A stretch of DNA of 36,737 bases, taken from positions 1-36,737 of IMG/VR virus record IMGVR_UViG_3300005043_000007. One strand, written 5' to 3'. The notes below the pieces were generated by a model. That model was not told the DNA's origin and made no database searches. It saw only the letters and a program-made list of their open reading frames with translations. Within the stretch, counting starts at the first letter, position 1. Every line of letters starts with the position of its first letter. A program made the position numbers and the translations under genes. The stretch comes from a virus. Below, piece by piece: positions 1 through 36,737 of this stretch.

Positions 1-557
1 AGCGTTCCTGTACGACGTAGGGCTAGTATCTTCCTGCCTGTTGTCTCAGAAATTGTAACATCTACAGGATCAAAATTGTTAGATGACACGACTTCAAAAC
101 TGTTAGTGTTCCTAGAGTAAAGCATTCCCCATCTAGTACCAGACCCAAACCCACCGGAGATCAAACGCTGCTCAGCCGTGGCGTCGTCAAAGTCCAACGC
201 CATAAAGATCGTATTATCGCCATTAGGTATTAAGAAGGAATTACCGTTTAATATACTCATGAATGACAAAGAGCCATCAAAATCTAGGCAATTCAGGCCG
301 TTGAATGTTCTTGTGTTTGTAATGGGTTTATTCGAAGCGCCTGCCTGAACACCATGATTAAGAAAACCAGTTGTATCGTCTATTTGTGAGGCTGCGTTTG
401 CCACATGACTGATAACAGCATCACCCAGCGATGCATCGAGTGATATTGTAAGACCTGGTACATCCTCAATGGCGAAAGGCGCATCATCGCCGGCTGTTCT
501 AACCAAAGGCCGCGATAATGGTCTAGATAATGGTCTGACTAACGCTCTTGAGGTCAT
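1..557 (-). CDS. LamG/concanavalin-like virion protein, 3' end cut off by the window
   Basis: The first 185 codons are readable. The start ATG (555-557) shares one base with the stop of the upstream gene (TAATG). The N-terminus has a short Arg/Pro/Leu repeat (RPLSRPLSRPLVR, about residues 8-20). A beta-rich region follows, with features of concanavalin-A-like/LamG jelly-roll domains: VPGLTISLDAS, LNCLDFDGS, DNTIFMALDF, WGMLYSRNTN and a final KILALRRTGT. In such domains the last strand is normally followed by a second half (ligand loop and closing strands), which is missing here, so the protein continues beyond position 1. Phage proteins of this kind are usually tail fibres, spikes or head decorations that bind surface glycans. 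The fold is a pattern judgement; the exact role is unknown. Confidence 0.6.
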   Translation of the reverse strand, partial: MTSRALVRPLSRPLSRPLVRTAGDDAPFAIEDVPGLTISLDASLGDAVISHVANAASQIDDTTGFLNHGVQAGASNKPITNTRTFNGLNCLDFDGSLSFMSILNGNSFLIPNGDNTIFMALDFDDATAEQRLISGGFGSGTRWGMLYSRNTNSFEVVSSNNFDPVDVTISETTGRKILALRRTGT

Positions 558-898
558 TACGCCGCCACATCTTCACTAATAATTTGATTGTGTGGGTTCT
601 CGACGAACACTTGGCTGTCACCGGCCGCGCCGTCAACTGTGCGACGAGCGCGCCATTTCTGCGATACGTAGATATCTGCAGGGGTTTCATCTGTGAAACT
701 GTGTAAGATCTCGAAGTCTTCGGCCGCGTCTGACTTGCCTTCAATGACAACCGTGTCACCGGCGGCGATGTCAATGCTTAGTCGAAGCGGAATGTCTCGC
801 TTGAGCCATCCCGCTTTCATTGTCTGTGTTAGGCCAGTGTCAGAAGGGGAAGCGGTCGGATTTGCCGTATCCAAAACCTTGATTGAAAAGTCGGGCAT
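557..898 (-). CDS. Small conserved phage protein, probably virion-associated
   Basis: 113 residues, ATG at 898 preceded by a GAGGA ribosome binding site about 8 bases upstream. The protein is acidic and beta-rich (KVLDTANPTASPSDTG, RLSIDIAAGDTVVIEGKSD, FEILHSFTDETPADIYVSQKWRARRT). This resembles the small beta-sandwich proteins that phages encode beside decoration or fibre genes. Its stop overlaps the start of the LamG-like gene by one base, so the two are probably translationally coupled and made in similar amounts. A 39-base gap separates it from the replication genes upstream; I see no obvious terminator there. I do not recognise a named family. Confidence 0.7.
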   Translation of the reverse strand: MPDFSIKVLDTANPTASPSDTGLTQTMKAGWLKRDIPLRLSIDIAAGDTVVIEGKSDAAEDFEILHSFTDETPADIYVSQKWRARRTVDGAAGDSQVFVENPHNQIISEDVAA

Positions 899-937
899 GA
901 TATAAATCCTCGGGTTCGTTTTGCAAAACTGAGGATA

Positions 938-1351
938 TCATATCATAGCGGTTGGTGATTTGACAACCTTGACCTCGATATCGTGACAAGCGAGCATCAA
1001 TTTCGCCTTTAATTTGAAGATGGCCGTGCTGACGCCTTTGAAGTCTTCGATGGTGGTGAAGTGGCCGTCGCCGAATTGAAGTGGTTGTCCATTCACGCCG
1101 GTCGGATTGACCTCATACACAAAATCAGCAATGTATCGACAGATCAATTGATCGTTCACCTTGAGATCAAACGATACTTGCGTCCGAAGGTTACGGATGA
1201 GGCCTCTCCTCTCCTGATCCTTGAGGAAGATATAGCGGTCTCGTTCGCCAATGCTGTCAAACATGATCTTCATGTACTCGACGCGCTTGTTCCCGTATTT
1301 AGATTTACGCGCTATCTTTGGGGCTTTGTTGTGTTTGGGGATAAATACCAT
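938..1351 (-). CDS. DUF1064-family PD-(D/E)XK-type nuclease
   Basis: 137 residues. The layout matches DUF1064 phage proteins: basic N-terminus with KYGNKRVEYM, then FDSIGERDRYIFLKDQERRGLI (E36), LRTQVSFDL, YIADFVYE (D76), TIEDFKG (E102, K105) and a helical FKLKAKLML. The E...D...ExK arrangement is that of PD-(D/E)XK nucleases. Members of this family sit in phage replication regions and are suspected of acting on DNA intermediates or branched DNA, but I know of no firm biochemical role. AAGGAG lies 9 bases before the ATG, and the start overlaps the previous stop by one base (TAATG). Family call is confident; function is inferred. Confidence 0.8.
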   Translation of the reverse strand: MVFIPKHNKAPKIARKSKYGNKRVEYMKIMFDSIGERDRYIFLKDQERRGLIRNLRTQVSFDLKVNDQLICRYIADFVYEVNPTGVNGQPLQFGDGHFTTIEDFKGVSTAIFKLKAKLMLACHDIEVKVVKSPTAMI

Positions 1352-1536
1352 TATTTGTTTCTCCTTCTTGCTTTGCCTGCGGCTTTGTTTTTCTTTCTGC
1401 GCTTGGTTTTCTTGTTCTCCGATAATGTCGACCGGGGCTTAACATCATGGCGAGGACGAGGAACAGCAATAGGCGTCAACATCGCGCTCATAAATCCGGC
1501 CAATCCTACAGCTTCTATCAATCTTTTATCCATCAT
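1351..1536 (-). CDS. Tiny protein with hydrophobic N-terminus and strongly basic tail
   Basis: 61 residues from MMDKRL. I chose this start because GGAG lies 5 bases before it and it overlaps the previous stop as ATGA; an in-frame ATG nine codons earlier has no such site. Residues 4-23 are mildly hydrophobic (IEAVGLAGFMSAMLTPIAV) and could form a short membrane segment. The last 25 residues are almost all Lys/Arg/Asn (KKTKRRKKNKAAGKARRR), a nucleic-acid or membrane-surface binding tail. It sits between another tiny membrane protein and the DUF1064 gene, coupled to both by overlapping stop/start codons. Function unknown. Confidence 0.55.
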   Translation of the reverse strand: MMDKRLIEAVGLAGFMSAMLTPIAVPRPRHDVKPRSTLSENKKTKRRKKNKAAGKARRRNK

Positions 1537-1712
1537 TCGATCTCCGCATCTACGCCGTTGCATTCATCATACGACGCCGCATAACTGTGGTCATCGCCGC
1601 AATAAACCATATTGTAATTCGGGTTGATCTTGAGATAAACACACGCAGACCCGAAGACGAACAATCCAGCGACCACGAACCAGCCGGTTATTCTGTATAT
1701 TTTATCTCGCAT
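1533..1712 (-). CDS. Small single-TM membrane protein, 59 aa
   Basis: Read directly from the minus strand: ATG at 1710-1712, TGA at 1533-1535. The N-terminal part (MRDKIYRITGWFVVAGLFV..) has a positive start and a hydrophobic segment at about residues 8-27. A polar part follows with two cysteines (YCGDD... and DECNGVD). It begins inside the last codons of the upstream gene (11-base overlap) and its TGA overlaps the next ATG (ATGA). The topology suggests an inner-membrane protein with a small periplasmic domain that could be disulphide-bonded. No recognisable lipobox. Function unknown. Confidence 0.55.
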   Translation of the reverse strand: MRDKIYRITGWFVVAGLFVFGSACVYLKINPNYNMVYCGDDHSYAASYDECNGVDAEIE

Positions 1713-2169
1713 CTATTTCTCCATATGAAAACTTGGTGCTTTTGATTTTGTTTGGGTGTAAATGTTCTGTTGTCAGCTCTTTAGGCACAAGCACGTGTGT
1801 GTCTAGTAGTGCTAGAGCTTGTTCTGCTGTGTATCCATCATCGTTCCTCATCCTTAATCCGTATGATGTTGCTGGCTGCATTCCTCCTTTCGGGTTCGTG
1901 TAGAATTTTAAAGCTGCCTTTAGTTTATCTGTTGGGCTACATTCCATTTCTACAGTCTCCGTTATCATTGCTTTGTATGGGTCTACAATATCCTGTGTTG
2001 ATTGATAATGCTTTGTTACATTGTCACAATCCTTATCTTGACCCTCTATATCTCTGATGATACCACCAGCAAGATCTTCGATCTCTTCCAACACAACACC
2101 GCACACAAGCCCGTTGGTTAGCATCTGTATCCTCTTTAAATCCTCGATAACTACCCGATCTATGCTCAT
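1702..2169 (-). CDS. Hypothetical protein of the leftward early operon
   Basis: 155 residues; AGGAG stands 8 bases before the ATG at 2169. The first third is helical with acidic patches (VVIEDLKRIQMLT, LEEIEDLAGGIIRDIEGQDKDCDN). The C-terminal part reads NDDGYTAEQALALLDTHVLVPKELTTEHLHPNKI. No catalytic motif or known domain is evident. It lies between a 50-residue gene and a membrane protein gene, all in one tight operon with the replication proteins, so an early role is likely. I cannot name a function. Confidence 0.65.
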   Translation of the reverse strand: MSIDRVVIEDLKRIQMLTNGLVCGVVLEEIEDLAGGIIRDIEGQDKDCDNVTKHYQSTQDIVDPYKAMITETVEMECSPTDKLKAALKFYTNPKGGMQPATSYGLRMRNDDGYTAEQALALLDTHVLVPKELTTEHLHPNKIKSTKFSYGEIDAR

Positions 2170-2220
2170 TCCGTAATCTCCTCATGTTTTGGTTGTGGAA
2201 TATATTCCTCATAAATAAAT

Positions 2221-2373
2221 TCATCTGTGTTTATTTTTACTCATAATTCTTTTCATAAACCTGTCCCAACGGATCTTTCGATCTTCTTCAAAAATATCTT
2301 TATGGGGTACTTCCCGGATATGAACGCCGCGCTCTTCTGCAAGCCTTTTTCTGATCTGATGTAAAAGTTCCAT
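2221..2373 (-). CDS. Tiny charged protein, 50 aa
   Basis: Read directly from the minus strand. ATG at 2371-2373 overlaps the upstream TAA by one base (TAATG), with GGAAGG a few bases before it inside the upstream gene. The product starts MELLHQIRKRLAEERG, continues HIREVPHKDIFEEDRKIRWDRFMKRIM and ends SKNKHR. It is highly charged and helical, with no cysteines and no membrane segment. An open frame without a start codon follows directly downstream in the +1 register and ends by overlapping the next gene (see findings). Function unknown. Confidence 0.55.
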   Translation of the reverse strand: MELLHQIRKRLAEERGVHIREVPHKDIFEEDRKIRWDRFMKRIMSKNKHR

Positions 2374-3002
2374 TAGTTACCTTCTTCCTTTTCCATATCT
2401 AATAGGGCAGGACTTTCGACTGTAATTAATATTTCTTCTCCGACTTGTTCTGTGTCGACTAAAGATGTTTCACCGCTCACCCCCGCATCAATCGCACACT
2501 GAACTATCCTCTTATCTTCTTTGATTAAAGACTTACGAACTAGTTCTTTGAGCTTCTTGCATTCTATATTGAAATCACCACGCTTTTTATGCTCTTGCTC
2601 ATTGTATTTGTCGATCACATCTTTCGCATCAGAGAACACAGGGAAAGCATTTCGCTCTTGCCACTTCTGCGCCGCTACAAATTCCGCTTCTGATATTCTT
2701 GGGGCTTCTGGGTTTAATATTTCTATGATGTTCTTAGGCGTGGGAAAGTCTTCGTGCTTGTCTGTGTATTTATCAAGCGCATAGATTATTTGTTCGATCG
2801 AGAACCTTCCGGCAAGTTTATATTCCCAAGCTTGCATTGTGACTTTTGGATCATATTTCTGTCCATAAGCTTTTTGCATTTCCATGATAGGGAATGTAAT
2901 CGCTGCTATCATCTTCTTTTCATCATTCGACCACTGGCGTCTCTGCCCATTCTCTGAATTTATCTCTGGTTCTGTCTGTGTCGTTACGTCCTGTGTGGTC
3001 AT
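2373..3002 (-). CDS. Probable replicative helicase loader-like replication protein
   Basis: 209 residues. The core resembles phage helicase-loader and replisome-organiser accessory proteins: a helical domain with VTMQAWEYKLAGRFSIEQIIYALDKY, then EDFPTPKNIIEILNPEAPRISEAEFVAAQKWQERN and a charged helical tail. That pattern ('W...L..fs.eqi..Al..y......P.p..Ii.il') is typical of proteins that bring host DnaB to a phage origin. There is no Walker A motif, so it is not a DnaC-type ATPase. GGAAGG lies 8 bases before the ATG. The gene starts 80 bases inside the DUF1376 gene, an unusually long overlap. The call rests on pattern and on its DUF1376 partner. Confidence 0.55.
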   Translation of the reverse strand: MTTQDVTTQTEPEINSENGQRRQWSNDEKKMIAAITFPIMEMQKAYGQKYDPKVTMQAWEYKLAGRFSIEQIIYALDKYTDKHEDFPTPKNIIEILNPEAPRISEAEFVAAQKWQERNAFPVFSDAKDVIDKYNEQEHKKRGDFNIECKKLKELVRKSLIKEDKRIVQCAIDAGVSGETSLVDTEQVGEEILITVESPALLDMEKEEGN

Positions 3003-3726
3003 TATATTTGCCTTCCATTAATTTTATAAAGCTCGATTCCCTCAAAATAAAATCGAAGTCAGCTTTCCACCCTCGATCGTTGTCACCTCTGCAGAAGGAA
3101 GATGCTTCCAAAAGAGATAGTGCGTGTTTCCAACCATCTAGACCTTCGCAGTCCTTCAGCCGTGCGTTTAAGTTCTTCTTTCGTGTATCAGAAAGCTTTT
3201 GCACAACAGCGAGACCAATTTTATCCGCTGTATCGTTGTAAAGTTCGACGGCTTTTTGTAGTTCCCCCCTCTTCTCTTTCTTATATCCTGTCTTATCCTT
3301 TCCTTTCCTTTCCTCTCCTGTAGCATCGGGAAGCATTGCATCCGGCATGCTGGAAGCATTTTCTTGTTTATTATCAGGCTCTTGCGACCACCTCTTTTTC
3401 GCTGCACTTTTTGCTATACGGGTTCTTTTCCTTGATTTGGCGTCTTGTTCATCCAATCTTTCGTTACAAGTCTTGTGATAATACAGCCCATCTTTGAGCA
3501 TAAAGAATGCATCAAGTATGCTGGAAGCATTTTCTTCAATGATTTCAACAGGACAACCCGCTATTCTTGCGAGTGCGCCATTGTTTTCAGGTAGAGGCGC
3601 TCTCGTTTCCATATAATGATCGATTAAACGGCGATAAATCCCGTCTTGTTCCGGTGACAAGTGCATCGTCTTCGATTTGAAGCGCGCAGGATACCACGGA
3701 AACCAATATTCAAAAGGATCAGTCAT
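2923..3726 (-). CDS. DUF1376 (YdaU-like) phage replication protein
   Basis: 267 residues from MTDPFEYWFPWYPARF. The start at 3726 has GAGGG about 9 bases upstream; a longer in-frame start ten codons earlier lies inside the RHH gene and is less likely. Residues 1-75 are a classic DUF1376 domain: YWFPWYPARFKSKTMHLS, EQDGIYRRLIDHYMETRAPLP, ARIAGCPVEII, ILDAFFMLKDGLYYHKTCNERL. A basic linker (KSRKRTRIAKSAAKKRW) precedes a C-terminal helical region with GWKHALSLLEAS and KADFDFILRESSFIKLMEGKY, similar to primosomal/replisome organiser proteins. It probably recognises the phage origin and recruits the loader encoded next. The last 27 codons overlap the loader gene. Confidence 0.8.
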   Translation of the reverse strand: MTDPFEYWFPWYPARFKSKTMHLSPEQDGIYRRLIDHYMETRAPLPENNGALARIAGCPVEIIEENASSILDAFFMLKDGLYYHKTCNERLDEQDAKSRKRTRIAKSAAKKRWSQEPDNKQENASSMPDAMLPDATGEERKGKDKTGYKKEKRGELQKAVELYNDTADKIGLAVVQKLSDTRKKNLNARLKDCEGLDGWKHALSLLEASSFCRGDNDRGWKADFDFILRESSFIKLMEGKYNDHTGRNDTDRTRDKFREWAETPVVE

Positions 3727-3877
3727 TCGTTTCGTCCCTCGCCATAGCTCTTTCAAGCTCTACGCCGGCTTGTTTAATAACAGAACGGCCTTCCCTCTTG
3801 GCTTTTTTAGTCAACCAAATATTCGTTAACTCCCTGACTTCATAGTTCCGAAGAACTCTATTTTCTTCATCCGGCAT
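3719..3877 (-). CDS. Arc-like ribbon-helix-helix protein, candidate regulator of the divergent region
   Basis: 52 residues, read directly from the minus strand, with AAGGA upstream of ATG 3875-3877. After a short polar start comes a possible beta strand (RVLRNYEVREL), a first helix (TNIWLTKKAKREG), the turn residues GRS, and a second helix (VIKQAGVELERAM). This order and the GRS turn match Arc/MetJ-type RHH repressors, which bind palindromic operators as dimers of dimers. It is the first gene of the leftward operon and lies about 60 bases from a 38-bp palindrome that carries both divergent -35 boxes. Autoregulation and control of the rightward arm is a natural inference. Its stop overlaps the DUF1376 start by 8 bases. 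Confidence 0.55.
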   Translation of the reverse strand: MPDEENRVLRNYEVRELTNIWLTKKAKREGRSVIKQAGVELERAMARDETND

Positions 3878-3916
3878 AATACTTTTCCTTTTATGGTTAT
3901 TTTTAACATTATCTTA

Positions 3917-3946
3917 ATAATTGCATGGGATATTGATCTATGTCAA
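3917..3946 (-). promoter_or_regulatory. Leftward early promoter candidate
   Basis: On the minus strand TTGACA (3941-3946) is followed by an 18-base spacer and AATTAT (3917-3922), preceded by TGC as an extended -10. The start site would fall near 3910, giving a leader of about 30 bases before the RHH gene at 3877. The -35 box forms one outer end of the palindrome at 3940-3977. Confidence 0.5.
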
Positions 3947-3977
3947 CATTAATATAATATTATAATAGTATTGACAT
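3940..3977. promoter_or_regulatory. 38-bp imperfect palindrome, candidate operator between divergent promoters
   Basis: The two ends are ATGTCAA (3940-3946) and TTGACAT (3971-3977), perfect reverse complements. The centre TATAATATTATA (3953-3964) is itself palindromic. By eye 32 of 38 positions are symmetric. Each arm contains an outward-facing TTGACA, so a protein bound here would cover the -35 box of both the leftward and rightward promoters. Extra ATGTT/AACAT half sites occur around it (3905-3910, 3976-3980, 3987-3991). The adjacent gene encodes an RHH protein. Confidence 0.65.
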
Positions 3978-3999
3978 GTTGTTTTGATGTTGTTAAAAA
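3971..3999 (+). promoter_or_regulatory. Rightward early promoter candidate
   Basis: TTGACA (3971-3976), 17-base spacer, TAAAAA (3994-3999). The -35 is perfect, the -10 is weak. The predicted start near 4006 is only a few bases before the ATG of the 34-codon gene at 4011, so either that gene is leaderless, or it is not translated from this transcript and 4102 is the first gene. The spacer sequence resembles that of the promoter at 5796. Confidence 0.45.
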
Positions 4000-4010
4000 G
4001 GAATTACAAG

Positions 4011-4115
4011 ATGCCTGAATTTGATTTGGAATTATGGATACTTGAATATAAATTAACTATAGCGACGGCGAATACAAACGCCGTAATAAAGGAATATAAA
4101 AATGGAAATAACTGA
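4011..4115 (+). CDS. Very small protein, 34 aa, first gene of the rightward arm
   Basis: Starts ATG at 4011 after AAGGA with 8-base spacing and ends TGA at 4113-4115, overlapping the next gene by 14 bases. The peptide begins MPEFDLELWILEYKLTIATA and ends KEYKNGNN; it is amphipathic with no recognisable motif. The good ribosome binding site supports it, but the proposed promoter would leave almost no leader, so it may not be expressed from that start site. Confidence 0.4.
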   Translation: MPEFDLELWILEYKLTIATANTNAVIKEYKNGNN

Positions 4116-4350
4116 AGAAGAGATTTTAAAAATGAGTGCCTTTGACCGCTTACGTCTAGCGCAATCATTATTAGACCCAACATTTGACGACGACGATGTT
4201 GATATGTACGCGGCCGACGCTTGTCTTGCTATAGATAAAGCAACAAGCAGACAGTTCGATGCTAATAATGAGGAAGAAGAGCGCGCCGGCAAGGTCAACG
4301 CTAAATGTATCGAGCAAGATAATGTTGCTTATCGTCAATCCGTTTTATAG
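4102..4350 (+). CDS. Small acidic early protein
   Basis: 82 residues, AAAGGA about 8 bases before the ATG. It begins MEITEEEILKMSAFDRLRLAQSLLDP, an amphipathic helix, followed by an Asp-rich stretch (FDDDDVDMYAADACLAIDKAT) and a charged tail with EEEERAGKVNAKC. There is no known domain. Small acidic early phage proteins often bind host regulators or enzymes, but nothing here identifies a target. Confidence 0.65.
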   Translation: MEITEEEILKMSAFDRLRLAQSLLDPTFDDDDVDMYAADACLAIDKATSRQFDANNEEEERAGKVNAKCIEQDNVAYRQSVL

Positions 4351-4362
4351 AAAGTTAAAATC

Positions 4363-4506
4363 ATGAGAAATCAAAAGTACAAAACCCGCGCCATGATGGA
4401 AAATGACCTGAAAGCCTATAAAAAACGCTTATTAAAAGCTGAATTGTTCTTCTGGTTAATTATAATCGTTAGTTTAACGTCTTTAATCGTGAAAATTATC
4501 ACATGA
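4363..4506 (+). CDS. Small membrane protein, 47 aa
   Basis: ATG at 4363, TGA at 4504-4506 overlapping the methyltransferase start (ATGA at 4503). The N-terminal 25 residues are basic (MRNQKYKTRAMMENDLKAYKKRLLK). Residues 28-46 are a clear hydrophobic segment (LFFWLIIIVSLTSLIVKII). This is a tail-anchored or single-pass inner-membrane topology with the N-terminus inside. AAGTTAAAA upstream is a weak ribosome binding site. Coupling to the methyltransferase gene is likely; function unknown. Confidence 0.5.
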   Translation: MRNQKYKTRAMMENDLKAYKKRLLKAELFFWLIIIVSLTSLIVKIIT

Positions 4507-5297
4507 GGGTTCTCGATTTATTCAGCGGTATAGGCGGCTTTTCTCTTGGGCTTGAACGCGCTGGAATGGAAACAGTGGCTTTTTGTGAGATAGAAGATTT
4601 CCCCCGGTCCGTACTAGCCAAACACTGGCCAGACGTTCCAATTTTTAGAGATGTTAGGAGTTTAGATTATGACGGAACAGTTGACCTTATTTGCGGGGGA
4701 TTCCCTTGTCAGCCATTCAGTGTTGCCGGGCAGCGAAAAGGCGCAGATGATGACCGCCACCTCTGGCCAGCTATGTTTGGCCTCATCAAGAAATACAAGC
4801 CGCGTTGGGTTATTGGAGAAAATGTTGCTGGTTTCGTCAGCATGGCGCTCGACGACGTGCTTACTGACTTGGAGGGTGAGGGTTACAGATGCCAATCATT
4901 TATTATTCCAGCTTGCGCCGTCAACGCCCCTCATAGAAGGGACAGAGTTTGGATTGTGGCACACGCCGAAAGCTCTAATGATAGAGGAGGATCCGGAGAG
5001 TTTTATAAAAAGAATGGGGGACAGATCGGACAAATGCGCGCCAAATCTAGCAGTTCAAGTCAAGCACAAACGTCTCTGGCCGACCCCGAGAGTATTTATG
5101 CACAAGGACAGCACAACAGACAGGGGGAAAGGGAATTTAGGGGAAGTAGTTGGTGGGAAATTGAACCCGATGTGGGTCGAGTGGCTAATGGGGTTCCCAG
5201 AAGGGTGGACAGACTTAAATCACTCGGAAACGCAGTCGTCCCGCAAATACCCGAAATTTTAGGTCTGGCAATAATGGAAATAGAAAATGAAAAGTAA
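4503..5297 (+). CDS. dcm-like: DNA (cytosine-5) methyltransferase
   Basis: 264 residues with the full C5-MTase motif set: motif I DLFSGIGGFSLGLE (residues 5-18, SAM binding), motif IV GGFPCQPFS with catalytic Cys69, motif VI GENV (106-109), motif VIII APHRRDRVWIVA (142-153), and motifs IX/X as VDRLKSLGNAVVPQIPEI (235-252). It methylates cytosine in double-stranded DNA, probably protecting phage DNA from host restriction; no cognate endonuclease is nearby. The target-recognition part (about 155-218) is short and low in complexity (Ser/Gln/Gly-rich), which is odd. That same stretch of DNA is also read in the +1 frame by a 197-codon ORF with its own ribosome binding site. The 3' end overlaps the adenine-type methyltransferase by 11 bases. 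Confidence 0.92.
   Translation: MRVLDLFSGIGGFSLGLERAGMETVAFCEIEDFPRSVLAKHWPDVPIFRDVRSLDYDGTVDLICGGFPCQPFSVAGQRKGADDDRHLWPAMFGLIKKYKPRWVIGENVAGFVSMALDDVLTDLEGEGYRCQSFIIPACAVNAPHRRDRVWIVAHAESSNDRGGSGEFYKKNGGQIGQMRAKSSSSSQAQTSLADPESIYAQGQHNRQGEREFRGSSWWEIEPDVGRVANGVPRRVDRLKSLGNAVVPQIPEILGLAIMEIENEK
4669..5262 (+). CDS. Overprinted protein, 197 aa, nested in the +1 frame of the cytosine methyltransferase gene
   Basis: A 594-base open frame lies entirely inside the methyltransferase gene. Its ATG (4669) is preceded by AGGAG (4656-4660) with 8-base spacing, as good as any start in the window. The product starts MTEQLTLFAGDSLVSHSVLP, continues with SAWRSTTCLLTWRVRV, FQLAPSTPL and EFGLWHTPKALM, then RLWPTPRVF. 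It ends with GKLNPMWVEWLMGFPEGWTDL and a short tail. I recall this C-terminal LNPxWVEWLMGFPxGWTDL signature and the LFAGDS...LWPTP pattern from many phage and prophage proteins annotated separately or as methyltransferase parts. If so, two conserved proteins share this DNA. Function unknown; it could be a specificity or accessory partner of the enzyme. Not verified by search. Confidence 0.7.
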   Translation: MTEQLTLFAGDSLVSHSVLPGSEKAQMMTATSGQLCLASSRNTSRVGLLEKMLLVSSAWRSTTCLLTWRVRVTDANHLLFQLAPSTPLIEGTEFGLWHTPKALMIEEDPESFIKRMGDRSDKCAPNLAVQVKHKRLWPTPRVFMHKDSTTDRGKGNLGEVVGGKLNPMWVEWLMGFPEGWTDLNHSETQSSRKYPKF

Positions 5298-5799
5298 AAT
5301 GCCGCCAATGGGATCAGGTCGCCCGAACAATTTCCAGACGAAAGATCCACATATAGCTCTTCCGCCTATACTCCAACATGTCACCAAGGAAAAGAAAATC
5401 TGGTGTTGTTCATCAGGAGAAGGACGCCTGGTCGATTATATTCGTGATGAAGGCTATGACGTCACCGGCACAGATATTTTAAATGGTTTCGACTTCCTTG
5501 ATTCTTTCGCAGAGATCCCCGACTTCGATATCATCATCGAAAACCCGCCCTATGACATAAAGGACAAATGGCTTCAGCGATGCTTTGATCTTGGAAAGCC
5601 CTTTGCTTTATTGTTACCGGCGGCCGCAATCGGAGAACAGAAACGCGTCGCTATGTATAAAAAGTATGGGATACAGATCATGCTTCCAACGGCTAGAACT
5701 CAATTTATCACCCCAAACGGAACAGAGGGCGGCGCATGGTTTTATTCGGCGTGGTTCTGCTGGAAATTATTACCGGAACAAATTTGTTTTGCTGATTGA
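5287..5799 (+). CDS. N6-adenine-type DNA methyltransferase, small
   Basis: 170 residues. The catalytic motif IV is IIENPPYD (NPPY at 86-89), typical of amino-methyltransferases acting on adenine N6. Motif I is degenerate: WCCSSGEGRLVDYI at 39-52, followed by an acidic second strand GTDILNGFDFLD. ALLLPAAAIGEQKR and FITPNGTEGGAWFYSAWFCWKL complete the fold. Its size and absence of a target-recognition domain fit the short phage MTase-like proteins that may act with little sequence specificity. It overlaps the cytosine methyltransferase by 11 bases, so the two modification genes are coupled. The stop codon lies within the -35 box of the next promoter. Confidence 0.75.
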   Translation: MKSKMPPMGSGRPNNFQTKDPHIALPPILQHVTKEKKIWCCSSGEGRLVDYIRDEGYDVTGTDILNGFDFLDSFAEIPDFDIIIENPPYDIKDKWLQRCFDLGKPFALLLPAAAIGEQKRVAMYKKYGIQIMLPTARTQFITPNGTEGGAWFYSAWFCWKLLPEQICFAD

Positions 5800-5826
5800 C
5801 ATTGTTTCAATGTTGTTTTAACATTG
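5796..5826 (+). promoter_or_regulatory. Second rightward promoter with operator-like inverted repeat
   Basis: TTGACA (5796-5801), 17-base spacer, TAACAT (5819-5824). The spacer and -10 are covered by the perfect inverted repeat CAATGTT-GTTTT-AACATTG (5808-5826). The first bases and the TGTTGTT core resemble the promoter at 3971, so both may answer to the same regulator. It would drive the leader peptide, recombination and later early genes; the start site would be near 5831. Confidence 0.55.
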
Positions 5827-5880
5827 TTTTATAAAGAGAGGGTGTATACCTAAAATGAAGTAAAAAAAGGAGAAGTTAAA

Positions 5881-5943
5881 ATGAAACGCGTTGCTGTAAT
5901 GGCTTCATGGAATAAGCTTTGTAGGAATGGGCTTATTCTATGA
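5881..5943 (+). CDS. Leader-type peptide, 20 codons
   Basis: ATG at 5881 has a near-consensus AAGGAG 8 bases upstream and the frame ends TGA at 5941-5943. The peptide starts MKRVAVMASWNKL and is basic. Its second half is encoded by a perfect 8-bp inverted repeat, so translation would open or close that hairpin. It begins 27 bases before the next gene. It could be a regulatory leader or simply a tiny protein. Confidence 0.4.
   Translation: MKRVAVMASWNKLCRNGLIL
5910..5938 (+). other. RNA hairpin inside the leader peptide ORF
   Basis: GAATAAGC (5910-5917) and GCTTATTC (5931-5938) are perfect reverse complements around a 13-base loop that contains AGGA. Adjacent G-T and T-A pairs could extend the stem to 10. 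There is no T-run after it, so it is not an intrinsic terminator. It lies 32 bases before the start codon at 5971. Confidence 0.5.
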
Positions 5944-5970
5944 ATTCAACACAAACAAAGGACTACGAAT

Positions 5971-6987
5971 ATGACTACCGAAGAAAAAAATGAACTGATC
6001 GTTATCGAACAGAAGAACGCCTTGCAAGTATTCACAACAGAAAACGGACTTGATCCCTTTATTGAAGAGGTTCGCAAACAGGTCGAAGCAGAACCTTCAG
6101 ATCCCTCAACGGAAGAAGGCCGCAAAGCAATCGGATCTTTGGCCAGAAAAATCGGCTCACAGAAGCAAACGTTCAAGAAATTAGGTCAGGCATTGACTAC
6201 AGACTGGCAAGCAAAAACAAAAGCCGTCACATCAGAGACGACCCGCATGGAAAAAGAGCTTGATGCACTTCGCGATCAGGTTCTAAAGCCGCGCCAGGAG
6301 TTTGAAGAAAAGCGCCAAGCCAGAATAGACGACTTAGAAAATCGTATTATTGCTATGGCCGACACAGCGAACTTTGAACACTTCAAAGACCCAGACGCCG
6401 ACGAGTTGAATGACGCAATCATCACATTAAATAAACTATTCTGTGTTGATTTTGACAACACCGCTATGCAGTGGGATGAATTCTTGGCACGTGCCACAAC
6501 AACGCACGACACAACAAGAAATCGTCTGAACGGTATGCTTTCAAAGCGCAAAGAGTACGACAAGGAACAGGCTGAATTAAAGCGTCTTCAAGAAGAAGAG
6601 GCACAGCGCAAAGCCAAAGAAGACCACGAACGTATAGCCAGAGAAGCGACAAGAGAGGCAGAGGATAAGGCAGAGAAAGAAAAAATCATTGCCAAAGAGA
6701 ACGCCGAGAAGGACAAGAGCGCCGCTATTGCAGCCGAAAGACAACGTCAGGTCGACGAAGTAAACGAAAACAATGCAAAGATTGCAGAACAAAAGCGAAT
6801 AGATGAAGCGCGTGCGGCAGATAAAGAGCATAGGAAAAATATTATTGCTTCCGCGCATGCTTCACTGGCTGAAGTTTGTGTCTGCAGCGAAGGCACGTCA
6901 AGCCTGATTTCAAGGGAGTTTATTGCAAGCCAAGTTTTGAAAGCAATAATTTCAGGCGACATACCAAACGTAACAATCAAATTTTAA
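5971..6987 (+). CDS. Long coiled-coil protein of the recombination module (DUF1351-like)
   Basis: 338 residues. The first half (IGSLARKIGSQKQTFKKLGQALTTDW..., LDALRDQVLKPRQEFEEKRQARIDDLENRI) follows the 'Lnk...e..rk.....l.P...fe...' layout of DUF1351-type proteins, which sit beside phage ERF or RecT genes. Residues about 195-290 are a nearly continuous charged coiled coil (KEYDKEQAELKRLQEEEAQRK..., EKEKIIAKENAEKDKSAA). The C-terminus (IIASAHASLAEV..., ISREFIASQVLKAIISGDIPNVTIKF) is a compact conserved end. It is probably an accessory factor for the annealing protein or exonuclease that follows. AAAGGA stands before the ATG. No enzymatic motif seen. Confidence 0.65.
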   Translation: MTTEEKNELIVIEQKNALQVFTTENGLDPFIEEVRKQVEAEPSDPSTEEGRKAIGSLARKIGSQKQTFKKLGQALTTDWQAKTKAVTSETTRMEKELDALRDQVLKPRQEFEEKRQARIDDLENRIIAMADTANFEHFKDPDADELNDAIITLNKLFCVDFDNTAMQWDEFLARATTTHDTTRNRLNGMLSKRKEYDKEQAELKRLQEEEAQRKAKEDHERIAREATREAEDKAEKEKIIAKENAEKDKSAAIAAERQRQVDEVNENNAKIAEQKRIDEARAADKEHRKNIIASAHASLAEVCVCSEGTSSLISREFIASQVLKAIISGDIPNVTIKF

Positions 6988-7008
6988 ACGAAGAGAAAGA
7001 CTAAAATT

Positions 7009-7827
7009 ATGAGCAAGTTTCACCCAGAAAACCCAGAAGGCATAAAACAAACGCCGGAAAATATTGCGGCGCATGAGAGAGGGCAGGAAGTCACCATCCC
7101 ACAAGGAACGGCAATCGTAAGCGCAGAACAGCAAATGATCCAATCGATCGCGGTTATGGCGCAAGATCCGAACGTTGACGTCGAGAAGATGGAAAAGCTT
7201 TTTGATATTCAGATCAAAATGATGGACAGGCAAGCGAAAATGGACTTCGATCAAGCCCTAGCGAGAGTTCAGGCAGACATGCCACGCATCACGGAGAACG
7301 GCCAGATCAAAAATAGGGAAGGGCGCGTCACCGCAACATATTTGAAGTATGAAGACATAGATCGAGAGATCAGACCACGCCTATCGGCCGAAGGGTTTTC
7401 ATTAGTTCACACCAGAACCGAAAACAACAACAAAATGATCGTTATAACCAAACTCAAGCACAAAGGAGGGCATGAAGAAGTTGTTGAAATGCCCCTTCCT
7501 TATGACGCGCCGAACAAAATGAAGAACCCTGTGCAAGCCGCAGTCTCTACATTCTCATACGGCAAGCGTGTGAATGTGTGCTCTCTTCTGAATATCGTGG
7601 CGCAAGGTCAAGACGACGACGGTCAAATGGCAGATTGTAATCCAATATCTGACGAACAGGCGGCCGAGATTAAAGATCGTCTTGAAAAGCTATACGACGC
7701 CGGCTCAAACGTAGATACAAGAAAGCTCTTGAATTATATTGGAGCGAATAGCGTTGATGAAATCCCAGCCACCAAATACGAAGACACGATCGCGCTTCTA
7801 GCTAGAAAAGAAAGTGAAGGTGTATAA
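7009..7827 (+). CDS. erf-like: ERF-family single-strand annealing protein
   Basis: 272 residues. Residues about 70-200 match the ERF superfamily: AKMDFDQALARVQADMP, then TYLKYEDIDREIRPRLSAEGFSLVHTRTE, VITKLKHKGGHEEVVEMPLPYD and the conserved NPVQAAVSTFSYGKRVNVCSLLNIV. ERF proteins coat single-stranded DNA and anneal complementary strands during phage recombination and circularisation. The C-terminal 60 residues form a separate helical domain (DEQAAEIKDRLEKLYDAG, RKLLNYIGANSVDEIPA). It works with the YqaJ exonuclease two genes downstream, an equivalent of lambda Red. The stop overlaps the next start (TAATG). Confidence 0.9.
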   Translation: MSKFHPENPEGIKQTPENIAAHERGQEVTIPQGTAIVSAEQQMIQSIAVMAQDPNVDVEKMEKLFDIQIKMMDRQAKMDFDQALARVQADMPRITENGQIKNREGRVTATYLKYEDIDREIRPRLSAEGFSLVHTRTENNNKMIVITKLKHKGGHEEVVEMPLPYDAPNKMKNPVQAAVSTFSYGKRVNVCSLLNIVAQGQDDDGQMADCNPISDEQAAEIKDRLEKLYDAGSNVDTRKLLNYIGANSVDEIPATKYEDTIALLARKESEGV

Positions 7828-8087
7828 TGGGCAAAAAATTATATTATGTGCAAGACAAGCGACAGATTGTAGGAAATTCGATGCTGTGGTGGGCGAAAGA
7901 CAGCAGAGGATATACTTGCGATATTCGAAAAGCCCATGTGTTCAGTGAAAGCGAAATAAAAAACTTTCGTGATACTGATATACCTTGGCCGAAAGACTTT
8001 ATTGACGGACGTCTACAGCACCACGTCGACTGCCAATCTGTAAAAACAGACCTAGAACAATGGAAGGTTCACAATGAGACACTTTGA
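7827..8087 (+). CDS. Conserved small phage protein of the recombination operon
   Basis: 86 residues, start overlapping the ERF stop by one base. The sequence KLYYVQDKRQIVGNSMLWWAKDSRGYTCDIRKAHVFSESE followed by WPKDFIDGRLQHHVDCQ looks familiar from small phage proteins that sit next to recombinases. The pattern 'yyvqD.r..vGNsm.WW.kd..GYtcdi..A.vf' recurs there. No catalytic motif is evident and the function is unknown to me. It is held between the annealing protein and the exonuclease, overlapping both, so a role in the same process is plausible. Confidence 0.75.
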   Translation: MGKKLYYVQDKRQIVGNSMLWWAKDSRGYTCDIRKAHVFSESEIKNFRDTDIPWPKDFIDGRLQHHVDCQSVKTDLEQWKVHNETL

Positions 8088-8793
8088 TTTCGTACACAAC
8101 ACAGACCCATGGATGAGAGCGCGCGGAGGTTTGGCCACCACGTCTTCGTTCGGAAGCATCATCACGCCAAGCGGAGCGAAAAGCGGCCAGATGGACGGCT
8201 ATGCGAACCAGGTCGTCGTCGAATTATTGCTTGGCAAGTCCTGCGATCGTGATTTAAGCAACCTTTACGCGATCCAATGGGGTCACGAATGGGAGGACAA
8301 GGCGGCGGATCTCTATCAATTCGAAACAGGATTCGATCTTAAGCACGGCGGCTTCTTCACCGATGATCATTTCAAATACGGTGCGTCGCCTGATGCGATC
8401 GTCATGGACGACGGCGCGGAAGTTGGTTTGGTTGAGATAAAATGCCCTGAAAACCCTGTAAAGCATGTTGAATTTCTCTTCTCGCAGACGATCAACAAGA
8501 CTTACAAGCCGCAGCTATTCGGTCAAATGATTATCACAGGATTCGAATGGGTAGATTATTTTTCTTTCTATCCAGAACTTCCACACGTGAAGATCAAGAC
8601 CAGGAAAGAAGACGACTTGGTTTTCTATAAAAAACTTGAAGATCTTCTGGATGAATTCAGTGACTTGGTTCAGACGAAGCTTGAAGCGATGGTCGCATGT
8701 GGTCATATAAACGAAGTCCCGGTCAAGTTCATAGAGCAACCGAAAGAAGTCGTGCAGCCTAACAATTCACAGTCAACATATATGGCTGGATAA
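8074..8793 (+). CDS. YqaJ/lambda-exonuclease-type 5'-3' exonuclease
   Basis: 239 residues. The PD-(D/E)XK core is complete: GHEWEDKAADLY (70-81, conserved Glu), GASPDAIV with Asp107, VEIKCPENP with Glu121 and Lys123, and YKPQLFGQMIITGFEW. The start is RARGGLATTSSFGSIITPSG, the substrate-binding part. The enzyme degrades one strand of linear duplex DNA to give the single strands used by the ERF protein. The gene overlaps the previous one by 14 bases. Confidence 0.9.
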   Translation: MRHFDFVHNTDPWMRARGGLATTSSFGSIITPSGAKSGQMDGYANQVVVELLLGKSCDRDLSNLYAIQWGHEWEDKAADLYQFETGFDLKHGGFFTDDHFKYGASPDAIVMDDGAEVGLVEIKCPENPVKHVEFLFSQTINKTYKPQLFGQMIITGFEWVDYFSFYPELPHVKIKTRKEDDLVFYKKLEDLLDEFSDLVQTKLEAMVACGHINEVPVKFIEQPKEVVQPNNSQSTYMAG

Positions 8794-8815
8794 CCCCAAC
8801 AAGAAAGATAATAAA

Positions 8816-9079
8816 ATGGCAAACGTAATTCCAAATAAAGAAACACATAGATGTTCTATGGCTATATACGGCTTAGAAACAAGACTTCGAGAATATATAA
8901 CAAATGAATTTAAAGCAGAAATGAACGAAAAGATCGATGAATTAGTCGCACAGTTCATGCTTGAATTTTCCGCAAATGCCGAAAGCGTTCTTGATGTATA
9001 TTCGCAAGAAGCAAAGGTCATCGTCACAACATTTTTCAACAATAAGGAGCAACCAAAAAATGAAAAAGACCCAAAATAA
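8816..9079 (+). CDS. Hypothetical helical protein
   Basis: 87 residues. After a short start with one cysteine and histidine (KETHRCSMAIYG) it is mostly amphipathic helix (LETRLREYITNEFKAEMNEKIDELVAQFMLEFS, SVLDVYSQEAKVIVTTFFNN) with a polar Lys/Asn/Glu end. This suggests a coiled-coil oligomer. It ends 20 bases into the next gene. Function unknown. Confidence 0.65.
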   Translation: MANVIPNKETHRCSMAIYGLETRLREYITNEFKAEMNEKIDELVAQFMLEFSANAESVLDVYSQEAKVIVTTFFNNKEQPKNEKDPK

Positions 9080-9581
9080 ACCGCAAGAAAAACCCGCAGA
9101 CAATGGGGAAATGCAAATTATATATGGTAAGTATCCGCCAAACTTCAAGAGAATACTTGAAGCGTTCCCAGCCGCAGGACAAGACGGCGTGGTGTTCGCA
9201 TATGGTAATGAAATATTTGTGCCTTCAGGTATTGAATTGACGCATCCGATCAAGGTTCATGAAGCCACGCACGGCATCCGTCAGAAGGAATTCGGGCTTG
9301 ATGAGTGGTGGACGCGTTACATTGAAGATGATGCGTTCCGCTATTATGAAGAGCTTGTCGCGCACTTCAGTGAATACATGGCGATGATTGGCGAAAGCAA
9401 ACACGCTGAAAATCCAAAGTTTCGCAAAAGAATACGCCGATTCATAGCCGAAAAACTTGCCCATCCCCTGTATAGATGCAAAGGCGGTGTCACCAAGACG
9501 CAGCGTGACTTGAAGAACATGGAACGCGAATATCGTGAAGGAAAAGAAAGCTTCGTCACCGGTGCGATCGATGGAAAGTAA
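9060..9581 (+). CDS. Small HEXXH (HEATH) metalloprotease-like phage protein
   Basis: 173 residues from MKKTQNKPQ. I chose ATG 9060 because AAGGAG precedes it by about 10 bases; the open frame extends further upstream inside the previous gene. A zinc-binding HEXXH motif is present as KVHEATHGIRQ (residues 67-71). A helix with FRYYEELVAHFSEYMAM (93-109) follows, whose Glu97/Glu98 could supply the third ligand as in gluzincins. Before it, DGVVFAYGNEIFVPSGIEL would form the edge strands. The C-terminus is basic and helical. It may be a peptidase or a non-catalytic zinc protein; the target is unknown. It sits among recombination genes, not lysis genes. Confidence 0.65.
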   Translation: MKKTQNKPQEKPADNGEMQIIYGKYPPNFKRILEAFPAAGQDGVVFAYGNEIFVPSGIELTHPIKVHEATHGIRQKEFGLDEWWTRYIEDDAFRYYEELVAHFSEYMAMIGESKHAENPKFRKRIRRFIAEKLAHPLYRCKGGVTKTQRDLKNMEREYREGKESFVTGAIDGK

Positions 9582-9915
9582 AGTCATTCATTTAACACAG
9601 GGTTTTGTCGCAATAGTTAGCGCCGAAGACTATGAAAAGATAAAAGGTTATAGCTGGCATGTTCACAGGTCAGGAGGGAAAGGAAGAAAGGCCGGCAAGC
9701 CATACGCAAGAACAACCATCAACAAGAAAAAAATATATATGCATAGGCTTATCGCTTCACCAGAACATAACCTTCACGTTGACCACAGGAACGAACAGAC
9801 GCTTGACAACAGGCGTGAAAATCTTCAGCCAGTAACGCATAAAACAAACCAGCGCAGAAGAATAAAATACGTTGAATTTAGACCAAAAAAAGAATTGACT
9901 TACCCCCTCTTATAA
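9571..9915 (+). CDS. HNH endonuclease (homing type)
   Basis: 114 residues from ATG 9571. An in-frame GTG 12 codons earlier is possible, but the domain starts right after the ATG. The N-terminal part VIHLTQGFVAIVSAEDYEKIKGYSWHVHRSG is the small strand-helix module seen before HNH domains. The HNH core is KIYMHRLI, LHVDHRNEQTLDNRRENLQPVTHKTNQ, with the catalytic histidine in VDH and the Asn of DNRRENL. Freestanding genes of this type usually act as homing endonucleases that spread themselves between phages. Overlap with the previous gene is 11 bases. Confidence 0.85.
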   Translation: MESKVIHLTQGFVAIVSAEDYEKIKGYSWHVHRSGGKGRKAGKPYARTTINKKKIYMHRLIASPEHNLHVDHRNEQTLDNRRENLQPVTHKTNQRRRIKYVEFRPKKELTYPLL

Positions 9916-9966
9916 AGCAACATCAAAGAACTATATAAACAACTTTTAAACAATAAGGATATTGTT

Positions 9967-10575
9967 ATGAATACAGAAATACAAGACGGCGCAGAAGAAG
10001 AAGTCGAAGTTGAAAGCGGTGTAAATGACATCGAAGAAACTGTTTCAAGCGTTGCAAAAGAAACAATGGTCGGAGATCTTCGCGACGTTTGCTTGCAAAT
10101 TATTCGCAATCCAAAACTTACAGGTAAAGCCTGGAACGACATGAACGAAGCACAACAGCGAGACGTTGCGCAGCAAATCACATCACGCGTCTCTGATGCG
10201 GTGGTCAAGTCGGTTCAAATCATCGCAGCCAATGGCCAGCGTCAAATAATTGGCGTTCTTGAACAGGTTGTCGTTAAAGATGGTATTAAGGCCGTAATCA
10301 AGTGCTCTCAGCACGACGAGCTTCGACATGAACTAATGGACGCGGCCGGTGATGCAGTTTCGATCGTTATCACAGGTGCAGAAGCTTTCATCGGAGGCGG
10401 TGAAAAAGTTAAAATCGATAAAGACCAGCCCGATCTTATTGAAGAAGAGGCCGACCAACCCGAAACAATTGAACGAGAGGAAGAAACAGATGTCGGATAC
10501 GATAACTCCACAGGCGAAATCCACGACGACGCGGAAGTTGAAGCTATCGACCAAGCTTCGTCACAACTTACATGA
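9967..10575 (+). CDS. Acidic phage early protein
   Basis: 202 residues. Both ends are highly acidic (EIQDGAEEEVEVESG at the start; EEEADQPETIEREEETD near the end). The central 120 residues are a conserved-looking domain: MVGDLRDVCLQIIRNPKLTGKAWNDMNEAQQRDVAQQITSRV, VKSVQIIAANGQRQIIGVLEQVVVKDGIKAVIKCS, and HELMDAAGDAVSIVITGAEAF. I believe similar proteins occur in other phages next to replication or recombination genes, but I cannot name the family. The last 86 bases overlap the winged-helix gene in another frame. Confidence 0.65.
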   Translation: MNTEIQDGAEEEVEVESGVNDIEETVSSVAKETMVGDLRDVCLQIIRNPKLTGKAWNDMNEAQQRDVAQQITSRVSDAVVKSVQIIAANGQRQIIGVLEQVVVKDGIKAVIKCSQHDELRHELMDAAGDAVSIVITGAEAFIGGGEKVKIDKDQPDLIEEEADQPETIEREEETDVGYDNSTGEIHDDAEVEAIDQASSQLT

Positions 10576-10792
10576 TCCCGCAAGGCTGGAACTGACGGAG
10601 GCACAAAACGCGGTTTTAAAAGTCGTTAGCCGCCGTCAGGATCGGGGCTTAACCACCACCACCACCAACGTCACGAAAGACCGTGGCTTAAAAGACCGTT
10701 CTTCAACATACAGAGTTTTAAAATCTCTTATCAAGAAGGACTTAATTCAAACCTACGCCGGCAAATATTACAAACTGGCCGATCAAACTTAG
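10490..10792 (+). CDS. Winged-helix-type DNA-binding protein
   Basis: 100 residues from ATG 10490 (MSDTITPQAK...), with GAGGAAG upstream. The longer open frame upstream belongs to the overlapped gene. The N-terminal 30 residues are basic and Thr-rich. Residues 35-98 fit a winged helix: LTEAQNAVLKVVSRRQD (helix 1), then TTTTNVTKDRGLKDRSSTYRVLKSLIKKDLIQ (helices 2-3, with the SSTYRVLKSLIKK recognition pattern) and TYAGKYYKLAD (wing). MarR-like and primase-linked proteins share this shape. It is a candidate regulator or DNA-binding accessory protein. It overlaps the preceding gene by 86 bases. Confidence 0.6.
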   Translation: MSDTITPQAKSTTTRKLKLSTKLRHNLHDPARLELTEAQNAVLKVVSRRQDRGLTTTTTNVTKDRGLKDRSSTYRVLKSLIKKDLIQTYAGKYYKLADQT

Positions 10793-10804
10793 AAAGAAAT
10801 TAAT

Positions 10805-11023
10805 ATGCCCAATAAAATAACAGGTACAGTAAAATGGTTTAATCATGGTAAGGGCTTCGGCTTTATTAAGCCGGACGACGGAGGCGCGGACGTATTCGTT
10901 CACATCACCGCAATTCAAGACTCGCACTTGGACAGCCTAAACGAAGGCGATAAAGTGAGGTTCACTATTGCTAATGGCAAGAATGGAAAAGTTCAGGCCG
11001 AAATAATCGAAATCACAAATTAA
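10805..11023 (+). CDS. csp-like: Cold-shock domain RNA/ssDNA-binding protein
   Basis: 72 residues, a complete CspA-type OB fold: GTVKWFNHGKGFGFIKPDDGG contains RNP1 (KGFGFI), and DVFVHITAIQ contains RNP2 (VFVHI). The end SLNEGDKVRFTIANGKNGKVQAEIIEI is also canonical. Cold-shock proteins melt RNA structure and can act as antiterminators. The gene lies just upstream of the structured RNA at 11030, which may or may not be a target. It may have been taken from a bacterial host. Confidence 0.93.
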   Translation: MPNKITGTVKWFNHGKGFGFIKPDDGGADVFVHITAIQDSHLDSLNEGDKVRFTIANGKNGKVQAEIIEITN

Positions 11024-11029
11024 CCTTAT

Positions 11030-11137
11030 GGGGGCTGCGGCGTGGACAGACACGCATACAACGGGTCATAACCGTAACGTTACTAGGAACGGATCGACGA
11101 GACTAGATAGCAGGTGAAAACCCTGCCAGCCCTCCCA
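11030..11137 (+). ncRNA. Structured intergenic RNA with tRNA-like features
   Basis: The 139-base gap between two genes folds into four hairpins closed by a long-range stem. GGGGGCTG (11030-11037) pairs with CAGCCCTC (11127-11134), 8 bp with one G-T. Inside are GCGTG/CACGC (11040-11044/11051-11055), ACGG/CCGT with the 7-base loop GTCATAA (11061-11075), CGTT/AACG (11078-11091) and GCAGG/CCTGC with a 7-base loop (11110-11126). The last hairpin abuts the closing stem with no gap, like a T-arm on an acceptor stem, and CCA follows at 11135-11137 after one discriminator base. Against a real tRNA: the T-loop TGAAAAC lacks TTC, the D-loop lacks GG, and joins are too long (107 nt). No T-run follows, so it is not a terminator. 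Confidence 0.5.
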
Positions 11138-11162
11138 AATTTTAAAGAAAAAGGAATATAAT

Positions 11163-11486
11163 ATGCCTATTTATCTAGTAATTACACCCGACGATGAAGC
11201 GATGGTCAACGCGCCAAACAAGTCAAGCGCAATCAATCACGTCATTAAGAACACAATAAGCGCCAATGTGTTAAGCCCTGAGAGTATAATTGTGCGCATG
11301 GAAGACGGCCAACAGGTTCAAAAGGCCACATCTTCCAAAGAAACGGCCGTCAAGCCAATGAACGCAGAAGGCGGCAATCCTGAAATCGAGGCGATCGCTG
11401 GTGAATATCCAGACGAATACGCCCCAACGGAAGACGATCTTTCTGGATCTCAAGGATTCGGCGATCCTAGAAACGCGGAGGCTTAA
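11163..11486 (+). CDS. Hypothetical early protein
   Basis: 107 residues; AAGGA stands about 7 bases before the ATG. The N-terminal half has a strand-helix-strand pattern (MPIYLVITPDDEAMVNAPNKSSAINHVIKNTISANVLSPESIIVRMEDG) ending in a variable, Asp/Glu/Gly-rich tail (EYPDEYAPTEDDLSGSQGFG). It follows the structured RNA directly and could be regulated by it. No family recognised. Confidence 0.7.
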   Translation: MPIYLVITPDDEAMVNAPNKSSAINHVIKNTISANVLSPESIIVRMEDGQQVQKATSSKETAVKPMNAEGGNPEIEAIAGEYPDEYAPTEDDLSGSQGFGDPRNAEA

Positions 11487-11489
11487 ACC

Positions 11490-12023
11490 ATGAACAACCG
11501 TTCAGAATATCCACAGTACTACCACGTCGAAGGTCTATATGGCGATGTTTTCGCCGTTGTATGTCGTGAGCATGAAACTTCTTACACAGTCATACAGAAG
11601 CGCGACGTTCGAAAGTCGTTCATCGTTTCAAAGGTGACAAGCCATGATGCTGTCAAGGACATAGCAGCCGGACAAATTCTCGGGGTTACCGCGCACGATT
11701 ATGAAGAAGTGTTGACAAAGCAGTTCGGATTTTCTTTGTCCAACGATGTCATATGTTATCACCCAGAACCAGAGGAGAAAGCCATTGTCAAAGACGATAA
11801 ACCTTCAATCACGCCAACAGGGGAAGACGTTCAAAAAGATCCTATTGGAGCAGATGGAGGAAAGAGTTTCGAACGGTCTGAAGAACTATCCACCATTGAC
11901 GGTGAAACAAAACAGGATGATGTCGGATCTGCTAACGATACAGGAAAGATCGATAAAACTCCACCACCAGAACCCACAAATGACGGTGGATCAAATCCTA
12001 AACCTGTTCAAGATCCCTCTTAA
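11490..12023 (+). CDS. Hypothetical protein, last gene of the rightward arm
   Basis: 177 residues; GGAGG precedes the ATG by about 9 bases, inside the end of the previous gene. Residues 1-90 look folded (YPQYYHVEGLYGDVFAVVCREHETSYTVIQKRDVR, ILGVTAHDYEEVLTKQFGFSL). The rest is a long disordered Asp/Pro/Lys/Gly tail (PEPEEKAIVKDDKPSITPTGED..., PPPEPTNDGGSNPKPVQDPS). The preceding gene also ends in a disordered acidic tail. Function unknown. Confidence 0.7.
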   Translation: MNNRSEYPQYYHVEGLYGDVFAVVCREHETSYTVIQKRDVRKSFIVSKVTSHDAVKDIAAGQILGVTAHDYEEVLTKQFGFSLSNDVICYHPEPEEKAIVKDDKPSITPTGEDVQKDPIGADGGKSFERSEELSTIDGETKQDDVGSANDTGKIDKTPPPEPTNDGGSNPKPVQDPS

Positions 12024-12047
12024 AGCTAAGTAATCACACACAATAAA

Positions 12048-12073
12048 AAGCCCCACTTTAATCGGTGGGGCTT
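12048..12073. terminator. Bidirectional intrinsic terminator between converging arms
   Basis: AAGCCCCAC (12048-12056) and GTGGGGCTT (12065-12073) form a 9-bp stem with an 8-base loop. A T-rich run follows on the plus strand (CTTCTTTTATT) and an A-run precedes it (AATAAAAAG), which is a T-run on the minus strand. It ends the rightward early arm and the leftward late arm. Confidence 0.92.
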
Positions 12074-12076
12074 CTT

Positions 12077-12562
12077 TTATTCGTTGTATGCGTATCGAGT
12101 TTCAACGCGTTTATTCCATGTAATTCCCTCTTGGGTGTCAGGCTCTTCAGGCGGCGCACGTGCCAAGCGTTGAGGTTTAATCTGTGGTGACTGTATGACT
12201 TTAAGCCTTCCGAAGTTATTCTGTAAGCGGCCACCAAAGAAGAAGACGATAATTGTCCCAAGAATCCACCAGCCTTCCGTCGGCATAGATTGCAAAGCCA
12301 GGGCAGAATTCTGGAACTTGATCGGGTATTCAATACACAGCCAGAAAATATAAATAGTGCCGAATGCAAACATAGGACGAGGCAATCGGTTTAACCCATC
12401 GATCAGACTGTCAAACCAGTTTCTAGAATGTCCGAATTCGTTTGCAAATTGTGACTGTATAGACTGAAAAGCAACCGCATCGATCTGATCTCTTTCTTGC
12501 TTTGATCCGAAAATGATTTTTAGAACATCACCGATCAAAGGTATACCATAAATTATACTCAT
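12077..12562 (-). CDS. Holin, GTA three-TM type
   Basis: 161 residues. The layout matches the GTA_holin_3TM family of alphaproteobacterial phages and gene transfer agents: a hydrophobic N-terminus (MSIIYGIPLIGDVLKIIFG), a polar helix ending before NRLPRPMFAFGTIYIFWLCIEYP (TM at about 63-80), then WWILGTIIVFFFGGRL (about 98-112) with the family-typical FFGGR. A polar tail follows. It would form the membrane lesion that releases the endolysin. The start overlaps the endolysin stop by one base (TAATG). Confidence 0.8.
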   Translation of the reverse strand: MSIIYGIPLIGDVLKIIFGSKQERDQIDAVAFQSIQSQFANEFGHSRNWFDSLIDGLNRLPRPMFAFGTIYIFWLCIEYPIKFQNSALALQSMPTEGWWILGTIIVFFFGGRLQNNFGRLKVIQSPQIKPQRLARAPPEEPDTQEGITWNKRVETRYAYNE

Positions 12563-12957
12563 TACTTGAACCCCCTTGTAAATTGAAAGTGTGGATAATC
12601 TTTAAAGCTTTTCCAGTGGCCACCCCATTCGCACGGATAATCATCTTCCTGTGCTGCGCGGAACATGAGCGTGGCCAACATATTAAACCGTTCAATATTG
12701 TTCCAATCTACAGGGTAAGGGACAAGATCAAGAGCGTGGCCGTATCCGGTGTCCTGTACTCTGTGTAGGCTGTTTAAAGTTTGTGAAGCCCCTTTTTCAA
12801 CAAGCCCCCTTTGTTCGTGTGTCGTCCTTAAACCGCCCAAAGGTGGGACGGTAGCGTCTATTATACCGTAAGATAAAACACGTTTGGCGCGCTGTATCCA
12901 TATAGGATGAACACCCTGCATGCGCTTCAATGATGTATTGCCAAAAGTAAAGGTCAT
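12562..12957 (-). CDS. Endolysin, M15 family peptidase (VanY/L-Ala-D-Glu type)
   Basis: 131 residues. Metal-site motifs of M15 peptidases are present: NSLHRVQDTGYGHALDLVP (His65 or His74, Asp77) and DYPHFQF (His123). The N-terminal helix VHPIWIQRAKRVL and the segment TTHEQRGLVEKGASQTLNS are typical of short phage M15C-type endolysins with no separate wall-binding domain. It cuts the peptide part of peptidoglycan in the periplasm. There is no signal peptide, so export depends on the holin. It starts as ATGA overlapping the previous stop. Confidence 0.88.
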   Translation of the reverse strand: MTFTFGNTSLKRMQGVHPIWIQRAKRVLSYGIIDATVPPLGGLRTTHEQRGLVEKGASQTLNSLHRVQDTGYGHALDLVPYPVDWNNIERFNMLATLMFRAAQEDDYPCEWGGHWKSFKDYPHFQFTRGFK

Positions 12958-13232
12958 TTTTCCACCTTCTTTTTAATATCGATCGTAATTTCTTTAAGGA
13001 AAACAAGACTTGTTTCGATCTTAGCTAAACGCGCCCCTACCTTGTATTGATAGTCTCTTGTTTTTCTAATCTCGCTTTTGTTTTCAGTTATCATCATTTC
13101 GTGACGCATAACCATCGTATTAAGACTCGCGCCCCACCATATAGAAGCGCCCGCATTCAAAAGAATTGCGACCATAATGCTTAGTGTTACTTTTCTGTCT
13201 AAATGCCAGTTATTATCTTGTTGCTGAGACAT
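12954..13232 (-). CDS. Small membrane coiled-coil protein of the lysis cluster
   Basis: 92 residues from ATG 13232, which has AGGA 7 bases upstream; an in-frame GTG two codons earlier is less likely. It has a polar start (MSQQQDNNWHLDRK), one transmembrane helix (VTLSIMVAILLNAGASIWWGASL) and then a charged coiled coil to the end (HEMMITENKSEIRKTRDYQYKVGARLAKIETSLVFLKEITIDIKKK). Topology and location next to the endolysin fit an inner-membrane spanin or a holin-antagonist. I see no lipoprotein partner gene nearby, so the spanin role is not proven. Confidence 0.65.
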   Translation of the reverse strand: MSQQQDNNWHLDRKVTLSIMVAILLNAGASIWWGASLNTMVMRHEMMITENKSEIRKTRDYQYKVGARLAKIETSLVFLKEITIDIKKKVEK

Positions 13233-13234
13233 AT

Positions 13235-13711
13235 TCACTTCCTATTCCAAAAAAAACTTCCACCTATTCGAACGCCGGCGTAAGCAAGAGGCGCTTTAAA
13301 TTTAGATAAACCATGAACTGAATTATTCAATTCATTTTTAAACATCTTGTCTGCAAATTTACGATTAACAGTAGGGACAGGAGAAAATGTAGAAACAATA
13401 GATCTTCGAAACAAAAACCCCCGAAGGCCCTTCCCCTTTTTAGAGTAAATAAAATCATGAGGCAACCAAGCTTCGTCAGGCATTTCACGGCCGCCCATCT
13501 TAACAATGGATTGCAAGGATCTAGGAACACTAGCGCCATCCATTTCAAAGCCTAAAGGAACAATTAATTTATAAGCCTGTCCGTCAACTGAAAAATTATA
13601 TGACCAGTCCTCATGTATTAAATCACCTTGAGATGTCATATACCCGCAAAGACGCCAGCGATCGCCGCTTTCCTTGCCGAGTATGGGCATTATAATGGGC
13701 TGAGTATTCAT
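13235..13711 (-). CDS. DUF1353-family phage protein
   Basis: 158 residues. The DUF1353 pattern is clear: YKLIVPLGFEMDGASVPRSLQSIV, WLPHDFIYSKKGKG with the conserved His-Asp, RRSIVSTF, NRKFADKMFKNEL, and a final AYAGVRIGGSFFW. These proteins are common between tail and lysis genes. The conserved Asp/His residues hint at an enzyme, perhaps a wall or surface hydrolase, but no activity is established to my knowledge. Overlaps the upstream gene by ATGA. Confidence 0.85.
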   Translation of the reverse strand: MNTQPIIMPILGKESGDRWRLCGYMTSQGDLIHEDWSYNFSVDGQAYKLIVPLGFEMDGASVPRSLQSIVKMGGREMPDEAWLPHDFIYSKKGKGLRGFLFRRSIVSTFSPVPTVNRKFADKMFKNELNNSVHGLSKFKAPLAYAGVRIGGSFFWNRK

Positions 13712-14055
13712 AATGGTCTTTCTGATCTTAATTGTTTTATTGTGTTGTATTTATCAAGGGTGTCGCCGTGGATTCCTTCACGAACATTATCTTCTAAAGC
13801 ATCAATAATATTCTCGATGTCTTGTGAATTAAATTGAACTATATCAAGTTGACGTTCCCAGTTTTGAAAGTCGTCTCTATCTTTAACAGTCTTTACATAT
13901 TTCGCAAGATCTGATTTTTTAGGCATTGGGATATCAAGATCCCATACAGAAATAACCTGGTTCTTTTTTTTGTTCGGTATCTTTAAGACAAATCCTTGGT
14001 TAATTGGAAAGCCTTTTTCTTTCAAATATTCGTTTACCGTGTCAACGTTTATCAT
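13708..14055 (-). CDS. Hypothetical protein downstream of the tail fibre
   Basis: 115 residues; GGAG 8 bases before the ATG. It begins MINVDTVNEYLKEKGFPINQGFVLKIPNKKKNQVISVWDLDIPMP, then a helical part (LAKYVKTVKDRDDFQNWERQL, DIENIIDALEDNVREG). Short proteins of this shape directly after a fibre gene are often fibre-assembly chaperones, which is an inference from position only. Confidence 0.65.
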   Translation of the reverse strand: MINVDTVNEYLKEKGFPINQGFVLKIPNKKKNQVISVWDLDIPMPKKSDLAKYVKTVKDRDDFQNWERQLDIVQFNSQDIENIIDALEDNVREGIHGDTLDKYNTIKQLRSERPL

Positions 14056-14059
14056 TTAA

Positions 14060-15325
14060 TTATCTCCATCTGCAATATAGTGTTCCAGCGTCGAATGTAT
14101 CAGCCCCGCCGAATCTTGTGACCCTTATTGTGGTAAGTGCGGCCGACAGTGCTTTCATGCCCATAGTAAATATCGCCTCTTGTGAAACAGATCCCGATAT
14201 CGCGCCGCGTGCTTCCCATAAAAACGCAGCCGCATCAACCAATGAATAACGAACACCACCGTCAATCACCCTAGCGGCCGCGCCAGAATTTCCGAGTTTA
14301 AATCCATCGGCCGACGTCGCCGCTGATAGGGTAGTGCTTCCAGTGTGTAGCCCTGTTGTCGTGTACCCTGATGTTTCTATGCCTCCGGCGTCTCCTAGCT
14401 GAGAACCGATAATATTAGTTCCTGTCAAACTATTACCAATGAAGAAAACGTCTACCTCTTTCGCCGCTGCGGGTATAGAGAAATCAAATACCGATCCCGA
14501 CGTCGTGGCTTGCGAAGCCAAATATGTCCACCCTGGCGTCTTTGTATCAGCGTAAGCCTTAACCTTCGCAGCATCAGGAAATTTATCTGCAGTTCCAGCA
14601 TTCATTTCCGCCGTTGTCGCGGCCTCGACAACACCGGTCGCGCTTTCGGTTGCGGCTTGTTTTATATTATTGAAAGCCGTGACTGCATTCGCAAGATCTG
14701 AAAGGTTATTCGCCGCGGCAAGCGCGCCAATGTCTGCAATTACTTCCGCCGGTGTTCTGTTTATCCATTTCACGCCGTCAAATTTTATAAAATCTTCAGC
14801 GGTCAAGGCTGTAAATAGTGTGTCAAGATCTGTAGTTATTGAAGCCAATGTCACGGAAGAAATTCGTCCGGCCGTCCCATTAAAACCGAGAAGAGTTCCG
14901 TCGACAGGGGTTTCGATTACTGCGTCCGTTATGTTCGCAACTTCTGAATACTGTATTCCAAGATTGGCCGCGTCTCTTATTTGCTGTATCTGTAGACATA
15001 AATTATTAAGCGCGGTTTCTATAGAAGTTTCTTTGAAACGTGTTATGTCTGAAAATTCCGTCGTCTGATCATAATCAACTTCACGACGGATAAGGATATC
15101 ACCGACCGCAGATAAGGGGGCGACATCAAATGTTACAGTACCGCCCACATTGCCGGGCGTTATAATTTTTGTAATGCCTGTTGTGATCGGTGTTTCCACA
15201 TCATTAAGGACAGAAAAGACCTTGATATCACCATCTTCAAAGACGAAAAAAGAGAAATTAAAAATCGTGGAAACGCCATCGGCTGCGGATGCGTTAAATG
15301 CTGGTGTATCTGGAACGCCTGTCAT
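14060..15325 (-). CDS. Tail fibre with T7-type N-terminal domain
   Basis: 421 residues, AAGGAG 8 bases before the ATG. Residues 1-130 follow the T7 tail-fibre N-terminal layout: ADGVSTIFNFSFFVFEDGDIKVFSVLN, then VGGTVTFDVAPLSAVGDILIRREVDYDQTTEF, and TSIETALNNLCLQIQQIRD. A repetitive Ala/Thr-rich shaft (ALTAEDFIKFDGVKWINR, SDLANAVTAFNNIKQAATESATGVVEAATTAEMNAGTADKFPDAAKVKAYAD) leads to a C-terminal beta domain ending in TIRVTRFGGADTFDAGTLYCRWR. The N-terminus attaches to the tail and the C-terminus binds the host receptor. The VVEAATTAEMNAGTA repeat is a common fibre shaft motif. Confidence 0.85.
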   Translation of the reverse strand: MTGVPDTPAFNASAADGVSTIFNFSFFVFEDGDIKVFSVLNDVETPITTGITKIITPGNVGGTVTFDVAPLSAVGDILIRREVDYDQTTEFSDITRFKETSIETALNNLCLQIQQIRDAANLGIQYSEVANITDAVIETPVDGTLLGFNGTAGRISSVTLASITTDLDTLFTALTAEDFIKFDGVKWINRTPAEVIADIGALAAANNLSDLANAVTAFNNIKQAATESATGVVEAATTAEMNAGTADKFPDAAKVKAYADTKTPGWTYLASQATTSGSVFDFSIPAAAKEVDVFFIGNSLTGTNIIGSQLGDAGGIETSGYTTTGLHTGSTTLSAATSADGFKLGNSGAAARVIDGGVRYSLVDAAAFLWEARGAISGSVSQEAIFTMGMKALSAALTTIRVTRFGGADTFDAGTLYCRWR

Positions 15326-15364
15326 GAAAATTTCTCCTTATATTTATATATAGCATTAAAACTT

Positions 15365-18300
15365 CTATTCGTCACGTTCGGCCACGCTGTCAGGGAATCC
15401 CAAGATCTTCATGACGCCTTGTTTCGTATCACCGAACTCGATGTCTTCCATGCCTTCCATGATTTGCTCTGACTGTGGTGTCATAAGCCCAAAGACAGAA
15501 CCCAAACCCAAAGCAGTATCGGCCATGTATTCAGTTGCCAGTTCATAATCACCTTCGCCCTGGTTCACAAGTGCATTATAGCCATCGCTGATCGTATCAT
15601 ATACATTCGGCGCCCATTTCAGCAAGCCGGCGTTCGGTGTCGATTTACCGCGTGCCTTGCGAATACCAAAATTCAATAGATCAGAGAACAAAGGTATTGC
15701 ATTCAAAGAACCAAGAACCAAAGTGATAGCCTGGTCTTCTTCGTCAAAGTCTCCAAACAATAAACCGTTTGATAATGCCCGATAGAATTGCGGTATGAGT
15801 ACATGATAAATCAAGAACCGTTTTCCGAATTCTTTTCTGCTTATCTCTTTCTTGAAGAAGTATTGTCTGAAGGCGCGGATCTCACCACGGAACTGTGCGA
15901 AGGGTGCGGACTGGAACATCGACAAAGTACGGCCGACGGCTTCATCCATTTGCATCAAGGACATTTGATCGACGTCTTTTGATTGCTGCGTCTTAGCGGT
16001 CGCCTTTTCAAATGCCGCCATAGCTTGTTCGGGAGTTTTCCCCTGATCAATGGCATGCTTATAAACCGGCCAGCCGCCGAGATAAATCGCGCCACGGTCG
16101 CCAAGTTTTGTAAAGATCAGCGTGTAGTCAATAAGGTTTTCTTTTTTGTCCTGGACTTTCTTCAGGAATAGATTGTCGAATGTTTTACCCATACGCGCGA
16201 TGTCAGCTTCTTCGCTGTATCCACGATCGCGCAGCAATTCAGACTTCGAAAGAATCTTGATCGCCTCTTTGTGGTTGAAGACAAAATGACGTGTTCCATT
16301 AACAAGCGCGCCGGCAGGAATGAATTCACCATAAGCAAAATATGAAGACATTTGTGTCAGGCCGATTTTCGCTTTCCCGCCCAGGACAGACGTCGCAAAG
16401 TTTCGGTTCATGTAATTAAATATACGCTCGATTTCATTGGCTTCACGCCCACCTTGTCCGGCAATACGTTCGATTATTTTGCTGACGTTCTTCGCATAGC
16501 TTTCGCCGAACTTCTTATTGAACTTACGACGCAGATCCGCCTTGCCAAATACATCATTGAGCAGCATTGTCTTTTCGCGAAATGCTATAAAATGCGCCAT
16601 TTCTGCGGTATGTGATGCAAAGACTTGGATATCGGAACGCTTTGCAAGAGCAGAAGAAGCCCTGGCGTCACGAAGTTTTATTGCAGATCCGCCGGCAAGC
16701 GAACGCCTGAACTCAGTTTCACGACCGAACTGATCGACGACACCTTCTTCAAGATCTACATCACGCGCGATCGGTGAATAAAAATCAGACCTTGGAAGGT
16801 TAATCCCAAACACACGCGAATAAACTTCATTGATATCTTCATAAAATTGCTCATAAATATCGAGCTGCTTTTCTGCGAAGTGAATGTCTTCAGGTGTTAA
16901 GATATCAAAGATCCCGCGCAGCATTGTATCGGTGTATGCGTTGCCGTTTTCATGTTGGATTGTTTTTGTGCGCAGATCTTCGTTCTGATATTCCATCCAC
17001 AACTTTCTTGATTGCGATCTGGAATATTCAATATGAACTTCATCGCCGTTCATATCTTCGAAGACACCGATATCAACAGGGACAGAACTTTCATCAAGCA
17101 CACGCATCACATCACGGTTCTTTCCACCGAATGCTTCTTTCGCTGCATCGACCATGCGATCATTCATTACACGAACTATACGTTTTTTTGTGGATAACTC
17201 TGTGCCTATTTCTAATTGCTCAACAGTCGCAGCCGGTGCAACTCTATCAATGTAGTCATTCCAACTTTCCACGCCCCAGGCAATCTTTTCCCTTGTCGCC
17301 TTACGCAAGCCAGCACGCCTCTTTTGTGCTAGAAGATTTCCCTTCGGATCGATTTGCGCATCGATAGAAGTTCTGATTTCCTTGGCTTCTTGACGTCGTG
17401 TGTTCAGTCTTTTTTCTGCTTCTTCAAGACCGAACTTCTGGATCGCCTCAACACTGTCAGCAACACGGCCAATGAACTGCGCGCTTACATCTTGGGGCGC
17501 GGCCTTTAATTGAAGGATAGCATTCGCCAAGGGATCAGGAACATCGGCTTGCAGGAACTTATCAAGCTGTTCACCGGCTGGGCTTTGTCCTGTCTCTTCG
17601 TTAATTTTGCCCGACATTTGATGAAGGCTTTGAAGAAATTCAAGACGTTCTTGTGTGGTGGCGTCAAACTTCCCGACACGCTTTCCGGCCTGTGGCTTGC
17701 GCTGTAATTTCTTTTTAGACAGGAGATTTTTAACCCTCGCTTTTTGTTTAGCGACGACCTTGCTTGTTAGAATGTTTTCAATGCGGCGTTCAAATTCAGG
17801 CGCAGCTTTCCGAAGTTTTGCGGCGCTATCAATGTTCTTAATTGCTTTAATGAACTTCGCACGATCGGCACTTTCAGGAAGATTTTCTTCCACGATCTTG
17901 ATCGCTGCTTCTTGCGCAGACTTCACATCTTTCTTCGCCAGGCGAACACCTTCTTTGAATGCTTGCTTGAATGATGAGACGGCGCGTGTGTTGTCAAGGA
18001 TCTCTTGATTTGCGATATCACGTTGTTCATTGAATTCTAGTATAGCGTTTCTGTTTTCAAGTTCGGTCAGATCCGCTTCGCTTACAACATCGACGCCAAG
18101 CGCCTCGGATTCAAGGGCATCTAATAGATCTTGAATGTCACTTTCAGTCACACCTTCGCCGCCTTCATCACGTAGAAAGCCAGCCTCTACAGCCAGGGCG
18201 CGCGCTTCATCAAGGGATAACTTCCCTTTTCTATTTGCGACGCCCTTCAGTTCAGGATTTTCTTTTCGTGTGAAGCGTTTGGCTTCCAATGTGTCAGCCT

Positions 18301-19867
18301 TCAGGCCGCCGGCCGCCTTCAAAAATTCAGATAAAGATTGTGGTCGTTTCGGTACAGCTAGGAAGTTTGTTCCCTCTTGCGCTTCCAATGCTTCGACGCC
18401 GGCTTCTGTCTGCACATCACGCATTTCAGTAATGGCTTCGAATGTCGCACGATCCAGTTTGGAAATGTCGATCGGCTTGCCGGTTGCAAATTGTTCCAGA
18501 AAGGAAAGAGCTTTTTCAGTTGCGGCCGCGTCAGCCTCACCCTTCATGCCTGAAGCTTCTGTTTCGATCTCAGTCGCGACAATGCCTTCAAGGATAGGCG
18601 CTTGCTCGACCACCTTTTCAAGAAATTGTTTCGCAAGTTCAGCAGGGACAGCGCCGTCGGTTTGCTTTTCTACGCGCTTGGATAGGGCGTCCATGCTAAT
18701 CGATGTAGCACCACCGCCAAGCATACCAAGGAACGCAGAATAAGCGGCCTCTTGTAAAGCGCCCTCGACATCGACTTCGCGAATTCCTGACGTTTGGGTG
18801 ATAATGCTTTCAGAACCAGATTGAAGAAATTCCTGAAGAGCCTCTTCGCCCATACGGAAAAGATGCTTGCGCACACCAGAAGAATTTTCTGCGATCTTGA
18901 AAAAGTAATTAACACCCACAAATTCAAGTGCGCCTTCTACATTACCGGCAAGATCTGCCATTGCCCTGGACTTCTCCACACCTTCGCCGGCGTCACGTGC
19001 TTCGATGTAAATTGAAGAATTCTGTATTTCAGAGAAGAGCGCCACAGAAGCGATCGGGTTTTTCGTTACTACAGCAAGGCCGATCGATGCGCCGATCGTT
19101 GTTCCAACACCACCGAAGTCATAAAGAACACGTTCGGCGATGTTGCTTTCTTCTGCCGTAGGTCTAGCAAAATGTTTTTCAATTAGTTCGTTGGCATTTG
19201 TGCGGATAACACCGACAGATTCTCGTAATGTTTTTTCTCTTGTGCGAAGACCCTCGATCTTTTGAACATCGCCCTTTCGGATGGCCGCCTTTGTGGTTTG
19301 TCTTGCAATGTCCACAGGTTTACGCAAAAGGAAAGCCAGGGGGTTGCTTCTATCATCGACTTCACGCAATAAAGATCGCGCCTCGTCTTCTGTTAGCTTC
19401 TCGCCTGATCTAAGTTTACGACGTACCGCGTCCAGATCTTCTTCAAAGCCTTGCTTGATAGCGTCAGCAATCTTTAAACGTCCACCGGCTTCAGTGGTTG
19501 CGCCGATATTGATAGACGTTGCGATCGCACCCCTAAACGGCAAAGTCACAACATCAGCAGTTTTTTCGAATAATTTACCAAAACCAAAGAACTGTTCGAC
19601 CTCCGATTCTTCCTTGTTCTGAATGTGATCAGAAAATACAAGTTCATTTTCCTGAAGGCCGACCGGCGCGTCAATGACACGGTTCTCGCTTTCAAGATAG
19701 TAGCTTTGCGTTTCCTGCGGCGTCTGTACCTCTTGCGAACGATTAAGCTGTTCGTCATTGAATTGCACAGTATCGCCCACCTGTGCGTCCTCAAATGGCA
19801 CGGCACGGTTCAAATCGTCCTGTGTGAATGTGACCGTTTGGCCGAGTGGTGTATCTTCTAATCCCAT
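15365..19867 (-). CDS. Very large internal virion protein (T7 gp16-like position)
   Basis: 1500 residues, the largest gene here. It starts with a doubled motif (GQTVTFTQDDLNR at residues 9-21 and GDTVQFNDEQLNR at 31-43). Helical charged regions surround a hydrophobic stretch near 251-280 (FGGVGTTIGASIGLAVV). A long coiled-coil/Lys-rich middle follows, then FYSPIARDVD and a C-terminal region with NGLLFGDFDEEDQAITLVLGSLNAIPLF. Size, order after the nozzle and core proteins, and the hydrophobic segment fit the ejected core protein that builds the DNA channel through the host envelope. No lytic transglycosylase motif is obvious; the peptidoglycan hydrolase appears to sit in the neighbouring protein instead. 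Start overlaps the previous stop (TAATG). Confidence 0.75.
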   Translation of the reverse strand: MGLEDTPLGQTVTFTQDDLNRAVPFEDAQVGDTVQFNDEQLNRSQEVQTPQETQSYYLESENRVIDAPVGLQENELVFSDHIQNKEESEVEQFFGFGKLFEKTADVVTLPFRGAIATSINIGATTEAGGRLKIADAIKQGFEEDLDAVRRKLRSGEKLTEDEARSLLREVDDRSNPLAFLLRKPVDIARQTTKAAIRKGDVQKIEGLRTREKTLRESVGVIRTNANELIEKHFARPTAEESNIAERVLYDFGGVGTTIGASIGLAVVTKNPIASVALFSEIQNSSIYIEARDAGEGVEKSRAMADLAGNVEGALEFVGVNYFFKIAENSSGVRKHLFRMGEEALQEFLQSGSESIITQTSGIREVDVEGALQEAAYSAFLGMLGGGATSISMDALSKRVEKQTDGAVPAELAKQFLEKVVEQAPILEGIVATEIETEASGMKGEADAAATEKALSFLEQFATGKPIDISKLDRATFEAITEMRDVQTEAGVEALEAQEGTNFLAVPKRPQSLSEFLKAAGGLKADTLEAKRFTRKENPELKGVANRKGKLSLDEARALAVEAGFLRDEGGEGVTESDIQDLLDALESEALGVDVVSEADLTELENRNAILEFNEQRDIANQEILDNTRAVSSFKQAFKEGVRLAKKDVKSAQEAAIKIVEENLPESADRAKFIKAIKNIDSAAKLRKAAPEFERRIENILTSKVVAKQKARVKNLLSKKKLQRKPQAGKRVGKFDATTQERLEFLQSLHQMSGKINEETGQSPAGEQLDKFLQADVPDPLANAILQLKAAPQDVSAQFIGRVADSVEAIQKFGLEEAEKRLNTRRQEAKEIRTSIDAQIDPKGNLLAQKRRAGLRKATREKIAWGVESWNDYIDRVAPAATVEQLEIGTELSTKKRIVRVMNDRMVDAAKEAFGGKNRDVMRVLDESSVPVDIGVFEDMNGDEVHIEYSRSQSRKLWMEYQNEDLRTKTIQHENGNAYTDTMLRGIFDILTPEDIHFAEKQLDIYEQFYEDINEVYSRVFGINLPRSDFYSPIARDVDLEEGVVDQFGRETEFRRSLAGGSAIKLRDARASSALAKRSDIQVFASHTAEMAHFIAFREKTMLLNDVFGKADLRRKFNKKFGESYAKNVSKIIERIAGQGGREANEIERIFNYMNRNFATSVLGGKAKIGLTQMSSYFAYGEFIPAGALVNGTRHFVFNHKEAIKILSKSELLRDRGYSEEADIARMGKTFDNLFLKKVQDKKENLIDYTLIFTKLGDRGAIYLGGWPVYKHAIDQGKTPEQAMAAFEKATAKTQQSKDVDQMSLMQMDEAVGRTLSMFQSAPFAQFRGEIRAFRQYFFKKEISRKEFGKRFLIYHVLIPQFYRALSNGLLFGDFDEEDQAITLVLGSLNAIPLFSDLLNFGIRKARGKSTPNAGLLKWAPNVYDTISDGYNALVNQGEGDYELATEYMADTALGLGSVFGLMTPQSEQIMEGMEDIEFGDTKQGVMKILGFPDSVAERDE

Positions 19868-21993
19868 TATTCAATCCTTACGCCTGATTTACCGTCCGGG
19901 TTCATGCGGAATTTTACGCCATCAATGACTTTTATGACGTTTGTGTTCGTTACAGCCGCGTCAGCCTTTGGCCGGTTAGAGTGTGCACCTACAAAGATCC
20001 GATCGCCGTCTATTGTGAAGACCTGGTTCGGTAGATTATCCAATGACGCAGCGCCGGGAACTTGTTCCTTTAACCATTCCGCTTGAACTTCTTGGATGAT
20101 TCTCCGGCCAGCCTTATCGATCTCATTCTTTGACGCACCTTGTTCAGTTAATGCATCCAGGGCGGAAGACGCTTCAGTGTAGCGACGAAACAATTCATTT
20201 CTGTGATCTGGTCTGTCAGTGCTGTCAGCAAAGTATTTGAAAGCATTTTCGTCATGTGTGAAATTTGGAAACCAGAAACCACGGCCGATTTTTTTCCCTG
20301 CAGCAGCAAGATCCATACCAAGAGATTTCGCCATCGCCTTCGACTCGGACGGACTAATTTCACCTGTTCGACCTTTTCTTATGGCCTCGACCATCATATC
20401 ACCGATATCGTCAAGCATGCCTTCGGACACTGTAATTCTACGCTTGCCGCCTTTGTTGCTTTTATTGAACAAAAGTTCTTTGCGAGCGTACATATCAGCG
20501 ATCGCATTCGGATCGTATTCAGCCTTTTTCAAGGCCTTGACGCCGGTCAGAAGTTTTTCAGCTTCAGCCGCGTATTTATCACCAATTAGATTTTTGAAAT
20601 CAGCTTCACGAAGGGCGTGGATCTTCTCTTCATGTGGAATATTCTCGTCATAGATCAGTTTGTTCAGTTCGTCTTCATTGGTCTTTACAGTGAAAACATC
20701 AACCGTATTCGCAATCTCAAGTTCTTTTTTGCGTGTTGTTTCTTTGTCAGCCAATGCTTGAGGGATCTTTGAACGCGCATTTGATAAGATCTGAGAGTCA
20801 ACCAATGACGCATGCTTAAGAAATTCCGCGCCACCTCCGTCAAGTGTTTGAACGTATTCCGTCAGCTTGTTCATACGGTTGTCCCAGCCGGCAGCGAATT
20901 TACCGAATTTTTCAGGATTGCCAGAAGCAAGAGAAGCGTATTTTTCCTGACGAAGCACGATAAGAGAGTAAGGATCTCCCTTCGCTGCGTCGATCATTTC
21001 CCACGTGCTTTTCCCTGTGCCGTGATTGACCAGTGCGTCAAATGCTACAGCTTGAAATTGTGGTGGGAATTCGTCCAGGTGTTTATCATAGTATTTAGTT
21101 TTTAGAATTTCAGCAGCAGCTTCAGCAGTAAGATTTCTTACGTCTACCGTAGGGTTTGCTTTGGAATTAATACCATATTTCGCGATAGCGCCATCAGGTT
21201 CTTGTGCTATTTTTGCACCGCCTTCAATATCCATCATGATAAAATCTGTCAGAGCATCACGGCCGCCTTTGCCGTATTCTATAACACGACGCGCAGCAAT
21301 TGGATCATCCTGCAATTGCTTGAACAAAAAGTCATTCGCAGCGTTATCAATACCGAATTCTGTCAGCTTCAAATTATCTTGAGGGCTTAAAATATCCCCG
21401 CCGACATCAGTCGCATATTTGCCGATCGTCTTTGTGTGATCTGCGAATTCTTGCCATGAAGGATTTGAAAGCGCAAAGTTTGCATTCATGTCGTCAATGC
21501 CTTTTTCGGCGCCTGTAAATGTATTTTGCACAAGTTGCCCAGATTCGAAATTTGTTGATTTATCAAATGTAGAAGTACGATCGCGATCAGCCAACCGACG
21601 AAAATGATCAAGATCAAAATTCTTTCCATCTCCTAAAAGACTGACTTCTTCCTCGACAAGAGCTGATTGTGTTCTGTGGAAATCATCAAATTTCTTGGCA
21701 AAACCACCCGGATCAACTTGCGCAGCGTTCCGTTGCTTCTGATATTCTGGTATAATTTCACGTTGAAACTCATTATAGCGATCTTGAGCGCGAAGCTTGC
21801 CATCAGCTTTTCTTTGAACTGCAAGGTTATTCGCTTCCGCGCCAGCTCTTCTCGAAGTCTGTTCGGCTTGTTGTGCATCCAGCAAAAATTCTTGTGCTTT
21901 AACACCGCCACCGGCAGCCGAAGCCGCCCCGATACTTTTTGCACCTGATCTATTCGCGAAGATCTTCTGTGTGAACGTTGATATTCTAGCCAT
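19867..21993 (-). CDS. Internal virion protein with GH108-like muramidase domain
   Basis: 708 residues. The N-terminal 230 residues are helical and Gln/Arg-rich (AQEFLLDAQQAEQTSRRAGAEAN), as in T7 gp15-type core proteins. Residues about 250-378 resemble GH108 N-acetylmuramidases: TDFIMMDIEGGAKI with Glu257 in the catalytic EGG position, AKYGINSKANPTVDVRNLTAEAAAEILKTKYYDKH, FQAVAFDALVNHGTGKST, and FAAGWDNRM. It would open the peptidoglycan locally during DNA ejection. The C-terminal half is helical. GGGG precedes the ATG. The domain call is by pattern, so the family is likely but unproven. Confidence 0.75.
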   Translation of the reverse strand: MARISTFTQKIFANRSGAKSIGAASAAGGGVKAQEFLLDAQQAEQTSRRAGAEANNLAVQRKADGKLRAQDRYNEFQREIIPEYQKQRNAAQVDPGGFAKKFDDFHRTQSALVEEEVSLLGDGKNFDLDHFRRLADRDRTSTFDKSTNFESGQLVQNTFTGAEKGIDDMNANFALSNPSWQEFADHTKTIGKYATDVGGDILSPQDNLKLTEFGIDNAANDFLFKQLQDDPIAARRVIEYGKGGRDALTDFIMMDIEGGAKIAQEPDGAIAKYGINSKANPTVDVRNLTAEAAAEILKTKYYDKHLDEFPPQFQAVAFDALVNHGTGKSTWEMIDAAKGDPYSLIVLRQEKYASLASGNPEKFGKFAAGWDNRMNKLTEYVQTLDGGGAEFLKHASLVDSQILSNARSKIPQALADKETTRKKELEIANTVDVFTVKTNEDELNKLIYDENIPHEEKIHALREADFKNLIGDKYAAEAEKLLTGVKALKKAEYDPNAIADMYARKELLFNKSNKGGKRRITVSEGMLDDIGDMMVEAIRKGRTGEISPSESKAMAKSLGMDLAAAGKKIGRGFWFPNFTHDENAFKYFADSTDRPDHRNELFRRYTEASSALDALTEQGASKNEIDKAGRRIIQEVQAEWLKEQVPGAASLDNLPNQVFTIDGDRIFVGAHSNRPKADAAVTNTNVIKVIDGVKFRMNPDGKSGVRIE

Positions 21994-22003
21994 TTATTTT
22001 CCC

Positions 22004-22456
22004 CTAACTGAAAGCGCCTGCAGCTTTTGCGCCTTTTGCCGCACCAAAAACAGTCGCGGCCGTTCCGAATATATCAGCTTTTTGAACCGGCTTCTGACTT
22101 GCTTCACCTTCAAGAATAAATCCTTCAGCGCGCGCCTTTGCATTTTTGATTGCTGCATCTGAGCTTCTTTTTCCAAGTTCTGTTGTTTCATCTGCGACCA
22201 ACAAAGGAGAACCGTCCAGAGTGACACCAGACTGAAGGAACGCTGCGATTTGTGAAGATCTGACACGCTTGGCATCAAGACGCGCTTGTCGTGCTGTCTC
22301 TGCGCCTTCTTCCGTGGATAGGCGCGCATTTTCTTCAGCTTGCCTAGTCGCTGCAGCGTTTGCTTTCTTTGTCTCTTTCCCAGCTTTTCGCGTGTCAATA
22401 AAACCTTTGACGGCTGAGAGTGCTTGCATTGCAAAAAACGCGACTTCTAAGCCCAT
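22004..22456 (-). CDS. Internal virion protein, T7 gp14-like
   Basis: 150 residues; GGAGG with 8-base spacing before the ATG. It has an Ala/Gln/Arg-rich helix (KETKKANAAATRQAEENARL, ARQARLDAKRVRSSQIAAFLQSGVTLDGSPLLVADETTE) and an Ala/Gly-rich hydrophobic C-terminus (ADIFGTAATVFGAAKGAKAAGAF). The R.aAf..SGV.ldGSP pattern is shared by gp14-type proteins, which form the outer-membrane part of the ejection channel. Its place before the two large core proteins agrees. Confidence 0.8.
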   Translation of the reverse strand: MGLEVAFFAMQALSAVKGFIDTRKAGKETKKANAAATRQAEENARLSTEEGAETARQARLDAKRVRSSQIAAFLQSGVTLDGSPLLVADETTELGKRSSDAAIKNAKARAEGFILEGEASQKPVQKADIFGTAATVFGAAKGAKAAGAFS

Positions 22457-22459
22457 TTG

Positions 22460-22903
22460 TTAATCCTCCAAATATTTCGCGAACCGAATATAATCGCGTT
22501 TCTTATCATCATAGTAGCGCAAAACCCCTTCATTATGAAACCCCAACAATTTACACCATTTATGATGTTCTGTTGCGTCCTTCAAGTTCGCAGTTTCAAC
22601 GCGGTGCAATCTCATGTCTCGCATCATATTTTCAAGCTGCGTTTTAACAACTCTCAACACTGCGATACTGTGTCCCTCTGCATATTCTGAAACCATCGTC
22701 CAGCAATGGCCTGTGTTGTTTGTCGTTTGCAAAATGCCGCCTACCACCAGAATTCTACCATCTAAAATGGCAGTAAAACAAACGCCATGTTCGGCCATTG
22801 GGTTCGACATTTCACTTGAAATCTTGCCGTATCTTTCGATATCTTGATCCGATTGCTTGAGTAGATCCATATGTGCTGCGTCATATGGGATTAATTTTAT
22901 CAT
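22460..22903 (-). CDS. GNAT-fold acetyltransferase-like protein (T7 gp13 position)
   Basis: 147 residues. The GNAT layout can be followed: IKLIPYDAAHMDLLKQSDQDI, GVCFTAILDGRILVVGGI, GHCWTMVSEYAEGHSIAVLRVVKTQLENMM, then MRLHRVETANLKDATEHHKWCKLLGFHNEGVLRYY, the typical 'R.e.......h....kLGF..Eg' ending. Podophages often carry such a gene between the nozzle and the core proteins. The role in the particle or in assembly is unclear. It overlaps the upstream gene by 4 bases (ATGA). Confidence 0.8.
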   Translation of the reverse strand: MIKLIPYDAAHMDLLKQSDQDIERYGKISSEMSNPMAEHGVCFTAILDGRILVVGGILQTTNNTGHCWTMVSEYAEGHSIAVLRVVKTQLENMMRDMRLHRVETANLKDATEHHKWCKLLGFHNEGVLRYYDDKKRDYIRFAKYLED

Positions 22904-25440
22904 TTCTCCATTGTCTCCATGAGTGGTTGCAAGTATTGAATATGTGAAGGCACAGGCTTATCGTGCATCCAGTAGATATATTTTTCTTGTTCCCATCCAT
23001 CAGGCATTTGAACTTCTATGACGCCAGAGATAAGATGAGGTGGACGCCCGGCCACTGATCCTAGTTCTCTATATGATGGGTTTTCCAAATTATAAAGGGA
23101 CGTACCGAATTTTGTACCTAATGTTGCACGAATACGAACGCCCATTTTAGTCATGGCGCGTTCTTTCGTCATGGCAGAACCTAGTTCAGCTCCACCATTG
23201 ACATCTTGGGTTTTCCCTATACCGATCATGGCAAGGCCGACAATCACATAACCGGCATCATCATCCAAAGTCACTTCGCCGTCAGTGACAACTTCGTCTT
23301 CTTGGACACCACCGTCGGCCAATATGACCACAGTTTCGCCTTCCAAATGGTTCAGACCAGCCAATCCTTTCGCCATAAAGTACCATTCGCCGGTTAACCA
23401 GCTTGCGGTTTCGACGTCGTATTTTATAATTCCTGTGACTTCAGTGTCCGAATTAAATCCGGTGATCTCTATTTGACCGCCGTCAGGTGATTGAATACGG
23501 CGCAGTTCATTCGCCATTGCAGCGGTGAAGAACGGCGCACTTGCTGTAACAGTGACCAAATCATCGACTTCAAGATCCCCTGCTATAGTGATGTCAACAG
23601 TCGCAAGATCACGCCCATCATAACGCAGCGCAGAATCACAATGAACTAGAGTTTTTTGCACATTCCAAAGAGCAGACAGCCAAGTCGTTTCGTCGGCTAG
23701 TTTATTATCTTCACCTGTGAAGAAGTCTTCAAAGATAGGGATCTCGGCTTGATTAGGGACATATTCGACAGATCTTCGCGTTTGTCCGTTGATCGTGCGT
23801 GTGACCATTTGCCACAGTTCATCGTCTTCATCAGCGTCAGGAATAGTCGCCACAGATCCCCAAAGACCATTCGTCTTGTGCAAGTGCCAGGCAACGACTT
23901 GTTGTGCAGGGTCAAACGTTAAGCCAGCCAGCTTGCCGTCATTACGAACGCCCCAAATAATATTCGGAGTTCCGGCCGTAAAACTGAATTGTTTGAATTT
24001 TGATGATCCAATGTGGTCAGCCAATAAAGTCCGATCTGGTGACGTATATCCATCTTGAAGCGCATTATATTCGAAGCTGCGCACGGTTCGGCCGTTTCTT
24101 TGTGGATAAAGGATATATGAATCTAAGCGGATAGGTCGGACAGTGGACACGCCATTGAACGACGTCGGCTTGACTGAAATGTTCGTCGGGGTGATTGCGT
24201 TATTATCACCGCCGCCAGTGACGCGGAACTCAGCGCCAGAAGTACCAACACCGATATAATTCTCAGCGCCCAAGATCCAGCGAATGCGGTTTGCCTGGTC
24301 AGCACGTAATTTGTAAATAATAGCATCGCTGTCAAGTGTGCCGGTCGTGAAATCATCAAGTTCGCCGTCTTCTCGTATTTTAGAAAACCACATGCGCGTC
24401 GGAAATGCATCAGAAGCGCCATATATAAGGCGGCCATCGAATAGCGTCACGATCGAAGGATAAGAAAACGCGGTGAATTTTTCAGCAATACCGGCCGCGC
24501 CTGTATGCGCAGCATTGTCAGTACTATCATAATCTTCAAGTTCGAATGTATTTAGCGCTACGTTTCTGACAGTGAAGTTTTTATTGTTAACTTCTGTCAT
24601 GCCTGTGCCGCCAGAAAGGAAGACGATATCGCCGTTTGAATATCCATGCGTGGCAATGGTAACGACTGCGGGGTTCGCTTGCGTGATGTTTGTTATGATT
24701 TGCCCTGCGGCTTTGGTCGTTCCGAAAGGATTGGATATAATATCAAATATGACATTCGTCCAGGCCGTATGTGACGTTCTTGTCAATTTTTGCGGCGCAA
24801 AATCTGCATGCACAAGATACATTGTGTTTTCTGTTTGGGTATAATCGAATTCAAAAAGATCATCTTCCAATAATGTACTTGCAACTTGGACAATTTCCGC
24901 CACAGTTCCGCCCGATGTATAAGCACCGAAGCCGGTTGTATCAATATTAACTGCGGCCGGTGTTTGTAGTTCAAAGGTGTTTGCTCCGACATTGACGTTC
25001 GCAACCATATATTCAATATCGTTAACTTGGGTCATTCCACCCACACCGGACAAAACAATCGGATCACCATTCGCATATGTGTCAGCACCGTCATACGTCA
25101 CGACAGCAGGGTCGGCTTGTGTGATATTTGTGATCGCTTGGGGGGTTTCTGTATTCAGTCCATGATCTCTATACATGCGAATAAAAGAATCAGTGAACTC
25201 TAAGATATACGCCTGTTCTGTTTGGTAGATAAACGGCACAAGGCGCGCCGGGTTGTTGTTTTTGGTCGTAGCCACAAAGATAGAGCCTTCACGAAGAGAC
25301 GCCTCACCTTGTGCTGTGACTTTGTAGTTCTGAAGGTAATCAAGAGCCTGGTCGTAGAAATCTAAATCAACACGGCCGCGAAGTTTCGGGCTTATGTAGC
25401 CGTAGTTCATTGCCGTGAAATCTGGGGTAACTCTAGTCAT
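22900..25440 (-). CDS. Tail tubular protein B (nozzle)
   Basis: 846 residues. The N-terminus is characteristic: TPDFTAMNYGYISPKLRGRVDLDFYDQALDYLQNYKV, SLREGSIFVA, FIYQTEQAYILEFTDSFIRMY. The rest is beta-rich, with FSYPSIVTLFDGRLIYGASDAFPTRMWFSKIREDG and FRVTGG typical of nozzle proteins. Two homologous repeats of about 75 residues (103-183 and 248-320) are inserted near the N-terminus. It forms the end of the short tail below tail tubular protein A. The start overlaps the previous stop (TAATG). Confidence 0.9.
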   Translation of the reverse strand: MTRVTPDFTAMNYGYISPKLRGRVDLDFYDQALDYLQNYKVTAQGEASLREGSIFVATTKNNNPARLVPFIYQTEQAYILEFTDSFIRMYRDHGLNTETPQAITNITQADPAVVTYDGADTYANGDPIVLSGVGGMTQVNDIEYMVANVNVGANTFELQTPAAVNIDTTGFGAYTSGGTVAEIVQVASTLLEDDLFEFDYTQTENTMYLVHADFAPQKLTRTSHTAWTNVIFDIISNPFGTTKAAGQIITNITQANPAVVTIATHGYSNGDIVFLSGGTGMTEVNNKNFTVRNVALNTFELEDYDSTDNAAHTGAAGIAEKFTAFSYPSIVTLFDGRLIYGASDAFPTRMWFSKIREDGELDDFTTGTLDSDAIIYKLRADQANRIRWILGAENYIGVGTSGAEFRVTGGGDNNAITPTNISVKPTSFNGVSTVRPIRLDSYILYPQRNGRTVRSFEYNALQDGYTSPDRTLLADHIGSSKFKQFSFTAGTPNIIWGVRNDGKLAGLTFDPAQQVVAWHLHKTNGLWGSVATIPDADEDDELWQMVTRTINGQTRRSVEYVPNQAEIPIFEDFFTGEDNKLADETTWLSALWNVQKTLVHCDSALRYDGRDLATVDITIAGDLEVDDLVTVTASAPFFTAAMANELRRIQSPDGGQIEITGFNSDTEVTGIIKYDVETASWLTGEWYFMAKGLAGLNHLEGETVVILADGGVQEDEVVTDGEVTLDDDAGYVIVGLAMIGIGKTQDVNGGAELGSAMTKERAMTKMGVRIRATLGTKFGTSLYNLENPSYRELGSVAGRPPHLISGVIEVQMPDGWEQEKYIYWMHDKPVPSHIQYLQPLMETMEK
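24481..25134 (-). repeat. Two homologous inserted domains in the nozzle gene
   Basis: Residues 103-183 (DNA 24892-25134) and 248-320 (24481-24699) align. Shared features are ITNITQADPAVVT / ITNITQANPAVVT, the segments YANGDPIVLSGVGGMTQVN / YSNGDIVFLSGGTGMTEVN, and NTFEL in both. They look like small Ig-like (FCCH-type) beta domains, probably surface-exposed and possibly host-binding. The intervening 65 residues belong to the nozzle core. Confidence 0.8.
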
Positions 25441-26078
25441 TATGTCACCACTCTACCTTGATATTGTGATCCTAAAATGGAACGGCCTTCTTTTGCCGCT
25501 GTCCATTTGGATTTTCGTATCTTGTATTCTGGGGGCGATTCCTGCCCATTAATCGACTTGCTGTCAGAGAGTTTACTTTGATATGCGTTCTCCATTGTCT
25601 CTATCATTGATCGGTTTCCGGTCATATCATAAGCAAGATAAACAGCCAATTTACGCGCCCATAACTGAATAAAATTCGGCGTCATTTTGCTGATATCCTC
25701 TTGATCGAAGACATATCCCAATTCTATCGGGGCATTCAAATTTGTATAGATGAACCCATTCTTCACTTTGTATTCAGTTTCAGGGATAAGCTCATCACCA
25801 ACCCATGCCAGGCGAAGATAATCAGGAGGCAATAGGTATTTACTGCCGAAACGACCAGCAGTCGGCGCAGGGGATGCGGCCGGCAAAGAAACTTCCGTTT
25901 CTGCAAAATTCCATATGTGATCGATTAATACTTCGCGGCGCGCTTCGTCGATCCATTGCGCGGCTTTTCTTGCGAATTTACTTCCTTTATCGGGAGGCTC
26001 TATATTCGTGACTGCTTCAACCTTCAGGAGTCCAGCGGTAAGATTTGCAAGTCCTGTCGTCGTTGATATGCGCGCCAT
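25440..26078 (-). CDS. Tail tubular protein A (adaptor)
   Basis: 212 residues; AAGGA before the ATG. The sequence follows gp11-type adaptors: KFARKAAQWIDEARREVLIDHIWNFAETEVSLP, FGSKYLLPPDYLRLAWV, then DISKMTPNFIQLWARKLAVYLAYDMTG and a C-terminal helix (IETMENAYQSKLSDSKSINGQE). It forms a ring between the portal and the nozzle. The gene is directly followed by the nozzle gene with a one-base overlap. Confidence 0.88.
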   Translation of the reverse strand: MARISTTTGLANLTAGLLKVEAVTNIEPPDKGSKFARKAAQWIDEARREVLIDHIWNFAETEVSLPAASPAPTAGRFGSKYLLPPDYLRLAWVGDELIPETEYKVKNGFIYTNLNAPIELGYVFDQEDISKMTPNFIQLWARKLAVYLAYDMTGNRSMIETMENAYQSKLSDSKSINGQESPPEYKIRKSKWTAAKEGRSILGSQYQGRVVT

Positions 26079-26114
26079 TTTTCAATCCTTTGTCTCGGTT
26101 TTCAGTAAAAAGAA

Positions 26115-26142
26115 GGGCGGTGTCCTGGTGGAAACACCGCCC
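26115..26142 (-). terminator. Intrinsic terminator after the capsid cassette
   Basis: GGGCGGTGT (26115-26123) and ACACCGCCC (26134-26142) form a perfect 9-bp GC-rich stem with a 10-base loop. On the minus strand it is followed by TTCTTTTTAC. It lies between the decoration candidate and the tail tubular A gene. Confidence 0.9.
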
Positions 26143-26157
26143 CGCTTATGCATCCAA

Positions 26158-26646
26158 TTAAGCCGCAAGACCTTCTAGGATGTAAACCACATCGCCAGCA
26201 GTCGCGCCGGCGGTGTTAGCAGTCAATACGATATCATAGCGTGGTTTCGTAGTTGTTGGGTTAAGGCCAAGCAATTCAGCGATGCTTTTCAGCGCGCCGG
26301 TGTCAGCAATATCCACAGCGGATAGTCCGTCTAGAACCTTAGATGCAGCAGCCAAAGTTTGACCATCCACAAAAAGATCTTTATCGACGACGATACCTGT
26401 CTCCGAATCATAGACGCCGATATCGTAGTCCGTTCCGCCAGTGATGGCATCGCACATCAGCGTACTAAGCACAGGAACGAAAGACGAAGGAACGTCCTTC
26501 AACAGAAGATAAGTCGATCCATCATCATCGGCAACTAAGATTGCAGTTGCACCGACACCACGAATAACTTCATGCGAGCCGCTACCTGGTTCGGTTTTTT
26601 CCCCGACGTTAACAGCGTTATTGGCAAAATAATCTTGAACAGTCAT
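26158..26646 (-). CDS. Candidate head decoration/stabilising protein
   Basis: 162 residues, AAGGA 8 bases before the ATG. The protein is rich in Thr, Val, Asp and Gly: VIRGVGATAILVADDDGSTYLLLKDVPSSFVPVLSTLMCDAITGGTDYDIGVYDSE, then a helical part (AAASKVLDGLSAVDIADTGALKSIAELLGL) and RYDIVLTANTAGATAGDVVYILEGLA. A small beta protein immediately after the capsid gene, in the same transcription unit bounded by terminators, is most often a decoration protein. No family recognised; the call is from context. Confidence 0.65.
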   Translation of the reverse strand: MTVQDYFANNAVNVGEKTEPGSGSHEVIRGVGATAILVADDDGSTYLLLKDVPSSFVPVLSTLMCDAITGGTDYDIGVYDSETGIVVDKDLFVDGQTLAAASKVLDGLSAVDIADTGALKSIAELLGLNPTTTKPRYDIVLTANTAGATAGDVVYILEGLAA

Positions 26647-26674
26647 GACACTATTCCTTTCTTTATTTTAGGGT

Positions 26675-27568
26675 TTAAGGTGTGTGCGTTGTTTGGAACT
26701 CTTGAACACGTGCGCCCTCTTTACGGACAGCGCCGATCATAAGAACAGCTTGAACCTGTTTTGCACGGTTAAGATCTGGACGAATATCCATGAACACTTC
26801 AGCGTCTTTCGCCAAACCGACTTCGATACCACCACTTGCAAGCGCGATACATGAACGCACGTTACCAGCAGAGACAGCTAGGATCGGGTTAGATACTTTG
26901 CCACCAAAATGCGTTAGATCAAGGCCAGCCGCATTGACGATCTTGCCTTTCTCAATTGCAAACTGACGTGTAAAGTCGCCAGATGTTAGCTCCGACTCCT
27001 GCATGAAATCAGTGTGTTCTTCACCGGAAATCAATAAGGACATATCTTCTTCGATTTCTGTCCCGATCTCGAAGTCCATAAAGTTTTCACCAACTTCAAG
27101 AAGTTTTTCGTATGTTGAACCAGCAGTCGCATCCACAACTTGAACGCCATCAGCGGCAGCGGTGACAGAAGTTGTCATTTCGCGACCTGTGAAAACAGTG
27201 GCCAAAGCAGCTTCGACCACAATACGGTCAAACTGGCGGAACATTGCTCTTGCAACAGCCATCGAATAATTACGTTCTGGATCGATTAGAACACCCAGTT
27301 CGTCTTTATTGTCTAGATAGATGGTACAACGGAATTCACGCATGCGGAGACGACGTCTACCGTGTACGATATCTTGTCCCTGTGTTTTCTGGTGACGCGA
27401 TGTAATTTCGATAGCTTCAAGGCTATCCATCGTTTCGACCGTCTTGTCATGGGTTGTCAATGGCGTGACGATTACTTTGTCGCGAAGGCGGGTTTTCATT
27501 TGTTGGCCATTGGTATGCACTTGATCAGCGAATTGTATCGCGAGTGCGGTATCAATTTGATTTGTCAT
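26675..27568 (-). CDS. Major capsid protein
   Basis: 297 residues from ATG 27568, which has GAGG 6 bases upstream; an in-frame GTG four codons earlier is less likely. The sequence has the pattern of podophage capsid proteins: FADQVHTNGQQMKTRLRDKVIVTPL, GRRRLRMREFRCTIYLDNKDELGVLIDPERNYSMAVARAMFRQFDRIVVEAAL, then ELTSGDFTRQFAIEKGKIVNAAGLDLTHF and a C-terminal region with IALASGGIEVGLAKDAEVFMDIRPDLNRAKQVQAVLMIGAVR. The position after the scaffold, its own promoter and structured leader, and the flanking terminators all fit the most abundant virion protein. Confidence 0.85.
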   Translation of the reverse strand: MTNQIDTALAIQFADQVHTNGQQMKTRLRDKVIVTPLTTHDKTVETMDSLEAIEITSRHQKTQGQDIVHGRRRLRMREFRCTIYLDNKDELGVLIDPERNYSMAVARAMFRQFDRIVVEAALATVFTGREMTTSVTAAADGVQVVDATAGSTYEKLLEVGENFMDFEIGTEIEEDMSLLISGEEHTDFMQESELTSGDFTRQFAIEKGKIVNAAGLDLTHFGGKVSNPILAVSAGNVRSCIALASGGIEVGLAKDAEVFMDIRPDLNRAKQVQAVLMIGAVRKEGARVQEFQTTHTP

Positions 27569-27654
27569 TTGAGTCCTCACTAGGGTTTAAATTTATAACG
27601 GATTATTTCGAAGCGTTATCCGATTAAATCGGGCGCATTCTTGCCGTTAATGGT

Positions 27655-27690
27655 GGCCAGCCAACATGATTTACATGTTTTAATCTGGCC
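27655..27690 (-). promoter_or_regulatory. Structured 5' leader of the capsid mRNA
   Basis: The leader of about 150 bases between the promoter and the capsid ATG contains a long hairpin: GGCCAG (27655-27660) pairs with CTGGCC (27685-27690), and inside it AACATG (27663-27668) pairs with CATGTT (27674-27679). Smaller inverted repeats follow nearer the gene. Such leaders can stabilise mRNA or control translation. Confidence 0.55.
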
Positions 27691-27723
27691 TACTTTGAGG
27701 ACTTCGGTTATCAGATATGTATA

Positions 27724-27752
27724 TTCTAGCCTTTTTTAAAATTTTTGGCAAG
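27724..27752 (-). promoter_or_regulatory. Strong sigma70-type promoter for the capsid gene
   Basis: On the minus strand TTGCCA (27747-27752), a 17-base spacer and TAGAAT (27724-27729), each 5 of 6 matches to the consensus. The spacer is A/T-rich. The start would be near 27717, and the gap is otherwise free of genes. Confidence 0.7.
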
Positions 27753-27764
27753 TCAAGGAAAAAC

Positions 27765-27789
27765 CCCGCCTGAATACACAGGGCGGGGC
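27765..27789 (-). terminator. Intrinsic terminator after the scaffold gene
   Basis: CCCCGCC (27765-27771) and GGCGGGG (27783-27789) pair; on the minus strand the stem is followed by TTTTTCC. It lies between the scaffold stop (27814) and the capsid promoter, so it insulates the capsid unit from upstream transcription. Confidence 0.85.
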
Positions 27790-27813
27790 TTCCTACTCAG
27801 CAACACAGTAATA

Positions 27814-28860
27814 TTACTTACGTGCAGCTTCGGCGTCAAGTGCAGCAGCAGCATCTTTATATAATTGATTGACCTTATCGACCGTGCTTTTGTGATCTTT
27901 GTGCATAGCGTCGGTGTACTGAGGTGTGCCCATCATTTTTTGACCTTGTGCGCGCAAATCAGACGCCGACTGTCCAGCAGAGTTGCCACCGTCACCAGTG
28001 CTTATATCAGATAGACCATATGTTTTTTTCATATGTTGCGTGACTAAACCCAAAGCGGCCGCAAAAGCTGGTGTGTTCTTATCACCGATCGCCGCCTGTA
28101 TTTGAGTTCGAAGCTCTGCGTCAGGGATAGCTTGCTGCATTAATGCTGAAGCCTCTTTTGCGATCAGTTGCTTATCATCACCAAAGATTGCGTCCATCTT
28201 CGTGTTCAAGGCCTCATTCGCCGCCGCTTCTCCTGCTTGGTGTTCTTCAAACATAGCAGTGCGCAAGGCATTCGCAGCTTCTCCGGGGATATTATTTGCG
28301 TGCAATAAGGTCGCCCATTTATCAGCGTGTGCCTGATCGTATGCTTCGTCAGCCATTCCTTCAGGCTTTTCAAATCCATAGCCAGCCGATTCTTTTGGAA
28401 CTCCAAGAGCTTCATTGAAAGCAGCGCGTTCTTCAGGTGTAGCATTTTCGCCAGGAACGCCGACTTGTGGCTGTCCGATCTTTGACTGTGCTTCCAGAAG
28501 AGACTTTGCCATTTCTTGAACAGGGTTTTCAGCATTGGCATATTTTTCAAAGCCTGGGTTTTTGGCTAGATCTTCACCAAGTAAAGAATTGAAATCTACC
28601 TTGCCCGGATCTCCACCTTCTCCACTGGATCCATCACCGCCGTCGCCGCCAGTTCCAGCATCACCGCCACCGCTTTCAAATAGTCCAGCTTTTCCGCCAG
28701 TACCGTCAGCCGTCGCGCTTCCTGCACCAATGTCAGCAGCACCCCCAGCGTCACCGCCAGAGGCTTCAGAGCCGCCACCACCAGATCCGCCAGCATCGCC
28801 AGCGGCTTCATCCATACAAAACGGCATACAAACGCCAGTCATTAACAAAAATTTTAACAT
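27814..28860 (-). CDS. Scaffolding protein
   Basis: 348 residues; AAGGAAA about 8 bases before the ATG. The first 90 residues are extremely Gly/Ser/Asp/Ala-rich (AAGDAGGSGGGGSEASGGDAG, GDGGDGSSGEGGDPGK), then the typical scaffold helices: KNPGFEKYANAENPVQEMAKSLLEAQSKIG, NATPEERAAFNEALGVPKESAGYGFEKPEG, and a C-terminal helix DKVNQLYKDAAAALDAEAARK. It directs capsid assembly and leaves the head before DNA packaging. It precedes the capsid gene, as expected. The Gly-rich start is unusually long. Confidence 0.85.
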   Translation of the reverse strand: MLKFLLMTGVCMPFCMDEAAGDAGGSGGGGSEASGGDAGGAADIGAGSATADGTGGKAGLFESGGGDAGTGGDGGDGSSGEGGDPGKVDFNSLLGEDLAKNPGFEKYANAENPVQEMAKSLLEAQSKIGQPQVGVPGENATPEERAAFNEALGVPKESAGYGFEKPEGMADEAYDQAHADKWATLLHANNIPGEAANALRTAMFEEHQAGEAAANEALNTKMDAIFGDDKQLIAKEASALMQQAIPDAELRTQIQAAIGDKNTPAFAAALGLVTQHMKKTYGLSDISTGDGGNSAGQSASDLRAQGQKMMGTPQYTDAMHKDHKSTVDKVNQLYKDAAAALDAEAARK

Positions 28861-28862
28861 AA

Positions 28863-29255
28863 TTATTTTCCTTTTTTCTTAGATTTAGATTTGCGTTTCG
28901 GTTGATCTTCGGGGTCGAAGTAACCCGAGGGTTTTATCTCGTTGTACTCGACACGCTTCAATGTTTCGACAGGAATGTATTTTCTTACAGCAAGATAAAA
29001 AGAAAGCTCCATCGCGTTGTGCGTCGTGAACTTCTCGCTGATATTGCCATCTTTATCAACGGCAAGAGGCGGCAGGTTATGGCCACACCTCTCTCTGATC
29101 CAGGCAAGAACGCGCAAACCGTGTTCAGTTTGAAAGGTTCTTCCAAAGTCTTCGCGCATCAAGGAGGTCTTGAGTTCATTAAAGTCTTTGGCGTTTTTCT
29201 CGTCCTGGACGCGCTTTTCTTCGCGCTTAGACGGCAGCAATATTTCATTTTTCAT
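28863..29255 (-). CDS. Small conserved head-region protein (Bbp19-like)
   Basis: 130 residues from ATG 29255 (GGTGG 6 bases upstream); the in-frame GTG three codons earlier is less likely. The core FNELKTSLMREDFGRTFQTEHGLRVLAWIRERCGHN..., THNAMELSFYLAVRKYI resembles Bbp19-type proteins found between portal and scaffold in BPP-1-like podophages. The tail is very basic (KRKSKSKKKGK). The function in head assembly is unknown. Confidence 0.6.
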   Translation of the reverse strand: MKNEILLPSKREEKRVQDEKNAKDFNELKTSLMREDFGRTFQTEHGLRVLAWIRERCGHNLPPLAVDKDGNISEKFTTHNAMELSFYLAVRKYIPVETLKRVEYNEIKPSGYFDPEDQPKRKSKSKKKGK

Positions 29256-29281
29256 TTTATCCACCAGAATATTAATTTATT

Positions 29282-29632
29282 TTAAATAGAAATTTTCTTC
29301 AGATCGCCGACTGTGATCGCTCCATCTTTGCCAGATCCTTCGATTTTGCATATAGCAGCATCAGAGGCAAGGCCTTCCATGCTCAAAGAAAAAGCAAGTT
29401 CACCAGCTTCATCAGATGCGAAGTTTAGTTTGACAAGGGCTTCACGAGCCTTTGCGCCACTGATTTTATTGTCAGCACGTGCTTTTCGTAAAGCTCTGCG
29501 TTCATCATCTTCGCGCATTGCGGCCGCCTTACGAGCTTTAGAATTCTTTGCATCAGTCTTTTTCTGTGCCGCAAGTATTTTACGTTTGCGTTCCTGTTTA
29601 TGCTTTGGATAGCGTTCTACATTTTTAGTCAT
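29282..29632 (-). CDS. Basic head-region protein
   Basis: 116 residues. The first 60 are strongly basic and Ala-rich (KHKQERKRKILAAQKKTDAKNSKARKAAAMREDDERRALRKARADN), a likely nucleic-acid-binding helix. The rest (GELAFSLSMEGLASDAAICKIEGSGKDGAITVGDLKKISI) could be a small folded domain. It is located between portal and Bbp19-like genes. No family recognised. Confidence 0.65.
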   Translation of the reverse strand: MTKNVERYPKHKQERKRKILAAQKKTDAKNSKARKAAAMREDDERRALRKARADNKISGAKAREALVKLNFASDEAGELAFSLSMEGLASDAAICKIEGSGKDGAITVGDLKKISI

Positions 29633-29659
29633 GGGGATCGTCCTTTTTCTATGGTTAAA

Positions 29660-31381
29660 CTAAGTATTTCCTGTGTTTTCAGCGACCGCCGCGTCTTTTG
29701 CAGTTCCGGCCACTTGTTGCATTAATTGTGCCTGTTGTTGGGCTTCTACGGCCTCTTGCTCTTTTGCGACCGATTTTTCTACGTCAGCTTGTTTCTTCCA
29801 CATTCGAGAATCAGCCCCCTTGATCTCAGTCAAGCGGTTCAGTGTCCAGTCCCAGTCTATGCGGTGACGAATTGTTTCATCGAATGATGATCCTTGGCCA
29901 GCGATTTCAAGCATTTCTACCATGCCTTGACCTTCTTCGGACATCATGTCGCGCGCAGCCGGTGTCAGATATTCGGTCTTATAAACATCTTCTTCGGCTT
30001 CCATTGCTTTAAGGAATTTTTCAGGAAGGTATTTAACTTTTTCTCCGTTTGCTTCTTTGGCTTGTGCGATCGGATCACCCGGAACATAACCGAATTTATT
30101 GCGTCGCAAGCAAATATTGAATGCTGTGGTGATAATGACGTCAAACTTTTCAAGCAAGATCCGGCTTACAATTGATCGAAGCGTGGATTGTCGTATTGCA
30201 TTGCGCAAAAACGCTTCGCCTTTCGTCATTTCGACGTCATTATTTAAATTAATCAAGCGATCGATCATAAAGTGATTGCTGATATTATTCTCTAATCCTT
30301 CGATAATTTCCGGCGCATTACGGATTTCCTGTATGTCGTATAATTTACCAGTGGGGGCAATGCCAGGCGTTGCCTTATCAACACGAAGAATATTTGCAGC
30401 GCCGGCCGAGGTGTCTATATATCCATTCCCTGCAACACAGTCATTCAATTGATACATTGGCGGATCGAGGTTCTTTTCCATCGCCAGCATAAAGTCTTCC
30501 ATAACCTGATTAAGCATCATAATCGAAGGCAGGGCATTCATGCCACGACCACGGCCATATTTCTCGCCGATACGTTTGGATAGGCGCGCGCATGCAAGAG
30601 GAAGTTCCTGATATCCAGATTCACGAAGCATCTTTTTACTATCAACTTCTATATGAATAGATTTATAAGGCATGTCTTTTGCTGCGATTGATCCTTCTTT
30701 TCTCTCGCTTTCAGGGCGTTCAGCTATAACATGCAAGACTTTGAATTTTTCTTCCATCTTGCCTTCATTGAATAACTTGCGAACTTTTGCCGAAACCTTC
30801 TCGATCGTGTACTTCTCGACAAGTTGAGAAACGGTATATTCTCTGCGACGGTTGAATTCTGTGGCGCGTCCTGTGGAGTTCTCTCCTAGATTGAATTGCT
30901 GTATTGACCAAGGCTCAAAGCTCAAACATCCTAGTTGTGGTTTGTCACGATTCCTTTCTTCGGTGAAGACGCCATCTGTCCCCAATGTAATCAGATCAAG
31001 CATACTTTCATCAAGCGCGATAGACAGGCCAGCCGGCTGATCGTCCATTTCATCTTGAAGAATTTCGGTCGTTTCTTTCCAGAAGGCAATCATTTCCTTA
31101 TCTTTGCCGAATACCTTTTCATTTCCTGCAAGCCTGAAGGACTTCGTTCCAGACGACCAGATATATCCGAGGAACGCACTCGCAGAGGTTTCAGCCAAAT
31201 GGATAGGGGCATCAGACCAAATCAAGGAAGTAATGAAAGCGCCTGGCGTGCGTGATGTTTGAAAATCTGCGCGGCGTTGATGAATATATTCGGATACGAG
31301 TTGCCATTGCGGAAGCCAGAAAGTTCGCTCAACGGCAAGCTGTTCTTCTCGTTCAAGATATTCGTTGACCGTTTTTGCCAT
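29660..31381 (-). CDS. Portal / head-to-tail connecting protein
   Basis: 573 residues. The start and body fit the T7/epsilon15-type head-to-tail connector: VNEYLEREEQLAVERTFWLPQWQLVSEYIHQRRADF, ASAFLGYIWSSGTKSFRLA, ALDESMLDLITLGTDGVF, CLSFEPWSIQQFNLGE, then GYQELPLACARLSKRIGEKYGRGRGMNALPSIMMLNQVMEDFMLAMEKNLDPP. The C-terminal helical barrel is Gln/Ala-rich. It forms the dodecameric ring through which DNA is packed and ejected. Confidence 0.92.
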   Translation of the reverse strand: MAKTVNEYLEREEQLAVERTFWLPQWQLVSEYIHQRRADFQTSRTPGAFITSLIWSDAPIHLAETSASAFLGYIWSSGTKSFRLAGNEKVFGKDKEMIAFWKETTEILQDEMDDQPAGLSIALDESMLDLITLGTDGVFTEERNRDKPQLGCLSFEPWSIQQFNLGENSTGRATEFNRRREYTVSQLVEKYTIEKVSAKVRKLFNEGKMEEKFKVLHVIAERPESERKEGSIAAKDMPYKSIHIEVDSKKMLRESGYQELPLACARLSKRIGEKYGRGRGMNALPSIMMLNQVMEDFMLAMEKNLDPPMYQLNDCVAGNGYIDTSAGAANILRVDKATPGIAPTGKLYDIQEIRNAPEIIEGLENNISNHFMIDRLINLNNDVEMTKGEAFLRNAIRQSTLRSIVSRILLEKFDVIITTAFNICLRRNKFGYVPGDPIAQAKEANGEKVKYLPEKFLKAMEAEEDVYKTEYLTPAARDMMSEEGQGMVEMLEIAGQGSSFDETIRHRIDWDWTLNRLTEIKGADSRMWKKQADVEKSVAKEQEAVEAQQQAQLMQQVAGTAKDAAVAENTGNT

Positions 31382-31382
31382 T

Positions 31383-31625
31383 TTATAGCCCCAATAATGA
31401 TTTAGAAGTTACGTTCTGATCTTGACCAAGTGGATTGAATGCCGTGCTTGTTCCTGCGTTCGCTGCAACTCTGCGCTGCCTCTTCTTCTGTTCGATCTGT
31501 TCAGGTGTCTGCGCTGTGTCTTGTGCTTTTTGCTGTATAGTTTCCGGTTTGTCGTCCTTATCTCTTGCAAGATTAGAGATCAATCCGATCGGTGTTAGTG
31601 CTGCTAAATCTTTAAGAAAACCCAT
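31383..31625 (-). CDS. Small head-region protein, paralogue of its neighbour (copy 2)
   Basis: 80 residues; AGGAT before the ATG. It begins MGFLKDLAALTP, has a Lys/Gln/Arg-rich middle (EQIEQKKRQRRVAANAGTSTAF) and ends TSKSLLGL. The neighbour upstream has the same start (MGFVKRL), the same basic Ala/Asn/Ala/Gly-Thr-Ser core and an almost identical end (TSKTLLGL). Short proteins with such an 'r.a...ag......sLLG' ending commonly precede portal genes. Function unknown. Confidence 0.7.
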   Translation of the reverse strand: MGFLKDLAALTPIGLISNLARDKDDKPETIQQKAQDTAQTPEQIEQKKRQRRVAANAGTSTAFNPLGQDQNVTSKSLLGL

Positions 31626-31627
31626 GA

Positions 31628-31852
31628 TTATAATCCTAACAATGTTTTAGATGTTATATTCGGAGATCCTGTCCCGACTGTACTTGCACCGCCAGAAGTC
31701 CCAGCATTTGAAGCGATTAATGCTTGTTTTCTTTTCTTGTCTTCTCTCGCGACGGCTTGGGATGAAGCTGCGTCAGCACTGACAGGTGTTGTCGTATTAA
31801 CAGGTTGAGCCTTTGGTTCAGTTCCGCCGACTAGTCTTTTCACGAACCCCAT
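31628..31852 (-). CDS. Small head-region protein, paralogue of its neighbour (copy 1)
   Basis: 74 residues. It starts MGFVKRLVGGTEPKAQPVNTT, then AREDKKRKQALIASNAGTSGGAS, and ends NITSKTLLGL. The first 35 bases lie inside the end of the large terminase gene in another frame. The shared start, middle and C-terminus with the following gene show that the two arose by tandem duplication. They may form an accessory component between terminase and portal. Confidence 0.7.
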   Translation of the reverse strand: MGFVKRLVGGTEPKAQPVNTTTPVSADAASSQAVAREDKKRKQALIASNAGTSGGASTVGTGSPNITSKTLLGL

Positions 31853-33362
31853 ATCCTGCTTCCCTTCTTCGTTGCATAGTCATAGATCCAGATCCAGGCC
31901 GGCTACCTCGCGACGCTGTGGTGTCTATTATATCCAAAAGCTGAGGATATGCAAATTGCAAGACAAATGCCGTCCCATAATCAGGCGAAGGAAGGTCGCG
32001 AAGCTTTAGATCTGCGACCTTTTCAAGCTGAACTTTATTGGATGGGACGGTCATGCAATACGTCATGTTGACAAGATCTTCTTTCAATCGGTCGTCTTTT
32101 GGTAATTCATACCCGTCAGCAATAGCGAGCGCGGCACGCCACCACATTTCTGCTCTTACAAGCATGAATTTATCGGGATCTTGCGCAGATTTCCCACTAT
32201 TGACGCCGGTCACAGGAAGACACCAAGTTTCCAAAATGTCAGTAACGCCACCACCGACGCCATTATCATCAACAAAAATGCGGATCTTAGCGTGAGGATA
32301 GCGTTTCCTATAGTGCCGATAAGCATCCGCCGCATAAGTCGCGGTCATGACGACTGTGGTCTTGCTATTATCCGGCTTCTGATATGCTTGAAGTTCATGG
32401 CCTTTCTTGCCCTGCCACACACCAACGGTCGTCAAATCTTCGCCTTCACGCGCAACGTCAACACAAATAGAAATAGGATATATTTCAAAGCCTATGGCCT
32501 TATATTCATTCATACAGAAATCGACGTCTTGCTCACTGCAAAGCTGTCCTGAAGCCATACGTGGGAACTTACCCTTGACACGGATGCGTGAAAAGTCGCT
32601 ATCTTCTCCATAATCCTCTATCCACTGCCTAATCTTTCCCTTGTTGGTTTTGCGCGCGGTTCGACTGTCAATGCTTCTGGTTATCCAACGATGGCGGAAC
32701 TTTCCAAAACATGCACGAAAGCGACCAGTGTTCCGCGTAGGGTTGCCGAATACGATCCATAAACACCGCAAAGTCGTCATAGCTCCTTCTGAAACGTCCC
32801 ATATAGAATCATCGATCGCAGATCCTTCGTCGAAGAGGTACAGCACATTTTCCGCGTGAGTACCGGCGAAGGCCTCGGAATTTTGCTTTGACCACGGCAC
32901 GGCCTCCGCCTTCCATTCCGCCTTATTTTCTTTTAGTTTGTAAGTTTCGGCTGTCCATTCAAATAAATGCTTATGAACCATTTGATCGTGCCACTTATGC
33001 AGCTCTGCCCATGTCTTGCCGGATAATTGCTTGAAGGTGTTTGCTGTGACAATAATGCGAGGCGTGACGTGTGTGCTAATAAACCAGAGATTAATCCAAG
33101 ACATCAAGGCAGTTTTCCCGATACCATGACCTGATGCGACTGCTATTTGTATAGGGATCTTCTCGTCTTCAGGAAGGGGTTCGTTCTTTTTTAAGCCCAT
33201 TTGAATATCGTTCAGAACGGCGATCTGCCATCGGTCAGGATATTCTTTTTCAAGTGATGATCCCTCTTCGCCCCAAGGAAACGCCCAAAGCACAAAACCA
33301 AGAGGATCATCCTTAAATGAAGCCATAATTTCAGCAAGATCAGTCGTCTCTATCGGGATCAT
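31818..33362 (-). CDS. terL: Large terminase subunit
   Basis: 514 residues. ATPase: Walker A as ASGHGIGKTAL (76-86) and Walker B as VLYLFDEGSAID (residues 173-184, with the DE at 178-179); FGNPTRNTGRF follows as the coupling motif. The nuclease domain has acidic residues in CVDVAREGEDL (Asp302) and IFVDDNGVGGGV (Asp365/366). It cuts and pumps phage DNA into the head at the portal. Start overlaps the upstream gene by 23 bases. Confidence 0.95.
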   Translation of the reverse strand: MIPIETTDLAEIMASFKDDPLGFVLWAFPWGEEGSSLEKEYPDRWQIAVLNDIQMGLKKNEPLPEDEKIPIQIAVASGHGIGKTALMSWINLWFISTHVTPRIIVTANTFKQLSGKTWAELHKWHDQMVHKHLFEWTAETYKLKENKAEWKAEAVPWSKQNSEAFAGTHAENVLYLFDEGSAIDDSIWDVSEGAMTTLRCLWIVFGNPTRNTGRFRACFGKFRHRWITRSIDSRTARKTNKGKIRQWIEDYGEDSDFSRIRVKGKFPRMASGQLCSEQDVDFCMNEYKAIGFEIYPISICVDVAREGEDLTTVGVWQGKKGHELQAYQKPDNSKTTVVMTATYAADAYRHYRKRYPHAKIRIFVDDNGVGGGVTDILETWCLPVTGVNSGKSAQDPDKFMLVRAEMWWRAALAIADGYELPKDDRLKEDLVNMTYCMTVPSNKVQLEKVADLKLRDLPSPDYGTAFVLQFAYPQLLDIIDTTASRGSRPGSGSMTMQRRREAGYGVREKTSRRN

Positions 33363-33954
33363 ATTCCATGTCTCCTTCAGGATCTATACCTAGAATATCA
33401 TCAGCAAGCGCCTGATCGTCATCTATTATTCTTCCGACAATACCTTCTTGAAATACTGGTGGATACATAGCGTCTTCCAGTGGCATGTCAGGGCTTATTT
33501 CTTCAACTGTTTCTAATATGATCCGGCGCGTTTGAACTCTCTTATTTCCTTGAACAATGGCTTTTGAAAGGTTTTCACCAAATGTTCCGCCTTCGTCTTT
33601 GTTGATCTGGATACTAGGCATGGCCATGTGCATAAACTTCGCGGCCGTCTTTGCGCAATCGATACGATAATTCAGCCCGATTCCTTTGCCCCGCATCATT
33701 TCACGCTTCTTTTTCTGTTTGTATAGAGCGTCTACATCTTCATTCATGACAGCGATTAAGAACTGAAGAGGGTTCATGTTCTTGTCAGGACAAAAGCCTA
33801 GATCCCGCATTTGTTGTGCGGGGCTAGTTATTCCGCCAGGCTTACCCCGGCGAACTATTGGCGGATTGTCTGACTGTCTCGGAGGAAGTGTCAGATCAAA
33901 ATCTGTTTGGTTTTTTGGCGGTGTTGGAGGCTCCGCCATTGGCGGTTCTTCCAT
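33340..33954 (-). CDS. Small terminase subunit candidate
   Basis: 204 residues; GGATG 6 bases before the ATG. A Pro-rich acidic start (MEEPPMAEPPTPPKNQTDFD) leads to SPAQQMRDLGFCPDKNMNPLQFLIAVMNEDVDALYKQKKKREMM, a helical region with NYRIDCAKTAAKFMHMAMPSIQI and an acidic tail (DDDQALADDILGIDPEGDMEYDPDRDD). The pattern 'G..p......lgf.P...l.......D........................r...A...a.yMhp..p.i' is seen in small terminase-like proteins beside BPP-1/epsilon15-type large terminases. Position agrees, but no HTH is obvious. Confidence 0.55.
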   Translation of the reverse strand: MEEPPMAEPPTPPKNQTDFDLTLPPRQSDNPPIVRRGKPGGITSPAQQMRDLGFCPDKNMNPLQFLIAVMNEDVDALYKQKKKREMMRGKGIGLNYRIDCAKTAAKFMHMAMPSIQINKDEGGTFGENLSKAIVQGNKRVQTRRIILETVEEISPDMPLEDAMYPPVFQEGIVGRIIDDDQALADDILGIDPEGDMEYDPDRDD

Positions 33955-34461
33955 TTAAACATCCACGTATCTGTCAGAGTAGGGAAGCTGGCCATCCTCT
34001 GTATATTGCGTGTTATCCGTCAGGCCTTGGGGAACGATACCGCTATCAAGTTTTTGTGCTTCAGCATTTCGTTGCGTAACAGCTAGATCATAAGTTCTTT
34101 TCAATCTAGTATTATCCCGAACACCTTTTTCTGACATAAAGTCAACGACGCGGCGTTTATGGCCTACCTTTTCAGCCTGTACTTCTGCGTCATGATAGAA
34201 TGTTCGTACACGAATGCCCTTCAATACTTTTCTCACGTAACGATTTGCAGCAAGCTTCATGTGACCTTTATTGAAACCGACAGGGACTTCCATCATTTCA
34301 TTAAAATCAGCCTCGACGATCTCTTTGCGGTGTTCGCCGCGCTTGGTGTATTTGCCGTAAATACTGATTTTAACGACAGATACAGGCGCGTTTAGTTCCT
34401 TTTCTGTCTTGTGAAAACGTGGGATTGTTGCAAAATATGATGATTGATTTCCTTGGTTCAT
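33955..34461 (-). CDS. Hypothetical protein upstream of the terminase genes
   Basis: 168 residues. It has a central alpha/beta part: APVSVVKISIYGKYTKRGEHRKEIVEADFNEMMEVPVGFNKGHMKLAANRYVRKVLKGIRVRTFYHDAEVQ. A variable Tyr/Asp/Gln-rich tail follows. The stop abuts the start of the next gene. No family recognised; the co-transcription with terminase suggests a packaging or head role. Confidence 0.65.
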   Translation of the reverse strand: MNQGNQSSYFATIPRFHKTEKELNAPVSVVKISIYGKYTKRGEHRKEIVEADFNEMMEVPVGFNKGHMKLAANRYVRKVLKGIRVRTFYHDAEVQAEKVGHKRRVVDFMSEKGVRDNTRLKRTYDLAVTQRNAEAQKLDSGIVPQGLTDNTQYTEDGQLPYSDRYVDV

Positions 34462-34506
34462 GATCTTCGCCTACTTTCTTCTTCGGTTACTGCGCGAAAT
34501 TGCGCT

Positions 34507-34974
34507 TTAGTGGATAGTCTTCTTCAAATGGTCTTGTACCGCGGATTTTGTTTCCGCATCAGTCGTCATGTCGATATGACCACCATCAATAAATTCTTCC
34601 TTCGCCTCTGACTTGTCGGCGATGAGTATATCTTTAGGTCTGTAAGTTTGTAAAGCCTTCAGGTGTTCGGTGTATAGGGCGCTTGTGAACTCTATTTTCT
34701 TATAAACAAGACCAGGAGAAACGACAAATTCGCCAAACTCCAAGGCAGCAAGATCAAGATAAGATTCGCCATTTGTTTCATCAATGACACGAGGCGCAGG
34801 CTTCACAAATTCAACACACTGCGGCCGGTTGCCCTTGCCACAGTCCAGAGTTAAATATTTATATATTGGAGTGATGAGGATATCGCTTTGAAGATCTCCG
34901 ATATGCTGTACTTTCGCAACAACGCCGCGTGCGCTATATCCTTGGTCGTCTCGTAATCCTGTTTCTATATCCAT
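34507..34974 (-). CDS. Hypothetical protein
   Basis: 155 residues; GGTGG before the ATG. Beta-rich, with two cysteines (LDCGKGNRPQCVEFVKPAPRV), YLDLAALEFGEFVVSPGLVYKKIEFTSALYTEHLKALQTYRP and a charged helical end (EAKEEFIDGGHIDMTTDAETKSAVQDHLKK). No known domain seen. It lies between the tail-protein pair and the terminase group, so a virion role is likely but not shown. Confidence 0.6.
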   Translation of the reverse strand: MDIETGLRDDQGYSARGVVAKVQHIGDLQSDILITPIYKYLTLDCGKGNRPQCVEFVKPAPRVIDETNGESYLDLAALEFGEFVVSPGLVYKKIEFTSALYTEHLKALQTYRPKDILIADKSEAKEEFIDGGHIDMTTDAETKSAVQDHLKKTIH

Positions 34975-35000
34975 AATTCCACCAGTTGTTTCATATTTAA

Positions 35001-35180
35001 TTAATCATTGGCTGCAAGCACTGCTGCATCGCATTGCGCTTGTGTTATTCGTGATGCTTCAACTTTAACATAACCGCCGATAACTGTATATATCGCAGTG
35101 ACCTCCCCTGCGGCGAGTAAAGACGCACGCAAGGCGCGTGTGTCACTTATCGTTTTATCAGTGTATGTATGTGTAGCCAT
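35001..35180 (-). CDS. Small protein, 59 aa, coupled to the large tail/fibre gene
   Basis: Read directly from the minus strand: ATG at 35178-35180 overlapping the upstream TAA by one base (TAATG), stop at 35001-35003. The sequence starts MATHTYTDKTISDTRALRA and continues LLAAGEVTAIYTVIGGYVKVE, then ASRITQAQCDAAVLAAND. The beta pattern and tight coupling suggest a small structural partner of the preceding gene product. No family recognised. Confidence 0.65.
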   Translation of the reverse strand: MATHTYTDKTISDTRALRASLLAAGEVTAIYTVIGGYVKVEASRITQAQCDAAVLAAND

Positions 35181-36721
35181 TATGCACCTGTATATTCTGC
35201 TTTAAATCGTAATTTATTAACAAATACCTCTTTACCAGCCTCACCACTTGATAAATACACCTTCACAGTATGCTCAGCAGCGGTAAGGTTTTTATTGGTA
35301 TAGAAAACCGCGCTTATATTTTGAGAAGCCCTGTCATCATCACCGCCAGTAAATACATCAAATGTATCTTCTGGTGTATCATCCACATCAAAACGAAGAA
35401 TATGAGCCTTATCTTTTTTCTCTGCACCGTATCCAGAATAAACATATAAATCGTGGTTGCCTGCTATGGGCGGCGTAAACGTAAAAGTAGCAATAAGCTG
35501 TGGTGTTTCCGAGGTTGTTGTCGCGCCAGTAACATCTATATCATAGGCGTTCCATCTACCAATTGTTATTTTATTTTCGCCTTGTGTTACCTGTACACTA
35601 TCGGCGCTTTCAATTGTTCTAAATATTAGAGTTGTTTCGTCCTCTTCTTTGAAAACTTCCGCACCACTTCCAACATTAAGGGCATCGTCAATCTTAAAAT
35701 CTAGTTCGTCTTGTATTTTTTGCGCTGACCAGTGGTTTTCTTCTGTGGTTAGGTCATCATCCAAAATAGACAAATGTTCAGTGGTGCGAAGATGAAAGTC
35801 CGTTAAGAAAAAGGGCGTAAATCTTCCGTTTACCGTATGGCCTTTAATTCTGAAGGGCTGTCCGTTGGTTGAAGTTGTTGTGACTTTGATTTTTCGGCCA
35901 AGATCGAAATCCACAGGAACTTTATATCTTACAAAGTCCGTACCATTACCATCCGTTAATCCGTCTCTGTCTTTTGGATCGTCAAAATCAAAAGGTTTTT
36001 CTAGTCCGATCAGTCCGTCAACTATTATGATTAACTTATTATCAGGCAGAAGAAGGAAATCTTCATCAGACAGAAGATTGTCTGCAGGATCTTTCGCTGT
36101 TTGTAGCACCCAAGTACACTTACCAAAAACACCACGGAGGGTTTCATTGGTGATCATTGCGGGCAAGACCTCTGTGAAAACAAATATAGTATTACCTGTT
36201 CCCGACACCGTTAGCTCTTCGTCGTCTAGGGGTTGGGCTGGGAAATCAAGCTCTTCTTCGGCAAACATTGGCACACTGATCAAGACCTCGCTTCCGTCCA
36301 GACCCTCTACCGAAGGAGTTGTCGAGCCACCATAAGATCGTCCGATTAAAATTCCTGTGTCCTGTATCTGTAGGTTCGTGGATGAGATAAATCCCCCATG
36401 ATTACGAAGGGCAACATCTTCGCCGATGAAAACTGTGCCAGGGGGGACTTGGATTTCAGCCGTGGAGACCAAGAGGTTTAATTCAGCGTCAAATCTTAAA
36501 GGGCTATTTACTAAAGCAGAATTCCCTTCATCCCAAAGAGGAATAAATTGATCTGTTAGGTTTTCACCAATAACAAACCCTCTGAAACTCATAATATCAA
36601 CTGTGAAATCTTCTGTTGATGATGGGTTTGTCACTGTGATAAGCGTTGTTATATCAAGATCAGATCCGTCGCTTTGTCGAAGCTCAACCGCTGGCTTGTA
36701 TGCTCTACCGACTTTAGTCAT
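35180..36721 (-). CDS. Tail-associated/fibre-like structural protein
   Basis: 513 residues; AGGAG lies about 12 bases before the ATG at 36721, with a second GAGG nearer. Nearly all beta-sheet with many Thr, Asp, Gly and Val: an N-terminal part KPAVELRQSDGSDLDITTLITVTNPSSTEDFTV, a middle with HGGFISSTNLQIQDTGILIGRSYGG, then a second half (ATTTSETPQLIATFTFTPPIAGNHDLYVYSGYG, NKNLTAAEHTVKVYLSSGEAGKEVFVNKLRF) like a carbohydrate-binding or spike C-terminal beta domain. It is a probable tail spike or fibre component; receptor binding is an inference. It is the first complete gene of the late arm in this window. Confidence 0.65.
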   Translation of the reverse strand: MTKVGRAYKPAVELRQSDGSDLDITTLITVTNPSSTEDFTVDIMSFRGFVIGENLTDQFIPLWDEGNSALVNSPLRFDAELNLLVSTAEIQVPPGTVFIGEDVALRNHGGFISSTNLQIQDTGILIGRSYGGSTTPSVEGLDGSEVLISVPMFAEEELDFPAQPLDDEELTVSGTGNTIFVFTEVLPAMITNETLRGVFGKCTWVLQTAKDPADNLLSDEDFLLLPDNKLIIIVDGLIGLEKPFDFDDPKDRDGLTDGNGTDFVRYKVPVDFDLGRKIKVTTTSTNGQPFRIKGHTVNGRFTPFFLTDFHLRTTEHLSILDDDLTTEENHWSAQKIQDELDFKIDDALNVGSGAEVFKEEDETTLIFRTIESADSVQVTQGENKITIGRWNAYDIDVTGATTTSETPQLIATFTFTPPIAGNHDLYVYSGYGAEKKDKAHILRFDVDDTPEDTFDVFTGGDDDRASQNISAVFYTNKNLTAAEHTVKVYLSSGEAGKEVFVNKLRFKAEYTGA

Positions 36722-36737
36722 TAACTAAACCTCTCCT

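Follow-up and report, generated by a model that had tools for sequence, protein, structure and literature searches.

The window analysed here, the whole 36,737-nucleotide stretch of IMG/VR virus record IMGVR_UViG_3300005043_000007, is a 36.7-kb tailed-phage genome encoding an Erf-like annealing protein, a RecE-like exonuclease, a terminase large subunit, and a PHROG 332 connector (7009-7827, 8074-8793, 29660-33362). Within its C5-cytosine DNA methyltransferase gene (the outer gene), a second open reading frame (the inner gene) of 197 codons plus a stop is wholly contained in the +1 frame (Table 1). An earlier note, made from the sequence alone, had described this uninterrupted 594-base frame, an AGGAG at 8-base spacing from its ATG, and several peptides (e.g., LFAGDS, LWHTP, and RLWPTP); the frame and the AGGAG lie where described, and all of the peptides were located in the translations. 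The next gene (5287-5799, plus strand) shares 11 nt with the end of the outer gene, and its product has a match to PHROG 799 (DNA methyltransferase; 2.3e-24); this operon of the phage may therefore encode a second modification enzyme.

Table 1. Features of the nested methyltransferase locus, in window coordinates
Feature	Position	Strand	Basis
Outer gene, proposed catalytic subunit of a C5-cytosine DNA methyltransferase, 264 aa	4503..5297	+	PF00145, PHROG 363
Outer residues 1-156, large domain, motifs I-VIII	4503..4970	+	AF2, Foldseek, conservation
Outer residues 157-229, disordered linker in place of TRD and motif IX	4971..5189	+	AF2
Outer residues 234-264, motif X (LGNAVVPQI) and C-terminal helices	5202..5294	+	AF2, conservation
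AGGAG, Shine-Dalgarno-like site of the inner gene	4656..4660	+	Sequence; 8 nt before ATG 4669
Inner gene, +1 frame, proposed recognition (small-domain) subunit, 197 aa	4669..5262	+	Open frame, PHROG 1008, purifying selection
Inner residues 62-90, conserved beta-hairpin (CLLTWRVRVTDANHLLFQLAP)	4852..4938	+	AF2
Inner module 1 (WHTPKALMIEEDPESFIKRMGDRSDKCAPNLAVQVKHKRL), proposed target-recognition unit	4957..5076	+	Module parsing
Inner module 2 (WPTPRVFMHKDSTTDRGKGNLGEVVGGK), proposed target-recognition unit	5077..5160	+	Identity to L047/L051 modules
Inner motif IX-like segment LNPMWVEWLMGFPEGWTDL	5161..5217	+	hhalign, blastp

The outer protein matches PHROG 363 (1.2e-87) and Pfam family PF00145 (3.6e-42), the latter over residues 1-172 only, and its alignment to M.HhaI stops at residue 156, at motif VIII. 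Motif I, PCQ of motif IV (residues 68-70), ENV of motif VI (106-108), RxR of motif VIII (146-148), and GN of motif X are all present, as expected of a PF00145 member, whereas the combination of a TRD and motif IX in one chain is not. The catalytic residues are invariant among 103 relatives, in which GNAV of motif X is nearly invariant. In the AF2 model, the large domain is predicted with a pLDDT of about 95 over most of residues 1-156 and superimposes by Foldseek on M.HhaI and M.HaeIII (rmsd 1.8-2.0 over about 166 columns of the large domain); residues 161-230 have no secondary structure (pLDDT 42-53), and the C-terminal end regains a pLDDT of 78-97. Order in the model thus extends over residues 1-157 and the motif X end, with disorder over residues 159-229. 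A regular expression for canonical motif IX matched 0 of 197 nested-type outer proteins, compared to 41 of 61 single-chain controls. This control set was built from SPR, a single-chain E. coli plasmid enzyme (L214) having yielded only one relative as a query; in L214 itself, motif IX is in frame (RRLTPRECARLQGYP) and the +1 frame is full of stops. The small domain of C5-methyltransferases comprises the variable region and motif IX and makes specific DNA contacts (PMC3404938). The outer protein is without what that source calls the small domain.

The inner protein matches PHROG 1008, a family labeled 'DNA methyltransferase' (7.2e-29). No Pfam or NCBIfam family was matched, and a comparison of its profile to PDB structures gave no match (best E 0.3). 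Its AF2 model is weak (pLDDT 62, pTM 0.25) and unsuitable for fold comparison, the best-modelled part being the beta-hairpin at residues 62-90 (pLDDT 77-94). By profile comparison, the C-terminal end LNPMWVEWLMGFPEGW falls in register with motif IX of single-chain enzymes: hhalign placed inner residues 164-178 on motif IX with P 0.021 for the whole protein and 0.0004 for the segment alone, which is short, and blastp aligned the segment to motif IX of locus L326 at 10/16 positions. The guess in the earlier note that the second protein is a specificity or accessory subunit is thus supported and can be narrowed to a predicted small domain (TRD plus motif IX), as the outer protein has neither part and the inner protein carries a motif IX-like segment.

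Between the N-terminal part and this segment, inner proteins contain repeated xPTPxA modules with a median length of 40 aa, mostly one to five in each of the 141 proteins parsed and two in the window. Modules at least 70% identical were found in 112 locus pairs whose outer residues 1-155 are less than 55% identical, including 35 pairs in which the shared modules occupy different positions in the array. For instance, module 2 of the window shares 89% identity with modules of two other loci (L047 and L051), against only 44-46% over outer residues 1-155. Such mosaicism is the pattern that would be expected of exchangeable target-recognition units.

These observations suggest that the locus encodes a predicted two-subunit C5-methyltransferase, with the catalytic domain in frame 0 and the recognition domain overprinted in the +1 frame, an interpretation to which a probability of roughly 85% is assigned. 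Frame 0 would specify motifs I-VIII and X of the large catalytic domain, an unstructured linker standing where the small domain would otherwise be, while initiation at the internal Shine-Dalgarno site and ATG would produce a second protein, composed of an N-terminal part with the beta-hairpin, one to several xPTPxA modules of ~40 aa, and the motif IX-like segment. The modules would act as target-recognition units, and pairing of both chains would complete a possibly multispecific C5-methyltransferase that methylates phage DNA at module-chosen sites, conferring protection from host restriction.

The overlap is not confined to the window. As the earlier note had surmised, it is widespread: 553 of 558 viral-contig stretches matched by pattern encode relatives, 414 genome-contig stretches matched one single pattern, and 85 phage records matched, including Paenibacillus, Lacticaseibacillus, Mycobacterium, and Microbacterium phages. 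The best 80 of the 414 genome-contig loci, which come from Bacillota, Pseudomonadota, Bacteroidota, Acidobacteria, and other groups, all lie in the +1 frame of an outer methyltransferase. The same nesting occurs in more divergent enzymes of Klebsiella phage SBP, Escherichia phage pangalan, Xanthomonas phage PhiXhv-5, and a Leptospira plasmid, as well as in E. coli prophages. One E. coli prophage copy (L220:2374-3135) has a stop in both the outer and inner readings and is annotated as a pseudogene with an internal stop. The additional suggestion that the gene had been overlooked holds only in part. Both ORFs are annotated in some phage records, such as that of Paenibacillus phage Shelly (pair gp55/gp56), where gp56 is called 'g55 internal gene', and that of PhiXhv-5, and the label of PHROG 1008 already names a DNA methyltransferase; Lactobacillus phage Lc-Nu is a further phage with this pair; literature searches found no description of an overlapping gene in phage cytosine methyltransferases, and a Paenibacillus phage paper lists the genes without comment on the overlap.

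Among 171 loci in which the motifs could be parsed, 153 have modules and motif IX in the +1 frame and motif X in frame 0, 12 of actinophage type have modules, motif IX, and motif X all in the +1 frame, one is of the L326 type, and five are odd cases. A broader proposal, that in a large class of phage C5-methyltransferases the recognition modules always lie in the +1 frame of the catalytic gene and constitute a separate, modular, and multispecific subunit, with ~40-aa units exchanged among phages regardless of whether motifs IX and X are on the inner chain, on the outer chain, or divided between the two, is considered an even proposition. Two side observations concern other loci. In four single-chain enzymes with motif IX in frame 0 (L241, L266, L267, and L277), a long +1 ORF contains the segment CSLSDILEDxVDxKFFLSExxxxLL, which belongs to the frame-0 reading of other single-chain enzymes (L251, L268, and L281). 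In these four as well, part of the variable region seems to have shifted into another frame. In Gordonia phage McKinley, the deposited gene 4 (L229:1790-2197, 'hypothetical protein') covers the end of a frame-0 methyltransferase reading that is not annotated; this reading has PTPxAxD modules in its +1 frame and no upstream CDS of its own in the record.

Other ARRANGEMENTS of the shared parts, namely the Mycobacterium phage Sabertooth type and the L326 type, bear on whether the inner protein belongs to the enzyme. In Sabertooth, gp79 stops after motif VIII, and the +1-frame product, gp78, combines xPTPxA modules with a motif IX-like LNAAFSEWMMGWEEGW and with motif X (IIGNGVVVQ); gp78 matches PHROG 1008 (4.5e-79), as does the inner protein of the window, along with methyltransferase PHROG 116 (8e-9). 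In L326, RLSPPFVEWLMGLPAG and GNGVVPQ are in frame with motifs I-VIII, the modules are still in the +1 frame, and the single chain matches both PHROG 363 and PHROG 1008, the latter at 6e-40 over its IX-X end. The inclusion of motif X in the inner-protein family of actinophages, and the in-frame fusion in L326 of the C-terminal part of this family to motifs I-VIII, argue against the inner frame being a separate gene (e.g., for an anti-restriction protein, a DNA mimic, or a regulator) that is merely overprinted on the methyltransferase and is not its subunit. The absence of motif IX and of a folded small domain from the outer protein, set against the motif IX-like segment of the inner protein, argues in the same direction, and among the best 80 genome loci, the inner protein was never found without an outer methyltransferase match. 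Thus, although the inner protein has neither a Pfam nor a PDB match and has its own start site, and restriction-related roles are plausible for phages, a separate gene is regarded as unlikely.

A two-subunit enzyme also accounts better for the start signals than does a single chain produced by programmed frameshifting, in which the ribosome would read motifs I-VIII, shift to the +1 frame for the TRD and motif IX, and shift back for motif X. Along the DNA, the motifs do follow the order of a single enzyme, with the frame changing twice. However, a +1-frame stop lies directly before the inner ATG in the window (TAG at 4663-4665, two codons ahead) and in many relatives, and the Shine-Dalgarno site and ATG are conserved. 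A Shine-Dalgarno-like core of at least 4 nt precedes an inner start in 149 of 156 relatives, compared to 67 of 157 in a same-frame control stretch, and ATG is found at an inner start in 141 relatives, compared to 88 in the control stretch; the upstream stop together with these conserved signals points to internal initiation. Frameshifting would furthermore require two opposite shifts at the two ends. One locus, L318, reads through the modules in a single frame, but comparison with its sister L319 shows a change of frame at either end that may be a sequencing error, and it was set aside as a natural single-chain fusion. Frameshifting is accordingly judged to be more improbable still than a separate gene.

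The openness of the +1 frame was assessed by shuffling synonymous codons, with each outer protein and its codon usage held constant. In 200 shuffles of the window gene, the inner stretch acquired a mean of 6.0 stops, and no shuffle (0 of 200) was stop-free; across 158 non-redundant relatives, 6 stops were counted in total versus ~6.05 expected per gene. Because the relatives had been retrieved in part via the inner protein, an unbiased test was run on loci found with the outer protein as the only query. In 43 of the 44 full-length genes, the +1 frame runs for 160 codons or more without a stop, and the longest open run has a median of 220 codons in the +1 frame versus 52 in the +2 frame; in L110, a relative from this query, the +1 frame reaches only 103 codons. 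Upstream of the inner start, the +1 frame is closed (mean of 3.2 stops per 53 codons). Homologues of the methyltransferase therefore keep the +1 frame open, where interruption by stops had been named in the earlier note as evidence against a second gene. In SPR-type single-chain enzymes, the +1 frame mostly contains 15-50 stops (27 in SPR itself).

Substitution patterns provide a second line of evidence. The third position of outer codons corresponds to the second position of inner codons. Between close pairs, outer codon positions 1, 2, and 3 differ at rates of 0.12, 0.08, and 0.30 in the non-overlapping part and of 0.31, 0.13, and 0.10 over outer residues 156-212 (the TRD region), where the outer third position is the least variable, indicating that the inner frame is constrained there. 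When single changes in 35 independent pairs were classed by their effect in both frames, dNN/dNS for the inner frame was 0.24 (95% interval, 0.18-0.29) over outer residues 58-155 and 0.21 (0.15-0.28) over residues 156-212, as opposed to 0.75 (0.67-0.85) in the control region, where the genes of these pairs do not overlap, and dNN/dSN for the outer frame was below 1 in the overlap (0.33 and 0.44). Purifying selection thus acts on both frames; constraint on the outer one alone, the other pattern that the earlier note had listed as contrary evidence, was not observed. Although the N-terminus of the inner protein partly overlies outer motifs IV-VIII, which would somewhat conserve any frame, and phage GC content and codon bias can keep frames open, the reading of the +1 frame as a mere shadow of the composition and constraint of the outer gene, with no second protein, is judged very improbable and is contradicted by the ~6 breaks per gene under synonymous shuffling, the dN/dS ratios, codon-position rates marking the inner frame as the constrained one where the outer TRD region is poorly constrained, the many +1 stops of SPR-type enzymes, and the enrichment of inner start signals over the control stretch. 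The overlap is confirmed as real, selected, and widespread.

If the two-subunit interpretation is correct, this gene pair would count among the more widespread cases of long same-strand overprinting in phages, the partner and function of the second protein would be predictable, and the pair would account for C5-methyltransferases that seemingly have no recognition domain. The annotated gene cloned alone may then show no specific activity, and gene callers that allow one ORF per stretch would miss the specificity subunit. The modules would also offer a plug-in set for the study of phage evasion of restriction.

Several known systems resemble parts of this arrangement. The multispecific C5-methyltransferases of Bacillus phages SPR and phi3T contain several exchangeable recognition units between motifs VIII and IX, which are reportedly about 40 aa each. 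This agrees with the median of 40 aa for the modules described here, a comparison of length and not of sequence; whereas SPR is a single chain that has motif IX in frame, the present modules lie on a second, overprinted chain. In M.EcoHK31I, the closest characterised enzyme, the small polypeptide is likewise read from an alternative frame within the large gene. This YGGCCR-specific enzyme consists of two polypeptides, of which the large subunit carries motifs I-VIII and X and the small one alone carries motif IX, and both proteins are reported as necessary (PMC3404938). The same split, with motif IX in the +1 frame and motif X in frame 0, is found in 153 of the 171 loci, a likeness drawn from the published description only: a search of the collections did not recover the M.EcoHK31I sequence (X82231), the E. 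coli matches by blastn being nested prophage enzymes. The predicted TRD of M.EcoHK31I was placed in the large subunit (PMC3404938), whereas the modules here are in the inner frame, and M.EcoHK31I is part of a restriction-modification system, whereas no restriction gene was identified adjoining the methyltransferase of the window. M.AquI (CYCGRG) is also split into two chains, with motifs I-VIII in one and motifs IX and X in the other (PMC3404938). The window locus shares the placement of motifs I-VIII and motif IX on separate chains and differs in having motif X in the outer chain; the M.AquI arrangement, with a second chain holding the TRD half, motif IX, and motif X, has its counterpart in Sabertooth-type gp79/gp78 loci. 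PHROG 1008 and PHROG 363 are sequence clusters, and the library records no overlap or subunit relation between them. The division of C5-methyltransferase motifs between two polypeptides is thus already known from M.EcoHK31I, and what is new here, relative to the papers searched, is the breadth of the nested arrangement, the evidence of selection on both frames, the shuffled modules, and the alternative arrangements of the shared parts.

Follow-up and report, generated by a model that had tools for sequence, protein, structure and literature searches.

A tRNA-like structured RNA in the early region of a bacterial virus and its relatives in other viral contigs

Described tRNA-like RNAs and the window RNA

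Phage T4 has for decades been known to encode small stable RNAs next to its tRNA genes, with no clear function. RNAs C and D of T4 (species 1 and 2), likewise with no known function, resemble the RNA described here, which is encoded in an IMG/VR virus record of 36,737 bases (the window, i.e. the whole stretch analyzed) whose source is a virus of bacteria. They are small, stable phage RNAs adjoining tRNA genes, and rnaC has a T-arm at its end, although with the canonical T-loop TTCGAAT. They are probably not close relatives, the T-hairpin being absent and the scores weak: R2, one of two covariance models of the family described below, reached 15.5 bits (E 0.23) on part of rnaC and gave nothing for rnaD, and the other, R1, matched neither of them. 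GOLLD and ROOL, phage RNAs of unknown function, are often near tRNA islands (PMC12286853), but they are far larger and ornate, and no Rfam match to them was found in the window or in the units of the viral contig L303. Among bacterial RNAs, the YrlA-type Y RNAs are non-decoding, contain a tRNA-like domain and were proposed as competitors of an anticodon nuclease (PMC7790460); this source and PMC13096335 provide precedents for tRNA decoys. The likeness to YrlA lies in being a non-decoding RNA with a tRNA-like domain; however, Rfam gave no YrlA match to the window, and one other unit scored 13.6 bits against a cut-off of 69. A Ro60/Rsr (TROVE) gene was found in none of 10 records, which may be fragments, and the partner could be the host's. 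In the literature covered by our search, outside of which most subscription papers fall, no description of the tRNA-like family was found, which does not establish that it is unpublished.

With class II-type phage tRNAs (RF00005) the window RNA shares a 7-bp acceptor, arms in D- and T-position and a T-arm placed against the acceptor, and some of its related units are located within phage tRNA clusters. Unlike tRNAs, it has CG at positions 8-9 instead of U8, no TTC in the T-loop, no GG in the D-loop and no conserved anticodon arm. ARAGORN reported neither tRNA nor tmRNA, while Rfam gave nothing at gathering score in the window and nothing up to E 10 for 10950-11230; tmRNA, with its tag reading frame and fold, was rejected on these searches. 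A reading made from the sequence alone had argued against a standard tRNA and asked for such covariance-model searches (tRNA, tmRNA, Rfam), and the outcome agrees with it. For one 81-nt unit, the closest Rfam family was tRNA-Sec (RF01852), likewise a long tRNA with a large variable arm; the score of 22.9 bits is below the cut-off of 47, the window is unmatched, and the resemblance shows a tRNA-like outline only.

A decaying or odd tRNA that still decodes, class II-like with a long variable arm and anticodon CAU, would fit the cloverleaf-like outline, the loop GTCATAA with U33 and A37, the CCA, the weak tRNA-Sec match and the tRNA-Met(CAT) genes that often neighbor other units. We regard it as very unlikely: neither program calls a tRNA, the linker and T-loop depart from tRNA as described, the anticodon-like hairpin is absent from the syntenic relative and uncommon in other units, and the stems are maintained by paired changes, with no decay. 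The window RNA is probably unable to decode.

The window RNA and its syntenic relative

The RNA is about 105 nt long and is encoded between two early genes (Table 1), in a same-strand run that includes the genes of an Erf-like annealing protein and an exonuclease. Six bases separate it from the cold-shock stop codon and 25 from the start codon at 11163. No ORF of at least 60 aa in the window ORF list covers 11030-11137. Elsewhere in the window, a C-5 cytosine methylase ORF (4503-5297) overlaps a 197-aa ORF in another frame (4669-5262) that looks protein-like by eye.

Table 1. Features of the window RNA and of its genomic setting.
Feature	Coordinates	Strand	Evidence
Whole tRNA-like RNA, including extra 5' G and CCA	11030-11137	+	fold; R2 (window-free model) matches 11031-11133
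Closing stem, 8 bp	11030-11037/11127-11134		fold
Acceptor-like stem, 5' strand GGGGCTG	11031-11037	+	fold, L054 comparison, R2
Eighth closing pair, added to the 7-bp acceptor-like stem	G11030:C11134		fold
Two-base linker CG	11038-11039	+	identical in GGATCGG-type units (CG fixed by search pattern)
D-position hairpin GCGTG-GACAGA-CACGC	11040-11055	+	fold; L305 counterpart is GCGTG-GATAGA-CACGC
Central region, varies among units, largely absent in L054	11056-11109	+	fold, unit comparison
Anticodon-like hairpin, inside central region	11061-11075	+	fold
Loop GTCATAA	11065-11071		sequence, fold
Weak hairpin, inside central region	11083-11106	+	fold
T-like hairpin GCAGG-TGAAAAC-CCTGC, abuts acceptor 3' strand	11110-11126	+	fold, T-arm-blind set, R2
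Acceptor-like stem, 3' strand CAGCCCT	11127-11133	+	fold, L054 comparison, R2
Discriminator-like C (pairs with G11030) and CCA	11134-11137	+	sequence, fold; not conserved in relatives
Erf-like annealing protein gene, upstream	7009-7827	+	similar genes near units elsewhere
Exonuclease gene, upstream	8074-8793	+	similar genes near units elsewhere
Cold-shock-domain protein gene, upstream	10805-11023	+	PF00313, E 2.8e-25
107-aa gene, downstream, also after the RNA in L054	11163-11486	+	protein comparison

The minimum free energy of 11030-11137 is -40.0 kcal/mol, the mean of shuffled sequences being -28.84 (sd 3.43; z -3.25), and 3 of 200 shuffles gave folds as stable. The sequence-only reading had described a closing stem, four hairpins, a 5-bp/7-nt hairpin with no gap to the 3' closing strand, and a CCA (11135-11137) one base past the acceptor-like stem; the fold returned all of them in place, with C11134 preceding the CCA.

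A single close (syntenic) relative was found, in the viral contig IMGVR 3300028417_000013 (L054/L055), whose proteins include homologues of the 107-aa downstream protein (49% identity) and the exonuclease (73%) of the window. Its RNA of 63 bases occupies the same place as in the window, between a cold-shock gene and the homologue of the 107-aa gene. The acceptors GGGGCTG/CAGCCCT (window) and GGGGATG/CATCTCC (L054) differ at three pairs: a double change puts A-U in place of C-G, and single changes put G-C in place of G-U and G-U in place of G-C. The position-10 hairpin of L054, TGCAT-AGTTCA-ATGCG, has both bases replaced in each of its five pairs, of which the first is U-G, and the T-like hairpin differs by a single loop base. 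The region of the anticodon-like hairpin is absent from this RNA while the frame is kept, so the middle is dispensable there. Since R2 matched only the T-hairpin in L055 (10.6 bits), the kinship rests on gene order and anatomy. A protein with Gly/Ser/Tyr/Asp repeats (SGYGDGSG) was seen upstream of or near the region in L054 (4406-4636) and L120 (10198-10464), and none was seen in the window.

Two details of the sequence-only reading hold for the window but not for its relatives. The loop with U33, CAT and A37 is present, but its hairpin is gone in L054 and the CAU loop is not conserved; G11030 does pair with C11134, as in tRNA-His, but this end is not conserved either, L054 having TACA after the acceptor strand. 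The same reading had offered regulation in cis of the gene at 11163, to which the cold-shock gene can be added as a target. Both genes flank the RNA in L054 too, and cold-shock proteins bind RNA. Nevertheless, the RNA ends 25 nt ahead of the 11163 start codon with the ribosome site outside the fold, no terminator-like site was found on the + strand between 10500 and 11600, and related units adjoin other genes and tRNAs, so that we hold a cis-regulator to be highly improbable.

Members of the family in other viral contigs

The T-hairpin 17-mer was found in 61 viral stretches, some matches adjoining tRNAs. With the window, the 62 matches reduce to 37 non-redundant contexts that are not too close to an end. 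In 12 of them the hairpin is immediately followed by a complete closing stem of 7 bp with no more than one G-U, against 0-3 at the printed offsets of 5 to 36 bases. A search with 16 bases taken from the acceptor and D region matched 52 stretches. The units of L070 have a common acceptor, GGATCGG/CCGATCC, and flank an ordinary tRNA. A pattern with this acceptor, the CG linker and three T's fixed and the T-arm left free (T-arm-blind) gave 50 matches in 48 viral stretches, with 35 distinct middles. In 26 of these 35 a 5-bp T-stem immediately precedes the acceptor strand, being GCAGG/CCTGC in 24 of the 26, with variable loops of 7 or 8 bases. The remaining nine, most of them apparently coding or chance matches and one (L288) a possible unit, did not enter later counts. 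A 5-bp hairpin with no more than one G-U is found at position 10 or 11 in 23 of the 26 units, compared with 0-3 in 26 at positions 13-60. The window RNA has the same GCAGG/CCTGC T-stem, gapless 7-bp acceptor and D-position hairpin at 10 or 11. Most units do not encode CCA, and an anticodon-like hairpin is uncommon among them.

A covariation count on 11 rows showed 7 of 12 pairs changed on both sides and 99.2% of cells paired (0 of 500 shuffles), but it is partly circular, because 9 of the 11 rows were picked for a stem or the fixed acceptor, only the window and L054 having been picked by gene order. The R2 model was built from eight units of other viral contigs, the window excluded. In a search of 67,650 bases (the window and two related loci), it matched window positions 11031-11133 over its full length with 42.4 bits and E 9.4e-8, E-values of R1 and R2 coming from a shortened calibration, and all 17 modelled pairs are standard in this match. 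The suspicion of the sequence-only reading that the structure is more than chance is borne out by this recovery. As a control, R2 was run on 15 loci (110,466 bases) that include the T4 tRNA cluster, a cluster of 26 tRNAs and further phage tRNAs; the look-alike L074 came first with 22.2 bits, followed by T4 tRNA-Ser, the best ordinary tRNA there, with 20.7. Fifteen T-arm-blind units outside the R2 training set scored 27.8-52.4 bits, a range that includes the window. Ordinary tRNAs with the GGATCGG acceptor reached 31-33 bits, below the window, which has another acceptor; nearly all units of the model have GGATCGG, fixed by the search pattern, and no member above 40 bits other than the window departs from it.

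We are confident that the window RNA is a conserved structured RNA of a phage tRNA-like family, and its membership is well supported. The members have a constant frame, made of a 7-bp acceptor, a two-base linker, a D-position hairpin and a T-like hairpin set on the acceptor, with a central region that differs. The relatives with compensating changes that the sequence-only reading had called for were found for the tRNA-like outline (L054, the T-arm-blind set and R2), and the maintenance of this outline through paired changes supports its idea of a tRNA-like structured RNA.

Several look-alikes were rejected as members. With R2, L074, L092, L097 and L113 reached 19.5-22.2 bits and L101, L076 and L087 10.4-15.1 bits, only L074 being above T4 tRNA-Ser; L085 and L093 (R1 only) had 19.8 and 19.9 bits. 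The first four (L074 253-352, L092 1156-1260, L097 9726-9847 on the - strand, L113 7134-7249) have the same T-hairpin and a short GCG...CGC stem in D-position, and form a second tier inseparable by score from class II tRNAs. L076 and window 11091-11107 have GATCGACRAGACTAGA in common just before the T-hairpin, the rest of the RNA being different. L087 (2281-2424, - strand), in a contig with seven tRNAs, may encode a tRNA-like RNA with a canonical T-loop in its D-position hairpin (GTCTG-TTCGAAC-CAGAC), and L271 (5595-5666; R1 15.5 bits) is tRNA-like, with a D-position hairpin, T-arm and CCA and no visible anticodon arm. Haloarchaeal tailed viruses (HF2 and the HRTV group) were discarded, the 16-18 common bases lying by chance inside a different hairpin. 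The matches of a variant hairpin with loop TGCGAAC were apparent ordinary tRNAs, two other tRNA-like RNAs and chance hits. A scan of the genome collection gave at least 116 stretches; the matches listed, also rejected, are coding or chance contexts and a repeated Peribacteria/Peregrinibacteria group, presumably 23S rRNA. R1 had no match in bacterial genome sets of 5, 398 and 240, which shows little as no positive-control genome was included, and queries from the window and five other loci found no convincing relative of the family among named phages. Another conserved and unannotated RNA-like stretch, different from this family, occurs in phage tRNA clusters, with the core GCAGATTAATCACCGAAA.GTTTGATTAGCAGCAGGTG and no closing stem seen (L066 146-250 on the - strand, L114 9507-9611, L069 about 2680-2790, L238 1501-1579, L247 1025-1098, and Aeromonas phages phiA005 and 4_L372X).

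Arrays, tRNA contacts and possible role

Units may occur several in a genome. In L303, four are in tandem within 711 bases without genes between them. R1, built with the window and units of some of the records later searched, had matches in 19 of 20 whole records, which were chosen for having units and some of which were used in R1; G002 has nine (70737-70810 being an ordinary tRNA), G010 five and G017 five. In 7 of 24 scanned contigs a unit begins one base past the end of an ARAGORN tRNA, called tRNA-Met(CAT) in six of the seven. The window RNA has neither array nor tRNA neighbor (one R1 match and no ARAGORN tRNA in the record); since single units are seen in several other contigs too, these neighborhoods are not required for membership. 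Some ordinary tRNAs in clusters share unit traits (L070 3354-3427, L059 7856-7925, L282 145-213): one with anticodon TCA has the same GGATCGG acceptor and T-stem as the units, and tRNA-Met(CAT) genes have the T-loop TGCGATT, with G at position 55. Among the neighbor genes (ten loci viewed and 20 chosen proteins tested, L313 left out), exonuclease VIII-like, RecT-like or Erf-like proteins were found in L305, L276, L283, L280 and L302, and Sak4-like, UvsX-like or replication proteins in L278, L274 and L294, while the two proteins tested from L303 had no match. The same kinds of genes are upstream of the RNA in the window.

We infer that the window RNA is transcribed together with the early genes. 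Host tRNA-processing enzymes would then free it, RNase P at the 5' end of the acceptor and a 3' nuclease at the other. RNase P, 3' nucleases and EF-Tu all read this portion of a tRNA, the T-hairpin stacked on the 7-bp acceptor, and where a unit begins one base past a tRNA, the maturation of that tRNA would release the unit at or close to its 5' end. Judging from these sequence features, tRNA-like excision of the window RNA seems somewhat favored, and the seven contigs lend indirect support to the processed phage RNA proposed by the sequence-only reading.

Excision could itself be the function, the fold being a punctuation element that marks where RNase P and the 3' nuclease cut the early transcript and thereby give the cold-shock and downstream mRNAs their own ends, the excised RNA itself being idle. 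The tight fit between two same-strand genes, as also between genes in L054, and the conservation of precisely the frame read by processing enzymes are consistent with it. Punctuation, however, needs neither recurring middles, nor tandem units without intervening genes, as in L303, nor units beside tRNAs that already provide cuts, and we consider it a doubtful explanation.

The middles vary between units within one contig, yet recur across contigs: L303 shares them with L279 (1907-2030 and L303 2203-2326), L070 (3526-3635 and L303 2395-2503) and L276 (9827-9925 and L303 2623-2720). This would be expected for a scaffolded small RNA, the frame serving processing and stability and the exchangeable middle binding an RNA or protein target of its own. 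Against this, complementarity of the middle within the available sequence was not above that of shuffled middles in seven of eight units, and L054 is nearly devoid of a middle, so we find it unlikely; the L283 middle has one 13-base match (0 of 60 shuffles, uncorrected for eight tests). The loops vary too. Among distinct pairs from 37 model matches, TT-type T-loops accompany all six GTGGGAA-type D-loops and 1 of 23 other D-loops (Fisher p 1.5e-5, with post hoc classes). This pairing only suggests an elbow contact, since the classes were set after seeing the table and shared descent was left in. The window loops are of the second kind, a GACAGA D-loop with a TGAAAAC T-loop.

Returning to an RNA acting in trans, we suppose that once freed it would persist as a stable, non-decoding molecule that resembles tRNA and would most likely engage a host factor that binds tRNAs, as a decoy or a competitor; a tRNA-cutting defense nuclease is one example of such a factor. 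The decoy role is a tentative guess, and the whole chain, from family RNA through early co-transcription and tRNA-like excision to a decoy in trans, is put forward with the same reserve. A pure decoy does not explain the recurrence of specific middles, which speaks for an additional specific role, and nothing in the analysis points to a particular target.

More speculatively, these RNAs may constitute an unnamed viral family, non-decoding and built on a tRNA frame, with several members in some genomes. Each unit would have a target of its own through its exchangeable central domain, in a modular trans-acting system, such as baits against tRNA-targeting defenses, deployed with early recombination genes. 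The many members, with a fixed tRNA-like frame and a changing core, make the question testable by comparison and experiment. The window RNA and the L303 units are reported by neither ARAGORN nor Rfam, and if they were baits for tRNA-cutting defenses, they would represent an RNA-based counter-defense missed by current gene finders.
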